This document shows positions 1-64,000 of a stretch of DNA of 64,000 bases, piece after piece (the stretch's first letter is position 1; each line of letters starts with the position of its first letter). Location of the stretch: assembly GCF_014725735.1 (NCBI RefSeq), contig NZ_CP061368.1, positions 511,225 through 575,224 of the forward strand, given 5' to 3'. A program made the translations under genes and the position numbers. The notes under the pieces are model-generated. The model did not search any database. It was not told the origin of the DNA and saw only the letters and a program-made list of their open reading frames with translations. The DNA is from Wenzhouxiangella sp. AB-CW3 (lineage in GTDB: Bacteria; Pseudomonadota; Gammaproteobacteria; Xanthomonadales; Wenzhouxiangellaceae).

Positions 1-80
1 ACCGGTCCGGCCAGAGGGCCTCGCCCGGCCTCGTCGACTCCGGCAATCAGGTGGCCTGACGGCTCAGCCAAGCTGGCCAC
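1..80 (-). CDS. rnhB: Ribonuclease HII, N-terminal fragment (runs off the window)
   Basis: RNase HII cuts the RNA strand of RNA-DNA hybrids and removes misincorporated ribonucleotides. Only the first 26 or so codons are present. They read the family's N-terminal signature IAGVDEAGRGPLAGP, whose D and E are metal-binding active-site residues. I place the start at a GTG (80-78) because GGGAG lies six bases upstream on the minus strand. This makes the gene overlap the lpxB stop by 17 bases, matching the lpxB-rnhB order common in gammaproteobacteria. A TTG at 71 is the alternative start. The gene continues past base 1. Confidence 0.85.
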   Translation of the reverse strand, partial: MASLAEPSGHLIAGVDEAGRGPLAGP

Positions 81-1242
81 GACCGGCTCCCACCAGCTCA
101 AGCACCGCGCGCGCGGCATTTTGTCCGGCACCCGCGGCCAGCTGGTGGCGAAATCCGCGGGCGATGTCGCGGTAGCCCGCGCGCCGTTGTGGCTGGTCCA
201 GCCAGTCGATGACGGCCTTGCCGAGGGCTTCGGGAGAGGCGCCTGCCTGCACGAACTCGGGAACGATCTCGTCGCCGAAGAGAATGTTGGGCATGGCGAT
301 GTGGCGCGACCGGATCAGTCGCAGGCCACGAATCATCCAGTAGGTGGCCGGTGCCAGGCGGTAATAGGCCACGGCGGGACATTCGAGCAGAAAGGTCTCG
401 AGGGTGGCCGTTCCCGATGCCACGCAGGCGGCATCGGCGGCGATCAGGCCGGTGCGGGTGCGTTCCGCAATGATCTCAATGCCGTTGCGGTCCAGGTCGT
501 TTCCGGCCTGGTCGCGAAACAGGGCTTCCTGTCGACGATCGGCCAGGAAGACGATGATCCGGGCCGACTCGCGCCGTGCGCGAATCCAGGCAGCGGTATC
601 GCTCAGGAGCCGGGCATGGCGTTCGATCTCGCTGCGCCGGCTGCCGGGCAGCAGGGCCACCACGGTATCGTCCGGGGCCAGGCCGAGCTGGCTGCGTGCG
701 GCCTCGCGCCCGGGCCTGTCGCTGAGCTGGTCGGCCACCGGGTGACCAACAAAGCGGGTATCGAGGCCATGGGGTGCGTAGAGCTCGGGCTCGAACGGAA
801 ACAGGGCGAGCAGCAGATCGACCGAACGGGCCACCACGCGGGTGCGTCCGGCGCGCCAGGCCCACACCGTGGGGGATACGTAATGCACGGTCTTCAGCCC
901 GCGCTTGCGAAGCTGGCGGGCCAGTCCGAGATTGAAATCGGGAGCATCCACGCCGACAAAGGCATCGGGTTGCCAGTCCAGGATCCGCTGGCGCAATTTC
1001 CGCCGCAGCCTTATCAGTCGTGGCAGGTGCGAGAGTACCTCGGTCAGTCCCATCACCCCCAATACATCGAGGTCGTGCCAGGGCTCGACCCCGGCGGCCT
1101 GCATGGCAGGCCCGGCGATGCCGGCCAGTTCAATGCCGGGATGCTGGCGCCTGAGATGGTCGGCCAGGTCAGCACCCAGCTGATCGCCAGAGGACTCGCC
1201 GGCCGTAAGGACGAGACGGATGGGGCGTTCGGCCATGGTCAC
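64..1242 (-). CDS. lpxB: Lipid-A-disaccharide synthase
   Basis: LpxB is a GT19 glycosyltransferase that condenses UDP-2,3-diacylglucosamine with lipid X to make the lipid A disaccharide at the inner face of the inner membrane. The 392 residues match the family length. Visible family motifs are AGESSGDQLGADL near residue 14, FVGVDAPDFN near 95, YVSPTVWAWR at 121-130 and LLPGSRRSEI near 198. The start is GTG at 1242, with an in-frame ATG six bases later (1236) as an alternative. It follows lpxA with a gap of only five bases and overlaps rnhB, so it is part of the same transcription unit. Confidence 0.96.
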   Translation of the reverse strand: MTMAERPIRLVLTAGESSGDQLGADLADHLRRQHPGIELAGIAGPAMQAAGVEPWHDLDVLGVMGLTEVLSHLPRLIRLRRKLRQRILDWQPDAFVGVDAPDFNLGLARQLRKRGLKTVHYVSPTVWAWRAGRTRVVARSVDLLLALFPFEPELYAPHGLDTRFVGHPVADQLSDRPGREAARSQLGLAPDDTVVALLPGSRRSEIERHARLLSDTAAWIRARRESARIIVFLADRRQEALFRDQAGNDLDRNGIEIIAERTRTGLIAADAACVASGTATLETFLLECPAVAYYRLAPATYWMIRGLRLIRSRHIAMPNILFGDEIVPEFVQAGASPEALGKAVIDWLDQPQRRAGYRDIARGFRHQLAAGAGQNAARAVLELVGAGRGQLG

Positions 1243-1247
1243 GCGAC

Positions 1248-2018
1248 TCAGCGCAACAGTCCGCGCTGGCTGTTGAGTGCCGAATCGATCATCGGCTGCA
1301 GCTCGGGTTGCTCGGCGACCAGTGCCTGCAGACGTTCGATGGCCTCATCCCGGCTCAGGCCCAGCCGGTAAAGTGTGCGATAGGCTTCACGAATGTTACG
1401 AATCTGCTGCTTTCCGAACCCACGGCGCTTCAGACCTTCGGCATTGATGCCTCTTGGCCGTGGCGGCTGGCCCGACACCATCACATAGGCCGGTACATCC
1501 TGGTTGACGCCGCCATACATGCCGAGAAAGGCATGCGCGCCGATGCGGCAGAACTGGTGGGCTCCGGAGAAACCGGCGAAGATCACCCAGTCGCCGACCT
1601 CGACGTGGCCGGCCAGGGTGGCCCCGTTGGCCCCGACGATGTGTGATCCGACCTGGCAGTCGTGGGCGATATGGCTGTAGGCCATGAACAGGTTGTCGTC
1701 GCCGACCCGGGTGATGCCTCCGCCGTTGGCCGTTCCCCGGTTGATGGTCACGTACTCGCGAATGGTGTTGTCGGCGCCGATGTCCAGCGAGGTGTCTTCA
1801 CCGGCGTATTTCTTGTCCTGGGGCGCCTCGCCAATAGAGGCAAACTGGTAGATACGGTTGCGAGGCCCGATACGTGTGCGACCGGAGATGACCACGTGCG
1901 GGCCGATCTCGCAGTCATCGCCGATCTCGACCTGTGAACCGATGATGCTGTAGGCGCCGATCGACACGTTCCTGCCCAGCCGGGCACCCTGCTCGACGAT
2001 GGCGGTGTCGTGGATCAT
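1248..2018 (-). CDS. lpxA: Acyl-ACP--UDP-N-acetylglucosamine O-acyltransferase
   Basis: LpxA performs the first step of lipid A synthesis, O-acylating UDP-GlcNAc in the cytoplasm. The protein is a left-handed beta helix: hexapeptide repeats (I/V-G-x-x pattern) run through most of the first 180 residues. The motif SHIAHDC holds H119, equivalent to the catalytic His125 of the E. coli enzyme. An upstream in-frame start exists at 2045, but ATG at 2018 gives 256 residues and an ATGA overlap with the fabZ stop, which fits the family and the operon. Gene order lpxD-fabZ-lpxA-lpxB is conserved. Confidence 0.97.
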   Translation of the reverse strand: MIHDTAIVEQGARLGRNVSIGAYSIIGSQVEIGDDCEIGPHVVISGRTRIGPRNRIYQFASIGEAPQDKKYAGEDTSLDIGADNTIREYVTINRGTANGGGITRVGDDNLFMAYSHIAHDCQVGSHIVGANGATLAGHVEVGDWVIFAGFSGAHQFCRIGAHAFLGMYGGVNQDVPAYVMVSGQPPRPRGINAEGLKRRGFGKQQIRNIREAYRTLYRLGLSRDEAIERLQALVAEQPELQPMIDSALNSQRGLLR

Positions 2019-2482
2019 GGCGTCGGATCGGGACGGGCGGCACACAGTAGTTCGGCACTGGAAGCCGTCTGGCCATCGACCAGCGCAATGGCTTCATAGA
2101 GCCCCATATTGCGCATCAGCCGTTTCTGGCGCACTTCGAATACCAGCTGGTCGCCGGGCACCACCACGCGGTTGAAGCGGGCCTTGTCGATCTTGACCAG
2201 GTAGTAGAGCTGGCTCTCTTGGTTGCCGGCATCGCGAACCATGTGGGCAAGACAGCCGGCGGCCTGGGCCATGGCCTCGAGAATCAAAACGCCCGGCATG
2301 ACCGGATGACCGGGAAAATGCCCTTGGAAGAACGGTTCGTTGATGGTGACGTTCTTCAGCGCCCTGATCGAGGGAGGGTCATCCAGCGAGTAATCCAGTA
2401 CCCGGTCGACAAGGAGAAAGGGATAGCGATGAGGCAGCAGTTCGAGAATCTTCTCGACATCGACGCCGTTACTTGTGTTCAT
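2015..2482 (-). CDS. fabZ: 3-hydroxyacyl-ACP dehydratase FabZ
   Basis: FabZ dehydrates beta-hydroxyacyl-ACP in fatty acid elongation. It competes with LpxA/LpxD for hydroxyacyl-ACP, so it sits at the branch to lipid A. The 155-residue hot-dog-fold protein carries LPHRYPFLLVDRV and FFQGHFPGHPVMPG, with catalytic His near residue 55 and Glu near 69 (LILEAMAQ). The reading frame extends to 2578, but ATG 2482 has an AGGGA ribosome site and gives the normal length. Its TGA overlaps the lpxA ATG. Confidence 0.97.
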   Translation of the reverse strand: MNTSNGVDVEKILELLPHRYPFLLVDRVLDYSLDDPPSIRALKNVTINEPFFQGHFPGHPVMPGVLILEAMAQAAGCLAHMVRDAGNQESQLYYLVKIDKARFNRVVVPGDQLVFEVRQKRLMRNMGLYEAIALVDGQTASSAELLCAARPDPTP

Positions 2483-2502
2483 GGGGTTTCCCTGCGATTG
2501 AT

Positions 2503-3513
2503 TCAGTTGTTTTCGATTTTGCGCAGGCGCCGCGCCCAGTCGTCGAGCTGACCGAGGCGCACGAGAATGCGCTTCCATTTTGAATGGGGGCGGGCCGGGA
2601 TGCCGGACCCGTACTCTCCCGGCTCATCAATCGAGTCGAGTACGGTGCTCATGGCGGTGACGATCACCTGATCGCAGATGCTCAGGTGGCCGCCAATGCC
2701 ACATGCTCCTGCAATCATGCAATGACGACCGATATGCGTGGATCCGGCAATGCCCGTGCAACCGGCAATGGCGGTATGCGCCCCGATGCGCACATTGTGC
2801 GCGATCTGGACCTGGTTATCCAGGCGGACATCCTCTTCCAGAACCGTGTCCTCGATGGCGCCCCGGTCTATGGTGGTGTTGGCGCCGATCTCGCAGTCGT
2901 CGCCAATGCGCACGCTGCCCATTTGCGGCACCTTCAGCCACCGGCCCTTGTCGAGTGCCAGCCCGAAGCCGTCGGCGCCAATGACGGCGCCGGGGTGGAC
3001 AATGACGCGTTCGCCCAGATTCACGTCCCGGCCCAGAAAGACGCGCCCGACCAGGCGCGAACCCGCACCCATCCTGACATTTTCCTCGAGCACGCAGCCC
3101 GGTCCGACAACCGCTCCCGGGCCGATGCTACAGCCCGGCCCGATACTGCATTGCGGACCGATGGTGGCATCGGTATGGATATCGGCCCCGGGGTCGATCC
3201 AGGCGCTGTCATGCACGCCGGCAGGCTCGCTGGGCCGTGTCGACATCAGCGTGGCAATCCGGGCCCAGGCGGCATAGGGGTTGGAGGTGATCAATGCGTT
3301 GCCCGTCCAGCGCTCCAGCATGGGTTCAGACAGGATCAGAACCCCGGCGCGGCAGTTGCCCAGTTCCCGGGCATAGGCTGCGTTGGCGAGAAATCCGACA
3401 TCATCCGGGCCGGCGGCCGACAGGGTGGCCAGCCCGCTGATCCGGTAGTCGGGGTCGCCGCGCAACGTCAGATCGAAACGCCGGGCCAGTTGTGCGATGG
3501 AGTAAGTGGGCAT
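2503..3513 (-). CDS. lpxD: UDP-3-O-acylglucosamine N-acyltransferase
   Basis: LpxD adds the second hydroxyacyl chain (N-acylation) in lipid A synthesis. The start chosen is ATG 3513 (MPTYSIAQLARRFDL), giving 336 residues, the usual length. The N-terminal uridine-binding domain is followed by hexapeptide repeats and the motif QIAHNVRIG, which holds the catalytic His. No Shine-Dalgarno sequence is visible before this ATG: only 13 bases separate it from the 232-bp inverted-repeat element at 3527-3758. That element splits lpxD from skp, genes that are normally close together, so translation and transcription of lpxD may be affected. Confidence 0.95.
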   Translation of the reverse strand: MPTYSIAQLARRFDLTLRGDPDYRISGLATLSAAGPDDVGFLANAAYARELGNCRAGVLILSEPMLERWTGNALITSNPYAAWARIATLMSTRPSEPAGVHDSAWIDPGADIHTDATIGPQCSIGPGCSIGPGAVVGPGCVLEENVRMGAGSRLVGRVFLGRDVNLGERVIVHPGAVIGADGFGLALDKGRWLKVPQMGSVRIGDDCEIGANTTIDRGAIEDTVLEEDVRLDNQVQIAHNVRIGAHTAIAGCTGIAGSTHIGRHCMIAGACGIGGHLSICDQVIVTAMSTVLDSIDEPGEYGSGIPARPHSKWKRILVRLGQLDDWARRLRKIENN

Positions 3514-3526
3514 GCAGCTGATCAGA

Positions 3527-3758
3527 CTAGTGGGCCATGCGGTTAATAAGGTAACACTCAGCCGTCGCACAAGTGCCGTGGGCAGGGCAGGCGAAACCGC
3601 ATGGCGACTTTCGCGTAGCGAATGAAGCCTTGCGAGTGGAGCCGCTGCACGTGTTCCGCTCGCTTGAATTGGCGACGGCCAGTCCTGCGCTCGCGCGCCT
3701 TGCCCACGACACTTGTGCGACGGCTGAGTGTTACCTCATTAACCGCATGGCCCACTAG
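3527..3758. repeat. 232-bp inverted-repeat (MITE-like) element
   Basis: Two arms of 62 bases (3527-3588 and 3697-3758) are reverse complements with only a few mismatches, around a 108-bp centre. Both outer ends read CTAG. If CTAG is a target duplication, the element's own ends start TGGGCCATGCGG. A YTAR-type 4-bp target is typical of IS5-group transposons, but no transposase is present. The right end supplies the skp stop codon (TAG), and the left end lies 13 bases before lpxD. Small open frames on both strands end in the same peptide because of the symmetry and are not genes. Confidence 0.8.
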
Positions 3759-4333
3759 GGGTCGCGCTGATTGTCGCCGGAACCGAAGTCGTCTTCCAGC
3801 CATTCGAGTACCTGCTTCGTGATGTCGACTGTGTCGGACGCGTAGGCGACCGGATTGCTCAGCACCAGGTCGTAGCCCTCTTCGCGGGCGATTTCGCGCA
3901 CCGCAACATCGATGGTTTCGCGCAAGGCCTCGGTCTTGGCGTTGGTCCGGAAACGGATCTCCTCGACCAGGTCCTCGCGCCGGCGCTCGATGGAGCGGCG
4001 CATGTTGTTGATTTCGCGTTCGCGCTGAACGCGCTGTTGCTCGTCCAGCGCCGGACTGTCGCTCAGCTCACGCTGCATGCGCTCGAGTTCGGCCTCGTCG
4101 CTGAGCAGCGCCTCGTTGCGTGGCCTGAACTCCCGGTCCAGCTCCTCGCGCGCGGCCACCAGGTGCGGCATGGTGTCGAACAGGCGTTTCATGTCGACAT
4201 AACCGATGCGCACACTGTCGGCCATGGCAGGCAGCCACAGCAAGCAGCACAGTACCAGCCCGGCCAGCAGCCGCACCGGCCGGTGGCCGGCGGCTGTGCT
4301 CTTCCGGTGCTGTTGCTGTCCGGGTCCGGTCAT
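3755..4333 (-). CDS. skp: Periplasmic chaperone Skp/OmpH
   Basis: Skp holds unfolded outer-membrane proteins in the periplasm for delivery to the BAM complex. The start at ATG 4333 (GAGG six bases upstream) gives 192 residues. An unusually long N-region of about 20 residues precedes the hydrophobic signal segment LLAGLVLCCLLWLPAMA. The mature part opens with SVRIGYVDM and then forms the long charged helical hairpin (many E, R and Q from about residue 60 to 140). It lies between bamA and lpxD, as in E. coli. The stop TAG falls in the terminal CTAG of the neighbouring inverted-repeat element, so the original C-terminus may have been changed. Confidence 0.92.
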   Translation of the reverse strand: MTGPGQQQHRKSTAAGHRPVRLLAGLVLCCLLWLPAMADSVRIGYVDMKRLFDTMPHLVAAREELDREFRPRNEALLSDEAELERMQRELSDSPALDEQQRVQREREINNMRRSIERRREDLVEEIRFRTNAKTEALRETIDVAVREIAREEGYDLVLSNPVAYASDTVDITKQVLEWLEDDFGSGDNQRDP

Positions 4334-4358
4334 GTCCAGCCTCTTTTTCGAGGGTGCT

Positions 4359-6797
4359 TCAGAACGTCCTGCCGAAGGCGAACTGCAGTACCTGGGTGTC
4401 GTCACCGTCACGTTGCTTCAGCGGCGTGGCCACGTTGATGATAATCGGACCGACCGGTGCTTGCCAGCTCAGGGACAAACCGGTCGAGGCACGCAAGCGG
4501 TCGGCGTCGAAATCGTCGAAATCACGATAGACGTTGCCGACATCGACGAACCAGGCCAGGCGAGTGCCGCCCGCATCGCCAAAGGGCAGCGGAAACGCCA
4601 GTTCGAGGCCGCCGGTCACCTTGAAGTCGCCGCCGACAGCCTGGCAGAACTCGTCCTTGGGACCAAGGGTGTTGTCATTGAAGCCACGAATGTCGCGCAC
4701 ACCGCCGCCGAAGAAGTGCTCGTAGAACGGCAGTCCGCGGTCGGAAGTCACGATCTCGTCTTCCTGACACTGGACGCGCGCGTTGGGGTGACGCTCCGGT
4801 TCGATTTCCTCGATGTCGAGGCGTTCATCCCAGTCGTCGTAGGCATCGCCATAGGCGACATCGCCGTGCAGGCTGAATGCCATCCGGTTGCCGATGGGCC
4901 AGTAACGGCGGAAGCGATAGTTGAGCTTGTAGAACTCCCGGGAACTACCCGGCAGGCTGACTTCAGCACCCAGCCGGTGCAGCGAACCGCGGGTGGGATT
5001 GAGAAAATGATTGCGACTGTCGCGCGACCATGTGCCGTCGAGACGGTACAGGGTCAGGCGGCGCTCGCTGCGTGACAGGAATCCGTCGCCGTCCTCGTCC
5101 AGGGTGATACCCAGGGGGCGGGTGGCCGGCATGCGCATCTCGAGCGGGCTGTCGGGGTCGTCGGGGTCGACCGGCACAAGCTGACGCGGCATGTTGATCT
5201 CCACCCGCGAAGCCGAAGCGCCGAGACGGAAAAAGTCGATCTCGGTGACCGGAAATCCGAAGTTCACCCCGCCGGCGGCCTGGCTGGTGTTGAATGCCGA
5301 GATATTGGCGCGACCCTGATCGAATTCGGTGTAGCGGGCGAAAAAGCCGCGTGAAACACCGTCGTCGGTGTAGTAGGGGTTGGTGTAGTTGACGCCGACC
5401 TGCGTCAGAATGCTGGAACGGCTCAGGTTGAGACCGACCTGGCGGCCGGTACCGAGAAAGTTGTTCTGCTCGATAGACATCGAGGCGATGACGCCCTGCA
5501 ACTGAGAGTACCCGAGTCCAATCTGGAAGCTTCCGGAAGGCACTTCCTCGACATTGACGATAATGTCGATCTCGTCATCACTGCCCTCGACCTTCGGGGT
5601 CTCGATGTTGACGTTGTCGAAGAAGCCCAGGCGCTGCAGGCGAATTCGCGACCGGTCCACTGCGCTTTGCGAGAACCATGCCCCTTCGAACTGGCGCATT
5701 TCCCGCCGCAGTACCTCGTCCTTGGTGTTGGTGTTGCCCCTAAACTCGATGCGCCGGACATATACGCGATGGCCGGGATCGATGTAGAAGTTGATCTCCG
5801 CTTCCCGCGACTCCCGGTCGATGGAAGGCACCGGGTTGACGTCGGCGAAGGCGTAACCGATGTTGGCCAGCACGGCGGTAATGTTGTCGATGCTCTGTTC
5901 GATCTTGCGGCGCGAGAAGGTTTCGCCGGCCTCCAGGGTGATCAGGCGGCGCAGCATTTCCTCGTCGAGCACCAGCTCGCCGGTGACCTGGATGTCGCTT
6001 ACGGTGTAGACCTCGCCCTCGCGAATATTGGCAGTGACGAAGATGTCCTGACGGTCCGGGCTGACCGAGACCTGGGTGGATTCAATCGAAAAGTCCATGT
6101 AGCCGCGGTCGAGATAGAACGATCGCAGCACTTCCATGTCGCCAGAGAGCTTCTCGCGGGTGTACTGGTTGCGTCCACGCCAGAACATCAGGCCACGCGT
6201 CGTGTGTGACTCGAAATCCTCGCGCAATTCACTTTCGCTGTAGGTTTCGTTGCCGACGATGTTGATGTGCCGGATCCTAGCCTGGCTGCCTTCGTGAATG
6301 TCGATCGACAGGCGCACCCGGTTGCGTTCAAGGCGCTCGGCGTTTGTTTCGACCCGCACGGCATAGTGGCCGCGGCTGAAATACTGTTGAATCAACTCGT
6401 GCCGAACACGCTCCAGCTCCATCTCGTTGAAGATCTCGCCCTCGGCAATGCCGATGCTGGCCAGGGCTGGCATCAGGTCGTCGTCGCTGATCTGGCGGTT
6501 GCCCTCGATCTGGATCCGGGTGATGGCGGGTCGCTCGGTGACGCTGATGACCAGCACTTCGCCATCGCGCTTCAGGCTGATGTCATCGAAAAAGCCGGTC
6601 CGGTACAGGTCGCGGATGGTGCTGCGCGACAGCGACGAGGTCAGTGTGTCGCCTACTTCGACAGGGATGAAGCTGAACACCGTGCCTTCGGAGATGCGTT
6701 GCAGTCCTTCGACGCGAATGTCGGAAATCTGAAAGTTCTCGCCGTGCGCGGCAGAGAAAACGGCGATCAGCAGTAGCAGGAGAAACAATCGTTTCAT
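4359..6797 (-). CDS. bamA: Outer membrane protein assembly factor BamA
   Basis: BamA is the essential Omp85 protein that folds and inserts outer-membrane beta barrels. From ATG 6797 the 812-residue product has a signal peptide (KRLFLLLLLIAVFSAAHG), five POTRA repeats over about residues 20-420, and a C-terminal 16-strand barrel ending in phenylalanine (FAFGRTF). The L6-loop signature appears as DIRGFNDNTLGP, with IRGF in place of the more usual VRGF/Y. The frame is open 15 codons further upstream, but the signal peptide fixes the start. It lies between rseP and skp. Confidence 0.97.
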   Translation of the reverse strand: MKRLFLLLLLIAVFSAAHGENFQISDIRVEGLQRISEGTVFSFIPVEVGDTLTSSLSRSTIRDLYRTGFFDDISLKRDGEVLVISVTERPAITRIQIEGNRQISDDDLMPALASIGIAEGEIFNEMELERVRHELIQQYFSRGHYAVRVETNAERLERNRVRLSIDIHEGSQARIRHINIVGNETYSESELREDFESHTTRGLMFWRGRNQYTREKLSGDMEVLRSFYLDRGYMDFSIESTQVSVSPDRQDIFVTANIREGEVYTVSDIQVTGELVLDEEMLRRLITLEAGETFSRRKIEQSIDNITAVLANIGYAFADVNPVPSIDRESREAEINFYIDPGHRVYVRRIEFRGNTNTKDEVLRREMRQFEGAWFSQSAVDRSRIRLQRLGFFDNVNIETPKVEGSDDEIDIIVNVEEVPSGSFQIGLGYSQLQGVIASMSIEQNNFLGTGRQVGLNLSRSSILTQVGVNYTNPYYTDDGVSRGFFARYTEFDQGRANISAFNTSQAAGGVNFGFPVTEIDFFRLGASASRVEINMPRQLVPVDPDDPDSPLEMRMPATRPLGITLDEDGDGFLSRSERRLTLYRLDGTWSRDSRNHFLNPTRGSLHRLGAEVSLPGSSREFYKLNYRFRRYWPIGNRMAFSLHGDVAYGDAYDDWDERLDIEEIEPERHPNARVQCQEDEIVTSDRGLPFYEHFFGGGVRDIRGFNDNTLGPKDEFCQAVGGDFKVTGGLELAFPLPFGDAGGTRLAWFVDVGNVYRDFDDFDADRLRASTGLSLSWQAPVGPIIINVATPLKQRDGDDTQVLQFAFGRTF

Positions 6798-6852
6798 AAA
6801 TGTAGGAAGTGCTTCTGGTTGGTATGACGGGCGGCTGGCCAAATGGCGCAGT

Positions 6853-8226
6853 TTAGGGGATCAGACGTAAGATGTCGTTAAATATCGCCAGACTCATCAG
6901 CGCGATGACCAGCATCAGGCCGATATACTGACCGGCTATCTGAGCTTGCTCGGATACCGGCGACCCCTTGATCAACTCCACAAGGTAATACATCAGGTGG
7001 CCGCCATCCAGCATGGGGATGGGCAGCAGGTTGATGATGGCCAGGGACAGGCTGATTAACCCCAGGAAAAACAGGAATCTGGAAAAGCCCAGCAGGGCCG
7101 AGGAGTGAGCCATCTGGGCGATGGTGATCGGGCCGGCCAGATTCGACAGGCTGGCGTTGCCGGTGATCATCCGTCCCAGGATTCCCAGCGTGGCCGTGGT
7201 CAGGCGCCAGGTTTCGCCGAAAGCCTCTCCCAGGGCGCTGGCCGGGTCGTGACGCAATATCGTGAAGGCCCGCTCCATCAGGGCCTGGGTCGCGGCATCC
7301 GGTTCGCCGGCCTGAATGCCGATCACCGGGCGCCCGCCGCTGATATCGGGCTGGATGCGGTGCTCGAGTCGAATGCCGTTGCGTTCGATGTCCACAGTCA
7401 TCTCGCGGGGCTGGCCGGATTCATCCACGCCGTGTTCGGGAATGAGTCGGGCAATGTCGCGCCACCCGGATACGCTGTCACCCCCGATGGCGACGATTCT
7501 GTCGCCGGCCCGAAGGCCGGCCTGCTCGGCCGGCGTGTCGGGCGCCACTTCGCCGATCAGCGGCGCGAGGTCGGGTTGCCACGGGGTAATGCCGATGTGA
7601 TCCAGCGCGCGCTCTTCCTCGAAATCCGCACCGAGCTGTCCCAGCTCCAGCATGACATCACGGTGCTGACCATCGGGTCGCTCAAGCGATAAGGGGGTCG
7701 GGCGACGATCCAGCGCTGGCGGGATCAGGCCGAGCAGAACGTGGGTCCAGGTCTCGGTCTTGCGGGTGCCGACCTGCTTGATCAGGTCGCCCTCTTCCAG
7801 GCCGGCTTCAGCGGCAATGCCGCTGGTCTGTCCAACCACCGGCCGTGTCTCCGGAATGCCGACGACAAACATCAGCCAGAAAGCGGCGAGGGCAAATATG
7901 AGGTTGAACACCGGACCCGCCGCGACGATGGCGGTACGCTGACCGAGAGATTGCCGGTTGAAGGCCCGATGGCGCTCGTGTTCCGGCACCGGCCCCTCGC
8001 GCTCGTCAAGCATTTTGACGTACCCACCCAGGGGAATGGCGGCAATACGATACTCGGTGCCGCTGCCGGCGGTGCGCGACCACAGCGCCGGGCCAAAGCC
8101 GACCGAAAAGCGCAGTACGCGCACACCGCAGCGCCGGGCCACCCAGAAGTGGCCGAATTCATGGAAGGTGATCAGGATGCCAAGGGCGACCACCAGCCAC
8201 AGAATGGGTCCGAGAATGTCCATCAT
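6853..8226 (-). CDS. rseP: Site-2 zinc metalloprotease RseP
   Basis: RseP is the inner-membrane protease that cleaves anti-sigma-E and leftover signal peptides. The 457 residues show the zinc-binding HEFGH at 22-26 in the first membrane helix, two PDZ domains in the periplasmic middle (about 115-300), and the third zinc-ligand motif IPMLDGGH near 403-410. Two ATG codons are tandem at the start. AGGAG lies rather far (14 bases) upstream of the first. In most gammaproteobacteria dxr separates cdsA from rseP. Here only about 100 bases without a gene (8227-8330) separate them. Confidence 0.96.
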   Translation of the reverse strand: MMDILGPILWLVVALGILITFHEFGHFWVARRCGVRVLRFSVGFGPALWSRTAGSGTEYRIAAIPLGGYVKMLDEREGPVPEHERHRAFNRQSLGQRTAIVAAGPVFNLIFALAAFWLMFVVGIPETRPVVGQTSGIAAEAGLEEGDLIKQVGTRKTETWTHVLLGLIPPALDRRPTPLSLERPDGQHRDVMLELGQLGADFEEERALDHIGITPWQPDLAPLIGEVAPDTPAEQAGLRAGDRIVAIGGDSVSGWRDIARLIPEHGVDESGQPREMTVDIERNGIRLEHRIQPDISGGRPVIGIQAGEPDAATQALMERAFTILRHDPASALGEAFGETWRLTTATLGILGRMITGNASLSNLAGPITIAQMAHSSALLGFSRFLFFLGLISLSLAIINLLPIPMLDGGHLMYYLVELIKGSPVSEQAQIAGQYIGLMLVIALMSLAIFNDILRLIP

Positions 8227-8330
8227 GCTGTTGTTTCAGACTCCTGCGGTTGGGCCGGAATTCCCCGGCCAGTCGCGTATTTTAAAGGCTGACGCTTCGA
8301 AAAAGGGGGCGATGCCAATGAGGTCGTCAA

Positions 8331-9143
8331 TCAGTGGCCCCAGAGCATCACGGCCAGGGCGAAAAACGGAAGGGCAGCCGTCAGGCTGTCAAATCGGTCC
8401 AGGATGCCACCGTGCCCCGGCAGCAGGTTGGATGTGTCCTTGATGCCGCGCTGGCGCTTGAGCAGGCTGACAAACAGGTCGCCGACGATCGAGATGGCGC
8501 CGAGTGCCAGGCCGAGCAAGGCGCCCGTGAGTGGATGGAAGGGGTTGTCGGGCAGCAGCCACGCGCTGACGGCCGTCAGCAACATGGCTCCGGTCAGCCC
8601 GCCGATGGCGCCTGACCAGGTCTTGCCCGGGCTGATGGAGGGAGCCAGCTTGGGGCCACCGAGCCGGCGACCGGTGAAATAGGCGCTGGTATCGGCCGCG
8701 GCGATCAGGATCAGCAGCATGACCACCAGCCAGGGCGAGCTCGCCTGCAACCAGGCCAGCGACAGCCATGCCGCCGGCATCATGATGGCTACAACGATGA
8801 GTTTGACGGCGATGGCGGGTCGGCCCCCTTCGCGTGCCAGGGCGGGTCTGGCCAGCCAGGCCGCGTTGACAAGCCAGAGGCAGGCTGCAATGGCCAGCAC
8901 GGTCCGGGTGTGCTCGGCTGGCAGCAGCAGGTACAGGGCCAGGCATGCCGACAACAAGGCCAGGGCGACGGCCAGGCGCGCAACCGGTCCATCCAGTCCG
9001 GCTAGCCGGGCAGCCTCCCAGCCTCCTGCGCCAGCCAGAAGCAGTGCGGCGGCAATGGCAAAGGTGACGGGTGGCAGGTAAAACAGCGCGGCCAGACCGA
9101 CCGTCGCGAGTACCAACGCGGTGGCGATGCGTTGTTTAAGCAT
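8331..9143 (-). CDS. cdsA: Phosphatidate cytidylyltransferase
   Basis: CdsA makes CDP-diacylglycerol from phosphatidate and CTP, feeding PssA (also in this window). From ATG 9143 the 270-residue integral membrane protein has about eight hydrophobic helices. It carries the C-terminal CTP_transf_1 signature SPGKTWSGAIGG ... GDLFVSLLKRQ ... GHGGILDRFDSL. The open frame runs upstream to 9365, but that part is shadow sequence inside uppS. It overlaps the uppS stop by eight bases. Confidence 0.95.
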   Translation of the reverse strand: MLKQRIATALVLATVGLAALFYLPPVTFAIAAALLLAGAGGWEAARLAGLDGPVARLAVALALLSACLALYLLLPAEHTRTVLAIAACLWLVNAAWLARPALAREGGRPAIAVKLIVVAIMMPAAWLSLAWLQASSPWLVVMLLILIAAADTSAYFTGRRLGGPKLAPSISPGKTWSGAIGGLTGAMLLTAVSAWLLPDNPFHPLTGALLGLALGAISIVGDLFVSLLKRQRGIKDTSNLLPGHGGILDRFDSLTAALPFFALAVMLWGH

Positions 9144-9864
9144 GGCGGACCTGGCCCAGTCCGCCGAAGCGGCGTTCGCGGTTGGCGAAGTCGGCCAGTG
9201 CTGCCTCGAAGTGTTCCACGCCAAAGTCGGGCCAGAGTACATCGGTGAAATACAGTTCGGTGTAGGCCAGTTCCCAGGGCAGGAAATTCGACAGGCGACG
9301 CTCGCCGCCAGTGCGAATGAACAGGTCGGGCGCCGGCAGCTTGCCCAGGGCCAACTCGGCACCAAAGCGCTCTATATCGATCTGGCTGCTGGACAGCTCT
9401 CCGCGCTCGACGGCAGCGGCCAGGTGGCGGGCGGCCCGTGCGATGTCATCATGGCCGCCGTAGTTCACCGCCACGTTGAGCAACAATGCCTGGTTGTCGG
9501 CGGTCTGCTTTTCGGCCCGCAGCATGCCATCGCGCAAGGCCGGGTTGAAGGCGGACCGGTTGCCTACAAAGCGAATTCGCACCCCGTTTTCATTCAGTTC
9601 CCGCACCTCCCGGTTCAGGGCGCGCAGGAACAGCTCAAGCAGTTTGCGAACCTCGCTTCTCGGGCGCCGCCAGTTCTCGCTGGAAAAAGCGTATACAGTC
9701 AGCAACGGAATGCCGTGCCGGAGCGCTGATTCGATGGTTCGTTTCAGCGCATCACTCCCGGCCTCGTGCCCATCAGTACGCGGGCGCCCCTGGCGGAGCG
9801 CCCAGCGCCCGTTGCCATCCATGATGATGGCGATGTGATGTGGCAATGGGTCGGGAGTGCTCAC
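9136..9864 (-). CDS. uppS: Undecaprenyl diphosphate synthase
   Basis: UppS (IspU) is the cis-prenyltransferase that extends farnesyl diphosphate with isopentenyl units to C55-PP, the lipid carrier for peptidoglycan. The 242-residue protein carries IIMDGNGRWA, with the catalytic Asp at residue 16, and the substrate-binding segments YAFSSENWRRP and FIRTGGERRLSNFLPWE. The start is GTG 9864, three bases after the frr stop. Presence of uppS next to a missing dxr implies that isoprenoid precursors are made by genes elsewhere. Confidence 0.97.
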   Translation of the reverse strand: MSTPDPLPHHIAIIMDGNGRWALRQGRPRTDGHEAGSDALKRTIESALRHGIPLLTVYAFSSENWRRPRSEVRKLLELFLRALNREVRELNENGVRIRFVGNRSAFNPALRDGMLRAEKQTADNQALLLNVAVNYGGHDDIARAARHLAAAVERGELSSSQIDIERFGAELALGKLPAPDLFIRTGGERRLSNFLPWELAYTELYFTDVLWPDFGVEHFEAALADFANRERRFGGLGQVRHA

Positions 9865-9867
9865 CGA

Positions 9868-10425
9868 TCAGATTTCCATCAACTCCTGTTCCTTGCCCGC
9901 AACCAGCTTGTCGACTTCATCGACGTGCTGATCAGTGATCTGCTGGATGAGAGTCTCGCCGCGCCGTACATCGTCCTCGGTCAGCTCCTTGTCCTTGTGG
10001 AAGTCCTTGAGCTGGGTATTGGCGTCACGCCGGATGTTGCGAATGGCGATCTTGGCCTGCTCCCCCTCGGCATGAACGACCTTGGCCAGCTCCTGGCGGC
10101 GTTCCTCGGTCAGCACCGGCAGCGGCACGCGAATATTGGTGCCGGCGGTAGTGGGGTTGAGGCCGAGATCGGAGGTCATGATCGCCTTTTCGATCTTGCC
10201 GATCATGGACCTGTCGAAGGGCACCACGCTCAGGGTGCGGGCATCCTCGACAGTGACATTGGCAGCCTGGTTGAGTGGCACCTCGGACCCGTAGTAGTCC
10301 ACGGTGATATGTTCCAGCAGGCTGGGATGAGCACGTCCGGTGCGAATTCGGGCCAGTTCCGACTTCAGGGCGGTCACACTTTTGCCCATGCGTGCATCGG
10401 CGTCTTTCTTGATGTCATCGAGCAT
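9868..10425 (-). CDS. frr: Ribosome recycling factor
   Basis: RRF splits the post-termination ribosome together with EF-G. It has 185 residues, the standard length, with conserved [13 protein letters not shown] and the [15 protein letters not shown] segment followed by the long helical bundle to the C-terminus. ATG 10425 has GAGGTG just upstream. It lies 73 bases downstream of pyrH and three bases before uppS, inside the translation/envelope operon. Confidence 0.98.
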
Positions 10426-10498
10426 GAATCACCTCGTTATATGCGTTCAGCGTCAGTTGGGAGCGGGTACTGGCCGCAGATTGTAGCCGGCCCGGACT

Positions 10499-11215
10499 TC
10501 AGCTGACCAGCGTGCCGACGTGTTCGCCGCGAATGACCCGGCCCAGCTCCCCGGCACGACTGAGGTTGACGATCCGAATCGGCATCGACTGATCGCGGCA
10601 CAGCACGATGGCGTTCGTGTCCATGACTTCGAGCTTGCGCTCGATGACCTCGTCGTAGGTAATGCGGTCATAGCGCGTGGCATCGGCATTCTTGACCGGA
10701 TCGTCGGTGTAGATGCCGTCAACCTTGGTGGCCTTGATCATCAGGTCGGCGCCGATTTCGATGGCGCGCAGGCTGGCCGCCGTGTCGGTGGTGAAAAACG
10801 GATTGCCGGTGCCGGCAGCAAAGATGACGGCGCGACCTTTCTGAAGATGGCGCACGGCGCGCCTGCGGATATAGTCCTCGCAGACCTCGCGCACCGAAAT
10901 GGCCGACATGACGCGGGTGGTTACGCCGGCCCGTTCCAGTGCGTCCTGAAGCCCCAGGGCATTCATGACCGTGGCCAGCATGCCCATGTGATCGCCGGTG
11001 ATGCGATCGATGCCGGAAGCGGCCAGGCCCTTGCCTCGGAAGATGTTGCCGCCCCCGATGACTACGCCGATCTGGACGCCGGCACCGACCACCTCGGCCA
11101 CTTCGCGGGCGATCCGCGAACTGACCTTGGGGTCGATGCCGTAGTCGAGTTCACCCAGCAGGGCCTCGCCGCTGATCTTGAGGAGGACGCGTTTATAGCC
11201 GTTGGTCTCGTTCAC
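10499..11215 (-). CDS. pyrH: Uridylate kinase
   Basis: PyrH phosphorylates UMP to UDP. Its activity is normally controlled by GTP and UTP, so it links nucleotide supply to growth. The 238-residue amino-acid-kinase fold shows [14 protein letters not shown] at the N-terminus, GGGNIFRG, and [17 protein letters not shown]. The start is GTG 11215, supported by a strong AAGGAG seven bases upstream. It follows tsf by 48 bases. Confidence 0.98.
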
Positions 11216-11263
11216 TGTCAGTCTCCTTGCAAGGCGTGCCGGGTGGTTGGAGTCATTGTCGGC

Positions 11264-12130
11264 TCAGTTGCCGCGGGCCTGCTCCATCACTTCGGCGGCA
11301 AAATCGGCTTCTTCCTTTTCGATGCCTTCACCAACCTCCAGGCGAACAAAGCCGGAGACGCTGGCGCCCTGGCCCGAGAGCAGTTTGCCGACCGTGACAT
11401 CGCCGTCCTTGACGAACGGCTGTCCGGTCAGGGTGATTTCGGCCAGGTGCTTCTTCAGCCGTCCGGTGACCATCTTCTCGATGATTTCCGGGGGCTTGCC
11501 GCTGTCTTCGGCCTGGGCCACCAGGACCTGCTTTTCTTTCTCGATCACGTCGGCCGGAACATCCTCGGCGTCGCGGTAGGCCGGGTTGAGCGCGGCGACA
11601 TGCATGGCAATGTCGCGCGCCAGCGCTTCATCGGCACCTTCAACACCGACCAGCACGCCGATGCGCCCACCGTGGATGTAGGCACCCAGGGCGCCATCGG
11701 ACTTCATGTGGGCCATGCGACGAACCTGGATATTCTCACCCAGCTTGGCCACCAGCTGCTGACGCGTATCCTCCACTGACTGGCCGCCGTCCAGGTCGGC
11801 CTGGAGCAGCGCGTCGACCTCGTCGTGGTCCAGCGCCAGTTCGGCTACCTGGTCGGCGAAGCGGCGGAAGTTGTCGTCCTTGGCGACAAAGTCGGTTTCG
11901 CAGTTGATCTCGACCAGAACGGCCTGGTCACCGCGCGATGCGGAGACCACAACGCCCTCGGCCGCGACCCGTCCGGACTTCTTGTCGGCCTTGGCCAGGC
12001 CGGACTTGCGCAGGTGTTCGATGGCGGCATCCATGTCGCCGCCGGTTTCGACCAGCGCCTTCTTGCACTCCATCATGCCGGCGCCGGTGCGCTCACGCAA
12101 TTCCTTGACTTGTGCTGCAGTAATGCTCAT
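11264..12130 (-). CDS. tsf: Elongation factor Ts
   Basis: EF-Ts is the nucleotide-exchange factor for EF-Tu. From ATG 12130 ([16 protein letters not shown]) it has 288 residues. It includes the [12 protein letters not shown] helix of the UBA-like N-domain, the [13 protein letters not shown] motif that contacts EF-Tu, and two core subdomains. AGGAG lies 11 bases upstream. The frame is open further upstream but only as non-conserved sequence. It forms the usual pair with rpsB. Confidence 0.98.
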
Positions 12131-12161
12131 TGCTGTTCGGGCTCCTTGCAGATTCGGTGGA

Positions 12162-13202
12162 TCAGGACTCGTCGCCGTCATCGGACTTGGCTGCGGTTTT
12201 CTTGGCGGCTTTTTTCTTGGTCGCCTTCTTTTTGGCGGCTTTCTTCTTGCTCACCTTCTTGGGGGCAGCGTCCGCTTCCGGCTCGGCCTTGGCTTCGGTC
12301 TCGTCGGCGGCAGCGGCTTCGGCTTCTGGTGCGGGCTCGGCCTCGGCCTCATCCTTGCCCTCGGCCGGCTTGGCGGCAGCCTTCTTCTTGGCGGTTTTCT
12401 TGGTCGCCTTGGTGGTTTTCTTCTTGGCCGTCTTCTTGCTGGCCGGCTTCGATTCGATCGGGTTGCCTTCCTCGTCGAGCTCGACAAACTCGTCGTCGTT
12501 GCCGTCTTCCGGCAGCGGGGCCGAGGCGCGGCCTTCCAGAATGGCATCGGCAGCCAACTGGGCGTAGAGACGAATGGCGCGAATGGCATCGTCGTTGCCC
12601 GGGATCACGTAGTCGATCTTGTCGGGGTTGTGGTTGGTGTCCACCACGGCCACGACGGGAATGCCCAGCTTGCGGGCTTCCTTGATGGCAATGTCCTCGT
12701 GGCCGACATCGATGACGAACATCGCGTCGGGCAGGGCATTCATGTCCTTGATGCCGCCGAGGCTGCGCTCGAGCTTGTCACGCTCGCGCGTCAGTTCCAG
12801 AACTTCCTTCTTGACCAGTTTCTCGAAGGTGCCGTCGGTCTCCATCTCCTCCAGTTCCTTGAGGCGGTTGATGGAGCCACGCACGGTACGGAAGTTGGTC
12901 ATCATGCCGCCAAGCCAGCGGTGCGAAACGTACGGCATGCCGCAGCGCTGGGCTTCCTCGGCAATTGACTGGCTGGCTGCGCGCTTGGTGCCGACGAACA
13001 TGATCGTGCCGCGACGGCTGGCCATGCGGCTGAGGAAATCGAGCGATTCCTTGAGCAGCGGCAGGGTTTCTTCGAGGTTGATGATGTGGATCTTGCCACG
13101 GGCGCCAAAGATGTAGGGTTCCATCTTCGGGTTCCAGTAGCGGGTCTGGTGACCGAAATGCACGCCGGCTTCAAGCATCTGGCGCATGGTGACATTGGGC
13201 AT
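12162..13202 (-). CDS. rpsB: 30S ribosomal protein S2 with a long Lys/Ala-rich C-terminal extension
   Basis: S2 is a late-binding 30S protein needed for S1 attachment. The first 235 or so residues match the family ([34 protein letters not shown], and [14 protein letters not shown] near the end). The start is ATG 13202 with AAGGAG seven bases upstream. E. coli S2 is about 241 residues; this product is 346. The extra part is a lysine/alanine-rich block (repeats like KKTAKK and [10 protein letters not shown]), then an acidic Glu/Ala block, then a second basic block ([19 protein letters not shown]). It resembles histone-H1-like tails. The tail is in frame with normal codon use, so a sequencing error is unlikely. 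Confidence 0.96.
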
Positions 13203-13396
13203 GGTAATGCTCCTTTTTCCAGGGACGCAGCGCCACCCCGTCGAATACGGGTGGAATCGGAGAAGCGCATTGTCCGGGGTTTTGGCCTCCGCTGATCCCA
13301 TGCGACCATCCGCAACCCCAAGGCCCGGACAACCCCGCCGCATGTGCCGACCAGCGTGTGTTTTTGGTTTGCCACGCCAAGGTTGGCGGGCAAATC
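13203..13396 (-). promoter_or_regulatory. rpsB 5' leader, possible autoregulatory RNA
   Basis: About 190 transcribed bases precede rpsB if the promoter at 13403-13432 is correct. A stem can form between TTGTCCGGG-like sequence at 13270-13278 and its complement at 13324-13332. Gammaproteobacterial rpsB-tsf operons are known to be repressed by S2 through their leader RNA. I infer, but cannot show, that this leader does the same. No open frame is visible here. Confidence 0.35.
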
Positions 13397-13402
13397 CGGA
13401 CT

Positions 13403-13432
13403 ATTGTACCGGAAATCGGAGGGTTGGGGCAA
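13403..13432 (-). promoter_or_regulatory. Candidate sigma-70 promoter for rpsB-tsf
   Basis: Read on the minus strand, TTGCCC (13432-13427) and TACAAT (13408-13403) are separated by 18 bases. This is a fair match to the -35/-10 consensus and is correctly placed to drive the rpsB-led operon. Confidence 0.5.
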
Positions 13433-13457
13433 TGGGGAAGGGGGTGAGTGGGAAGAG

Positions 13458-13655
13458 TGAAGTGTGAAGTGTGAAGTGTGAAGTGTGAAGTGTGAAGTGT
13501 TAAGTGTTAAGTGTTAAGTGTTAAGAAACAGTGAGTTGGCGTCGGGTCGGCACCTAACACCTAACACCCAACACCACCTCCTCTCGCCGCAAGCCAGACC
13601 GGCCGGACCTCCCCCACCCCATCCGCAAGCCCGCCCCTTCACACTTCACACTAAC
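13458..13655. repeat. Heptanucleotide fold-back repeat, copy A
   Basis: Six perfect tandem copies of TGAAGTG (13458-13499) run into three copies of TTAAGTG (13500-13520). After a short spacer, the reverse-complement type follows: CACCTAA heptads at 13551-13575 and CTTCACACTTCACAC at 13637-13651, the latter preceded by CCGCAAGCCCG. The layout and sequence match the element at 46990-47200. It fills most of the 534-bp gene-free gap between divergent rpsB and mscS (13203-13736); the rest holds the rpsB leader and promoter. Confidence 0.85.
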
Positions 13656-13736
13656 CCCCCCCCATTTGGCAGCCCCCGCCAATTCCGTTAACTTATCCGT
13701 ATCCGGCAAAACAATTGCCCGACCGAGGGAGCAGGC

Positions 13737-14885
13737 ATGAACGAGGGAAACGATATCCAGCTGACCGAGAGTCCGGAATGGCTGCCGGGATGGCTGGAGG
13801 GGAGTTGGGATCTTCTGGCCGCGTTCCCCTTGATGCTGTCTCTGGCGATTGTGATTGTCGGTGTCGGTCTGGCGATCATCGGCCGCGCCATCGTGCTGCA
13901 TTCCGGGGCCAGGCTGACCTCTCGCACCAGTGCCAGTCTGGATCAGAAGCTGCTGCGTATTGCGGCCAACGTGGCCGCCTTGATAGTGGCCTACCTGGCC
14001 GTGGTCCTGGCCGTCCAGGTCCTGGGGCTGCCAGAGCGTGTCGAGCAGATCATTGTTCGCATTCTGCTTAGCCTGCTGATTCTGCGGTTGATGAAATCGG
14101 CCATGCGCGCGGCTCACGTCGGCCTGGAAATTCTCAGCCTGGTGCGCGACCGCTTCGCCATTGTCGAGGAGCGCACCATTCCGCTGTTCGACCTGGTGCT
14201 GACGGTGATCATCATCGCCATCGCGGCCTATGCCCTGCTGCAGGTGTGGAATATCGACGCCACGGCCTGGTTGGCCTCGGCCGGCGTCATCGGCATTGCG
14301 GTGGGTTTTGCCGCCCGCGACACCCTGGCCAACTTGTTCGCCGGATTCTTCATCATTGCCGATGCACCCTACAAGCTGGGGGACTACATCGTACTGGACA
14401 CCGGCGACCGCGGCGAAATCACCAAGGTGGGCATTCGCTCGACCCGCCTGCTCACCCGCGATGATGTCGAGATCACCGTGCCCAACTCCGAGATGGCCAA
14501 TGCCAAGATCTACAACGAGTCGGGCGGGCGCTGGGTCAAGTTCCGTATTCGGCTCAAAGTTGGGGTGGCCTATGGGTCGGACGTCGATCAGGTCGTTGAC
14601 TTGCTGGTGCGCGTGGCTGGCGAACACGACACGGTCTGCAAGGACCCCGACCCGCGAGTTCGCATGCGAGGATTCGGCGATTCCAGCCTGGATTTCGAGC
14701 TGCTTTGCTGGGTCGATCACCCGGCCGACCGCGGACGGGTTACGCACGAGCTCTACATGCAGATATACAAGGAGCTCAACCGGGAAGGCATAGAGATCCC
14801 GTTCCCGCAGCGCGATGTCTGGATGCGCGATTCGGGTCAACCAGCCACGGTGGAAGCTACCGACCCCCATCGAGCTCAAACCTGA
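13737..14885 (+). CDS. MscS-family mechanosensitive channel
   Basis: Small-conductance mechanosensitive channels open under membrane tension and release solutes in hypo-osmotic shock. This 382-residue protein has membrane segments near residues 30-50, 75-97, 104-120 and 150-170. These are followed by the pore-lining helix and beta-domain entry (ASAGVIGIAVGFAARD, NLFAGFFIIAD, KLGDYI), the MscS signature at 180-218. A soluble cytoplasmic domain with VPNSEMANAKIYN follows. ATG 13737 has GAGGGAG upstream. The last 29 bases overlap the convergent sigma factor gene. Confidence 0.93.
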   Translation: MNEGNDIQLTESPEWLPGWLEGSWDLLAAFPLMLSLAIVIVGVGLAIIGRAIVLHSGARLTSRTSASLDQKLLRIAANVAALIVAYLAVVLAVQVLGLPERVEQIIVRILLSLLILRLMKSAMRAAHVGLEILSLVRDRFAIVEERTIPLFDLVLTVIIIAIAAYALLQVWNIDATAWLASAGVIGIAVGFAARDTLANLFAGFFIIADAPYKLGDYIVLDTGDRGEITKVGIRSTRLLTRDDVEITVPNSEMANAKIYNESGGRWVKFRIRLKVGVAYGSDVDQVVDLLVRVAGEHDTVCKDPDPRVRMRGFGDSSLDFELLCWVDHPADRGRVTHELYMQIYKELNREGIEIPFPQRDVWMRDSGQPATVEATDPHRAQT

Positions 14886-15474
14886 GCCAGGCATTGGCGC
14901 GTTGCAATTGACGCTGTACCGTTCTGCGTGACACGCCGGTCAGTTCTGCCAGTTCGTCAGTGGAATAGCCGGCAAAGAAGCGGGCGGACACCAGCACGCT
15001 CAACTGCTCATCCATCTCGCCCAGGCGCTCGATCGCAGCCTCCATGTCCAGCACGCGGGCCGCGTCTTCGTGGCTGGCCGCCACCTGGCTCTCGTCGAGC
15101 TCGATGTGAATGGCATTGCCACCGCGCTTCTGTGCAAGGTGGCGCCGGGCATGGTCGACGATAATCTGACGAATGGCGATCGCCATCAGGCGCATCAGGT
15201 GCTGACGGTTGCTGATGGATGACTGGGCGTCCTCTCGAAAGACTTTCAGGAAAGCTTCATTGACCAGCGCGGTGGTACGCAGGGTTTCGCCTGCCTGCAT
15301 CTGGTAGCGTTGGAAATGGGCCAGCCGGTGAATGTCCTCGTAGACCACCTCGGCCAGGCGCTCCAGCGAACCGGAGCCACTGCCCAGCCGCTCGAGTAGC
15401 TGGGTAACCTGGGTCCGGTGATCGTCATCTTGCCTGTTCATGTTGTAGGCCCGGCTTCCGGGATCGTGGGCCAT
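14857..15474 (-). CDS. ECF-type RNA polymerase sigma factor (TIGR02999-like)
   Basis: The 205 residues contain sigma region 2 (LRTTALVNEAFLKVF, the TIGR02999-group hallmark, then RQHLMRLMAIAIRQIIVDHARR). Region 4 has a helix-turn-helix, FAGYSTDELAELTGVSRRTV, near the C-terminus. It would direct RNA polymerase to a dedicated promoter set. No anti-sigma gene is adjacent; the next gene on the strand is an exported flavoprotein. The start could be ATG 15474 (AGGA about 12 bases upstream) or ATG 15441 (MNRQDDDH). The 3' end overlaps mscS on the opposite strand. Confidence 0.85.
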   Translation of the reverse strand: MAHDPGSRAYNMNRQDDDHRTQVTQLLERLGSGSGSLERLAEVVYEDIHRLAHFQRYQMQAGETLRTTALVNEAFLKVFREDAQSSISNRQHLMRLMAIAIRQIIVDHARRHLAQKRGGNAIHIELDESQVAASHEDAARVLDMEAAIERLGEMDEQLSVLVSARFFAGYSTDELAELTGVSRRTVQRQLQRANAWLRFELDGGR

Positions 15475-15507
15475 TCAGAATAGCATCCTGCCTGCTCGTG
15501 GCTCTGC

Positions 15508-17022
15508 TCACCAGGACGCCCGGGCATGTTGGCGCGACATGGCCTGGTTCACCTCGGCGGCTGCACGAACGCCCGAGCGCAGGGCGCCCTCGATGGTGGC
15601 ACTGAGAATCGAGGTGTGCTCTCCGGCGAAGTGTACCCGTCCGTGGGCCTGGCCAAGAGCCGGCAGGTATCGGCTGATCTGGCCCGGTGCGGGTACCGAG
15701 TAGGCGCCAAGGGCATGGGGGTCGCCGCCCCAGTGCAGGTGGAATCCCTCGCCGGCGTGATCGCGAACCTGCGGGTGAACCTTTTCGATCTGACCGAGCA
15801 CGTAGTCGACCAGTCCGTCTCCCCGGTCGATGAGCGGTTGCGACCCGCCACCTCGCACGTGACTTTCGAGCACGGCCGATGTGTCCGCACTACCGGCACG
15901 CGAGTAGGGCTGCACGGCTACTTCCTCGATCGGCAGGTCGGTCATCGCCGTGCCCGCCACGCCCTCGTCATACCAGAATCCCCGATCAACCTCGAAATAG
16001 GTGCGCACGGTGTCGGCATAGTCAATGCCCTCGATCGCCGTGCGCTGGGCCCGGGGCAGGGCCGGGCTGAAATCGAATCCGCGAACGACCGGTGCCGGCG
16101 CCGTGCACACGATGTGGTCGCATTCGAACGTGACGGCATCATCACCGTGCCGGGCATGGACCCTTGCGCCGGATTCGTCCTGTTCGATGGCCATTGCCTC
16201 GTGCCCGTAGTGAATCTTGCCCTGCATGTGCTCGGCCAGGGCGCGCGGCAGGCGGTCGTTGCCGCCGGCGATCAGGAACGGGGCGCCGGCGCCGAACAGG
16301 CCGAAACTGGACATGGCAGAGGCCAGCATCGATCCGGAATCGATGAAAGCACCGAACCATTGCGTGGCGCCGACCAGCGCCACGGCCCCTGCAGATGCCC
16401 CGTTTTCACGCATGAACTCGGCCAGGGTCATCTGGTCGAGTGCCAGCATGGGGTCATCCCGCCAGCGGGTCTCGTCGCTGATGCCCTCGGGCAGGTGTTC
16501 GAGGATGTAGCGCTCGACGACACCCTGCGGCCCCAGCTTTCTCTCCTCTTCGGTCAGTTCAAAGGGCCACTCGGGCGGATTGGACGGATCGAGCACGATC
16601 CGCTCTCCGCGCAGATGGAAGAGCGGCTTGAGCTCGGGCATGGCCCAGTCGGCCCGTTCCAGCCCCAGCTCGTCGATATAGCGGTTGGCCACCGTATAGC
16701 TGGAGGACAGGGCAACGGCGCCGGCTTCGGCATGCAGGCCATCGGAAAAGGGATCGCGCAGCGTATGAACGCGCCCGCCCGGTCGGTCGCGGGCCTCGAC
16801 GATATCGACCCGGTGCCCGGCGGCTTCCAGTTCACGTGCCGCCGCCAGGCCGGCCATGCCGGCACCGATGACAACGATACGTGCCTGACCATTGCCATTT
16901 CTTCCGCTCGCCACCAGCGTGCCGGGCAGGAGCAGGCCGCCCGCGACCAGCCCGGCCCCGATGGTGGCCTGCTTGAGAAATCGACGCCGGTCCCTCTCGA
17001 AAACGATCCGTTGCCTGGCCAT
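15508..17022 (-). CDS. Tat-exported flavin monoamine oxidase family protein
   Basis: The 504-residue protein starts with a twin-arginine signal (DRRRFLKQATIG, residues 11-22, then a hydrophobic stretch), so it should be exported folded with its FAD. The Rossmann motif VIGAGMAGLAAA (51-62) and ARDRPGGRVHTL (77-88) are typical of the amine oxidase/phytoene desaturase superfamily. Near the C-terminus GRVHFAGEHTS is the second FAD-binding segment. The substrate is unknown; a primary or polyamine is possible. ATG 17022 has GGAGGGAG just upstream, and a CRP-like palindrome lies 20 bases before the start. Confidence 0.88.
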   Translation of the reverse strand: MARQRIVFERDRRRFLKQATIGAGLVAGGLLLPGTLVASGRNGNGQARIVVIGAGMAGLAAARELEAAGHRVDIVEARDRPGGRVHTLRDPFSDGLHAEAGAVALSSSYTVANRYIDELGLERADWAMPELKPLFHLRGERIVLDPSNPPEWPFELTEEERKLGPQGVVERYILEHLPEGISDETRWRDDPMLALDQMTLAEFMRENGASAGAVALVGATQWFGAFIDSGSMLASAMSSFGLFGAGAPFLIAGGNDRLPRALAEHMQGKIHYGHEAMAIEQDESGARVHARHGDDAVTFECDHIVCTAPAPVVRGFDFSPALPRAQRTAIEGIDYADTVRTYFEVDRGFWYDEGVAGTAMTDLPIEEVAVQPYSRAGSADTSAVLESHVRGGGSQPLIDRGDGLVDYVLGQIEKVHPQVRDHAGEGFHLHWGGDPHALGAYSVPAPGQISRYLPALGQAHGRVHFAGEHTSILSATIEGALRSGVRAAAEVNQAMSRQHARASW

Positions 17023-17041
17023 GCTCCCTCCAGCCTCAAGG

Positions 17042-17057
17042 TGTGATGTGCATCACG
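17042..17057. promoter_or_regulatory. CRP/CLP-like binding site
   Basis: TGTGATGTGCATCACG matches the CRP consensus TGTGA-N6-TCACA at nine of ten conserved positions. It is centred about 27 bases upstream of the flavin oxidase ATG, which would place it over or downstream of the core promoter and suggests repression or a nearby start site. The crp gene is not in this window. Confidence 0.5.
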
Positions 17058-17104
17058 CATCCTAGCAAGCCGGTCCTGCTCGCGCCAGTGATCACATATG
17101 TCTG

Positions 17105-19000
17105 TCAGGCTTCGGGGAGGTGACTCGCATCGTCCAGGCCCTGCTGTTGCCATAGATCGGACTGCAGTGCTTCGAAGCGCGCGTCATCGAGCAGTTCGTC
17201 GGGTATCAGCACGTCGCCGTAGAGGTTCATCGCCAGCGCAGGCCAGTGGCCCCATTGTTCGATCTGATCGAAGGTGGCAAACGCCGCCTCGATCTCGCCC
17301 AGGGCAGCCAGCACCAGTCCGGCGGAGAAATGGTAGTCGAGTTCTAGCAGCTCATCATGCAGCGCTTGAGCCTGTTGCCGTTCTCCCAGCTCGACATGTG
17401 CCAGTGCCCGGACCGCCCGGGTGCCGCCGCCGGCCCAGGCAACCTCCATCGGTTCCAGTGTGCCGATGGCGTCGCGGTATCGGCCCTTGAAGTAGAGCAC
17501 CAGCCCCTTGTAGAAATTGTCGAGGTAGGGCAGCGCTTGTGCCTCCATGTCACGGGCCTGTTGCAGTGCTTCCGGGTAGCGACCATTGGCCATCAGGGCA
17601 CCGACGAGGTTGGTCTGTGCCTCCTGCGAAAACGGGTCGAGTTCCACGGCCTTACGGGCGCTGTCCAGTGCCTCGACAGTCATGCCGGTCAACTGGTAGT
17701 TCCAGCTCAGGTGACTGTGAGCTTTTGCATGGCTGGGACCCAGCGTGATGGCTCGCCGCAAGAATCGGTTCGCCTTCGGCCTGTTACCGCGCGCAGCGTA
17801 AAGTCCGGCCAGTGACACATGCACTTCGGGAAGGTTGGGGTCCAGTTCCTTTGCCCGCTGGATGGCGGCCTCGGCCTCGGGCTTGACTTCCTCGAGTGGG
17901 CGGTAGCCATAGTCATGCAGTGTGCCGAGTGCATTGGCCAGGCCGACCCAGGCCAGTGCATAGTCGGGATCCTGTTCTATGGCCTTGCGAAAGAATGCCA
18001 GGGCCTGTTCGGCCGCTTCTTCATCTTGGGCCCTGAGATAGGCCTGGCCCTGATGGGTCAGGGTGTAGGCGGCCAGGTTCCTGGTCGGCGCCGTATGGTC
18101 CTGCTCCTTCTCGGCCGTACTGAGTTTTGGGGCCAGGGATGCGGCGATGTCCTCGACGATGTCGGTTTGAATGGCAAAGAGGTTCTCTGCATTCAGGTCG
18201 TGTCGATAGGTTCTTGCCCAGATGTGGGTATCGCTGGCTCCGTCGATCAGCTGGGCATTGACCTGGATCTCGTCGCCTTCCCTCTGCACCGCGCCTTCCA
18301 CGACCCACTGCACCCCCAGTTCGGCTGCAATCTCCGTAATCGGGAGCACGGAGTCGCGGTAGCGCTTGACCGAGGTCCTGGAAATGACCCGCAGCTCGTC
18401 GATGAGCGACAGGCGCGTGAGCAGGTCGTGGTGCAGGCCGTCGGTCAGCACTTCTTCGTGCTCCACGCCGAACGCCTCGAACGGCAGGACCGCGATTGAT
18501 AACGGGGCTTCGATCTCGGCTTCGCGCGGCAGGAAAGTCAGCATGCCCGCCACACCCAGTGCTAGCAGCAGCACGAGCAGTGCGGGCAGTCGGGTGCGGC
18601 GTTGGGCATGAAGTGTGCGATCGCCTGGAGCATGCGGCGCAGCCGGCTCTGCTTGCTCCTGATCGGGCGCCGCGGGTAATGGCCGAACCGTCGCCACCAG
18701 CCGATAGCCGCGCTTGGGAATGGTCTCGATGAACCTAGGTTGATCGGTCTCGTCGCCGAGCAGTTTTCGGAGCATCGAGATGTGACGGGTCAGCGTGGCG
18801 TCGCTGACGATGACGGGGTGCCAGATGCTTACGCTGAACTCGTCGCGGTCAACCACCTCGCCGGCACGCTTGGCCAGCAATGCCAGAACATCCATGCAGC
18901 GAGGGGTCAGGTGGGCTTCTCCGGCCGGCCCGGTCAGCAGGTTCTGCTGGGGATGAACTTCCCAGTCTTCCAGTTGGAAACCGCGTTCCAGATCGCTCAC
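17105..19000 (-). CDS. Winged-helix DNA-binding / TPR membrane regulator (CadC-like architecture)
   Basis: The 631-residue protein has an OmpR-type winged helix at about residues 10-105 (LTPRCMDVLALLAKRAGEVV ... IETIPKRGYRLVATV), then one membrane helix (about 139-156). A TolB/adenylate-cyclase-associated domain follows (IAVLPFEAFG ... GVQWVVEGAVQ), then about seven TPR-like helical repeats from 300 to 620. This resembles one-component regulators that bind DNA in the cytoplasm and sense on the other side. I take GTG 19000 (VSDLERGFQLEDWEV) as start because family members begin there. The open frame to 19258 is longer but has no conserved sequence. It is divergent from the secreted cupredoxin-like gene. 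Confidence 0.85.
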   Translation of the reverse strand: MSDLERGFQLEDWEVHPQQNLLTGPAGEAHLTPRCMDVLALLAKRAGEVVDRDEFSVSIWHPVIVSDATLTRHISMLRKLLGDETDQPRFIETIPKRGYRLVATVRPLPAAPDQEQAEPAAPHAPGDRTLHAQRRTRLPALLVLLLALGVAGMLTFLPREAEIEAPLSIAVLPFEAFGVEHEEVLTDGLHHDLLTRLSLIDELRVISRTSVKRYRDSVLPITEIAAELGVQWVVEGAVQREGDEIQVNAQLIDGASDTHIWARTYRHDLNAENLFAIQTDIVEDIAASLAPKLSTAEKEQDHTAPTRNLAAYTLTHQGQAYLRAQDEEAAEQALAFFRKAIEQDPDYALAWVGLANALGTLHDYGYRPLEEVKPEAEAAIQRAKELDPNLPEVHVSLAGLYAARGNRPKANRFLRRAITLGPSHAKAHSHLSWNYQLTGMTVEALDSARKAVELDPFSQEAQTNLVGALMANGRYPEALQQARDMEAQALPYLDNFYKGLVLYFKGRYRDAIGTLEPMEVAWAGGGTRAVRALAHVELGERQQAQALHDELLELDYHFSAGLVLAALGEIEAAFATFDQIEQWGHWPALAMNLYGDVLIPDELLDDARFEALQSDLWQQQGLDDASHLPEA

Positions 19001-19088
19001 ATAAACCCCAACCGTGATGGATCCTGCATTCGAGTGTAACACCGGGCAGGAACCGCCATGTTGCGGGCTGCCAGGCCTGCCTGCACGG

Positions 19089-19101
19089 TCTTTTCCGAAA
19101 A
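19089..19101. promoter_or_regulatory. Perfect 13-bp palindrome in a divergent promoter region
   Basis: CTTTTC-C-GAAAAG lies between the winged-helix regulator and the secreted protein gene. It is a candidate operator for that regulator; no direct evidence. Confidence 0.3.
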
Positions 19102-19123
19102 GTTTCATGTCTTCGGGACGTTT

Positions 19124-19138
19124 TGGTAAGGACTTTAC
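19124..19138. promoter_or_regulatory. 15-bp inverted repeat in the same divergent region
   Basis: GGTAA-N5-TTACC, 69 bases before the secreted protein start. It is a possible operator, or part of the leader of that gene. Confidence 0.3.
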
Positions 19139-19206
19139 CGATATCCCGGACCTAGCCTTGAAGGCAACCGCTGAGTAAGCGGCTTGAGCCAATCCCACGG
19201 AGGATA

Positions 19207-20676
19207 ATGACCATGACAGTAATTCGTAGTACAACCTGTCTTTCGCTGTTCGCGGCACTCATGTTCTGGGGTGCAAGTGCTCCGGTTGGTGCATCGGACG
19301 GGCACCATCCCGCGTCGGACGGAAACCCCGGTGCGACTAATACGAACGTGCTGGAAGTGATCACCCGCCATCCCCCCCTGGCCGATGCCGAAGCTCACTA
19401 CGAGTTCGTGCTTTCCGACACGGAACTCCCGGCGGGCTGGACGACGATCAATCTGCGGAATCAATCCAGCTCCACGCATTTCGGGTTGCTGTTGCGCATG
19501 CCCGAAGAAACGTCCGATGTGACCGCTGAGGAGTTCATCCAGAACGTGTACGTGCCCTTTCAGCAAGAATGGGATCCCTACTTTGTCGGCGAAATCGATG
19601 TTGAGGAATTCATTGCAAACCTGATGGACGCCTTGCATGGGGGTGATTATGCCTCGACGCACAGCAGCGGGCCTGGAATGACCGCTGGCGGAATCACCTC
19701 CAGCACAACCGTGTACCTGGAGCCCGGAACCTACTTCATCGAGTGCTACATTCTTGATGATGATGGTGTCTTCCACACCAGCCACGGCATGTTCAAGCGC
19801 TTCGTCGTCGTTGATGAAGAAAGCGAGTCGTCTGAGCCCGAGGCCGACTACCAGGTAAGCATTTCATCCACCGACGGTTTGATGCTGGAAAGCGAAAACA
19901 TCCAGCCGGGTCCGGCGACATTTAAAGTGACATTCGAAGACAACATGCTCTACGGCCACAATCTTGGCCATGACGTTCACCTGATCCGGCTCGACGGTGG
20001 CACCACTGTCCAGGAGGTCAATGACTGGATGGACTACCTTGATGTCGGCGAAGATGGCTACTACGCCGATCGCGGCGCGATGGTCTCGGCCAGTGGTCAG
20101 CGTGGCCCGCAGACCTTCCTGGGGGGTACACAGTCCCTGTTTCCGCATGCCGAGACCGGGCAGGACTTTCCACTGACTGCCTACTTCCATGCCGACCTGA
20201 CACCGGGAGATTACGCGCTGGTGGCCGAGGTGCCCAACCCAATGCAGCCCGACCCGGAAAATCCGGATATCAGCATGCTGGTGGAGTTCAGCGTGACGCC
20301 CCATGCCGGACTGACTGGTGCCTGGTACGACCCGGCCACCGCCGGTGAAGGCTGGAACTTCGTGGCCACCCCCGATGGCCTGTTCGGCTACTTCTACGGC
20401 TACGGGAATGACGGCAATCCGCTATGGCTGATGACCGAGGAGGTCATCGCGGATGTCAGTGCCGGTGAACCGGTCACGTTCAACCTGTTGCACGGCAACG
20501 GTGGCGATTTCTCCGCCCCCATCATTCCCGACAATCTGCAGCACTGGGGCGAAGTGACGTTTACTTTCGATGACTGCGACGAGGCAACCGCGGAAGTCAG
20601 CGGTGAGGATGGTTCGACTACTCACGCGCTTGAGCGTGTTGCTGCCACGGCCGGACTGGCCGACTGTGGTCTCTGA
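19207..20676 (+). CDS. Secreted protein with two cupredoxin-like domains
   Basis: I do not recognise a named family for the whole 489-residue protein. A signal peptide ends near residue 29 (FWGASAPVGA). The first half reads like a cupredoxin: a His in SSSTHFGLLL (H91), then C180, H190 and M195 in FIECYILDDDGVFHTSHGMF, the His-Cys-His-Met order of type-1 copper sites. A second beta domain (about 215-375) ends in LTPGDYALVAEVP. The last 112 residues (GLTGAWYDPATAGEGWNF onward) form a small module that I believe recurs in secreted proteins of this bacterial group. GGAGG is three bases from ATG 19207 and nine from ATG 19213, so the second ATG may be the true start. Confidence 0.8.
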   Translation: MTMTVIRSTTCLSLFAALMFWGASAPVGASDGHHPASDGNPGATNTNVLEVITRHPPLADAEAHYEFVLSDTELPAGWTTINLRNQSSSTHFGLLLRMPEETSDVTAEEFIQNVYVPFQQEWDPYFVGEIDVEEFIANLMDALHGGDYASTHSSGPGMTAGGITSSTTVYLEPGTYFIECYILDDDGVFHTSHGMFKRFVVVDEESESSEPEADYQVSISSTDGLMLESENIQPGPATFKVTFEDNMLYGHNLGHDVHLIRLDGGTTVQEVNDWMDYLDVGEDGYYADRGAMVSASGQRGPQTFLGGTQSLFPHAETGQDFPLTAYFHADLTPGDYALVAEVPNPMQPDPENPDISMLVEFSVTPHAGLTGAWYDPATAGEGWNFVATPDGLFGYFYGYGNDGNPLWLMTEEVIADVSAGEPVTFNLLHGNGGDFSAPIIPDNLQHWGEVTFTFDDCDEATAEVSGEDGSTTHALERVAATAGLADCGL

Positions 20677-20744
20677 TCATTGCGCCCGACCACGGCATTC
20701 AGGTGACGCCGGGTATCGTGGCGTCCGGATTGCCGGAAGCAGTC

Positions 20745-20774
20745 TTTCGGGCCGGGGTCGTCCCCGGCCCGAAA
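20745..20774. terminator. Bidirectional terminator-like hairpin
   Basis: A perfect 13-bp stem, TTTCGGGCCGGGG / CCCCGGCCCGAAA, with loop TCGT sits between the convergent secreted-protein gene and proS. It has T or A runs of only three, so a weak intrinsic terminator is likely. Confidence 0.65.
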
Positions 20775-20781
20775 TCGTTCA

Positions 20782-22482
20782 TCACCCGGAAAACAGCGCT
20801 CCCACTTCGCTTAGCGCAACATCGCGGGATTCACCGCCGCGCTGTCGATATTCCACCGTGCCGTTGTCCAGCCCGCGTTCGCCGACCACCAGCACGTGCG
20901 GGATGCCGATCAGCTCGGCGTCGGCGAACATCACGCCGGGGCGCAGCGGGCGGTCGTCCATCAGTACTTCCCGGCCGCTGGCGCGGAGTTCGTCATAGTA
21001 TTTTTCCGCCTGCTCGCGCACGCGGTGCGACTTGTGGGCATTCAGGGGCAGGATCAGCACGTCGAACGGCGCCATGGACTCGGGCCAGATGATGCCGTTG
21101 TCGTCGTGGTTCTGTTCGATGGCGGCGGCGACGATGCGTGACACGCCGATGCCGTAGCAGCCCATGGTCGGGTGGGTGCCGCGACCGTCGGGGTCCATGA
21201 CCACGGCGTTCATGGCCTCGGAGTACTTGCGGCCGAGCTGGAAGATGTGACCGACCTCGATACCACGGATCAGCTCGAGCCGGCCTTTGCCGTCGGGCGA
21301 GGGATCGCCGGCAACCACGTTTCTCAGATCGGCCACTTCGGGCAATTCCACGTCACGGCCCCAGTTGATGCCGAAGTAGTGCTTGTCGTCGATATTGGCA
21401 CCGGCACCGAAATCGCTCATCACCGCGACCTGGCGGTCGACAATGCAAGGGATGGGGAGCTTGACCGGTCCCAGGCTGCCGGGCCCGGCACCGATGGTGG
21501 CCCGGATTTCTTCTTCCGTTGCCATGCGTAGCGGCGCAGCCACCTGCTCGAGTTTCTCGGCTTTGACGGCGTTGAGTTCGTGGTCGCCACGCACCAGCAG
21601 CGCGACGAAATCGGCATCGACGGCGTCGCTGGCCTCGACCACCAGTGTCTTGACGGTCTTCTCGATCGGCAGATCAAACTGGTCGACCAGGTCGGCGATG
21701 GTTTTCGCATCGGGCGTATCGACCAGGCGCATGTCCTCGGTCGGTTCGGCGCGCTCGCCCGTGGCCACGGCCTCGGCCAGTTCGACGTTGGCGGCGAACT
21801 CGCCGTCGGGCACGTGCGCGATCTGGTCTTCACCCGAATCGGCCAGCACATGGAACTCGTGGCTGACCGCGCCGCCGATGGCGCCGGAGTCGGCCGCCAC
21901 CGCCTTGAACTTCAGGCCCAGGCGCTTGAAGATCTTCGAGTAAGTCTCGTACATGACCTGGTAGAAGCGGTCGAGACACTCCTCGTCCATGTGAAAGGAG
22001 TAGCCGTCCTTCATCAGGAATTCGCGTGCGCGCATCACGCCGAAGCGAGGACGGATCTCGTCGCGGAACTTGTTCTGGATCTGGTAAAAACAGATCGGCA
22101 ACTGCTTGTAGGAGCGCAGATCGGCGCGGGCAAACTCGGTGATGACCTCTTCATGGGTCGGCCCATAGGCGAATTCGCGCCCGGCGCGGTCGGTGATCTT
22201 GAGTAGCAGCGGGCCAAAGTCGTCCCAGCGCCCCGATTCCTGCCACAGCTCGGCCGGCTGGATGGCCGGCATCAGCATTTCCAGCGAGCCGGAGGCATCC
22301 ATCTCCTCGCGCACCACCTGCTCGACCCGGCGCAGCACCTTCAGCCCCAGCGGCGTCCAGGTGTAGATGCCGGAGGTCAGCTTGCGGATCATGCCGGTCC
22401 TGAGCATCAGCTGATGGCTGACGATTTCGGCGTCGGCGGGGACTTCACGCTTGGTGGCGATGTGAAAGGCGGAGGTTTTCAT
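20782..22482 (-). CDS. proS: Prolyl-tRNA synthetase (bacterial type with editing domain)
   Basis: ProRS charges tRNA-Pro. From ATG 22482 ([19 protein letters not shown]) it has 566 residues. It shows class II motif 1 ([20 protein letters not shown]), motif 2 ([21 protein letters not shown]) and motif 3 ([19 protein letters not shown]). The YbaK-like editing insertion lies at about 225-400, so this is the bacterial form that hydrolyses Ala-tRNA-Pro. The open frame extends upstream to 22743, but conservation begins at 22482. It is divergent from pssA. Confidence 0.97.
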
Positions 22483-22633
22483 GGGCTTCAGCGGCTTGCA
22501 CGGACGAAGCCGGGAATGATACCAGCCCGCGCCACTCGGGGTCGGCGCTGTTGTGGCGGTCCTTGCCGCAAGTCCGGGGCGTGGGGTGATATGCTTTGAG
22601 GTCGATTTTTCCGGCCACACCGCTGGCACGCAG

Positions 22634-23419
22634 ATGAAAGAACAGAAAACGCCCAATGGTGTCGCGCGTGGCGCCTTTCTACTGCCTAATGCACTGACAA
22701 CCGGTGCCCTGATGGCAGGCTTTTTTGCCATCGTCTCGGCCATTAACGGTCAGCCGGTAGCGGCGTGCATCGCCATCCTGATTGCCGGGGTACTTGATGG
22801 CCTGGATGGTCGCGTGGCGCGGCTGACCAACACCCAGTCCGAGTTCGGGGTGCAGTACGACAGCCTGTCCGACATGGTGTCATTCGGCATGGCGCCCGCG
22901 GTACTGGTCTACACCTGGGCCCTGTCCGACCTGGGCGAAGTCGACACCATGGCCGCCAACATCGGCTGGCTGGGGGCTTTTTTCTACTGCGCCTGCGCCG
23001 CACTTCGACTGGCCCGGTTCAACACCCAGGCCGGCGTGGCCGACAAGGCCTATTTCCAGGGGTTGGCCAGCCCGGCGGCCGCCGGGACCATCGTGGCTGC
23101 GGTCTGGTTTTCGGTCAGTCGCGAAATCGAGCCGGACACGGTGGCCTGGATCGTTCTTGTGCTCACCATCCTGCTCGGCACGCTGATGTTCTCGCGGGTG
23201 CGGTATTTCAGTTTCAAGGCCTGGCCGGCCCGCGACCGGGTTCCCATCGCCTGGATATTCGTGCTGCTGGTACTGCTGGTTCTGCTGGCTATCGATCTGC
23301 CCGCCGTGTTGCTGACCATCGGCCTGGTTTACGTGTTCTCCGGGCCGGTGGTGACGTTCAGGGGACGCTATCGGCAGCGACGGCGGCGGCGCCGGGAGGG
23401 TCCCGATGAGAGCCAGTAG
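22634..23419 (+). CDS. pssA: CDP-diacylglycerol--serine O-phosphatidyltransferase
   Basis: PssA makes phosphatidylserine from CDP-diacylglycerol (the CdsA product) and serine, the route to phosphatidylethanolamine. From ATG 22634 the protein has 261 residues. It carries the CDP-alcohol phosphatidyltransferase motif DG-x2-AR-x8-G-x3-D-x3-D, starting DGRVARL and ending YDSLSD. Several membrane helices follow, and a basic C-terminal tail ([12 protein letters not shown]). An in-frame upstream start at 22553 lacks conserved sequence. It overlaps the next gene by 14 bases. Confidence 0.93.
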
Positions 23420-23864
23420 CCCACATTCGCGTCAACGTCTGGCCGCCATGGGCATCGACCTGTGGATACGGCGCGATAGGCCGTTGCCAGCCAGTCAGGT
23501 CGCCACGACAACTGACGGGCAGCGGGCGGACCTGCGCATTCGCATGTCTTCGGGCAGTGGCCCGTGGTTGCTGGTTCAGAGTGAGCCCTGGTCCGGCGCG
23601 CACGAGAAACTGCTGGCCGATATCACCGCCACCATCGGACCGGAACAGGTGCGCTTCGGTCAGTGGGCGGTTTCCGACTCGGCCGGTGTCCCGATCCATG
23701 CGCTCGATGATCGTGGTATTCGCCATGTGCTGGCGTTTGGCGACTCGCCACGTCCCGTCGACTCCGAGCAGATCATTGTCGCACCCGCGCTCGCTGAGCT
23801 GGCGGAAAGCGCTTCGGCGCGCCGTCGCCTTTGGCAGGTGCTCGCACCCGGGTTGGCCAGGTAA
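23406..23864 (+). CDS. holD: Probable DNA polymerase III psi subunit, divergent
   Basis: The 152-residue product would normally be left hypothetical. Its start (SRQRLAAMGIDLWIRR) resembles the E. coli HolD N-terminus, the chi-binding segment with a Leu-Gly-Ile-x-x-Trp core followed by basic residues. Its end (VAPALAELAESASARRRLWQ) resembles HolD's C-terminal helix (Val-x-x-Pro-Ala-Leu ... Leu-Trp-Gln). It is directly followed by rimI, the same holD-rimI order as in E. coli. Psi bridges chi (HolC, also in this window) to the clamp loader. The match is from memory of the E. coli sequence and needs a profile search. Confidence 0.72.
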   Translation: MRASSPHSRQRLAAMGIDLWIRRDRPLPASQVATTTDGQRADLRIRMSSGSGPWLLVQSEPWSGAHEKLLADITATIGPEQVRFGQWAVSDSAGVPIHALDDRGIRHVLAFGDSPRPVDSEQIIVAPALAELAESASARRRLWQVLAPGLAR

Positions 23865-24341
23865 ATGGCTGCCGTGCTGTCACCGCGCCGGGAAATACGC
23901 CGCATGGTCCGTGCCGACCTGTCGGCGGTAAACACCATTGAACAGGCCTCCTATCCATTTCCCTGGAGCCGCGGCATTTTTTCCGACTGCCTTCGGGTTG
24001 GCTATCACTGCCATGTCCTGACCGAGGATGAGGTGGTGCGTGGGTATGCCATTGTTTCGCACGCTCTTGATGAAGCGCATCTGCTGAATCTCTGCATCGA
24101 CCCGCAGCGGCGCCGCACCGGCCTGGCCAGTGAGCTGCTCGAGCACATGGTTGACGATGCCCGCATGATTTCTGCCTCGCGCATGTTCCTGGAGGTGCGC
24201 CCGTCGAACCGGGCCGCCATGGATCTGTATCGACGGCACGGATTTCGGGTCATCGGGCGCAGGCCCGGATATTACCCGGCTCGGGATGGCCGCGAGGATG
24301 CGGTCATCATGGTCTACCGTTTCGACAGCCGGGCGGCTTGA
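23865..24341 (+). CDS. rimI: Ribosomal-protein-alanine N-acetyltransferase
   Basis: RimI is a GNAT enzyme that acetylates the N-terminus of ribosomal protein S18. The 158 residues show the acetyl-CoA loop PQRRRTGLASELL near 78-90 and the C-terminal RPSNRAAMDLYRRHGF and RRPGYYP segments typical of RimI. The ATG starts immediately after the holD TAA, with AGG in the stop region as a weak ribosome site, suggesting coupled translation. Confidence 0.9.
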   Translation: MAAVLSPRREIRRMVRADLSAVNTIEQASYPFPWSRGIFSDCLRVGYHCHVLTEDEVVRGYAIVSHALDEAHLLNLCIDPQRRRTGLASELLEHMVDDARMISASRMFLEVRPSNRAAMDLYRRHGFRVIGRRPGYYPARDGREDAVIMVYRFDSRAA

Positions 24342-24462
24342 GCGGCCCGTTCGATCCTGTGCACGGACCGTCGCGGAGGACTGCACATTCAGATGGCGCA
24401 GACTGGCGCATAGCATTGAATGCCAGCGCTGTGAATGCTTTCCCCATTAGTCAGGACAGGAC

Positions 24463-25413
24463 ATGAATGATCGACTGATAGTGGCAGCGGCGCAGATCGC
24501 GCCGGTCTGGCTGGACCGCAAGGCCACGATCGAGCGGGTGGTCGAGGCGATCGACCAGGCCGCCGTTTCGGGCACCGAGCTGGTGGCGTTCGGCGAATGC
24601 CTGGTGCCCGGCTATCCTTTCTGGGTCGATCGCACCGACGGGGCGCGCTTCGACAGCACGTTGCAGGCCGACCTCTACGCCCACTACGTCGACCAGGCCG
24701 TCGATATCCAGGCCGGCGATCTCGACCGGGTCTGCGAAGCGGCACGCCGCTGCGCGGTCATGGTGGTGCTGGGCGTGCTCGAGCGGCCGGCCGCGCGCGG
24801 CGAAAGCGTCTATGCCAGCGCCGTGGTCATCGGCAAGGACGGCAGTATTCAAAGCACCCAGCGCAAGCTCATGCCCACTTTCGAGGAACGACTGGTCTGG
24901 GCCACCGGCGATGGCCATGGTCTTCGCACCCATTCACTCGGCCGTTTCACCGTCGGCGCACTCAACTGCTGGGAAAACTGGATGCCACTGGCGCGCGCCT
25001 CGCTGCAGGCCCAGGGCGAAGACCTGCACGTGGCGATCTGGCCGGGCAACCCGCGCAACACCCGCGAGATCACCCGTTTCATGGCGTTTGAGGGCCGCAG
25101 CTATGTGCTGTCCGTGGCCGGCTTGATGCGTGCCGAGGACTGGCCGGACGATCTGCCGCATGCCGCCACACTCAAGCAGGCCACCGAGGACATGCCCTGG
25201 GCGCGCGGCGGTTCCTGCCTGGCCGGTCCCGATGGCAACTGGTTGATCGAGCCTGTAATCGACCAATCCGGCGTGTTCACCGCCGAAATCGATCATGCCC
25301 GCGTGCGTCGCGCACGCCAGAAATTCGATCCGTCCGGTCACTACTCCCGGCCCGACGTGTTCAAGCTACGGGTCAACCGCCGTCGCCAGCAGATTGGCGA
25401 GTTCGAGGACTGA
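24463..25413 (+). CDS. Carbon-nitrogen hydrolase, nitrilase branch
   Basis: The 316-residue protein has the full nitrilase-superfamily triad: Glu45 in AFGECLVPGYP, Lys135 in TQRKLMPTFEERLVW, and Cys169 in ALNCWENWMP. The sequence LNCWENWMPL around the nucleophile and the 316-residue length fit the true nitrilase/cyanide-hydratase branch, which converts nitriles to carboxylic acids, better than amidases. AGGACAGGAC precedes ATG 24463. It is a single gene following rimI by about 120 bases. The natural substrate cannot be told from sequence. Confidence 0.85.
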   Translation: MNDRLIVAAAQIAPVWLDRKATIERVVEAIDQAAVSGTELVAFGECLVPGYPFWVDRTDGARFDSTLQADLYAHYVDQAVDIQAGDLDRVCEAARRCAVMVVLGVLERPAARGESVYASAVVIGKDGSIQSTQRKLMPTFEERLVWATGDGHGLRTHSLGRFTVGALNCWENWMPLARASLQAQGEDLHVAIWPGNPRNTREITRFMAFEGRSYVLSVAGLMRAEDWPDDLPHAATLKQATEDMPWARGGSCLAGPDGNWLIEPVIDQSGVFTAEIDHARVRRARQKFDPSGHYSRPDVFKLRVNRRRQQIGEFED

Positions 25414-25570
25414 GCCAGCCAGCACTCCCTCGGTGAAATGCTGCGAAGTTGGTCGGCGATGGGCCGCTGCCTGTCGCGGATTGGCGGGTCTTGCGTTGTA
25501 GAGGGTTAGGGAGGAGCTTTCCGCAAGTCATGAGATTTGCAGGTGCTCCCGTTCCGGCCTCATTATTAAA

Positions 25571-25776
25571 CCGGCAACGAAATACCTATGGTATTCGTTG
25601 CGCGGCATTTGCGGCGCATGTCCGCAAATACCTTCGCTTCTCGGCCCCGGCCGTACCGGCCGGGCATTAACCCGGCAACCTGTTTGGTTGCCGGGTTAAC
25701 AATATGGCGCTCCTCTCGAAAAACCTCGAGAAAGCAAGCGCGATGATGCCAGGACCGGCCCGATATCCGGGCCGGT
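25571..25776. other. Hairpin-rich intergenic stretch
   Basis: This is part of the 384-bp gap 25414-25797 between the convergent nitrilase and S9 peptidase genes; no gene is visible in the gap. Six inverted repeats follow one another: 25575-25600 (CAACGAAATACC/GGTATTCGTTG), 25608-25628 (TTTGCGG/CCGCAAA), 25647-25663, 25667-25699 (14-bp perfect stem TTAACCCGGCAACC), 25714-25731 (TCTCGA/TCGAGA) and 25754-25776 (ACCGGCCCG). The 14-bp stem and the last one could be terminators for the two genes. The others are unexplained. Confidence 0.6.
25667..25699 (+). terminator. Strong hairpin downstream of the nitrilase gene
   Basis: Perfect 14-bp stem TTAACCCGGCAACC / GGTTGCCGGGTTAA with loop TGTTT. No long T run follows on either strand, so terminator function is inferred from position and stability. 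Confidence 0.5.
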
Positions 25777-25797
25777 TTGCAGAAGCCTGACTGCGAT

Positions 25798-27810
25798 TCA
25801 GTCTTCGCGATAGCGCTCGAACCAGTAGACCACGTGGGCGGGCTTGGCCATCAGCCAGCTTGGGCGCACGTGCAAGCTGTGAGGGGCGCCGGGCACCCTG
25901 ACCTTGGCGGTGTCCACGCCGCGCAGTTGCAGGGCCTGATAGTACTGCTCAGATTCCGAGATCGGCGTGCGCCAGTCTTCCTCGCCGGTAAACAGCAGGG
26001 TGGGCGTGTTGACGTTGCCGACCTGGTGAATGGGCGAATAGGACAGATAGTGCTCGGGAATCTCCCAGGGCATGCCCGGGAACCAGTACTGCGTGAACAT
26101 GTGGTAGAAGTCGGCGCTGAGCACGAAGCTGTACCAGTTGATCACCGGGTTGACCGCGGCGGCCGCGGCGAAGCGGTCGGTGCGGCTGATCGCCCAGGTG
26201 GTGAGCACACCGCCACCCGAGCCACCGGTGATGAACTGCTCGTCTTCGTTGATGAAGCCGCGCGCGATGACTTCGTCGATGCCGTCCATCAGGTCGTCGT
26301 GGTCGTGGCTGGGATAGTTGTGGTGAATCTCGTTGGCGAAATCCTTGCCGTAGCTGGTCGAACCACGCGGATTGAGATAGACCACCACGTAACCCTGCGC
26401 GGCCATTAGCTGCAGTTCCATGGCAAACCAGTGACCGTAGGTGGCAAACGGTCCACCGTGAATCTCGAGGATCAGCGGGTACTGCTTGTCGGCGTCGAAG
26501 CCTGGCGGGTAGATGATCCAGCCCTGCAGGTCCAGCCCGTCGACTGACGAGGTGTACCAGAATTTCTCGACTTCGCCGATGGTGCGCTTGGCGAGGAAAT
26601 CATCGTTGATGCCGGTGACTACGCGTGTCTCTCCATCGGCCAGTACCGCCAGCTCGGAAGGCCGTGAGCTGCTGGCATGGGTATGGGCGATCAGTCCGTT
26701 GGCCACCGCAAACTGGCCGGAGGAGTAGGGCCGGCTGTAGTACTCGCCACCCAGTTGATCGCTGAGTACCTCGCGGTTGCCGTCGAGCGACTGGCGTGCC
26801 AGCCGGGTGGTGCCGTGATGGTCGTACTGGATGAGCACGGCATTGTCGCCGTCCCAGGCGATGCGGTCGATGTCGCGGTCGAGATCCTCGGTCAGGTTGC
26901 GAACGTTCGAGCCGTCGATGTCGGCGATAAACAGACGGTTGGGCTGGTGGGAGAGCTTCTTGTCTTCAAATCCCAGCCAGGCCAGGTGGCGACCGTCGGG
27001 TGATGGCTGCGGATTGTTTTCCGGATCGTTGCCGCTGGTGATGGCGGTAATTTCACGGCTTTCGATGTCGATCTCGTAGATGCTGGACTTGCGCGGGAAT
27101 CGATGCGCTTCGTCACGGCGATTGGCGCTGACAAACAGGCGGTCGCCATCGGGGTGCCAGGCAAGCGCATTGTGGTTGTAGTCGCCGTCGCTGATGCGAA
27201 TGGGGCTGCCGCCGCTGGCCGGAAGCAGGTAGACGTGGCGATGGCCGGGGTCGAGATAGCCGCGCCCATCCGCGCGGTATTGTGGCTCTTCAATCCAGAT
27301 CGGCGGCTCGGCCCAGTCGGCGCCCTCGGGTCGGCCGGGCAGTTGAACCGGCGATCTAGTTTCGGCGGGCTTGAACATGACGAAGGCCAGCCACTGTCCG
27401 TCCGGCGACCAGGCCAGGCTGGAGGGGGTGTGTTGCAGTTCGCTGATGCGCGAGTCGCGCCCCGATTCAGGCCACAGCATGCGCACCTGGCCATCGGCTG
27501 TGTAGGCGATGCGACTGCCGTCGGGGGACCAGCGCGGGCTGGCGGCGTTGCTGTCGCGATCGGTCAGGGGCTGGATCTCGCCGGTCTCGACATCGGCCAG
27601 CCAGAGGCTGGAGCGGCCGCGATCTGTCTGACGGTCCTGCCAGTGACGCACGAAGGCCACGCGTTCGCCCGACGGGTCGGGCTGCGGGTCGCTGACGGCC
27701 TCGAGCAGGAACACATCGTCGTAGGCCAGGGGGCGTGCTTCTGAGGACACCTTGGTGGCAAATGTCAGCAAAAGCGCAAGAAAAGTCATCAAAAGAATGC
27801 GTTTCGTCAC
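25798..27810 (-). CDS. Exported S9 family prolyl oligopeptidase-type peptidase
   Basis: The 670-residue protein has a signal peptide (KRILLMTFLALLLTFAT). A beta-propeller follows, seen as repeated WSPDG/WHPDG/SPDGRH motifs (about residues 30-380), then an alpha/beta-hydrolase peptidase domain. The triad is Ser531 in TGGSGGG, Asp612 in GEEDWRTP and His644 in PGAPHSL. S9 acylaminoacyl/dipeptidyl peptidases usually read GGSYGG at the nucleophile; here it is GGSGGG. I choose GTG 27810 because AGGAG lies eight bases upstream; a longer frame to 27843 has no such support. It probably degrades short peptides in the periplasm. Confidence 0.92.
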   Translation of the reverse strand: MTKRILLMTFLALLLTFATKVSSEARPLAYDDVFLLEAVSDPQPDPSGERVAFVRHWQDRQTDRGRSSLWLADVETGEIQPLTDRDSNAASPRWSPDGSRIAYTADGQVRMLWPESGRDSRISELQHTPSSLAWSPDGQWLAFVMFKPAETRSPVQLPGRPEGADWAEPPIWIEEPQYRADGRGYLDPGHRHVYLLPASGGSPIRISDGDYNHNALAWHPDGDRLFVSANRRDEAHRFPRKSSIYEIDIESREITAITSGNDPENNPQPSPDGRHLAWLGFEDKKLSHQPNRLFIADIDGSNVRNLTEDLDRDIDRIAWDGDNAVLIQYDHHGTTRLARQSLDGNREVLSDQLGGEYYSRPYSSGQFAVANGLIAHTHASSSRPSELAVLADGETRVVTGINDDFLAKRTIGEVEKFWYTSSVDGLDLQGWIIYPPGFDADKQYPLILEIHGGPFATYGHWFAMELQLMAAQGYVVVYLNPRGSTSYGKDFANEIHHNYPSHDHDDLMDGIDEVIARGFINEDEQFITGGSGGGVLTTWAISRTDRFAAAAAVNPVINWYSFVLSADFYHMFTQYWFPGMPWEIPEHYLSYSPIHQVGNVNTPTLLFTGEEDWRTPISESEQYYQALQLRGVDTAKVRVPGAPHSLHVRPSWLMAKPAHVVYWFERYRED

Positions 27811-27876
27811 AATTCGGGCTCCTGTTCCATGGGCAAACGGCATTCTAGCCCTGATTCGGCCTTCCGCGTGTGACGG

Positions 27877-27904
27877 TCGACAACGACTACGGCTCTGCTA
27901 TGCT
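27877..27904 (+). promoter_or_regulatory. Candidate promoter for paiB
   Basis: TCGACA (27877-27882) and TATGCT (27899-27904) are 16 bases apart, matching sigma-70 elements at five and four of six positions. Transcription would begin near 27911, which supports the GTG start at 27945 rather than the longer frame. Confidence 0.4.
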
Positions 27905-27944
27905 CGACCCTCCTGTTCTGGCCCGCCCCGGGGGTAACCGAACC

Positions 27945-28565
27945 GTGTACCCAGTATCTCACTACAAAGAGCGTGATGAGCGTGCCGTCCTGGCATTTGT
28001 CAGGCGTCATCCGTTTGCTTTCCTGACCGGTTGCGGTGCGGCCGGGGTGCCTGTTGCTACCCAGGTCCCGCTACTGGTGGAACAGGAGGGTGATCGCACC
28101 ACGCTCAGTGGTCACCTCATGAGAAACACCGACCACCACGAGGCCTTTGTCCTCAACAGTGATGTACTGGCTGTTTTCACCGGTCCGCACGCCTATGTCA
28201 GTGCGACCTGGTACAGCAACCCGGCCGTTGCCTCGACCTGGAACTACATGAGCGTGCACGCACGCGGCGTGATTCGCTTTGTGGACAGCGACGGGCTCGA
28301 GTCCATCCTGCAGAGAAGTTCGCTTCACTTCGAGGGAGGCAACGAGCAGTCTCCCACCGTCTACGACAACCTGCCGGCTTCGTTCAAGAACAAGGTCATC
28401 AAGGCCATTGTCGGGTTCGAGATTGAAGTCACCCGGCTGGATGCGGTGTTCAAGCTCAGCCAGGACAAGGATGACCACAGCATTCGAAATATCATCAAGG
28501 AGCTGGGGCAGGGCGCGGAGAATGACCGACTGATTGCCGCCGAGATGGAAAAGCGTTCGGGCTAG
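27945..28565 (+). CDS. PaiB-type FMN-binding protein
   Basis: The PaiB family (FMN-binding negative transcriptional regulators) has a split-barrel flavin fold; Bacillus PaiB represses sporulation and protease genes. This protein shows the family pattern VYPVSHYKERDERAVLAFVR at the N-terminus, HLMRNTDHHEAF, and VSATWYSNPAVASTWNYMSVH in the middle. The frame is open from 27870, but PaiB proteins begin M-Y-x-P, so I take GTG 27945 (206 residues, the usual length). It ends with a four-base overlap of the convergent histidine kinase gene. Regulation versus enzymatic flavin function is not settled for the family. Confidence 0.85.
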   Translation: MYPVSHYKERDERAVLAFVRRHPFAFLTGCGAAGVPVATQVPLLVEQEGDRTTLSGHLMRNTDHHEAFVLNSDVLAVFTGPHAYVSATWYSNPAVASTWNYMSVHARGVIRFVDSDGLESILQRSSLHFEGGNEQSPTVYDNLPASFKNKVIKAIVGFEIEVTRLDAVFKLSQDKDDHSIRNIIKELGQGAENDRLIAAEMEKRSG

Positions 28566-31150
28566 TCTGACAGCACTTCCTGCAGGGCGCGAGCCAGTTG
28601 ATCTCGCCGCCAGGGTTTCGAGAGCATGTGTACGCCCGGGTCGAGCCGGCCATGATGCACGATGGCGTTTTCGGTGTATCCGGATGTATACAGTACTTTT
28701 ACGTCGGGGTGTTTTTCCATTGCCACTTCGGCCAGGTCGCGTCCACTCATTCCTCCCGGCATGACAACGTCGGTGAAAAGCACATCGACGTTTTCGACCT
28801 GTTCAAGGCGTTCAAGGGCATCCGGGCCATCTTCTGCCTCGATGACGCCATAGCCCAGTACTTCGAGCTGACGCCGTGCATACTCGCGCACCAGTTCATC
28901 GTCCTCGACCAGCATCACGGTGGCCTTCCCGCCACCTTTTGCGATCGGGTCGGCCTGATGCGGTTGCACGTTCTGATGAGTGCGTGGCAGGTAGAGTCGG
29001 ACGGTCGTTCCCTGGTCGGGTTCGGTGTATATCTTGATGTGACCACCTGATTGCTTGACAAAGCCAAACACCATGGCAAGACCCAGTCCGGTCCCCTGAT
29101 TGTCCGTCTTGCCGGAAAAGAAGGGTTCGAACGCGCGGCTGGCGGTTTCCTTGTCCATGCCATGGCCGGTGTCAGAAACGGCAATGGCGACGTACTGACC
29201 CGGGTCGACTTCCTCGTGGTTGCGGCAGTAGTCAGCGTCGAGGTGAGCGTTGTAGGTTTCTATGGTCAGGCGGCCACCGTCAACCATGGCATCGCGTGCA
29301 TTCAGGCACAGGTTGAGCAAGGCATCCTCAAGCTGTCCGGGGTCGATCAGTGCCCGCCACAATCCCCCGGCGCGAGCGAATTCCGACTCGATATGATCGC
29401 CCAGCGTATGTCTGAGTAGTGGTTCCATATCGGCAATCAAGCGGTTGATATCCGTGGCTGCCGGCTCCAGCGTCTGTTTGCGGGCAAAGGCGAGCAGTCG
29501 ACGGGTCAGGTCGCTACCCCGTTCTGCCGCGGCCAGGATCATCTTGACCAGCTCACGAGCATCATCGTGTTCTCCCAGCATCTCCGAGACCAGTTCGGCG
29601 TTGCCGCCGATGACGGTCAACAGGTTGTTGAAGTCGTGTGCCAGCCCACCCGTCAACTGGCCGACAGCCTCCAGTCGCTGGGCCTGACGCAGTCGGTCTT
29701 CGGCCTGGCGCTGGCTGGTGATGTCACGCAGGAAAACGGCCAGGCCGTCCTCGGTCGGAAATGCCTTGGTTTCGAGCCAGACATCAAACCCCGGATAGTA
29801 TTCGGTGAAATGGACTGCCTCTCCGGACTCCATGGCGTGGCGGTAGCGATGCTCGAAATCCGTGCCTTGTACATCGGGGAATTTATCCCATAGCACTTCA
29901 CCAATCAGTTGATCGCGCTTGAGGCCGGAGAGCCTCTCGCCACTGGCATTGATGTAGGTAAATCGCCAATCCCGATCGAAGGTGTAGAACACATCACTGA
30001 TGGTTTCCAGGGTCTCAACCAGCCGGTCGGCCAGGCGCCGCTGCTCTTCGACGTCAATGCAGGCACCGATCCACGCATCAATCTCGCCATCGGGCCCCTT
30101 GATCGGAGATGCGCTGGCATGAAACCAGCGGTACTGGCCATCATGTCGCCGCACGCGAAACTCGGTACTGTAGGGTGATCCGGTGTCCACGCAGTGCTGC
30201 CATAACTTAATCACCGGCTGCCGGTCGTCCGGGTGAAGGCGCTTGATCCAGCGATCCCCCACGAGAGCCTCAGCTTTTCCGACACCGGTGTACTCCAGGA
30301 TGAATCGGTTTTGAAACTCCAGTTGACCGCCGGTATCGGCGGTCCAGACCATCATTGGCATGGCATTGGCCAGCTGCCACAAGCGGGTTCGGGTCAGTTG
30401 AGCCTCGGCTTCGGTACGCTTGAGATGATCAATGTCCTGAAGGGCGCCATGTGCGCCCACGATCCGCCCCTCCGAGTCCCGAGTGGGTTCGCCAATGGCC
30501 CGCACCCAGCGCCGGCGGCCGTCAGCAAGCTGGAGCTGCCATTCACGGTCATAGCCAACGCCCTCGTCGAGACATTTTCTCAGCGTTTCCCGCACGTCAT
30601 GGCGAAACTCGGGAGCGTAGTAATCGATGCCCTGTTCGAGCTCGGGCATGCCATCGACGGACTGGTCGTGAATTTCTGCAGCCTCCGGGGTCCAGGACAC
30701 TCGCCCCGTTGATCGATCCATGGACCACGCGCCGAGTCGTGCCACCCGCCCGGCCATTTCTCGCATATGTTCGCCTTCGTGGGCCCGATGCCGAGTCTTC
30801 TGTAATTCTTCGGCCCGTCGGACCAGTGCCATGCCCAGTCCGGCGCTGGCCAGGACGGCCACAATGCTGATGATGCGATTGACAACCACGAAGGAGGTGG
30901 GGATGCCTGGCTGCGGTGGATACTGTAGCCAGAACGCTGCCAGGCCGAGAATCGTTGCGATTCCGGCGGCAAGGAGAATCAGCCCGGTGCGCCCCGAAAG
31001 TGCTGCCAGGACCACAACCAGTGCATACAACGCCGCGTGGGCGATGCCAAGCGGTACCAGCAGATCCAGCAGGAAGACGCCGAACAGCGCAAGCAGCACT
31101 CCCCCGCGCCAGAGCCCCACCCGGCTATCGGCAGCTTGTTCTGGCTTCAT
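28562..31150 (-). CDS. Hybrid sensor histidine kinase with PAS domains and C-terminal receiver
   Basis: The 862-residue protein starts with about five hydrophobic helices (residues 15-110, short loops). Three PAS/PAC units follow (about 130-490; PAC markers include WVRAIGEPTRDSEGRIVG and RWFHASASPIKGPDGEI). The HisKA domain has phospho-acceptor His505 in GGLAHDFNNLL. The ATPase shows NLCLNARDAM, DTGHGMD and GTGLGLAM. The receiver has Asp794 in FTDVVMP and Lys845 in LSKPW. This is a self-contained hybrid kinase; no partner regulator is adjacent. ATG 31150 is chosen over a TTG at 31186 that has no ribosome site. Confidence 0.93.
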   Translation of the reverse strand: MKPEQAADSRVGLWRGGVLLALFGVFLLDLLVPLGIAHAALYALVVVLAALSGRTGLILLAAGIATILGLAAFWLQYPPQPGIPTSFVVVNRIISIVAVLASAGLGMALVRRAEELQKTRHRAHEGEHMREMAGRVARLGAWSMDRSTGRVSWTPEAAEIHDQSVDGMPELEQGIDYYAPEFRHDVRETLRKCLDEGVGYDREWQLQLADGRRRWVRAIGEPTRDSEGRIVGAHGALQDIDHLKRTEAEAQLTRTRLWQLANAMPMMVWTADTGGQLEFQNRFILEYTGVGKAEALVGDRWIKRLHPDDRQPVIKLWQHCVDTGSPYSTEFRVRRHDGQYRWFHASASPIKGPDGEIDAWIGACIDVEEQRRLADRLVETLETISDVFYTFDRDWRFTYINASGERLSGLKRDQLIGEVLWDKFPDVQGTDFEHRYRHAMESGEAVHFTEYYPGFDVWLETKAFPTEDGLAVFLRDITSQRQAEDRLRQAQRLEAVGQLTGGLAHDFNNLLTVIGGNAELVSEMLGEHDDARELVKMILAAAERGSDLTRRLLAFARKQTLEPAATDINRLIADMEPLLRHTLGDHIESEFARAGGLWRALIDPGQLEDALLNLCLNARDAMVDGGRLTIETYNAHLDADYCRNHEEVDPGQYVAIAVSDTGHGMDKETASRAFEPFFSGKTDNQGTGLGLAMVFGFVKQSGGHIKIYTEPDQGTTVRLYLPRTHQNVQPHQADPIAKGGGKATVMLVEDDELVREYARRQLEVLGYGVIEAEDGPDALERLEQVENVDVLFTDVVMPGGMSGRDLAEVAMEKHPDVKVLYTSGYTENAIVHHGRLDPGVHMLSKPWRRDQLARALQEVLSD

Positions 31151-31256
31151 GCCATCAGCATACTCCCTGTTAACAAGCGCCGGCAAGGTGGAAGGACAGT
31201 ACCGGGTTGATATGCCTTCTACTCAACCCTTAAGCGGTGCACTTGACTGCCGGATC

Positions 31257-32951
31257 TCAGAGCAATGCCGCATCCAGGATGACGGCGCTGTGTCCGGGCA
31301 GTTCCATGCGGCCATCGCCTGTCAGACGTCCCCTGGCCAGGCCCGGCCAGTTAAGCTGGATGAGTTGCTCTGGAGTGCCGGGCTGCCTGATCAGGGCTGG
31401 CTGATCGGAGAGGTTGAAGGCCAGCAGCAGCCGTTGTTCTCGGCATTCACGCAGAAACATCAGCACTGGCTCGGGGGTGTCTAGAAAGCGGATGCTGCCG
31501 CCACGCAGGGCAGGCTGGCGTTGTCGCCATGCAATCAGTTTGCGAAAGCGGTTGAGTATGGAGTCCGGGGTGCTGGATTGATCCTCCACGGCAAGCCGAC
31601 GGTGACTGTCGGGTATGGGCAGCCACGGTTCGGCCGTGCTGAAACCGGCCAGAGGCGAAGCATTCCACGGAATGGGGGTCCGACAGCCGTCGCGGCCCTT
31701 GAAGTCCGGCCAGAAGGCGAGACCGTAGGGGTCCTGCAGTGCCTCGTAGGGCAGCTCGGCTTCGGGCAGCCCCAGTTCCTCGCCCTGGTAGATGCAGGCC
31801 GAGCCGCGCAGTGAGCACAGCATGGCCGTGAGCATGAGGGCGAAGTCCTTTGACTGGCCATGGCGTCCCCAGCGGCTGATCACACGCTCCACGTCATGAT
31901 TGGAAATGGCCCAGCAGGCCCACCCGTCGCCAATGTCGGCTTCCAGCCGTTCCACGGTTGCACGGATATGCGATGCAGAGAAGTCATCGGTCAGCAGTTC
32001 GAAACTGTAGCTCATGTGCAGCCGCCCTGGCGCGGCGTACTCGGCCATGGTGGCTACCGAATCCTCCGACGATATCTCTCCCAACGTGGTGGCTCCGGGA
32101 TACTGATCGAGCAACTGCCGGATGCGTTCGATGAAAGTGATGTTCTCCGGCTGCGTATTGTTGTAGTAGTGAAACTGATAGGCGTAGGGGTTGTCCGGCG
32201 AGAAACCTCGCCCGGTGCGCAGGTGGGCCGGCTTGGCCGGATTGTCGCGCAGCTTTCTGTCCTGGTAGCAGAAATTGATTGCATCCAGGCGGAAGCCATC
32301 CACGCCGCGATCGAGCCAGAAGCGAAGATTGTCGAGCACGGCATCGACTACTTCGGGGTTGTGAAAATTTAGATCCGGTTGCGAAGCAAGAAAGTTGTGC
32401 AGGTAGTATTGGCGGCGTCGCGGGTCCCACTGCCAGGCACCCCCGCCAAAGATCGATAGCCAGTTGTTCGGTGGCGTGCCGTCTTCGCGCGGATCGGCCC
32501 ACACATACCAGTCGGCCCTGGGGTTGGTTCGGGATTGCCGGCTTTCGATAAACCAGGGGTGTTCACTGGAAGTATGGCTGGGAATCTGGTCAATGATGAC
32601 TTTCAGTCCGCGCTGGTGGGCCTGCTCAAGCAGTTCGTCGAAATCCTGCAGTGTGCCGAAGATGGGATCGACATCGCGCGAATCGGCCACGTCGTAACCG
32701 AAATCCATCATTGGCGACTTGAAAAAGGGCGATATCCAGATCGCGTCCACACCGAGATCGGCGATGTAGTCCAGTCGCGAGATCAGACCCGGAAGGTCAC
32801 CAATGCCGTCATCGTTGCTGTCCTGGAAACTGCGTGGGTAGACTTGATAGAACAGTCCGCCACGCCACCATTGGTCGTCACTATTGCCCATTGCCTGCTC
32901 TTGCATGGATTCGTTGCGGACAAGCGTTGTCCGGTCAGGTTCGTCATTCAT
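31257..32951 (-). CDS. GH13 alpha-glucosidase, cytoplasmic
   Basis: This GH13 enzyme cuts terminal alpha-glucosyl units from maltodextrins or isomaltodextrins. It has 564 residues and no signal peptide. The barrel shows YQVYPRSFQDSNDDGIGDL (residues 36-54), nucleophile Asp223 in GVDGFRLDAINF, acid/base Glu292 in TLGEISSED, and Asp353 in SNHDVERV. The second conserved region reads DQIPSHTSSEHPWF, a variant of the usual D-x-V-x-N-H-T-S. ATG 32951 or ATG 32891 (MGNSDDQWWRGG) may be the start. It is divergent from the TonB receptor across three LacI-type operators, so it likely digests the imported sugar. Confidence 0.92.
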   Translation of the reverse strand: MNDEPDRTTLVRNESMQEQAMGNSDDQWWRGGLFYQVYPRSFQDSNDDGIGDLPGLISRLDYIADLGVDAIWISPFFKSPMMDFGYDVADSRDVDPIFGTLQDFDELLEQAHQRGLKVIIDQIPSHTSSEHPWFIESRQSRTNPRADWYVWADPREDGTPPNNWLSIFGGGAWQWDPRRRQYYLHNFLASQPDLNFHNPEVVDAVLDNLRFWLDRGVDGFRLDAINFCYQDRKLRDNPAKPAHLRTGRGFSPDNPYAYQFHYYNNTQPENITFIERIRQLLDQYPGATTLGEISSEDSVATMAEYAAPGRLHMSYSFELLTDDFSASHIRATVERLEADIGDGWACWAISNHDVERVISRWGRHGQSKDFALMLTAMLCSLRGSACIYQGEELGLPEAELPYEALQDPYGLAFWPDFKGRDGCRTPIPWNASPLAGFSTAEPWLPIPDSHRRLAVEDQSSTPDSILNRFRKLIAWRQRQPALRGGSIRFLDTPEPVLMFLRECREQRLLLAFNLSDQPALIRQPGTPEQLIQLNWPGLARGRLTGDGRMELPGHSAVILDAALL

Positions 32952-32991
32952 GCCTAAAGCTTAACCACCAACGATGCTGTTGCCGATGCCT

Positions 32992-33005
32992 TGCAAACGT
33001 ATTCA
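32992..33005. promoter_or_regulatory. LacI-type operator O1
   Basis: TGCAAACGTATTCA, a CG-centred 14-bp near-palindrome of the TGNAWACGTWTNCA family found five times in this window. It lies 41 bases upstream of the alpha-glucosidase ATG. Confidence 0.7.
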
Positions 33006-33065
33006 GATCGAAGATGTTCAGGCTCCTCGTTCGGGCGTGGTTGTTTCCGTCAGGTCATGGCGTTT

Positions 33066-33079
33066 TGCAAACGTATGCA
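33066..33079. promoter_or_regulatory. LacI-type operator O2
   Basis: TGCAAACGTATGCA, between the alpha-glucosidase and the TonB receptor. Its centre is 74 bases from O1 and 18 bases from O3. Confidence 0.72.
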
Positions 33080-33083
33080 GCTA

Positions 33084-33097
33084 TGTATACGTTTGCA
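33084..33097. promoter_or_regulatory. LacI-type operator O3
   Basis: TGTATACGTTTGCA, four bases from O2 and about 130 bases before the TonB receptor start. Paired sites this close suggest cooperative binding. Confidence 0.7.
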
Positions 33098-33225
33098 AGA
33101 GATTGTGGGTTCGGCTGACGAATGACTAGCATCGGCAGGGAATTCAGGGCTGTCATGCTGCAGTCTCGTCCTGGCGCCAGGGCGTCACAAAGAGCTACTA
33201 CACGAACCTTCGGGGATCACGAATC

Positions 33226-36066
33226 ATGAGAAAACCAAACCAGACCAACGCTACCCGGATGATGTCCGGCAACAGGGATAACGAGGGGTTGAAAGAAAAG
33301 CTGGCAAGACTTCAATTGCGGCGCAGTGCGCTCTATCTCGCGCTTGCAGCCGGCCTGAGCGCATCCCCAATGGCATTCTCGCAGGGAGAGGAGGATGCGG
33401 AAGAGGAAGTCACCGACATCGAGGATGTCATCGTGGTTACCGGCTTTCGCAGCGCTGTCGAGCGTGCCATATCCACCAAGCGTCAGGAGTCCTCGGTAGT
33501 CGAGGCTGTTTACGCCGAAGACATCGGCAAGCTGCCCGATGTCAGTATCGCCGAGGCGCTTGCCCGAATGCCCGGCTTGACGGCGCAACGCACCGACGGA
33601 CGTTCGCAGACCATTTCCATTCGCGGCCTGGGCCCGGACTTCGGGACGGCCATGCTCAACGGTCGTGAACAGGTCACCACGGGCGACAACCGTGGGGTTG
33701 AGTTCGATCAGTATCCTTCCGAGCTGCTCGGCTCGGTGGTGGTTTACAAGACCCCGGATGCCACCCTGATCGGCCAGGGTCTGGCCGGCACCGTGGACAT
33801 GCGCACCATCCGGCCGCTGTCGGCCGGCGAGAGTGTGTTCTCGCTCAACGCCCGCTACGAGTGGAACGAAGATAGCGCTTTCAATCCCGACGGCAGCAGC
33901 GATGGCTATCGTGCCAGTGCGATCTACATCGACCAGTTTGACGACAACACGTTTGGTGTGACATTCGGCGCTGCCTTTCAGTCCACCCCCAACCAGGTCG
34001 AGCGATTCGAGGCCTGGGGTTTTCCCGATATCGGTGATGGTGAGACCCTGGTTCCGGGCGGTGCGAAGCCCTTCGTGCAATCCAATGAGCTGGAGCGCTT
34101 CGGGATGTTGGGCACGCTCGAGTATGCGCCCAATGATGCTTTCAGTACCACGCTTGACGTTTCTTACTCCGATTTCAAGGAAAGACAGATTCTGCGCGGT
34201 ATCGAGTTCCCGCTCTTCTGGTCGGCAGCTCAGCTTCAGGACGGCTTCACGGTCGACGACGGCCTGATTACCGATGGTGTATTCGAAGACGTTCACGGCG
34301 TCATGCGAAGCGACCGCAATGACCGTTCGGCCGAGCTGTTCAATGCCGGATGGAATGTTCGCTACGAGCTGGGTCAGCGCTGGGGCATGGAAACGGACAT
34401 CAGCTACTCCCGTGCCGAGCGCGAAGACGTGTTGCTTGAGTCGTACGCAGGCACCGGGCCGACCCTGAGTGGCGCCCCGGACACGCTGGGCTTTTCCATT
34501 GCACCCAGCGGTGTTGTCCAGTTCGCTCCCTCACTCGACTACGCCGATCCCAACCAGTTCGTGCTGACCGATCCGCAGGGTTGGGGCGCGGGGGCGGATC
34601 CGGATCCGCTGACCCAGGCCGGTTTTATCAACAACCCGGACACGACCGACTGGCTGGGCCGCGCACGTTTGCAGCTCGATCGCGCCTTTGATGCCGGGCC
34701 GTTCAGCCAGGGCCTGGTCGGTGTGGACTTTGGTCGTCGCGACAAGTCGCGATCCATCGGGCAAAGCTTCCTGGTGCCGCCGGGTGGGGCGGACTCCGCC
34801 GATATCCCGGAGGGCGCGATGGTGGGCACGACTCCGCTCGACTTCATCGGTATTCCAGGAATGATCTCCTGGAACCCGGGTGATCTGGTCGATAATGTTT
34901 ACCAGCAAGTACCGGTCGAGTTGTCCTCGTTTGCCGTGCCGCAGGACTGGAACGTGCGCGAGGACGTCTTCACGACCTTCCTGAAGCTCAACATCGATAC
35001 TCTGATGGGCGATATGCCGGTGACCGGTAATGTTGGCGTGCAGGCGGTGCATACTGACCAGACCGCCAGCGGCTTTCGTGTTGCCGGCGCCGAGGTCGGT
35101 GCCGGTGTGGCCGAAGGTTCGTTCATTCCGGTCGAGGACGGCGATGACTACTGGCGTATTCTGCCCAGTCTCAACCTGCGTATTGATGTGGCGGACAACC
35201 AGGTTGTCCGACTCGGTGCCTCCCGCGTCATGGCCCGTCCGCGCATGGACCAGCTCAATGCCAGCTTGGCACTCAACACCGACTTCACTGCCCTCGAGTC
35301 CACTGATCCACAGCAATCCTTCTTCAGTGCCGGTGGCGGTAACCCTGCGCTCAGGCCGACCCTGGCCGATACGCTGGATTTGACCTGGGAACGGTATTTT
35401 GCCGATGACTCCGGGTACATCGCACTGGCCGGCTACTACAAGGACCTGAGCGATTTCATCAATCCGAATGATTCGTTCATGACCGACTTCTCGGCCTTCA
35501 TCGATGACTTCCTGACGCCCGAGCAGGCCGCACAGCTTGGAACTCCTCTCGGTTTGACCTCCGGTCCGACCAACCGTGGCAGTGGTTACATCCGGGGTGC
35601 AGAGTTCACCACGGCATTGCAGGCTTCGAGGTTCTCACCGGCCCTGGATGGGTTCGGCGCGGTGTTCAGCGTCTCCTATACCGATTCCAGTGTTCGCCTG
35701 GGTGACTCGGAGGAATCGATCGACGTGCCGGGCCTGTCGGACTGGGTCGTCAACACGACCCTGTTCTATGAAAGAAACGGTTTCGAGGCACGCGTATCAC
35801 ATCGCTATCGCGACGAGTTCCTGTCGGAAGTCTTCGGTCTGAGCGCAACGCGTGTCACCCGCTCCGCACTGTCGGAGAGCATCTTCGATGCACAGGTCAG
35901 CTACGAGTTCGATCGCGGCGCCTTCCAGGGGGTGAGCGTCTTTCTCCAGGGTAACAACCTGACCAACGAGCCGTTCACCACATTCGAAGGCGACGACCAG
36001 CGGCAGGTGATTGATCGACAGCGGTTCGGAAGAAACTTCATGCTGGGTGCCTCATACCGGTTCTGA
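33226..36066 (+). CDS. TonB-dependent receptor, probable maltodextrin type
   Basis: This outer-membrane receptor would import oligosaccharides using TonB energy. It has 946 residues. An extended N-region and signal sequence (SALYLALAAGLSASPMAFS) come first, then a TonB-box-like EDVIVVTGFRSAVERA. The plug domain follows (LPDVSIAEALARMPGLTAQR ... TISIRGLGPDFGTAMLNGRE), and a large beta barrel ends in Phe (GASYRF). The plug pattern is that of the Xanthomonas/Caulobacter carbohydrate receptors (TIGR01782-like, including MalA). Position opposite an alpha-glucosidase, with shared operators and starch enzymes downstream, points to maltodextrins. No SusD-like partner is present. Confidence 0.93.
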   Translation: MRKPNQTNATRMMSGNRDNEGLKEKLARLQLRRSALYLALAAGLSASPMAFSQGEEDAEEEVTDIEDVIVVTGFRSAVERAISTKRQESSVVEAVYAEDIGKLPDVSIAEALARMPGLTAQRTDGRSQTISIRGLGPDFGTAMLNGREQVTTGDNRGVEFDQYPSELLGSVVVYKTPDATLIGQGLAGTVDMRTIRPLSAGESVFSLNARYEWNEDSAFNPDGSSDGYRASAIYIDQFDDNTFGVTFGAAFQSTPNQVERFEAWGFPDIGDGETLVPGGAKPFVQSNELERFGMLGTLEYAPNDAFSTTLDVSYSDFKERQILRGIEFPLFWSAAQLQDGFTVDDGLITDGVFEDVHGVMRSDRNDRSAELFNAGWNVRYELGQRWGMETDISYSRAEREDVLLESYAGTGPTLSGAPDTLGFSIAPSGVVQFAPSLDYADPNQFVLTDPQGWGAGADPDPLTQAGFINNPDTTDWLGRARLQLDRAFDAGPFSQGLVGVDFGRRDKSRSIGQSFLVPPGGADSADIPEGAMVGTTPLDFIGIPGMISWNPGDLVDNVYQQVPVELSSFAVPQDWNVREDVFTTFLKLNIDTLMGDMPVTGNVGVQAVHTDQTASGFRVAGAEVGAGVAEGSFIPVEDGDDYWRILPSLNLRIDVADNQVVRLGASRVMARPRMDQLNASLALNTDFTALESTDPQQSFFSAGGGNPALRPTLADTLDLTWERYFADDSGYIALAGYYKDLSDFINPNDSFMTDFSAFIDDFLTPEQAAQLGTPLGLTSGPTNRGSGYIRGAEFTTALQASRFSPALDGFGAVFSVSYTDSSVRLGDSEESIDVPGLSDWVVNTTLFYERNGFEARVSHRYRDEFLSEVFGLSATRVTRSALSESIFDAQVSYEFDRGAFQGVSVFLQGNNLTNEPFTTFEGDDQRQVIDRQRFGRNFMLGASYRF

Positions 36067-36105
36067 CCTCCATCAGATCTTGTTCACGAAGTGGACTCTC
36101 CCGGT

Positions 36106-36145
36106 GCCCGCCTTGGTGCTCAACGGCAACAGGGCGGGCTTTTTT
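36106..36145 (+). terminator. Rho-independent terminator after the TonB receptor gene
   Basis: GCCCGCC (36106-36112) pairs with GGCGGGC (36133-36139), followed directly by six T residues (36140-36145). It lies between the receptor and the halogenase gene, so downstream genes need read-through or their own promoter. Confidence 0.78.
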
Positions 36146-36168
36146 GTCCCGGGTGATGGACCGGATGC

Positions 36169-37683
36169 ATGACAATGACTGAAACATCTATTGGCAAGAT
36201 TCTGATCGTGGGTGGCGGCACTGCCGGCTGGATGGCTGCCGCGGTGCTGGCCAGAACCTTCGGCCGCTCGATGGACATCGAGCTGGTCGAGTCGGAACAG
36301 ATCGGCATCGTCGGTGTGGGCGAGGCCACCATCCCGCAAATTCGCCTGATCAACCAGTACCTGGGTATCGACGAAGATGAATTCATTCGCGCCACCCAGG
36401 GCAGTTTCAAACTTGGCATCCAGTTCAACGGTTGGCACGATCGAGAAGGCAGCTACCTGCATGCATTCGGCGATGTCGGCCGCGGGCTGGGTATCGTGCC
36501 CTTCCACCATATATGGCGGCGCGGAGTGGAAGGAGGCCAGGCCGGCGAGCTCTGGGATTACTCGCTCAACACGCGAGCGGCCATGGCCAACTGTTTTGCC
36601 CGCATTGGTCCCGGCGAGTCCGAGCCGCTGGGTGGTATCAACTATGCCTTTCATTTCGATGCTTCGTTGTATGCATGCTTTCTCAGAACACTTGCCGAAC
36701 GCCAGGGTGTGCAACGCACCGAGGGACGCATTATTGCTGTCGAACTCGATGGCGAAAGCCTGCATATCGACCGGGTGCGCCTGGATAGTGGCCAGGAAGT
36801 CTCCGCCGATCTGTTCATCGACTGCTCGGGCTTTCGGGGCCTGCTGATCGAACAGGCATTGAAGGCCGGTTACGAGGACTGGACCGAACACCTGCCCTGT
36901 GACCGTGCCGTGGCGGTGCCCTGCGCCCATGGTGGACCGATGCGCCCCTACACTCAGGCCACGGCCAGAACCGCCGGGTGGCAGTGGCGCATCCCACTGC
37001 AACATCGTGTCGGCAATGGCCATGTCTACTGCAGTCGCTTCATGAGCGAGGACGAGGCCACCCGGGTGCTGCTTGACAATCTCGAAGGCGAGGCGCTGGC
37101 CGAGCCGCGCCCGCTGCGCTTCGTCACTGGCCATCGCAAGCGTTTCTGGCATCGCAACTGTGTCGCGCTGGGTCTTGCCTCGGGTTTCATGGAGCCGCTG
37201 GAGTCGACCAGCATCCACCTGATTCAGTCCGGTATCAGCCGCTTGTTGACCCTGTTCCCCGACAAGGATTTTGCCCCGGCGCTGATCGACGAATACAACC
37301 GCCAGACCCGCGAGGAGTTCGAATACATCCGCGACTTTCTCGTGCTGCACTATCACGCCAATGGCCGCCATGGCGAGCCGTTCTGGGACGAGCGTCGAGA
37401 GCACAAGGTCAGCGACCGTCTGGCCACGCGCATGGCGCTGTTCAGGCGCGAGGGCGTGATCTCGCGCTCGGCCAACGAGCTGTTTACCGAAGGCAGCTGG
37501 CTGCAGGTGTTGCTGGGCCAGTGCGGAGAACCTGAGCAGGTGCATCCACTGGCTCGCGCCATACCTTCCGAACAGGTCGATGAAGCGCTGCGTGTACTCA
37601 AGGGCCGGGTCGACCAGATCGCATCGAGGCTGCCCGGACACGAGGAATTCATTTCGGCCCACTGTAAGGCCGAGCCACTGTGA
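36169..37683 (+). CDS. Flavin-dependent tryptophan-halogenase family protein
   Basis: The 504-residue protein keeps every residue I know to be important in PrnA-type halogenases. These are the FAD motif GGGTAGW (15-21), the catalytic Lys81 in GSFKLGIQFNGWH (PrnA K79), the WxWxIP motif as WQWRIP (271-276), and Glu345 in EPLESTSIH (PrnA E346). Such enzymes use FADH2, chloride or bromide, and oxygen. Homologues are frequent beside TonB receptors in carbohydrate loci, where their substrate is unknown. A tryptophan role is therefore not implied. It lies between the receptor terminator and the lipoprotein amylase; a second in-frame ATG is at 36175. Confidence 0.9.
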   Translation: MTMTETSIGKILIVGGGTAGWMAAAVLARTFGRSMDIELVESEQIGIVGVGEATIPQIRLINQYLGIDEDEFIRATQGSFKLGIQFNGWHDREGSYLHAFGDVGRGLGIVPFHHIWRRGVEGGQAGELWDYSLNTRAAMANCFARIGPGESEPLGGINYAFHFDASLYACFLRTLAERQGVQRTEGRIIAVELDGESLHIDRVRLDSGQEVSADLFIDCSGFRGLLIEQALKAGYEDWTEHLPCDRAVAVPCAHGGPMRPYTQATARTAGWQWRIPLQHRVGNGHVYCSRFMSEDEATRVLLDNLEGEALAEPRPLRFVTGHRKRFWHRNCVALGLASGFMEPLESTSIHLIQSGISRLLTLFPDKDFAPALIDEYNRQTREEFEYIRDFLVLHYHANGRHGEPFWDERREHKVSDRLATRMALFRREGVISRSANELFTEGSWLQVLLGQCGEPEQVHPLARAIPSEQVDEALRVLKGRVDQIASRLPGHEEFISAHCKAEPL

Positions 37684-37686
37684 TCG

Positions 37687-37716
37687 ATCTGCGTTTATCC
37701 GCGTTCATCTGCGGTT
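37687..37716. repeat. Short tandem decanucleotide repeat
   Basis: Three imperfect 10-bp units, ATCTGCGTTT, ATCCGCGTTC and ATCTGCGGTT, start four bases after the halogenase stop, within the 59-bp gap before the amylase start. They resemble dispersed intergenic repeats seen in other bacteria. Confidence 0.6.
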
Positions 37717-37742
37717 TGAATAAGATCTCGGAGCACACGCCT

Positions 37743-39662
37743 ATGCATCAGTACCGCCACTACCTTTCTCTGCTGTGTCTTGTGATTGTTCTCACTGCCT
37801 GCGGCGCGCCGGATCCCGAGCCGACAGACAGTGAACCTCGGGCCGAACGCGATGCTGTGCCTGCAGAAGAAGCAACGACTCCGGGCAACAAGCTTATCGT
37901 CTATCAGATAATGACCCGGCTATTCGGCAACACTGAAAGCGCCAACCGCCCCTGGGGCACGCTGGAGGAAAACGGGGTGGGGCGGCTGGCCGATATCAAC
38001 GATGCCGCCCTGGCCGGTATTGCCGAGCTGGGCACCACCCATATCTGGTACACCGGCATTCCGCGCCATGCCGTGATTCATGACTACACCGAATACGGCA
38101 TCAGCCTGGACGACCCCGACGTGGTCAAGGGCCGGGCCGGTTCGCCATTTGCCATTCGCGATTACTTCGATGTGCACCCCGACCTGGTCGAGGACCCGGA
38201 ACGGCGCATCGAAGAATTCCGCGAACTGGTTGAACGCACCCGGGCCCACGGCATGGGCGTGATCATTGACCTGGTGCCAAACCATGTCGCGCGCAATTAC
38301 CGCTCGCTTTCGCCGCCCGAGGGCGTGAGGGACTTTGGTGTCGACGATGACGACAGCGTGGCCTGGGCGCGCGACAACAGCTTCTACTACATCCCCGGCG
38401 AGTGTTTCGAGCTGCCGGAGTGGCCCGACGACTATCGCCCGCTCGGCGGCGAGGACCATCCCCTGGCCGACGGACAGTTCGAGGAGTGTCCGGCCCGATG
38501 GACCGGCGACAGCGGCGCGGTGGTCCAGCCCGGATTCAATGACTGGTACGAGACCGTGCGTCTGAACCTGGGTGTTACGCCCGAAGGCGAGCATGCCTTC
38601 GACGAGGTGCCGGCCGAACTGGCCAGCACCGATGCCGAGGAACACCATGCCTACTGGCAGGATCGCGACGTGCCGGCCTCCTGGGAGACCTTCCGCGGGG
38701 TGGTCGACTTCTGGCTGGACCTGGGTGTGGACGGTTTCCGCTACGACATGGCGCAGATGGTGCCGGTGGCGTTCTGGAGTTACCTCAACAGCCATGTGCG
38801 ACAGCGCCACCCCGAGGCGGTATTGATCGCCGAGTTCTACGAGCCCGAACGTTACCGCGAGTACCTGCACTCGGGCCTGATGGACTACCACTACGACAAG
38901 GTCGAGTTCTACGACGCCACCCGCGCGGTGATGACCGGCGATGGCAGCACCGATGAACTCGTCGAGATCCATGAGCGCAATGCCGATATCGAGCATCACC
39001 TGCTGCGCTTTCTGGAAAACCACGACGAGCAGCGCATCGCCAGTCCCGAGTTTGCCGGTGACGCCCGCTTCGGCAAGCCCGGTATGTTGGCCAGCGCCGC
39101 CATGGGCACCGCCCCGGTCATGCTTTATTTCGGCCAGGAAGTAGGTGAGCCGGCTGCCGAGGGTGCCGGCTTCGGCCAGGCCAGCCGCACGACCATCTTC
39201 GACTACTTCGGCGTGCCCGCCCACCAGCGCTGGATGAACGATGGCGCTTTCGATGGCGGCCAGCTCAGCGAGGAGGAACAGGCGCTACGCGACTACTACG
39301 TGCGCCTGATGTCGCTGATCAGTGAGTCGCCGGCCATGATGGGCGAGTATGCCGACATCCACCGCGCCAACCGCGAGCACACCGAGGGTTACGATGACAA
39401 GCTGCTGAGCTGGTTGCGCTGGCATGTGGACGAGCAGCTATTACTGATTGCCAACTTTCGCGATGCGGCCTATCTGCCCCTGAACCTCAAGATACCGGCC
39501 GAGGCGATGGCCGCCTGGCAACTCGACGATGGTGAGTATCGTCTGGTCGAGCGGATTCGCGGCGACCGGGAAGCCGTCTTGCAGGTGCGAGATGGCGTCG
39601 GCCACGTGAACCTGGAACTGGCGCCCCTTGACGCCCTGATCTTTGAGCGGGTGAATGAATGA
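37743..39662 (+). CDS. GH13 alpha-amylase-type lipoprotein
   Basis: From ATG 37743 the 639-residue protein begins with a lipoprotein signal (LLCLVIVLTAC, lipidated Cys20) and a Pro/Glu-rich linker. The GH13 barrel follows: DLVPNHVARNY (176-186), nucleophile Asp335 in GVDGFRYDMAQM, acid/base Glu364 in LIAEFYEPERY, and Asp428 in FLENHDEQR. It should be anchored in the outer or inner membrane and hydrolyse alpha-1,4-glucans. The frame is open from 37680, but the lipobox fixes the start. The stop overlaps the GH31 start (ATGA), so the two are translationally coupled. Confidence 0.92.
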   Translation: MHQYRHYLSLLCLVIVLTACGAPDPEPTDSEPRAERDAVPAEEATTPGNKLIVYQIMTRLFGNTESANRPWGTLEENGVGRLADINDAALAGIAELGTTHIWYTGIPRHAVIHDYTEYGISLDDPDVVKGRAGSPFAIRDYFDVHPDLVEDPERRIEEFRELVERTRAHGMGVIIDLVPNHVARNYRSLSPPEGVRDFGVDDDDSVAWARDNSFYYIPGECFELPEWPDDYRPLGGEDHPLADGQFEECPARWTGDSGAVVQPGFNDWYETVRLNLGVTPEGEHAFDEVPAELASTDAEEHHAYWQDRDVPASWETFRGVVDFWLDLGVDGFRYDMAQMVPVAFWSYLNSHVRQRHPEAVLIAEFYEPERYREYLHSGLMDYHYDKVEFYDATRAVMTGDGSTDELVEIHERNADIEHHLLRFLENHDEQRIASPEFAGDARFGKPGMLASAAMGTAPVMLYFGQEVGEPAAEGAGFGQASRTTIFDYFGVPAHQRWMNDGAFDGGQLSEEEQALRDYYVRLMSLISESPAMMGEYADIHRANREHTEGYDDKLLSWLRWHVDEQLLLIANFRDAAYLPLNLKIPAEAMAAWQLDDGEYRLVERIRGDREAVLQVRDGVGHVNLELAPLDALIFERVNE

Positions 39663-42070
39663 ATCGATTGATTGTTGCGCTCTGGTTTGCGCTGGTCCTT
39701 CTTGCCGGCCCGGCGCTGGCCGAACGGCTGGAATACCAGGGTCACGAGCAGGTTGGCGAAACACTGCGCATCGACACCCGGCGTGGCCCGCTGGTGCTCA
39801 GCTTCCGCACCGAGGCCGTGGTCGAAGCCTTCTATGATTTCGAGGACAGCGGCGAGCATCCGTCGCGCACCCTGGACCCGAACGCTCAGGCGGTGACCGC
39901 CGATCTGGTCGTCGAGGACGAGCGGCTGGTGTTTTCCACCGACCAGCTCAGGGTGAAGATCGACAAGTCGCCACTGAGATTGTCCTACTGGCGCGGCGAC
40001 GAGCTGCTGATCAGCGAGGAGGGTGGTGCCTTCCTGGAGCGCACGCTGCGCGGTTTTCGTTTTCGTCTGGCCGACGATGACGAGAAACTGCTCGGCGGTG
40101 GTCAGCGTGTACTGGGCATGGACCGTCGCGGCCACCGCCTGCGGCTGGAAAATCGGCCGGACTACGGTTACGGCACTGAATCGGATCAGATGTATTTCAG
40201 CATTCCCGGCGTGCTGTCGAGTCGCAACTGGATGCTGGTGTTCGACAATGCCGCGCGCGGTCATGCCGACATGGGCTCAACCGAGCCCGACATTCTCCAG
40301 TTCGAAGCCGAAGGCGGCCGTCTGGCCTACCTGGTCAGTGCCGGCGATGATTTCGAGCATACGCTCGAGCACTACACCACTGCCAGTGGTCGGCCTCCCA
40401 TGCCGCCGCGCTGGGCGCTGGGCAACTATGCCTCGCGCTTTGGCTATCGCAGCGAGCAGGAGGCCCGCGATGTGGTGCAGAAACACATCGACAAGGGATT
40501 TCCGCTCGATGCCATCGTCATCGACCTGTACTGGTTCGGGCCCGACATCAAGGGCCACATGGGCAACCTGGCCTGGGATCATGAAGCCTGGCCCGATCCG
40601 GAGGGCATGATGGCCGACTTTGCCGAGCAGGGGGTGAAAGCCATCCTGGTCACCGAGCCGTTCATTCTCACCACCTCCGATCGCTGGCAGGAAGCGGTGG
40701 ACGAGCAGGTGCTCGCGCTCAACATGGCCGGCGACCCCAAGACCTTCGATTTCTACTTCGGCAATACCGGCCTGTTGGACTTCTTCAAGCCCGAGACCGG
40801 CGACTGGTTTTGGGCCATTCTCAAGGACCTGATGGACCAGGGCGTGGCCGGCTGGTGGGGAGATCTCGGCGAGCCCGAAGTCCATCCACCGTCGACGAAG
40901 CATGTCGCCGGCATGGCCAATGAAGTGCACAACGCCTATGGCCACCACTGGGCCGAGTCCATCCATGAACGCCACGTGCGTGACTTCCCCCAGCGGCGTC
41001 CCTTCATCATGATGCGCGCCGGCTCCACCGGCTCACAGCGCTACGGCATGATCCCCTGGACCGGCGATGTCGACAGAAGCTGGGACGGCTTCAAGCCGCA
41101 GGTGGAACTGGCCCTGCAGATGGGACTGTTCGGCTTTGGCTATATCCATTCCGACCTCGGCGGCTTCGCCGGCGACGAGGAGTTCGATGCCGAGCTCTAC
41201 ACCCGCTGGATGCAATACGGTGTGTTCCAGCCGGTCTACCGCGCCCACGCCCAGGACCAGATTGCACCCGAGCCGGTCTTTCACGACGAGCGCACGCAAC
41301 GGATCGTGCGCGACTACATCCGGTTGCGCTACCGGCTCATGGGCTACAACTACACCCTGGCCTGGCAGCACAGCACCACCGGCCTGCCGCTGATGCGCCC
41401 GCTGTTTTATTCCGATCCCGGCAATCCGGACTATTTCAACGAGACCAATACCTATCTGTGGGGCGATGCCTTCCTGGTCGCGCCGGTGATCGAGCCCGGT
41501 GTCGACAGCTGGCCCATCCGCCTGCCCGAAGGCGTCTGGTTCGACTTTTTCGATGGCAGCCGCAATGACGGCGGCCAGGTGCTGGAGGTACCGGTCACGC
41601 TCGATACCCTGCCCGTGATGGTTCGCGCCGGCAGCTTCGTACCCAAGGTCGACGTGGTCCAGAGCAGCGATGACTACTCGAGCCGGAATCTCGAACTGCA
41701 CTACTGGCACGACCGCAGCGTTGACCGTGCCGAGGGCGAGATGATCGAAGACGACGGCCATGCCCGCACCAGCATTGAAGAAGGCCTGTTCGAAAGGCTG
41801 ACCTTCGACGCGGCAAGTGTCGAGGATGATCTGACACTGACCCTGGAGCGAGAAGGCAGCTACCCCGGCATGCCTGAAACTCGTGAACTCACGGTAGTTG
41901 TCCACAATCCGCCGGAAGTCGATGAGATCAGGATTGACGGGGCAAGAGTGGCAGTCGAGGGGTCCGGAGTGGCGACTGATGACGGACAAGCCTGGCTAGA
42001 CGACGCGGGTCGTCTCCACGTGCGCACCGACTGGAAGCACCCTGGACTTCTGCTCGAGCTCAAGCCTTAG
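39659..42070 (+). CDS. Exported GH31 alpha-glucosidase
   Basis: GH31 enzymes release alpha-linked glucose (or xylose) from oligosaccharide ends. The 803-residue product has a signal peptide (LIVALWFALVLLAGPALA), then an N-terminal beta-sandwich and the catalytic barrel. The nucleophile is Asp402 in GWWGDLGEPEVHP, and the likely acid/base is Asp470 in IPWTGDVDRSWDG. C-terminal beta domains follow. The wording GWWGDLGEPE is that of alpha-glucosidases rather than xylosidases. It is periplasmic or surface bound and coupled to the preceding lipoprotein amylase. Confidence 0.94.
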   Translation: MNRLIVALWFALVLLAGPALAERLEYQGHEQVGETLRIDTRRGPLVLSFRTEAVVEAFYDFEDSGEHPSRTLDPNAQAVTADLVVEDERLVFSTDQLRVKIDKSPLRLSYWRGDELLISEEGGAFLERTLRGFRFRLADDDEKLLGGGQRVLGMDRRGHRLRLENRPDYGYGTESDQMYFSIPGVLSSRNWMLVFDNAARGHADMGSTEPDILQFEAEGGRLAYLVSAGDDFEHTLEHYTTASGRPPMPPRWALGNYASRFGYRSEQEARDVVQKHIDKGFPLDAIVIDLYWFGPDIKGHMGNLAWDHEAWPDPEGMMADFAEQGVKAILVTEPFILTTSDRWQEAVDEQVLALNMAGDPKTFDFYFGNTGLLDFFKPETGDWFWAILKDLMDQGVAGWWGDLGEPEVHPPSTKHVAGMANEVHNAYGHHWAESIHERHVRDFPQRRPFIMMRAGSTGSQRYGMIPWTGDVDRSWDGFKPQVELALQMGLFGFGYIHSDLGGFAGDEEFDAELYTRWMQYGVFQPVYRAHAQDQIAPEPVFHDERTQRIVRDYIRLRYRLMGYNYTLAWQHSTTGLPLMRPLFYSDPGNPDYFNETNTYLWGDAFLVAPVIEPGVDSWPIRLPEGVWFDFFDGSRNDGGQVLEVPVTLDTLPVMVRAGSFVPKVDVVQSSDDYSSRNLELHYWHDRSVDRAEGEMIEDDGHARTSIEEGLFERLTFDAASVEDDLTLTLEREGSYPGMPETRELTVVVHNPPEVDEIRIDGARVAVEGSGVATDDGQAWLDDAGRLHVRTDWKHPGLLLELKP

Positions 42071-42106
42071 ACCTCGCCGTCCTCGGCGCTCATTGATCAA
42101 ATGTTT

Positions 42107-42118
42107 TACCGTTCGGGA
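42107..42118. promoter_or_regulatory. hipBA operator site 1
   Basis: TACCGTTCGGGA, one of three related 12-mers upstream of hipB; site 3 is its exact reverse complement. Confidence 0.65.
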
Positions 42119-42131
42119 TAAAAGTGGGGGT

Positions 42132-42149
42132 GTTGGAGTTTACTCCAAC
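42132..42149. promoter_or_regulatory. Perfect palindrome upstream of hipB
   Basis: GTTGGAGT-TT-ACTCCAAC, an 8-bp stem between hip sites 1 and 2. It could terminate the GH31 transcript or be a second operator. Confidence 0.4.
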
Positions 42150-42155
42150 TAATTT

Positions 42156-42167
42156 TACCGATCGGTA
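42156..42167. promoter_or_regulatory. hipBA operator site 2, overlapping a -10-like box
   Basis: TACCGATCGGTA is a perfect palindrome. Its last bases run into TACAAT (42166-42171), a good -10 box, so a bound repressor would block the promoter. Confidence 0.65.
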
Positions 42168-42204
42168 CAATATGCTGTATCCTCAACAGGAGTCGAGCAT
42201 ATAT

Positions 42205-42216
42205 TCCCGAACGGTA
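42205..42216. promoter_or_regulatory. hipBA operator site 3
   Basis: TCCCGAACGGTA, reverse complement of site 1, ends five bases before the hipB ATG and would overlap the ribosome-binding region. Confidence 0.6.
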
Positions 42217-42221
42217 AGATT

Positions 42222-42503
42222 ATGACTGCTTTCGTTCCGGATCATCCGCTGATCCGCACTCCCGACCAGTTTGGCGGACTGCTGCGCGCGCAGCGCAAGG
42301 CACAGGGACTGACGCTTGAACAACTGTCCGGCCTGAGTGGGATGGGCATGCGGTTTCTGTCGGAGCTCGAGCGCGGCAAGGCCACCGCCGAGCTGGGCAA
42401 GGCGCTGGAGGTTGCCGCCCTGCTCGGGCTGGACTGTTTCCTCGTGCCTCGAGCGCAATCGGCAGCGGGCAAGGGACAAAGCGCCAGTGACGATGCCGGC
42501 TGA
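42222..42503 (+). CDS. hipB: HipB-type antitoxin, Xre-family repressor
   Basis: The 93-residue protein carries a helix-turn-helix at about residues 19-70 (FGGLLRAQRKAQGLTLEQLS ... SGMGMRFLSELERGKATAELGKALEVAALL), the HipB form. It should neutralise HipA and repress its own operon through the three TACCG-type sites upstream. The C-terminal tail (SAAGKGQSASDDAG) is short and polar. It overlaps hipA by 11 bases. The pair interrupts the carbohydrate locus on the same strand and has its own operators, suggesting a later insertion. Confidence 0.9.
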   Translation: MTAFVPDHPLIRTPDQFGGLLRAQRKAQGLTLEQLSGLSGMGMRFLSELERGKATAELGKALEVAALLGLDCFLVPRAQSAAGKGQSASDDAG

Positions 42504-43764
42504 GCAGAATCGCCTCGACGTCTGGCATGCGGATCGGTTGGTGGGCGGCCTGTGGCGCGACCGACAGGACCGAATCGGGTTTGCTTACGATCCGGGGTGG
42601 CTACGGCAGGGATTCAGGATTGGACACGTTCTGCCGCTTCAAGAGGAGCCTTTCGAGGCTGAAGAGGGCATGGCCCACGCCTGGTTTTCCAATCTGCTGC
42701 CCGAGGGTGGGGCGCGCGAGCGCATCGTGCGCCATCTCGGCATTGCCGACGACGACTTTGTGTTGTTACGCGAAATCGGCGGCGATTGTGCCGGAGCGTT
42801 GCAGGTCGTGCCCGCGGGACAGGCGCTCGACAATCGCGTTGGCGAGGAGCCGCTCGATGCCGGGCGTCTTGATCGAATGCTCCGGCAGCGGGGTCAGGGA
42901 ATTGTGCCGCGCCCGGGGCAGGGTGACACCTCGCCCCCACGTCTGTCACTGGCAGGAGCCCAGGCCAAGTGTCCCGTCGTGATCCGCGAGGGCGAGTACT
43001 TTCTTCCGCGCGGGGTCACGGCTTCCTCCCATATCCTGAAGTTCGAGTTGCCGCAGTGGCGCAACGTGCCGGTCTACGAGGTCTTTCTCAATCGACTGGC
43101 CGATGCGATCGGACTGCCCGTTCCCGCGACCTGGCTGGCGCGGAGAAACGATCACCGCTATCTCGTGGTCCAGCGTTTCGATCGGGAAGCGGGGTCCGGA
43201 GGTTTGCATCGACTGCACCAGGAGGACTTCTGTCAGATTGCCGGTTTGCGCGCCACGCGCAAGTACCAGGCCGAGGGCGGGCCCGGACTGGCCGAGTGTG
43301 CGAGCTGGATTCGGGATTTGAGCGAACGGCCCGCCGAGGATCTCCTGAACCTGTTGCGCTGGCAGATCTTTAACTGGCTGGCGGGAAACTCGGATGGTCA
43401 CGCCAAGAACCTGGCGCTGCTGCAGGTCGGGCGCAACACCAACCGCTGGCGATTGGCGCCGTTCTACGATCTGGTCTGTACCCGCGCCTGGCCCGATCTG
43501 GATCGGCATCTGGCCATGCACGTCGGCGGAGAATCGGATCCTGGCCGCATCGATGCCCGACACTGGCGGGCGTTGGCCCGCGACCTGGGTATGCGCGAGC
43601 GCTTCGTGGTCAGGGAAGTGGGCCGCATGGCCGGGCAGATCGCGGACCAGTTGCCGTCGGTCCGAAAGGCACTCGAAGACATCAACGGCGACTTGCCCAT
43701 GTTGCAGCAGCCTGAACAGGTCATTCGCACACAACTACGCCTGGCTCGCGAACTTGATGGGTAA
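42493..43764 (+). CDS. hipA: HipA-type serine/threonine kinase toxin
   Basis: HipA of E. coli phosphorylates glutamyl-tRNA synthetase and causes persistence. From ATG 42493 this 423-residue protein keeps the key elements. These are Ser152 in SLAGAQAKCP (the autophosphorylated serine region), Lys183 in HILKFELP, catalytic Asp301 in NWLAGNSDGHAKN, and metal-binding Asp326 in PFYDLVCT. All are intact, so it is predicted active. GTG 42487, six bases earlier, is better spaced from AAGGGA and may be the real start. It is followed by about 60 bases and then operator O4. Confidence 0.9.
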   Translation: MPAEQNRLDVWHADRLVGGLWRDRQDRIGFAYDPGWLRQGFRIGHVLPLQEEPFEAEEGMAHAWFSNLLPEGGARERIVRHLGIADDDFVLLREIGGDCAGALQVVPAGQALDNRVGEEPLDAGRLDRMLRQRGQGIVPRPGQGDTSPPRLSLAGAQAKCPVVIREGEYFLPRGVTASSHILKFELPQWRNVPVYEVFLNRLADAIGLPVPATWLARRNDHRYLVVQRFDREAGSGGLHRLHQEDFCQIAGLRATRKYQAEGGPGLAECASWIRDLSERPAEDLLNLLRWQIFNWLAGNSDGHAKNLALLQVGRNTNRWRLAPFYDLVCTRAWPDLDRHLAMHVGGESDPGRIDARHWRALARDLGMRERFVVREVGRMAGQIADQLPSVRKALEDINGDLPMLQQPEQVIRTQLRLARELDG

Positions 43765-43827
43765 TGTCGATCTTACACTCAAGCAATATCTCGGGCAGGA
43801 ATGAGGGTGATCCGAACATTGATCCCT

Positions 43828-43841
43828 TGAATACGTTTTCA
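43828..43841. promoter_or_regulatory. LacI-type operator O4
   Basis: TGAATACGTTTTCA, 97 bases before the MFS transporter start, identical to O5 upstream of zwf. Confidence 0.72.
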
Positions 43842-43938
43842 TTGCCTTTCAAGCCCGTGCCCGGCCTTCTATGATCGTCGGAGCTTTCGTTGGTGAATGC
43901 ACCAACGCTTGATTCTGGCTTCACAGCGGGACATGCGA

Positions 43939-45279
43939 ATGCAAAACAAACCGGCCCTGTCGTTCTGGCAGATATGGAACATGTCGTTCGGTTTTCTGGG
44001 GATCCAGTTCGGCTGGGGTCTGCAGATGGCCAACATGTCGGCCATCTATCAGATGCTCGGCGCGGAGGAAGCCCAGCTGCCCATTCTCTGGTTGGCCGCG
44101 CCGGTCACCGGGCTGGTGGTTCAGCCCATTGTCGGTTACATGAGCGACCGCACCTGGAACCGGATGGGACGGCGCCGGCCCTATTTCCTGGCCGGCGCCA
44201 TCTGTGCCTCGATCGCGCTGATCTTCATGCCCAACTCGCCCACGCTGTGGGTGGCCGCCGGACTGTTGTGGATACTCGATGCCTCGGTCAATGTCTCGAT
44301 GGAACCATTCCGCGCCTTCGTCGCCGACAAACTGCCCGTTCGCCAGCGCCCGCGCGGCTACGCCATGCAGAGCCTGTTTATCGGGGCCGGCGCGGTCATG
44401 GCCTCGGCGCTGCCCTGGGTGCTGACCAACTTCTTCGGCGTGGCCGGTACTGCGCCCGAAGGCCAGATACCGCCGGCGGTGCACTTCGCCTTTTATACCG
44501 GCGCCGGGGTCTTCCTGATCGCTGTGATCTGGACCGTGGTTTCGACACCGGAGTATCCGCCCGAGGACATGGAAGCCTTCGAGCGCATGAAGGCCGAACG
44601 CCGGGGCGTGAGCGGTTTCTTCAAGGAGCTGTGGTGGGGCATTCTCAACATGCCGCCGACCATGCGCCAGCTTGCCCTGGCCCAGTTCTTTACCTGGATG
44701 GCGTTGTTTTGCATGTGGATCTACTACTCCCCGGCCATCGCCCGCACGGTATTCGATGCCCAATCCGGCACGCCGGAGTACTCTGCGCTGGTCGCCCAGG
44801 CCGGGCAGTGGACCGGGGTGAGTTTTGCCGTCTACAACTTGGTTTGTTTCTTCTTCGCCTTCGTGTTGTTGCGACTGGCGCGATACTACTCTCCCAAGGC
44901 CATTCACATGGTCTGCCTGGTCATCGGTGGTTTCAGCCTGATGTCGGTGGCGGTCATTCCGACACAGCAGTTGCTGCTGGTCGCCATGGTCGGCGTGGGT
45001 ATTGCCTGGGCCTCGATCCTGGCCATGCCCTACGCGATTCTCTCCAACTGCCTGCCGCCGGAGAAGATGGGCTTTTACATGGGCGTGTTCAATTTCTTCA
45101 TCGTGTTGCCGCAGATCGTCATTGCGGTGGGACTGGGACAGGTACTGTCGTTCATCCCCGGCGCGACCTCGGTGCATGTCATGGTCGGAGGCGGGGTGGC
45201 CATGCTGTTGGCTTCCGTGTTCATGCTGCGCGTGCGCGAAGTCGAAACCCCGGCCGAGTTGGCCCCGGCGCGCACATGA
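43939..45279 (+). CDS. MFS sugar transporter, probable maltose/maltodextrin
   Basis: The 446-residue protein has about 12 membrane helices. It carries the MFS loop pattern after helix 2 (GYMSDRTWNRMGRRRPYFLAG) and an N-terminus KPALSFWQIWNMSFGFLGIQF, seen in transporters found beside amylases in TonB-receptor sugar loci and related to sucrose/maltose carriers. I choose ATG 43939 (GGGA eight bases upstream); upstream in-frame ATGs at 43897 and 43933 are less likely. A copy of the locus operator precedes it. It overlaps the next amylase by ATGA, so substrate hydrolysis and uptake are co-expressed. Confidence 0.9.
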   Translation: MQNKPALSFWQIWNMSFGFLGIQFGWGLQMANMSAIYQMLGAEEAQLPILWLAAPVTGLVVQPIVGYMSDRTWNRMGRRRPYFLAGAICASIALIFMPNSPTLWVAAGLLWILDASVNVSMEPFRAFVADKLPVRQRPRGYAMQSLFIGAGAVMASALPWVLTNFFGVAGTAPEGQIPPAVHFAFYTGAGVFLIAVIWTVVSTPEYPPEDMEAFERMKAERRGVSGFFKELWWGILNMPPTMRQLALAQFFTWMALFCMWIYYSPAIARTVFDAQSGTPEYSALVAQAGQWTGVSFAVYNLVCFFFAFVLLRLARYYSPKAIHMVCLVIGGFSLMSVAVIPTQQLLLVAMVGVGIAWASILAMPYAILSNCLPPEKMGFYMGVFNFFIVLPQIVIAVGLGQVLSFIPGATSVHVMVGGGVAMLLASVFMLRVREVETPAELAPART

Positions 45280-46976
45280 GCCGGTTGACTGCAATCAGGA
45301 ACGTGTCGTTCATGCTGGTCGTGGTGGCCGGGATTGCTGCCTGCGGTTCATCCGGTGACGATATCGAGCGCAATGTCTCCGAGCCGACCGAGCCGGAAGC
45401 CCCTTTGGCCGACATTTACGGCACGCTGGAGCCGTTTGCCGCAGAGGCGATCTACTTCGTCATGACCGACCGTTTCGTCAACGGCGATCCCGACAACGAT
45501 CATCGCGACCAGGGTGGCGAGCATCCCACCTTCGATATCCCGCTGCCCGAGTGCGACGGCGTGGCTGGCAACATCGGTTATCTGGGCGGTGACTTCCGCG
45601 GTCTGCTCGACCATGCCGATTACATTCGCGAGATGGGATTTACCGCGGTCTGGATCACGCCGATTGCCGACAATCCCGACCAGGCCTTCGCCGGCGGCGA
45701 TGAGATCGAATGCGACAGCATGCTCACCGACCACGGCAAGACCGGTTATCACGGCTACTGGGCGACCAACTTCTACCAGACCGACGAGCACCTGGTCAGT
45801 CCCGGCCTGGACTTTCCGGAACTGACCGCCGGCATGGCCGAGGCGGAGCTCAAGGTCGTGCTCGATATTGTCGGCAATCACGGCTCGCCGGGCTGGACCA
45901 TGCCCGAGCCGCAACCGGGTTTCGGTCAGTTGTTCGACGCCGACGGCAAACTGATTGCCGATCACGAAAATCGGCATCCGAACGATCTCGACCCGGAGAA
46001 CAAGCCGCTGCATGCATTCTTTCGCACCGAGCCCAGCCTGGCCGAGCTGGCCAGTTTCGATCCCGACAATCCCGAAGTGGTCGAGTACCTGATCGGCGCC
46101 TTCGAGCGCTGGGTGGAGCAGGGCGCGGCGGCATTTCGTATCGATACCATGGCCTACATGCCGAAGTCGTTCTGGAAGGAAGTCTCTGACCGGATTGGCG
46201 CACTCGAGCCGGGGTTTTTCATGTTCGGCGAGGTCTGGAGCGAAGACCCGGAAGAAATTGCTCCGTACACGCATGAGGACAACGGCGGGTTCAGTGCGCT
46301 GGACTTTCCCCTGCAGGGGCGTCTGCGCGAGGTGTTCGAGGACCCCGATGGCGACTTCGCCCGTCTGGACGATTACCTGCACCTGGACCATACCCCCTAT
46401 CGCAATGCCTACGAGCTGGTGACCTTCTACGACAACCACGACATGGCCCGTTTCGATGGCGGCGAGAACGGCCTGATCAACGTGCACAACTGGTTGTTCA
46501 CCGCGCGCGGCATTCCGTCGGTCTATTACGGTTCGGAGATGGCTTTCAAGGCCGGACGCGCCGAGCACCAGGGCAATCGCAACTACTTCGGCGTTGCGGG
46601 CATCGAAAAGGCGCGTCATCACCCGGTGCGAGAAGCACTCACCCGCATCGCCCGGCTGCGCGAGAATCACATCGCCCTGCAGAAAGGGCGCCAGGTCATG
46701 CTCGAACTGCAAGGCCACCGCGCCGCCTTCTACCGCGTCTTCCAGCACGACGGTGTCAGCCAGACCGCGCTGGTACTTCTGAACAAGGGACCGGAACCCC
46801 AGACCTTCAGCATCGGCACCGGCCTGCAGTCCGGCCGCTGGAACGCACCGCTGAATGGCGACTATGTCGACATCACCGAAGGCGAATCCCTGGACACGAC
46901 CGTGCCGCCCACGGGCATCAAGGTCTACGTGCTCGAAGATCCCGTAACCGATCCGGAGTTGCTTGGGCTACTCTGA
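45276..46976 (+). CDS. GH13 alpha-amylase/cyclomaltodextrinase-like lipoprotein
   Basis: From ATG 45276 the 566-residue protein has a lipoprotein signal ending VVVAGIAAC (Cys23). The GH13 core shows YFVMTDRFVNGDPDND at the start of the barrel, DIVGNHGSPG (197-206), nucleophile Asp290 in GAAAFRIDTMAYMP, acid/base Glu319 in MFGEVWSED, and Asp389 in FYDNHDMARF. It differs from the other lipoprotein amylase and probably divides the work between long and cyclic or branched substrates. The frame is open far upstream (43890), but that part is shadow sequence of the transporter gene. A heptad repeat follows the stop. Confidence 0.92.
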   Translation: MSRLTAIRNVSFMLVVVAGIAACGSSGDDIERNVSEPTEPEAPLADIYGTLEPFAAEAIYFVMTDRFVNGDPDNDHRDQGGEHPTFDIPLPECDGVAGNIGYLGGDFRGLLDHADYIREMGFTAVWITPIADNPDQAFAGGDEIECDSMLTDHGKTGYHGYWATNFYQTDEHLVSPGLDFPELTAGMAEAELKVVLDIVGNHGSPGWTMPEPQPGFGQLFDADGKLIADHENRHPNDLDPENKPLHAFFRTEPSLAELASFDPDNPEVVEYLIGAFERWVEQGAAAFRIDTMAYMPKSFWKEVSDRIGALEPGFFMFGEVWSEDPEEIAPYTHEDNGGFSALDFPLQGRLREVFEDPDGDFARLDDYLHLDHTPYRNAYELVTFYDNHDMARFDGGENGLINVHNWLFTARGIPSVYYGSEMAFKAGRAEHQGNRNYFGVAGIEKARHHPVREALTRIARLRENHIALQKGRQVMLELQGHRAAFYRVFQHDGVSQTALVLLNKGPEPQTFSIGTGLQSGRWNAPLNGDYVDITEGESLDTTVPPTGIKVYVLEDPVTDPELLGLL

Positions 46977-46989
46977 GGAGAGGCAAGGG

Positions 46990-47200
46990 TGAAGTGTGAA
47001 GTGTGAAGTGTGAAGTGTGAAGTGTGAAGTGTGAAGTGTGAAGTGTGAGGGGCTTGCGGCTGGGTATTTTGGAGGAATGAGCTTTGTGTGGCTTCGGTTG
47101 GGGAAGGGTGTTAGGTGTTAGGTGTTAGGTCGAAGCCGCAGCCAATCAGATCACTTACACTGCATGCCGCAAGCCGTTCTTAACACTTCACACTTAACAC
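46990..47200. repeat. Heptanucleotide fold-back repeat, copy B
   Basis: Eight perfect copies of TGAAGTG (46990-47045) are followed by GGGGCTTGCGGC and three TTAGGTG-type heptads (47111-47131). The inverted part then follows: CCGCAAGCC (47168-47176) and CTTAACACTTCACACTTAAC (47179-47198). The inner GGCTTGCGG/CCGCAAGCC pair and the outer heptads can fold together. It lies between the convergent amylase and lacI genes; the last base touches the lacI stop. Same family as 13458-13655. Confidence 0.85.
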
Positions 47201-48234
47201 TATCCTCCCCCCGTCGACCCCCGCACGATCAGCTCCCCGGGAATCGTGCTGCATTCGATCTTTTCGCCGGCGATAAGCCTGAGCAGGTTTTCGACCAGAG
47301 CCTGGCCGGCGGCAATGGTGTCCTGGCGCAGCGTGGTCAGGGCCGGGCGGCAGTACTGGGCCATGGGAATGTCGTCGAAACCGGCCACGGCCACGTCGCC
47401 GGGCACATCCAGCCCGGCGTTGAATACTGCCTGCATTGCGCCGATGGCGATCAGATCGCTGGCACCGAATACAGCATCGAGTTCCACATCACGATCGAGC
47501 AACTCCTGCGTGGCTTCGAGGCCGGAGCGCTCGGTGGTGATGGCGTCAACCTGCAGTTCGGGGTCGACTTTCAGTCCCGCGGCTTCCAGCGCCTTGCGGT
47601 AGCCGCGGTAGCGGTCGTTGAACTCGGGGTAGTGACTGGAAGCCTCGCCGATGAACGCGATGCGCTTGCAGCCTTGTTCGATCAGGTGCCGGGTGACGGC
47701 TTCGCCGCCGCCGATGTTGTCAGATCCGATCGCCAGCCCCGGCTGGTCCGGGCGGGTCGCACCCCAGCGCACGAAATGCGCACCACCGGCGGTGAGGCGT
47801 TCCAGCTTGGCGCGGTATTCCAGGTAATCGCCGTAGCCGAGCAGAATCAGGCCGTCGGCCTTGTGCGTGTTTTCGTAGTCGGCCTGCCAATCGTCGGAAA
47901 GTTGCTGGAAGGAGACCAGCAGGTCCTGGTCGGCAGCAGCGGCCGCGCGCGTGATCGAGGCCAGGATGGACAGGAAGAAGGGGTTGATCAGCGAGTGGTC
48001 GTCGGTGGGGTCCTCGAACAGCAACAGCGCCAGAGTATTGGAGCGCTGGGTGCGCAGGTTGGAGGCGCTCTTGTCGACCTTGTAATTGAGCTCTCGGGCG
48101 ATGGCCTCGATACGCTCGCGGGTCTCCTTATTGACCAGTGGAGAGCCGCGCAGGGCCCGGGATACGGTGGCCTGTGACACGCCCGCGCGCATGGCGATAT
48201 CCAGGGAGTTGGGCTTTCCCTTTATCGGCGACAC
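47200..48234 (-). CDS. LacI-family transcriptional regulator of the alpha-glucan/ED regulon (predicted)
   Basis: The 344-residue protein has the LacI helix-turn-helix (SLDIAMRAGVSQATVSRALRG, residues 10-30) and the hinge region (IEAIARELNYKVDKSASNLR). The periplasmic-binding-protein-like sensor core follows, ending in VPGDVAVAGFDDIPMAQYC. GTG 48234 is the only reasonable start; no strong ribosome site is seen. It is the last gene of the zwf-pgl-edd-glk-eda unit, 71 bases after eda. CG-centred palindromes of LacI type occur before zwf, the transporter and the alpha-glucosidase/receptor pair, so this protein is the best candidate repressor, with a sugar such as maltose or glucose as inducer. 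Confidence 0.93.
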   Translation of the reverse strand: MSPIKGKPNSLDIAMRAGVSQATVSRALRGSPLVNKETRERIEAIARELNYKVDKSASNLRTQRSNTLALLLFEDPTDDHSLINPFFLSILASITRAAAAADQDLLVSFQQLSDDWQADYENTHKADGLILLGYGDYLEYRAKLERLTAGGAHFVRWGATRPDQPGLAIGSDNIGGGEAVTRHLIEQGCKRIAFIGEASSHYPEFNDRYRGYRKALEAAGLKVDPELQVDAITTERSGLEATQELLDRDVELDAVFGASDLIAIGAMQAVFNAGLDVPGDVAVAGFDDIPMAQYCRPALTTLRQDTIAAGQALVENLLRLIAGEKIECSTIPGELIVRGSTGGG

Positions 48235-48305
48235 GATGTGGACGTGGCTTGCTTCATCATGCCAATGAGTGTACTCCAGCTCGGGTGTTGGCTTTTCCGC
48301 GGCAT

Positions 48306-48950
48306 TTACATTTCCTGAAGCCCCGAGCAGGCCCGGGCCAGGCGCCCGATGCGATCCCAGTCCCCGGCGGCAATCGCGCCTTCGGGGACCATCCATGAGC
48401 CGCCCACGGCAATCACATTGGGCAGGGCCAGGTACTCGGCGGCGTTCTCCATGGTCACGCCACCGGTGGGCACGAAGCTGACCTGCGGCAGGGGGCCGTT
48501 CCAGGCCCTGAGCATGGCCGGGCCGCCGGCGGCCTGGGCGGGGAAGAATTTGAAATGGCTGTGGCCGTGTTCCAGCCCGAGCATGATTTCCGAGGCGCTG
48601 GCCACGCCGGGTATCAGCGGCAGCGGGGCGTCGGCGCTGGCGCGATAGAGCCTGTCGGTGCATCCCGGGGCGATGGCAAAGCGTGCGCCCACGGCGGCGG
48701 CGCGATCCAGGTCGCGACCGGACAACACGGTACCGGCGCCGACCACGGCATCCGGTACCTCTCTGGCAATGCGCTCGATGGCATCGAAGGCTTGCGGCGT
48801 TCTGAGCGTCACTTCCAGCAACTCCAGCCCGGCATCGACCAGTGTTCGGGCCAGTTCGGGTGCGCGCTCAGCCGATTCGATACGGATGACGGGAATGACG
48901 GTGCAATCGGCAAACAGGGCGCCAGCAGAATGATGGGCTTTGGAATTCAT
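48306..48950 (-). CDS. eda: 2-keto-3-deoxy-6-phosphogluconate aldolase
   Basis: Eda splits KDPG into pyruvate and glyceraldehyde-3-phosphate, the last step of the Entner-Doudoroff pathway. The 214-residue class I aldolase shows VIPVIRIESAERA, the Glu in LLEVTLRTPQAF, and the Schiff-base Lys in HSHFKFFPAQAAGG, with GGVTMENAAEYL near the C-terminus. It overlaps glk by four bases (ATGA). Confidence 0.96.
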   Translation of the reverse strand: MNSKAHHSAGALFADCTVIPVIRIESAERAPELARTLVDAGLELLEVTLRTPQAFDAIERIAREVPDAVVGAGTVLSGRDLDRAAAVGARFAIAPGCTDRLYRASADAPLPLIPGVASASEIMLGLEHGHSHFKFFPAQAAGGPAMLRAWNGPLPQVSFVPTGGVTMENAAEYLALPNVIAVGGSWMVPEGAIAAGDWDRIGRLARACSGLQEM

Positions 48951-49944
48951 GTCTCGGAATGCTCGCTGTGTTCGGGTGAAAGCATGCTCAGCGCGGCGCC
49001 GAGCAGGCCGGGTTCGGGGTGGGTGACGACGATGATCTGCACCTGCTCGAGATGGGCGGCAAAGCGGCCCTTATCGAGAAAGCGTTCGCGAAAGGCGCTG
49101 GATTTCAGAAACGGGATGAAGCGCGGCACGATGCCGCCGGCAATCGCCAGCGTGGCCGCGCCATGAATCAATGCCGCATCACCGGCCACGCTGCCCAGGA
49201 TGGCGCAAAAGCGGGCCAGGGCCGCGCGCGCCGTGCGCTCTTCTCCGTCCAGGGCGGCTTGCACCACGTCGGCCGGATCACGCAGTTGCTGATCCGACAA
49301 TTCGGTCTTGGCAGGCGGGACTCCGGCCAGGGCGGCGTGGATTTTTGAAAGCCCCGAACCCGACAGCGCGCGCTCGACCGATACCCGACCATGGCGGGCG
49401 GCCAGCCATTGATGGATCTGCTCCTCCTCGCTACCCAGCGGTGCATAACTGACATGTCCGCCTTCGGTCTCGATCACCCGCCATTGATGTGCCGGGCAGT
49501 CGACCAGCAATGCCATGCCCAGCCCCGTACCGGGACCGATAACGCTGATCGGAGTCTGCAGCCGCTGCCGATCAGGTCCGTTGAGCCACTCGAACTCGCC
49601 GGGCTCCAGGGCGGGCGTGGCGCGGGCAGTGGCCCCGAAGTCATTGAGCACCTGCAAGTCCGAAAAATCCAATGTTCTGGCTAGTTCAAGCCGGTTGAAC
49701 GACCAGGCCCGGTTGGTCAGGCGGATGTCATCGCCGCGTACCGGGCTGGCCACGGCAAGAGCCGCTTGTTCGGGGCGCACCCCTACGCCGGACAGGTAAT
49801 GGCTGGCGGCCTGTTGCAGGCTGGCGAAATCGGCCGTTGGCAAGCGCGCGATGTCGCGCAGAATCGGTCGCTGCTCGTTCGGTTCGGCCAGGGCGAAGCG
49901 GGCATTAGTGCCGCCGATATCGCCAACCAGGACCGGCTCGAGCA

Positions 49945-49945
<1 letters not shown>
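48947..49945 (-). CDS. glk: Glucokinase (bacterial GlkA/ROK-related, hexokinase fold)
   Basis: Glk phosphorylates the free glucose released by the locus's glucosidases. The 332 residues include VGDIGGTNARFALAEP (phosphate 1 loop), VLNDFGATARA, GPGTGLGMALLV, and ETEGGHVSYAPLGSEEE, all typical of E. coli-type glucokinase. It overlaps edd by one base (TAATG) and eda by four, so it is tightly coupled in the ED operon. Confidence 0.95.
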
Positions 49946-51777
<1,832 letters not shown>

Positions 51778-51778
51778 G

Positions 51779-52489
51779 TCAGGGACTCCAGAAGACATTC
51801 AGGCGCTTGCCGGCGGCGCGGATCAGGGCCGCGATCGGCAGCGTTTCGGGGTCGGCATCGGCGCGGGCGGCTTCTTCCAGCACCAGGCGCTTGTCCTCGC
51901 CGGTGATCAGCAGGATCAGCTCGCGGGCATGAAGCAGGCGGGCCAGGGTCAGGCTGATGCGGGCAAACGGGGCGTCGGGGGGTAGCGGGTCGGGGGTGAC
52001 GACCAGAGCCGTCTCCCGGCTGTCGGGATCAAGCCCCTCGGCCAGGGCGGGTGAATGCGGAAACAGCGAGGCGAAATGGCCATCACCGCCCATGCCCAAA
52101 ACCACCGCATCAAAGGGTTCGGGCAGAGTGGCCACAACCTGGCGTGCGGTTCCGGTATCCGGGTTGGTACCGGGGGCTTCCGGAACAAGGCGTCCAAGTT
52201 GGAGCGGCTGTTTGCCGAACTGCCGGGAGATTTGCAGGTGATTGCTGGCTGGATCGGTTGCCGGCACCCAGCGTTCGTCGCTGGGCAGTGCGGTGACGTT
52301 CTCCCAGGGCAGGTCAGCGCGCGCGAGTGCAGCATATAGAGGCATGGGCGTACTCCCGCCGGCAAGCACCATGCTTGCCTGTTCTCGCTGGCCCAGACCG
52401 CTGGTCAGGCTGGCCTGAATATGGCGGGCAAGCCCCTCGATCAGCGATTCGCGGTTGTTGTATGCATGAAGGGTATATTCCATGGTCAT
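51779..52489 (-). CDS. pgl: 6-phosphogluconolactonase
   Basis: Pgl (DevB type) hydrolyses 6-phosphogluconolactone, linking Zwf to Edd. The 236-residue protein has [16 protein letters not shown], the active-site loop [16 protein letters not shown], and [14 protein letters not shown]. Its ATG overlaps the zwf TGA, so it is translated from the same message. Confidence 0.96.
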
Positions 52490-53940
52490 TCCCGCCAGCT
52501 ATGGCCATGGCGCTCGGTAAGCGCGACCGCCGAGCTGGGTCCCCAGGTGCCGGCAGGATAGCCCTTGGGCTCGATGCCCGCCTTGTGCCAGCCGTCGATG
52601 ATACCGTCGACCCATTCCCATGCCGTTTCGACCTCGTCGCGACGCACGAACAGCGTGCTGTTGCCTTCGAGCGCATCCAGGTAGAGCCGCTCGTAGGCGC
52701 TGCGCCGGCGCTTGTCCTCAAAGGCGTCGTGCAGGTTCAGGTCCAGCGCCACCTGGCTGAGTTTGACCCCGTCGCGATCCAGCCCCGGCGTCTTGTTCAT
52801 CAGGCTCAGCGAGATGCTTTCCTCGGGTTGCAGCCGGATGATCAGCGCATTGGGCTGCATCTGCGCCTCGGCGGCGGGGAAGATCGAATGTGGCACGCTC
52901 CTGAACTGGAAGTAGATCTCGGTCATCCGGCGGGGCATGCGCTTGCCGGTTCTGAGATAGAACGGCACCCCCGACCAGCGCCAGTTGTCGATATGGGCGC
53001 GCAGTCCGACAAAGGTTTCGGTGCGCGTCTTTTCGCCGACTTCCTCCACATAGCCGGGTACGGCTTTGCCGTCGATGGCGCCGGCGGTGTACTGACCGGC
53101 GACACTGTGTCCGGCCAGGTCGGGTCCGCCAATGGGTCTTAGCGATCGCAGCACCTTGATCTTCTCGTTGCGCACCGCCGCCGGCTCGAAATGCGAAGGT
53201 GGTTCCATGGCTGTCAGGCACAAAAGCTGGAGCAGATGGTTCTGCACCATGTCGCGCATGGCGCCATATTCATCATAGTAGCCGGCGCGGCCTTCCACGC
53301 CCACGGTTTCGGCCACGGTGATCTGCACCTGTTCGACATGCTGTGCGCTCCACAACGGCTCGAACAGCGAGTTGCCGAAGCGCAGGGCCAGCAGGTTCTG
53401 CACGCCTTCCTTGCCGAGATAGTGGTCTACCCGGTAGATCTGGCTCTCGCTGAAGGCGCGACCGGTACCGTCGTTGATCTCGCGCGAGCTCGTCAGATCA
53501 TGCCCGATGGGCTTTTCCAGCATGATCCGGCAGTCAGGGTCGATCAGCCCGGATTCGGCCAGCCGGTCACAGATCGAGGCATACCAGCTCGGTGCGGTGG
53601 AAAGGTGGTAGAGCACATTGCCGTTCTTGTGCCGGCCGACCACCTTGGTCAGCTTGGCGAACGAGGCCGCGTCGGAAAGATCGATCGACAGGTACTCGAT
53701 GCGGTCCAGCAGTCGCCGGACCGGCACATCGTCGGCATGCTCGACGCGTTGGAGCTGTTTCGCGGCCATGTTGCGAAACGCGCTAGTGTCCAGGTCGCTG
53801 CGCGCGCAACAGACGATATGCAGCTTCTCGGGCAGCAACTCGTCAACTTCCAGCCCGAGCAGCGAGGGCAGCAGCATGCGCTGGGCGAGATCGCCGGTGG
53901 CGCCGAAAATGACCAGCAGGTTGGCGGGTTGTGTCGTCAT
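52486..53940 (-). CDS. zwf: Glucose-6-phosphate 1-dehydrogenase
   Basis: Zwf oxidises glucose-6-phosphate with NADP or NAD, the entry to the ED and pentose-phosphate routes. From ATG 53940 it has 484 residues. It carries the nucleotide-binding FGATGDLAQRMLLPSL near the N-terminus, MLEKPIGHDL, and the catalytic RVDHYLGKEGVQNLL with its conserved His and Lys. AAGGA lies upstream of ATG; a longer in-frame start at 53967 is less likely. It heads zwf-pgl-edd-glk-eda-lacI, and operator O5 lies 68 bases upstream. Confidence 0.97.
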   Translation of the reverse strand: MTTQPANLLVIFGATGDLAQRMLLPSLLGLEVDELLPEKLHIVCCARSDLDTSAFRNMAAKQLQRVEHADDVPVRRLLDRIEYLSIDLSDAASFAKLTKVVGRHKNGNVLYHLSTAPSWYASICDRLAESGLIDPDCRIMLEKPIGHDLTSSREINDGTGRAFSESQIYRVDHYLGKEGVQNLLALRFGNSLFEPLWSAQHVEQVQITVAETVGVEGRAGYYDEYGAMRDMVQNHLLQLLCLTAMEPPSHFEPAAVRNEKIKVLRSLRPIGGPDLAGHSVAGQYTAGAIDGKAVPGYVEEVGEKTRTETFVGLRAHIDNWRWSGVPFYLRTGKRMPRRMTEIYFQFRSVPHSIFPAAEAQMQPNALIIRLQPEESISLSLMNKTPGLDRDGVKLSQVALDLNLHDAFEDKRRRSAYERLYLDALEGNSTLFVRRDEVETAWEWVDGIIDGWHKAGIEPKGYPAGTWGPSSAVALTERHGHSWRE

Positions 53941-54007
53941 CGGGGTTGATCCTTGGAGATGGCCCAAGGTTAGTCCGATGTGTGGACTACGTCATCACCT
54001 CTGCTCG

Positions 54008-54021
54008 TGAATACGTTTTCA
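54008..54021. promoter_or_regulatory. LacI-type operator O5
   Basis: TGAATACGTTTTCA in the zwf upstream region, identical to O4. Because lacI is the last gene of this unit, the site would also give autoregulation. Confidence 0.74.
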
Positions 54022-54084
54022 GTATGGCGCGGATCGTGATGCAACCAGCTTGTCTGGCCGAGCAACGTCAGTAGTGATCCAGCA

Positions 54085-54982
54085 TCAGATTGACCTCAGG
54101 CCAGCCTCGGCGAGCTTGCTCGTGGCCCGGTTCATGCTGTCGATGAACAGATCGCTGGTTTCCAGCATTTCGTGCGTGGTCCATTGATCGCTGGCGATCA
54201 GGTCCTTCATGTGCCTCAGCTTGGTATGGGCGGCATCCAGTTCACGCTGCACGCGCTTGCCTACAGCGACTTCGGCGTGCAGGTTCCGGTTGCTCTGTTC
54301 CAGGTCGGCCATGATGGTTCCGATCTTGCCTTCAACCAACGAGGCGGTTACGCCCTTTCGCTTGCACAATGCCAGTGCGGCGGTTCGCTGGCCCAGCATG
54401 CGTTGTCGTCCACTTTCGGCGACCAGGCGACCGAAGGGGTCGGCATCATCAAGTTGGCCGACCAGCATTGAGAGCAGTTGGTCGGTGTCTGTGACCAACT
54501 GGTCGCTGAGCTCAACCAGCGTGGTGGCTGTCGGTGCATCCAGATCGGATTGCGTTGCATTGAGAATGGCTTCCCAGATGGTCTTGATCGCGACGAGCTT
54601 TTCACCTACATCGGGTGCGCCGGCAGCGGGCTTGCCGGCCAGTCGGTCAGCCTGGCTGGAGAAGACTCTTGAGGATTGCTCGAGCATTCGAGATGAGACA
54701 GTCCGGTCTTCCTGGCCGCCCAGGCAGTATCCGGCCAGCTTTCGCTGCCCCATCATCTGCTGGCGGCTGGCCAGGTTGATGGTGCGATGCAGTCGCTTCT
54801 TTTCGTACTCTTCGTTGCCATTGGTGTCACGTTCGGCGCCGGTCTGCGATGACTGTGCCGGACTGTTCTCCAGCTCATGCGAGCGCTCTTCACGCCATTC
54901 CGGAACCAGCTATCGAGGCAAGCAGTAGGTAGCCGAGTACGGCGGCACGCAGCCCGGGTCGGGCCCGGTAAGAAGTCAACAT
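54085..54982 (-). pseudogene. PilJ/NarX-type sensor-domain protein, split by a +1 frameshift
   Basis: The main frame (54085-54891) encodes two type-IV-pilus/nitrate-sensor-like helices: INLASRQQMMGQRKLAGYCL and AESGRQRMLGQRTAALALC. Long charged helices surround them. It has no usable start: the only upstream codons before a TAG are sense codons. In the +1-related frame, ATG 54982 (AAAGGA ten bases upstream) opens a perfect signal peptide (GLRAAVLGYLLLASIAGSGMA) that ends at TGA 54892-54890. Skipping one base there joins signal and domain into a 298-residue secreted protein. So it is a frameshift mutation, an assembly error, or a programmed shift. It is divergent from the large kinase-like gene. 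Confidence 0.75.
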
Positions 54983-55140
54983 TGGCAAATATTCCTTTAG
55001 GTGGCATGGCGGTTGAAAGCCCCTATAGTGCCTGGGTACATGTCAATGCATTGTGCTCGGGCCCGTATCTTGCGGCGTGGAGGGAATTTCGATCCGTTTG
55101 AAGTAGAATCGTGTGCGAATTCAGAATGCAAGGGGAGAAG

Positions 55141-58100
55141 ATGCAGTTCCTTCCAGGCTTTGAGCTGCAGGCCGAGCTGCATCAAGGGAATACCTCTCTG
55201 GTCTGCCGTGCAGTGCGCAAGCGTGACGGCTTGCCGGTGGTCATGAAGGTTCACCGGAACGAGTTTCCGACGGCATCGGAGATTGCCCGTTTCGAGGACG
55301 AGTACAGGGTGGCGAGTCAGCTGCGCTTGCACTGTGGGGTGCGGTTGATCGATCTGGTTCGCGTGGGCCATCGTCGGGCGCTGATCTACGAGGATGACGG
55401 TTGTTTCAGTCTGAAACGGCTGAATGGTGATCGATCACTGCCGCTGGACCAGTGGCTGGATGTGGCCGTGCGCATAGCTGGCGCGTTGGCCGAGCTCCAG
55501 TCCACTGGTCTGGTCCATGGTGATATCAATCCCGGCAATATTCTCATGCATCCCGAATCCGGCGAGATCAGGCTCACCGATTTCGAGTTGGTGCACCGCG
55601 TCAATGATCCCGAGGCCAGCATGCTATTTGGCACGCTGGCCTATATCGCGCCGGAACAGACCGGGCGCGTCAAGGCCAGCCCGGATCATCGCAGCGATCT
55701 GTATGCACTCGGTGCAACGCTGTTTGAACTGGCTACCGGGAAGCCTCCGTTCCCCGAGCAGGATGATGCGGCGCTGATACATGCTCACCTGGCTCGTGTA
55801 CCGCCTGCGCTGACGGCCCTGCGACCTGATTTTCCACCGATTGTCGAGGCCGTGATCCAACGCCTGATGGCCAAGTCACCACCGGACCGCTACCAGACCG
55901 CGACCGGGCTGCGCACCGATCTGGTCACGTTGCAACAGCAATTGCAGGCTGGTGAACCCCTGGACTTGATACCCGGGCAACGCGACTTTGCCGCCGCGCT
56001 GAAGCTGTCCAGTCGTCTGTACGGGCGTCAGGATGCCATCGAAACGCTGCGTGCGGGGTGGTTCATGGCGCAGGAGCATTCGGCCCTGGTCTGGCAGCAG
56101 TTGCGCGGTGCTCCCGGTATCGGCAAGAGCAGCGTCGTTGACCAGCTCGAAGACATCAGCAGCGCCGTGGTCTGCCGTGGGCGCTGCAATCCAGGGACTG
56201 TCAAACCTTATGCGCCGCTGATCGAAGCACTCGATCACCTGGTTCAGCGCTGGCTGACCTTGTCGGAAGCCGGCTTGTCGGAGCTGCGTGAAAAACTGGC
56301 ACGGACACTGGGCAACAATGCAGCCGTGGTTGCCACCCTGGTGCCCGGGTTGCGTCAGTTACTTGGCCACCTGCCCGAACCTCCGACAACCAACGCCCGG
56401 AGGATCCAGAACCGGCTGGAAACGGCCGCACGCAGCTTCCTGCAGTTTGCCATGCGTGAGCAATCCCCTCTGGTATTGGTCATCGATGATCTGCAGTGGG
56501 CTGATATTGCCACCCTCAGTGCGCTCGAGTCCTTGATTGCCGGCGGCGATGGTCCCTGCCTGCTGGTCACAACCGAAAGAGAACAGCGGTCCGAGCTGCT
56601 GCAGCGCTGGCATGATCGAATGGACGAGTTGTCGTGTCGGCCGCAGCGGATCGAGCTGGAACGTCTGGATGATCAGCACTTGTCGAACCTGGTTGATGAT
56701 GCACTGGGTCTGCCAGCCGTGGAACGTGATCGACTGGTATCGGTGCTCAGGGAAAAGACGCTGGGAAACCCGTTTTTTGTTCGGCAGGTGATGGCGCAGT
56801 GGGTCGACGGTGACTTTCTGCGCGTCGATGCCGACGGACAATGGCGCGCCGACTTTGACAGTATCGACCGTCTTGAAGTGGCCGACAACGTTCTTGACCT
56901 GATCGTCGACCGCATCCGTACTCTTCAGGAAGATGAGCGCCGCGTACTGGCTGTCGCGGCCTGTGCCGGGCCGAGATTCAGTGCCCGCATCGTGATGAAG
57001 GTTCTGGGTGATGAGGCGCTGGGCGATATTTTCCATCAACTTGTCGACAAGGGGCTGTTGAGGGCCCATGAGGGAGGATTGGAGTCGGAATATGCTTTCG
57101 TCCACGACCGCGTGCGTGAAGCCGTACTGGCGCAACTGGACAGAGACGAGCTGTGTCGGCTGAACCTGGCGCTTGCGCGACAGTTGCAGGCCGACGACCG
57201 GCACAACGTGTTTGCCATCGTGGCTCACTACAACCGGTCTTTGAGTGCCGTTGACAGTGACGAAGACCGTGTCACCGTCGCCAGCCTCAATGCCGAGGCA
57301 GCCCGGCTTTCGCGTACGCAGGCGGCATTTGCCGCGGCCCTGGAGTTTGCCGAACGCGCCGTGGCGCTGTGGCCCGGTTCAGCGCGCCAGCACGACTCGG
57401 AGGGCACGATTCAGCTTGAGTTGCTGCTGGCCGACTGTCAGGCCGGGCGTGGGCAGCTTCAGGCCGCTACCGAAACCTACGAGTCGGTTCTGAAAATGGT
57501 CGACAGCCCGGTCAGCCGCGCTGCTGTCATCGAACGCCTGGTCGATGCGCTGCAGTCCCAGGGCAACCCGGCAAAAGCGCTGGAAGAGGCCGAACGTGCG
57601 CTGGCCCTGCTCGGTGTCGAGCTGGATCTGGACGACGAGAATGGCGTGGCTGCCGTGCAGGAGCGCTTGAGCAACCGACTGGTGCGTCCGGAAATGCTTT
57701 CGCGCATTGACGATCTACCGGAAGCAACCGAAGAGGCGGCACGCATGTCACGGTTGTATGACAAGACCATTATTGCCGTGTATTTTTCCAACCCCTCGTT
57801 GCTTGGCTATGTCACGGCGCGGGCAGTGGAGCATGTGCTGGAATCGGGGCTGACGCCCGAAGCTGGTTTGACATTTGCCTGGTGGTCGATGGTGCTCTGC
57901 ATGCAGGGAAAGTACCGCCAGGGTGAAGCGTATGCCCGTCTGCCCCGGCTCATGCATGACCGTTTCGGTGATGACTACTATGGCGGCGCCGGCCGGATGG
58001 TGGCCGCGGCCATGGCCCTGAGCTGGACCCGCCCCTACGAAGAAATCTTTGCCGAGCAGGAACAGGCTGCTGATCTGCTTCACAACAGTGGCAATCTGCA

Positions 58101-60003
58101 GTTTGCCAGTTATGCCCTGATCGTGCAGCACATATCGACGGTCATTCAGGGCGCTAGCCTGGATGAAATGCTCAAGAGCTGTGAGCGCTGGGGCGACTAT
58201 TGCAGACAGCATGTGCCCCTGGAGCACGGACAGGCACGTATACGCGCCCACTGCATTCGTCGACTGATGGGACGGCAGGTCGAAAGCCTGGATTGTGAGG
58301 CCATTGTCCAGGCATACGAGTCGAAGGGCAACCACACCGACGTATGCGAATCGCTGGTCGAGATGGCGCGCGCTGCCTGGATCACGGAAGATTTTCGTCA
58401 GGCCCTGGCTTTCTGCGAACGAGCCGAACCGGCATTCCTGGCCGGGGCGGCGGGCAGTCTGCTCCTCAATTTCGGACACGCAGTGATCTACAGCATCAGT
58501 CTTGCGCGTGCTGCACGGAAACAAACGGGTGAGCACGCTCAGGAACTGCGCGATCGTGCCGAGGTGGTTGCCGAGCGCGTTCTTCGGGTCACGGATCTTG
58601 CACCTGACAACTTCAAGGCCTACCACCACCTGGTCGCCGGCGAATTGCATTGCATGCGCGGTGAACTGGAGCAGGCCATGGTCAGCTGTCTGGGCGCCAT
58701 ACGTCATGCACAAGAGCACCAGCAGACCCTGCTGCAGGCTCAGTCAACCCGCATGCTAGTTTACCTGTTCCGACAGGCTGGCCTTGGCATGGATCAGGCC
58801 ATCGCGCGTGAAGCCGACCAGCTTTTCCGGCAGGCCGGGTGCCTGGCCATGGTTCGTCGTGACGGCGATTCGGGGGCGGGTGCTGAAAGTACGCGTCCCA
58901 ATCAGTCGAAAGCGGGTGCCGAGCTCGATGGGGTCGACCTGGCCAGCATCATCAAGGCCAACGAGGCCATCTCCGCAGAAATTGACTACGACCGTCTGTT
59001 GCTGCGGTTGATGGAAGTGACCGTCGAGAACGCGGGTGCCCAGATCGGAATCCTGATCATGGACCCGGAGATGCCCCGGGTGATTGCCTGCAGCCGGGAT
59101 GGCACGCTTGATGAACCGCTGGATGAAAGTGCACGTTGTCCGGTGCAGATGGTCAGCTACGTGTTGCGCACCGGCTTGCCGGTCATACTGGAAGAGGGCT
59201 CAAGGCGCAGCATCTACCGTGACGATCCTTATCTGCGGAGCAACGATGTGCTATCGATCATGGCCGTTCCGATACTGCGCAAGGGTGAGGTGCTGGGCGC
59301 CATCTACCTGGAAAACGGGGCGGTTTCCGGCGCTTTCAATCATCAGCGTTTGCAGATGATCCAGCACCTTCTGGGCACCGCTGCCATCGCCCTGGAAAAT
59401 GCCGCACTGTACAAGGAGCAGAGGCGCTATTCCGAAAAGCTGGAAGCTCGCGTTCGCCAGCGCACCCTTGAGCTGGAGCGTGCCAATGCGGTTCTGACCC
59501 GCCTGGCCGACCTGGATGGATTGACCCAGATCAGCAATCGTCGCGCTTTTGATGATCATGCGACCCAGTGGCTGCAGGCCGGTCACAGTCTGTCGCTTGT
59601 GCTCTGCGATGTGGATGACTTCAAGGCCTACAACGATCACTACGGCCATATGGCAGGCGACGAGGTCTTGCGCGAGGTTGCGCGAGTGCTCGATGCCCTG
59701 GATCTGGGCGGACAAGGGCTGGCCGCCCGCTACGGTGGCGAGGAGTTTGCCGTGCTGATGCATGGCCTGGAAGACGATCGGGTGGTCGAAATCGCCAGAC
59801 AGTGCCGCGATCGAGTGCTTGACCTCGATCTCCCGCATGCCGCCGGACATGCCATCGGTCGAGTCAGTGTGTCAGTCGGTGTGGCCCTGAACGGTCACCA
59901 TCTTGAAGACCTGATCGGCCGGGCCGATCATGCGCTTTACGCGGCCAAGTCGGCCGGACGAAATCGGGTTATCGTGGAGACGGAGTCTGACAGCGACGGT
60001 TGA
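55141..60003 (+). CDS. Giant signalling protein: kinase-like, AAA ATPase, helical repeats, GAF, GGDEF
   Basis: The 1620-residue protein has, in order, a Ser/Thr-kinase-like domain, an NTPase, helical repeats, GAF and GGDEF. The kinase-like part (5-265) has Lys36, a catalytic loop HGDINPGN at 126-133, and DFE in place of DFG at 147-149, then GTLAYIAPEQ. The STAND-like NTPase has Walker A GAPGIGKS at 323-330 and Walker B LVLVIDDLQWAD at 444-455. About 500 residues of TPR-like helices follow, then a GAF domain (about 1255-1420), a short coiled coil (RQRTLELERANAVL), and a GGDEF domain with intact GGEEF (1532-1536). No RxxD inhibition site precedes GGEEF. It should make cyclic-di-GMP in response to sensed input. 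ATG 55141 follows AGGGGAG. Confidence 0.92.
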   Translation: MQFLPGFELQAELHQGNTSLVCRAVRKRDGLPVVMKVHRNEFPTASEIARFEDEYRVASQLRLHCGVRLIDLVRVGHRRALIYEDDGCFSLKRLNGDRSLPLDQWLDVAVRIAGALAELQSTGLVHGDINPGNILMHPESGEIRLTDFELVHRVNDPEASMLFGTLAYIAPEQTGRVKASPDHRSDLYALGATLFELATGKPPFPEQDDAALIHAHLARVPPALTALRPDFPPIVEAVIQRLMAKSPPDRYQTATGLRTDLVTLQQQLQAGEPLDLIPGQRDFAAALKLSSRLYGRQDAIETLRAGWFMAQEHSALVWQQLRGAPGIGKSSVVDQLEDISSAVVCRGRCNPGTVKPYAPLIEALDHLVQRWLTLSEAGLSELREKLARTLGNNAAVVATLVPGLRQLLGHLPEPPTTNARRIQNRLETAARSFLQFAMREQSPLVLVIDDLQWADIATLSALESLIAGGDGPCLLVTTEREQRSELLQRWHDRMDELSCRPQRIELERLDDQHLSNLVDDALGLPAVERDRLVSVLREKTLGNPFFVRQVMAQWVDGDFLRVDADGQWRADFDSIDRLEVADNVLDLIVDRIRTLQEDERRVLAVAACAGPRFSARIVMKVLGDEALGDIFHQLVDKGLLRAHEGGLESEYAFVHDRVREAVLAQLDRDELCRLNLALARQLQADDRHNVFAIVAHYNRSLSAVDSDEDRVTVASLNAEAARLSRTQAAFAAALEFAERAVALWPGSARQHDSEGTIQLELLLADCQAGRGQLQAATETYESVLKMVDSPVSRAAVIERLVDALQSQGNPAKALEEAERALALLGVELDLDDENGVAAVQERLSNRLVRPEMLSRIDDLPEATEEAARMSRLYDKTIIAVYFSNPSLLGYVTARAVEHVLESGLTPEAGLTFAWWSMVLCMQGKYRQGEAYARLPRLMHDRFGDDYYGGAGRMVAAAMALSWTRPYEEIFAEQEQAADLLHNSGNLQFASYALIVQHISTVIQGASLDEMLKSCERWGDYCRQHVPLEHGQARIRAHCIRRLMGRQVESLDCEAIVQAYESKGNHTDVCESLVEMARAAWITEDFRQALAFCERAEPAFLAGAAGSLLLNFGHAVIYSISLARAARKQTGEHAQELRDRAEVVAERVLRVTDLAPDNFKAYHHLVAGELHCMRGELEQAMVSCLGAIRHAQEHQQTLLQAQSTRMLVYLFRQAGLGMDQAIAREADQLFRQAGCLAMVRRDGDSGAGAESTRPNQSKAGAELDGVDLASIIKANEAISAEIDYDRLLLRLMEVTVENAGAQIGILIMDPEMPRVIACSRDGTLDEPLDESARCPVQMVSYVLRTGLPVILEEGSRRSIYRDDPYLRSNDVLSIMAVPILRKGEVLGAIYLENGAVSGAFNHQRLQMIQHLLGTAAIALENAALYKEQRRYSEKLEARVRQRTLELERANAVLTRLADLDGLTQISNRRAFDDHATQWLQAGHSLSLVLCDVDDFKAYNDHYGHMAGDEVLREVARVLDALDLGGQGLAARYGGEEFAVLMHGLEDDRVVEIARQCRDRVLDLDLPHAAGHAIGRVSVSVGVALNGHHLEDLIGRADHALYAAKSAGRNRVIVETESDSDG

Positions 60004-60016
60004 CAGCGCCGTCCCG

Positions 60017-62791
60017 TCACGCCAGCTTTTCCAGCTTCCGGACCTGGGCCTCGAGCTCGGCCACGGTAGTCTGGTGTTCGGCCAGACGCTGGCGTTCCTT
60101 GTCGACGACCTCGGCCGGGGCGTTGGCGACGAAGCGTTCGTTGGCCAGTTTCTTCTCGGCCTGTTCCAGCCCCTTGCGCTCGCGTTCGAGTTGCTTGTTG
60201 ATGCGCGCCAGTTCCTCGCCGATATCGACCAGTCCGGCCAGCGGAATGAGCAGGCGCAGGTTGCCGGCGAGCGCTACGGCACAGTCTCCGCTGTCACGGT
60301 CGTCATCGACTCGGTCGATGGTCTCGATGCGCGCGAGACGGCGGATCAATTGAGCAAAACGCTCCAGTCGCTTGTGGTCGGAAGCATCGCCCTGTTGCAC
60401 CATCAGTGGCATGGGTTTTCCCGGTGCCAGGTTGAGCTCGGTGCGTGCCGAGCGAATGGCCGAGATGATGGCCTTGAGCCATTCGGCATCGGCCACGGCC
60501 TCTTCGTCGATGGTGCCGGCCTCGGGCCATTCGGTGGCCATGATGCTGTCCGCCTCAATGCCGGCCGGCACGCGTACCCGCTGCCAGATCTCCTCGGTGA
60601 CGAAAGGCACGAAGGGATGCAGCAGCCGCAGTGTACGTTCGAGCACGGTGGCCAGGGTGTGGCGGGTGGCGCGGGCGGTGTTGTCATCGGCATCGTCGGC
60701 CAGTGCGGGCTTGGACAGCTCCAGATACCAGTCGCAGAATTCGTGCCAGACAAATTCGTAAAGCGCTTTTGCGGCCAGGTCAAAGCGGTAGTCGGTCAGT
60801 GCCTGCTCGACTTCGGTCACTGTCTGCGACAGGCGTGAAAGAATCCAGCGCGACAGCACATCGAGCTCGTCCTCGGCCGGGGCGGGCAGCTTGTCCTCGC
60901 CGGTGTTCATCAGGGTGAAGCGCGCCGCGTTCCAGAGCTTGTTGATGAAGTTACGGTAGCCTTCGCAACGACCCAGGTCGAACTTGATGTCGCGACCGTG
61001 ACCGGCCAGGGCGGTAAAGGTGAAGCGCAGGGCGTCGGCGCCGAAAGCAGGAATGCCGTCAGGAAATTCCTCGCGCGTGGCCTTCTCGATCTTCTTTGCC
61101 AGTTTGGGCTGCATCATGGCGCTGGTGCGCTTGTCGACCAGCGCTTCGAGCTCGATGCCGTCGATCAGATCAATGGGATCGAGGATGTTGCCCTTTGACT
61201 TCGACATCTTCTGACCTTCGCGGTCGCGGATCAGGCCGGTGATGTAGACCTGTTCGAACGGCACTTTGCCGGTGAAGTGTCCGGTCATCATCACCATGCG
61301 CGCGACCCAGAAGAAGATGATGTCGAAGCCGGTGATCAGCACCGAGGTGGGCAGGTAGCGATCAAGCCCTTCGGACTGCATCCGTTGTTCATCGGGCCAG
61401 CCCAGGGTGGAGTGGGCCCACAGGGCCGAGGAGAACCAGGTTTCGAGGACGTCCGGGTCCTGGATGAGCGAGGCGTCCGGCGCGAGGCGCGAGGCGTGTT
61501 TCTCGCGCACTTCTTCTTCACTTCTGCCGACGTAGATGTTGCCGTTATCGTCGTACCAGGCCGGGATGCGATGACCCCACCACAGCTGGCGCGAAATGCA
61601 CCAGTCCTCGAGGTTTTCCATCCAGTGGCGGTAGGTGTTGATCCAGTTGCCGGGCACGAATTCGATATCGCCGGATTCAAAAGCTTCGAGCCCGAGCTGG
61701 CCGAGCTCGTCCATCTTCACGAACCACTGGTCGGTCAGGTAAGGCTCGATGATCTGGCCGGAACGGTCGCCGCGTGGAACCATCAGGGTATGCGGTTTCT
61801 CCTCGACCAGCAGATCCTGTGCTTTCAGATCCTCGATGATGCGCGCTCGGGCCTCGAAGCGGTCCAGGCCGCGGTAAGCTTCGGGCGCGTTGTCGTTGAG
61901 CTCGGCGGTGGGCGTGAAGATGTTGATCGGCTCGAAGTCGTGACGCGCGCCCACTTCCCAGTCATTGAAGTCGTGTGCCGGGGTGATCTTGACGCAGCCG
62001 GTGCCGAATTCCATGTCGACGTAATCGTCGGCCACCACCGGGATCTGTCGCCCGGTCAGCGGCAGCTCGACGGTCTTGCCGACCAGGTCGCGATAGCGTT
62101 CGTCGTCCGGGTGCACGGCCACGCAGACATCCCCCAGCAGGGTTTCAGGACGGGTCGTCGCGACAATCACATCGCCTTCGCCATCCGTGCGCGGATAGCG
62201 GATCGACCACATCTTGCCCTGTTCTTCGCTGTTGACCACTTCCAGGTCGGAAATGGCGGTCTTGAGCACCGGGTCCCAGTTGACCAGGCGCGGTCCACGA
62301 TAGATTTTGCCTTCCTCGTGCAGGCGCACGAAGGTTTCGATGACCGCCTCGGACAGGTCCGGGTTCATGGTAAAGCGCTCGCGCGACCAGTCGGCCGATG
62401 CCCCCAGGCGGCGCATCTGCGAGGTGATGGTCGAACCCGACTCCTCCTTCCACTGCCATACCCGCTGCACGAACTCCTCGCGCGTGAAGTCATCGCGCTT
62501 CTTCCCCTCGGCCTCGAGCTGGCGGGTGACCACCATCTCGGTCGCAATGCCGGCGTGATCAACACCGACCTGCCACAAGGTGTCACGGCCTTTCATGCGC
62601 TGGTAGCGGATCAGCGCATCCATCAGCGTGTGCTGAAAAGCATGCCCCATGTGCAGCGTGCCGGTGACATTCGGTGGCGGCAACAGAATGCAGAACGGCT
62701 CGCCCTCGCCGGAAGGCTTGAAGCAGTCCTTCTCTTCCCAGAAGTCGTACCAGCGTTGTTCGAGGTCGTGGGGGTTGTAGGTCTTGTCCAT
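60017..62791 (-). CDS. valS: Valyl-tRNA synthetase
   Basis: ValRS charges tRNA-Val and edits Thr-tRNA-Val. The 924 residues include the class I HIGH-type motif as TLHMGHAFQ near residue 45 and the editing domain (about 190-340, with the [11 protein letters not shown] motif). The KMSKS loop is QKMSKSKGN, followed by an anticodon-binding domain and a C-terminal coiled coil ([18 protein letters not shown]). It lies downstream of holC in the conserved pepA-holC-valS order, and its stop is 13 bases from the convergent signalling gene, with no obvious terminator. Confidence 0.98.
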
Positions 62792-62840
62792 GTTCGTATG
62801 TGGTTGGCTATTTGTAGGTCGGCGGCTCGAACTAATGAAG

Positions 62841-62913
62841 GGTTCAGGTTTCAGCGTTCAGGTTTCAGGGTCGCCTTCGTTCTTGTTTTTCCTGAACCCT
62901 GAAACCTGAAACC
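62841..62913. repeat. Heptad fold-back repeat between holC and valS
   Basis: The left arm (62841-62870) reads GGTTCAGGTTTCAGCGTTCA and continues in 7-bp units GTTCAGG/TTTCAGG. The right arm (62891-62913, CCTGAACCCTGAAACCTGAA onward) is its reverse complement in the same period. Different sequence from the TGAAGTG arrays but the same design. Confidence 0.75.
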
Positions 62914-62922
62914 TTTTCATCT

Positions 62923-63324
62923 TTATTTCAGCACGTGATGATGCAATTGAGCGCCGCGCTGTTTCCAGGCCACCCAGCGTTCTCGGAGCTTCGCCTTGAT
63001 CCCTTCTTCCGGCGGCACGATTTCCAGAATGCGCTCGAAGCGTCCGCCCGGCAGGGGGGCAGTCGGGTCCAGGTTGATCAGGATGCCGGCCTGGTCGGGC
63101 GCATCCTCGGACAGACGGATCGGGGCGCGGTCGTCTTCGATACCATGGGGCAGGAAGCGGCCCTCGGGCTTTTCCCATAGCTGGCGGTCGAGCATGTGCA
63201 GGTCGCGCCGGGGTGCGACCACGGCAATCGAACGAGTCTTGGGCCAGGCGCGCGAGACCAGCACCCCGGCAACGAACAGCGGGTCGGTAAAGCGTCCGCT
63301 CATTTCGTAGAAGTCTACGCGCAT
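62923..63324 (-). CDS. holC: DNA polymerase III chi subunit
   Basis: Chi links the clamp loader to single-strand-binding protein and pairs with psi (HolD, proposed at 23406-23864). The 133-residue product shows the chi N-terminus RVDFYEMSGRFTDPLFVAGVLVSRAW, then DLHMLDRQLWEKPEGRFLPHG, and INLDPTAPLPGGRFERILEIVPP, standard for the family. It lies between pepA and valS as in many proteobacteria, but is flanked on both sides by repeat-bearing gaps. Confidence 0.93.
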   Translation of the reverse strand: MRVDFYEMSGRFTDPLFVAGVLVSRAWPKTRSIAVVAPRRDLHMLDRQLWEKPEGRFLPHGIEDDRAPIRLSEDAPDQAGILINLDPTAPLPGGRFERILEIVPPEEGIKAKLRERWVAWKQRGAQLHHHVLK

Positions 63325-63383
63325 GCGGGCTTCGGGTGGCTGGTCGGTGATCGGAGACGCATGCGGCTGCGACTTTTGCTGGT

Positions 63384-63600
63384 GAGTTGCAAGTTGTCAG
63401 TTGTAGGTTGCAAGTCGGCGCCTGAAAGCGGTGCGGGCCAGGTTCCGCACTGCCAACCCATGGCCAGCAACCCAGAAATCGGAAACCAAACATCCGAAGT
63501 CGACTTACAACTTACAACCGACAACTTGCAACTCCTAGCTGACAACTTGCAACTAATCATCACTGGCTTGCAACTGGCAACATGCAACCACGCCGCTCGG
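63384..63600. repeat. Heptad fold-back repeat between pepA and holC
   Basis: A 34-base arm (63384-63417, units AGTTGCA, AGTTGTC, AGTTGTA, GGTTGCA) is the reverse complement of 63501-63534 with three mismatches. Further units (ACAACTTGCAAC, GGCTTGCAACTGGCAAC) continue to about 63590. It fills most of the 278-bp gap between pepA and holC; no gene is visible there. Confidence 0.78.
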
Positions 63601-63602
63601 CG

Positions 63603-64000
<398 letters not shown>

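Follow-up and report, generated by a model that had tools for sequence, protein, structure and literature searches.

The window analysed here, the whole 64,000-nucleotide stretch at positions 511225-575224 of the single 3,844,697-base contig of Wenzhouxiangella sp. AB-CW3, contains a 232-bp inverted-repeat element (3527-3758) between the skp gene (3755-4411, minus strand) and the lpxD gene (2503-3513, minus strand). Family models supported lpxD and its neighbours bamA, fabZ, lpxA and lpxB; the skp product matched OmpH (PF03938) above the cut-off and scored 56 bits with the NCBIfam Skp model, below its cut-off of 237. The arms of the inverted repeat (3527-3594 and 3691-3758) are 68 nt each, 93% complementary and 96 nt apart, and CTAG is present at both ends of the element (3527-3530 and 3755-3758), so the long near-perfect arms and CTAG ends of the original prediction were found as described, with exact coordinates. 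The RNA fold of the minus strand reached -173.1 kcal/mol, as compared with -87.3 ± 4.5 kcal/mol for 200 shuffled sequences (z -19), and the DNA fold gave a z of -17. At the inverted-repeat search settings used, this is the longest inverted repeat in the window. Two others (63377-63562 and 46977-47210) are built from short tandem units, beginning AGTGTGA and CAAGTTGTCAG, respectively.

LpxD was found in 29 of the 30 genus genomes, the own genome included, and Skp and LpxD were both alignable in the window locus and in 27 relatives (a further locus, L124, was cut). The distance from the last aligned Skp residue to the first aligned LpxD residue was 11-61 nt in all 27 relatives, in contrast to 241 nt in the window. 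The 15-nt end of the element was absent from the skp-lpxD loci fetched for these 27 readable relatives, which are other species, with 56-77% LpxD identity, and not near-isogenic strains. A conserved part of the operon, or a terminator, would be the reading opposed to insertion; the position between two operon genes fits it, but the lack of the element at this place in 27 of 27 readable relatives refutes a conserved part, the dispersed copies elsewhere in the own genome (see below) also speak against it, and no T-run terminator was found between 3400 and 3900. We give this reading practically no chance. The original prediction of a MITE-like insertion between skp and lpxD is upheld by the dispersed copies and by the empty sites, which were seen in every readable congener.

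The window Skp ends in GDNQRDP followed by TAG, and that of a close relative (L099) in SSDNQRDP followed by TGA, about 14 nt before lpxD. When the insert is removed on paper, a CTAG is kept whose TAG again forms the stop, 13 nt ahead of the lpxD ATG; therefore the element entered a stop-bearing CTAG and restored it, and the sequence and stop of Skp are unaltered by the insertion. It had been proposed that the element supplies the skp stop codon. The TAG at 3755-3757 does lie in the terminal CTAG, but this is no accident, CTAG being the target and the same TAG having been re-created by the insertion. CTAG is scarce in this DNA: base composition would predict 220 occurrences in the window, and there are 20, two of which belong to the element.

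A DNA search of the own genome with the element yielded 55 matching stretches. The terminal 15-mer occurred exactly at 27 places, whereas a reversed control pattern had no exact occurrence; at two mismatches or fewer there were 46 places versus 16 for the control. The further copies that had been anticipated were thus found: 14 two-ended copies, at genome positions 48410, 338277, 466405, 514751 (the window copy), 645216, 1203035, 1855157, 2509916, 2561175, 2584025, 2888185, 3344698, 3475433 and 3616329, and three lone ends, at 1689683, 1922378 and 2828956. The copies vary in length because they are modular. Three of them (the window copy, 338277 and 3344698) have 232 bp and one hairpin; 2561175, 3616329 and 1855157 have about 335 bp and two hairpins, and 2509916 has 331 bp; copy 645216 (404 bp) has an extra hairpin within the loop; and the larger compounds 466405, 1203035 and 2584025 contain another palindromic element plus IS genes nested inside. 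A pair of matches 2.16 kb apart (2826794/2828956) was rejected as an autonomous copy: no transposase could be seen, and the match on the left is within a long ORF, presumably a GGDEF/EAL-type gene. Of 61 relatives (own genome counted), 28 match the 232 bp to some extent, and the exact 15-nt end is present in 18 of the 30 genus genomes, compared with a single match of the reversed control in the same 30. Two complete elements, when searched against plasmids, gave no match.

The complete element consists of two hairpins on opposite strands between 35-nt ends, joined by a CCCTTCGGG-like linker. Both hairpins and this linker are present in the own copies of about 335 bp and in congeners' copies of about 270 bp; the latter form was read in genomes G027, G003 and G026, and three G018 copies have equal end spacing. 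At the other extreme, bare end-to-end palindromes of 31-38 bp were seen (L080, L093 and L094). The 232-bp window element, which as a whole is assigned to neither strand, is the single-hairpin variant of this two-hairpin family. It has the left terminal inverted repeat CTAGTGGGCCATGCGGTTAATAAGGTAACACTCAG (35 nt, 3527-3561, plus strand), the right one (3724-3758, minus strand), whose CTAG holds the skp stop codon, and the 22-nt left and right arms of hairpin B (3562-3583 and 3702-3723, both given on the plus strand), with the 22-nt spacing of the two-hairpin family, and it is without hairpin C and the CCCTTCGGG-like linker. The loop of hairpin B is larger than in the short B of the congeners. 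An altered copy of the conserved hairpin core, with this enlarged loop, was recognised at 3641-3710 on the minus strand (genome positions 514865-514934; 45.7 bits, E 2.6e-7 in the own genome with the covariance model R1 described below). The window copy is therefore described here as a derivative of the two-hairpin element, and through its ends it is perhaps still mobile. Short, non-coding, bounded by terminal inverted repeats and dispersed in many copies, the 232-bp palindrome is a mobile element without a transposase, that is, a real MITE.

Several of the compound copies have a content of their own. One in L034 (4027-8649) includes nested hairpins and a transposase gene interrupted by a second IS, at a TTAA in the right stem of the element; we take this insert to be an IS701-like transposase broken by IS21-like istA/istB. 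In L033 (3120-3690) a transposase gene, presumably IS200-like, is nested beside a hairpin in a 1.1-kb copy.

The outer-end pattern TAGTGGGCCATGCGGYTAAT was scanned over a named genome collection and found in 101 stretches, all of which were submitted to a paired-end scan. Facing end pairs with two mismatches or fewer at IS length (1145-1148 bp) were present in only three of the 101, from Microbulbifer litoralis (L156), Haliea sp. E1-2-M8 (L167) and a Thiogranum MAG (L146). Each of these autonomous elements carries a 357-aa transposase gene with DDE_3 and HTH domains, and the Haliea protein scored 278 bits with the NCBIfam IS630 model (cut-off 100). Their six ends are identical to the left end of the window element at 24-28 of 30 positions, i.e. 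the outer ~30 nt of the MITE are ends of IS630-like elements. Among 14 contig-cut stretches looked at by eye, the same transposase C-terminus, of AKPFKWTKSAEKIIASV-RAKNALPN type, was found inside those of the Solemya velesiana symbiont (L125, L155 and L159), Reinekea (L165 and L202) and Microbulbifer (L186). No relative of the same-ended 357-aa transposase was detected in the own genome, which has one unrelated IS630-like gene only, and a relative (49% identical) was present in one of 43 family genomes. Thus, the MITE outlived its enzyme in the own genome or came without it. The unrelated gene (L226, the only DDE_3 gene of the own genome) was discarded as partner: it has other ends, and an automatic end finder found none for it. 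The IS701-like/IS21-like DNA in copy 2584025 was likewise rejected, having its own different ends and TTAA flanks. In L290 a DDE_3 fragment lies near a TAGTACTC end that points away from it.

Insertion of IS630-family elements at TA, and an IS630 preference for CTAG, are in print in the portions of the sources consulted. In palindromic CTAG ends, duplications of TA and of CTAG are indistinguishable. CTAA is found at the right end of one copy and CTAT at the left end of another, with TA flanking both element ends, and these variants favour TA over a 4-bp duplication. From all this we infer that the element transposed, that TA and not CTAG was duplicated, and which type of transposase acted: at some past time an IS630-family transposase would have acted in trans on the ~30-nt ends and set the element into the TA of the CTAG holding the skp stop; TA would have been duplicated, which accounts for the CTAG at either end and for the unchanged sequence and stop of Skp. 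Our main reading, that the 232 bp are a non-autonomous MITE of IS630 (Tc1/mariner-like) type placed in this manner into the skp-stop CTAG, with the two-hairpin body as the lasting unit of the family, has in our estimate a probability of about 85%.

The original prediction had pointed to the IS5 group. On that reading, or with an IS701-type partner, CTAG would be a duplicated 4-bp YTAR target. CTAG fits the YTAR rule, and a transposase gene that we take to be of IS701 type lies at TTAA in one copy of the family. A MITE of Pseudomonas syringae, MITEPsy1, duplicates CTAG or YTAA according to the part of PMC3189936 consulted. Against this, the same ends are carried by three elements with IS630-family transposases (found, it should be said, by their end pattern), the CTAA and CTAT ends, in one copy each, are explained more simply by TA, and the IS701-like insertion has different ends of its own. 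An IS5-group origin was not supported, and we consider it very improbable.

The terminal CTAG provides the stop of a Pfam-domain gene in six of the 14 two-ended copies: skp and the genes of an RRM protein, HPPK, an FAA hydrolase, a DnaE-type polymerase (a VTT protein being encoded on the opposite side) and a beta-lactamase-fold protein. If any ORF of 100 codons or more is counted, eight of the 14 copies have one ending at the CTAG, compared with two of 17 control CTAGs elsewhere in the window (Fisher one-sided 0.010); CTAGs in the element itself or less than 2.5 kb from a window edge did not serve as controls. Two of the eight ORFs (copies 2509916 and 3344698) matched no Pfam family, and with Pfam-supported copies only the comparison becomes six of 14 versus two of 17 (Fisher 0.06), the control ORFs having no Pfam filter. 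The excess of gene stops at element CTAGs is therefore suggestive only. Nor is the phenomenon new, since GTAG ends of REPs have been reported to provide TAG stops for flanking ORFs often (PMC3733652, in the part consulted).

The insertion replaced a skp-lpxD distance of about 14 nt with a 232-nt hairpin that extends from the skp stop to 13 nt before the lpxD start. It had been suggested that lpxD was thereby left without a visible ribosome-binding site. No Shine-Dalgarno-like sequence was indeed seen by eye in the 13-nt leader (3514-3526, minus strand) between the element and the ATG. However, among the 11 relatives in which a start codon occupies the homologous position, only two have GGAG, GAGG or AGGA at -16 to -4; such a lack is usual in the genus (nine of these 11), and therefore the insertion cannot be held responsible for it. 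The interval 3400-3900 yielded no promoter-like or terminator-like site. According to the fold, the mRNA would contain a very stable hairpin between the skp stop and the lpxD start, and its processing by an RNase III-type enzyme is a reasonable guess. An altered dosage of LpxD through the element is possible; the likeliest effect, in our judgement, would be a weaker translational coupling from skp to lpxD, together with a stabler or cleavable mRNA joint, and not a loss of LpxD. The locus offers a clean example of an insertion into an essential-gene operon that does no harm because a stop codon is its target. Within the element, a frame that starts with a GTG at 3570 runs through the terminal repeat into lpxD (2503-3570, minus strand), with a possible N-terminal extension of 19 residues.

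The hairpin modules of several element families in the genus fold alike (module B less cleanly), in this order: arm, C-AAG-GCG, 6-bp stem, GCM, apical hairpin, AA, the other side of the 6-bp stem, nAA-CGC, M-G and arm. In a set of nine sequences (MAFFT alignment A2 with a hand-written structure), 86.7% of the cells were paired, versus 63.0% after shuffling and 30.8-43.9% when the structure was slid, and both-side changes occurred in 18 of 25 pairs versus 11.6 in shuffled sets. In alignment A4, fitted to model R1, 89.5% of the cells were paired in 68 aligned hits (67 distinct rows) versus 64.9% after shuffling, and the 67 distinct rows had both-side changes in 22 of 25 pairs versus 18.0; the cores are related by descent, so these covariation figures and the strand-bias figures below overstate independence and a nominal p-value is not meaningful. 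Alignment A3 was dropped because of one misplaced row. Almost no variation was seen in the AAG and nAA bulges. The flanks could be lined up in 66 of the 68 hits (two without AAGG were dropped), and in these 66 TTCAG or a close variant precedes AAGG at -27 to -23 (each base 66-86%), followed by the 22-nt arm, with a CCC..GGG linker 3' of the 3' arm. In 22 of the 28 class-search loci (L258-L285) the core is accompanied by another one close by, on the other strand; several of the remaining six are cut by contig ends.

Mismatches were classified in 91 distinct cores, chosen only by Watson-Crick pairing. The 6-bp stem had 22 G.T, no A.C and 28 other mismatches, and the arms 138 G.T, 26 A.C and 144 others, which gives 160 G.T versus 26 A.C in total. 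In alignment A4 three helices had the G.T bias, and in the 3-bp GCG helix (helix 2) it was reversed (3 G.T, 10 A.C). Duplex DNA should prefer neither; an excess of G.T over A.C would be expected if the AAGG strand pairs with itself, in the form of RNA or of single-stranded DNA, and on these sequence comparisons the body appears to be conserved as a base-paired single strand.

This bias and the covariation would also fit a functional structured RNA for whose sake the element is kept, and several copies adjoin gene ends. A transcript from either strand, however, would hold only one correct core, since the cores lie on opposite strands, which argues mildly for DNA; moreover, the modular rearrangements and degraded copies look selfish, the 3400-3900 interval of the window gave no promoter-like or terminator-like site, and no Rfam family was recognised. 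In Rfam 15 no family reached its gathering score on the window element or on the elements of 14 related loci, and a search of one element at E ≤ 1 returned two microRNA matches far below threshold; elsewhere Rfam matched t44 in the window (13280-13378, minus strand) and tRNAs in two loci. A functional RNA is in our opinion unlikely. R1 provides annotators with a model for an abundant repeat family unmatched by Rfam 15.

The opposite orientation of two imperfect hairpins in those 22 of 28 loci recalls REPINs, with a single strand read by a tyrosine (RAYT/IS200-like) nuclease and DDE-type ends of secondary importance. The G.T bias and the kept bulges agree with this, as do GTAG in some apical hairpins (e.g. 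L199, L246 and L251), the presumably IS200-like gene inside one compound copy and three loci (L268, L273 and L305) where no TA/CTAG end was seen by eye. Most loci read nevertheless have TA/CTAG-ended inverted repeats, and by eye no constant GTAG/CGTC tag stands by the hairpins in the 66 lined-up cores with flanks, unlike the REPs described in the consulted part of PMC3733652. We regard this alternative as improbable.

The spread of the core was assessed with R1, which was built from the core and whose E-values are rough. The own genome had 51 matches at E ≤ 0.1 and 46 at 1e-5; the window core reached 45.7 bits only. Of the 30 genus genomes 25 had matches, the most (75) in G027. Even sampling of the class gave 77 of 274 genomes (63 of 222 genera) and a sample of the phylum 60 of 398 genomes (37 of 213 genera), samples that overlap, include the own genome and were run with stricter filters and with no more than 18 or 12 candidates scored in each genome, their copy numbers being at least the values obtained. 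Of the 60 matched genomes of the phylum sample, 28 are outside the class, and 27 of these belong to one family (f208).

The end types around the core differ widely (CTAGTGGGCCATGCGG, CTAGTACTCTTTCAAGG, CTAGTGTCCTGTC, CTAGTGTACTGCGTCACTC, TTATTAACCCGGC and others). One core-bearing end type is common with IS630-like elements and two further types resemble IS630-like ends. The family at 3627556 of the own genome is identical at 25 of 32 positions to the end of L227, an IS630-like element in G034 whose right end agrees with its left at only 19 of 26, so that L227 is a probable but not certain IS630-like counterpart of these ends; the end of the L301 element agrees with that of the unrelated IS630-like gene of the own genome (L226) at 24 of 30. 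Conversely, the first end type occurs without a core in L204 (125 bp) and L136 (R1 was run on 80 of the 101 stretches with the outer-end pattern), which indicates that the body is not needed for a MITE with such ends, and the stretches of up to 8 kb read around the three autonomous elements showed no core. No DDE_3 match was obtained in five of nine core-rich genomes, where another mobiliser is therefore possible. Judging from the different end types, the structured body appears to change its ends by swapping; as it recurs, conserved, behind very different ends, we take the body, and not the ends, as the lasting unit.

More tentatively, and with less than even odds in our judgement, the two-hairpin body may be an independent selfish unit. 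A factor conserved in Proteobacteria would read it as a single strand, whether at the replication fork, in the course of transposition or in RNA form, and the body would raise transposition or copy retention, its lineages repeatedly trading terminal repeats to ride the available IS630-type transposase and settling in harmless CTAG stops.

Bacterial MITEs are usually viewed as what deletion has left of a single IS, the middle being of no significance. Here, in contrast, the middle is conserved (in 63 of 222 sampled class genera), with compensatory changes and a G.T-over-A.C bias, and the ends differ. The window MITE is ordinary in placement and unusual in content, and its interest rests on the conserved body; whether interior structure drives the success of a MITE, and which protein reads it, becomes a testable question.

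Known repeats were compared through the parts of their descriptions that were consulted. RUP of Streptococcus pneumoniae, a proposed MITE of IS630-Spn1, is likewise small, with IS630-type ends, a TA target and proposed mobilisation in trans, but it has 107 bp and no comparable two-hairpin body in the part of PMC2229807 consulted. MITEPsy1 also inserts at CTAG/YTAA, but has 100 bp and different ends and is attributed to ISPsy2 (PMC3189936). The CIR repeats of Caulobacter and relatives share two inverted-repeat arms with a linker and a conserved secondary structure, whereas they have ~110 bp with GANTC sites (PMC2229807); they are set apart by description only. REP/BIME/REPIN units are opposed imperfect palindromes too (PMC3733652), yet of 20-40 bp with a GTAG or CGTC tag, in contrast to the mostly long TA/CTAG-ended inverted repeats and the ~52-nt core of the window family. 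The Chunjie MITE of Geobacter uraniireducens (235 bp, variable in length, one copy in an operon; PMC10969869) has no known sequence or body in common with it, a comparison made by description only. The R200 (320 bp) and R26 (352 bp) repeats of Pseudomonas fluorescens are dispersed, intergenic and of similar length (PMC2718517) and, judged by description and not by sequence, are possible members of the two-hairpin family. QMITE1 and QMITE2 of Coxiella burnetii are also long palindromic MITEs, predicted to fold very stably and in some cases overlapping the ends of genes, but QMITE1 is said to lack orthologues in other genomes (PMC5896051) and is set apart by description only. The two-hairpin body is absent from the descriptions in the consulted portions of PMC3189936, PMC2170065, PMC10969869, PMC4853749, PMC3733652, PMC6382973, PMC2718517, PMC5896051 and PMC2229807. 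As no description of it was recognised in the literature examined, with subscription papers and bioRxiv preprints largely outside, the inner hairpin is apparently an undescribed family of structured DNA.

The own genome also contains a second family of two-hairpin MITEs (L229, L232-L235, L237 and L248), with TATTAACCCGGCACGAATG ends and hairpins with the same core, which also nests inside the window-type family. A second type of structured insert recurs in core loops (L064 near 1332, L036, which holds copy 645216, and the loop of hairpin B in the window), with similar GAAGC and GGAGTG(GAG)CCG motifs by eye. Finally, an element of L194, from Thioalkalivibrio sp. ALMg11 (6619-6886), has two hairpins and is very like the Wenzhouxiangella ones; its occurrence in another genus points to a probable horizontal transfer.
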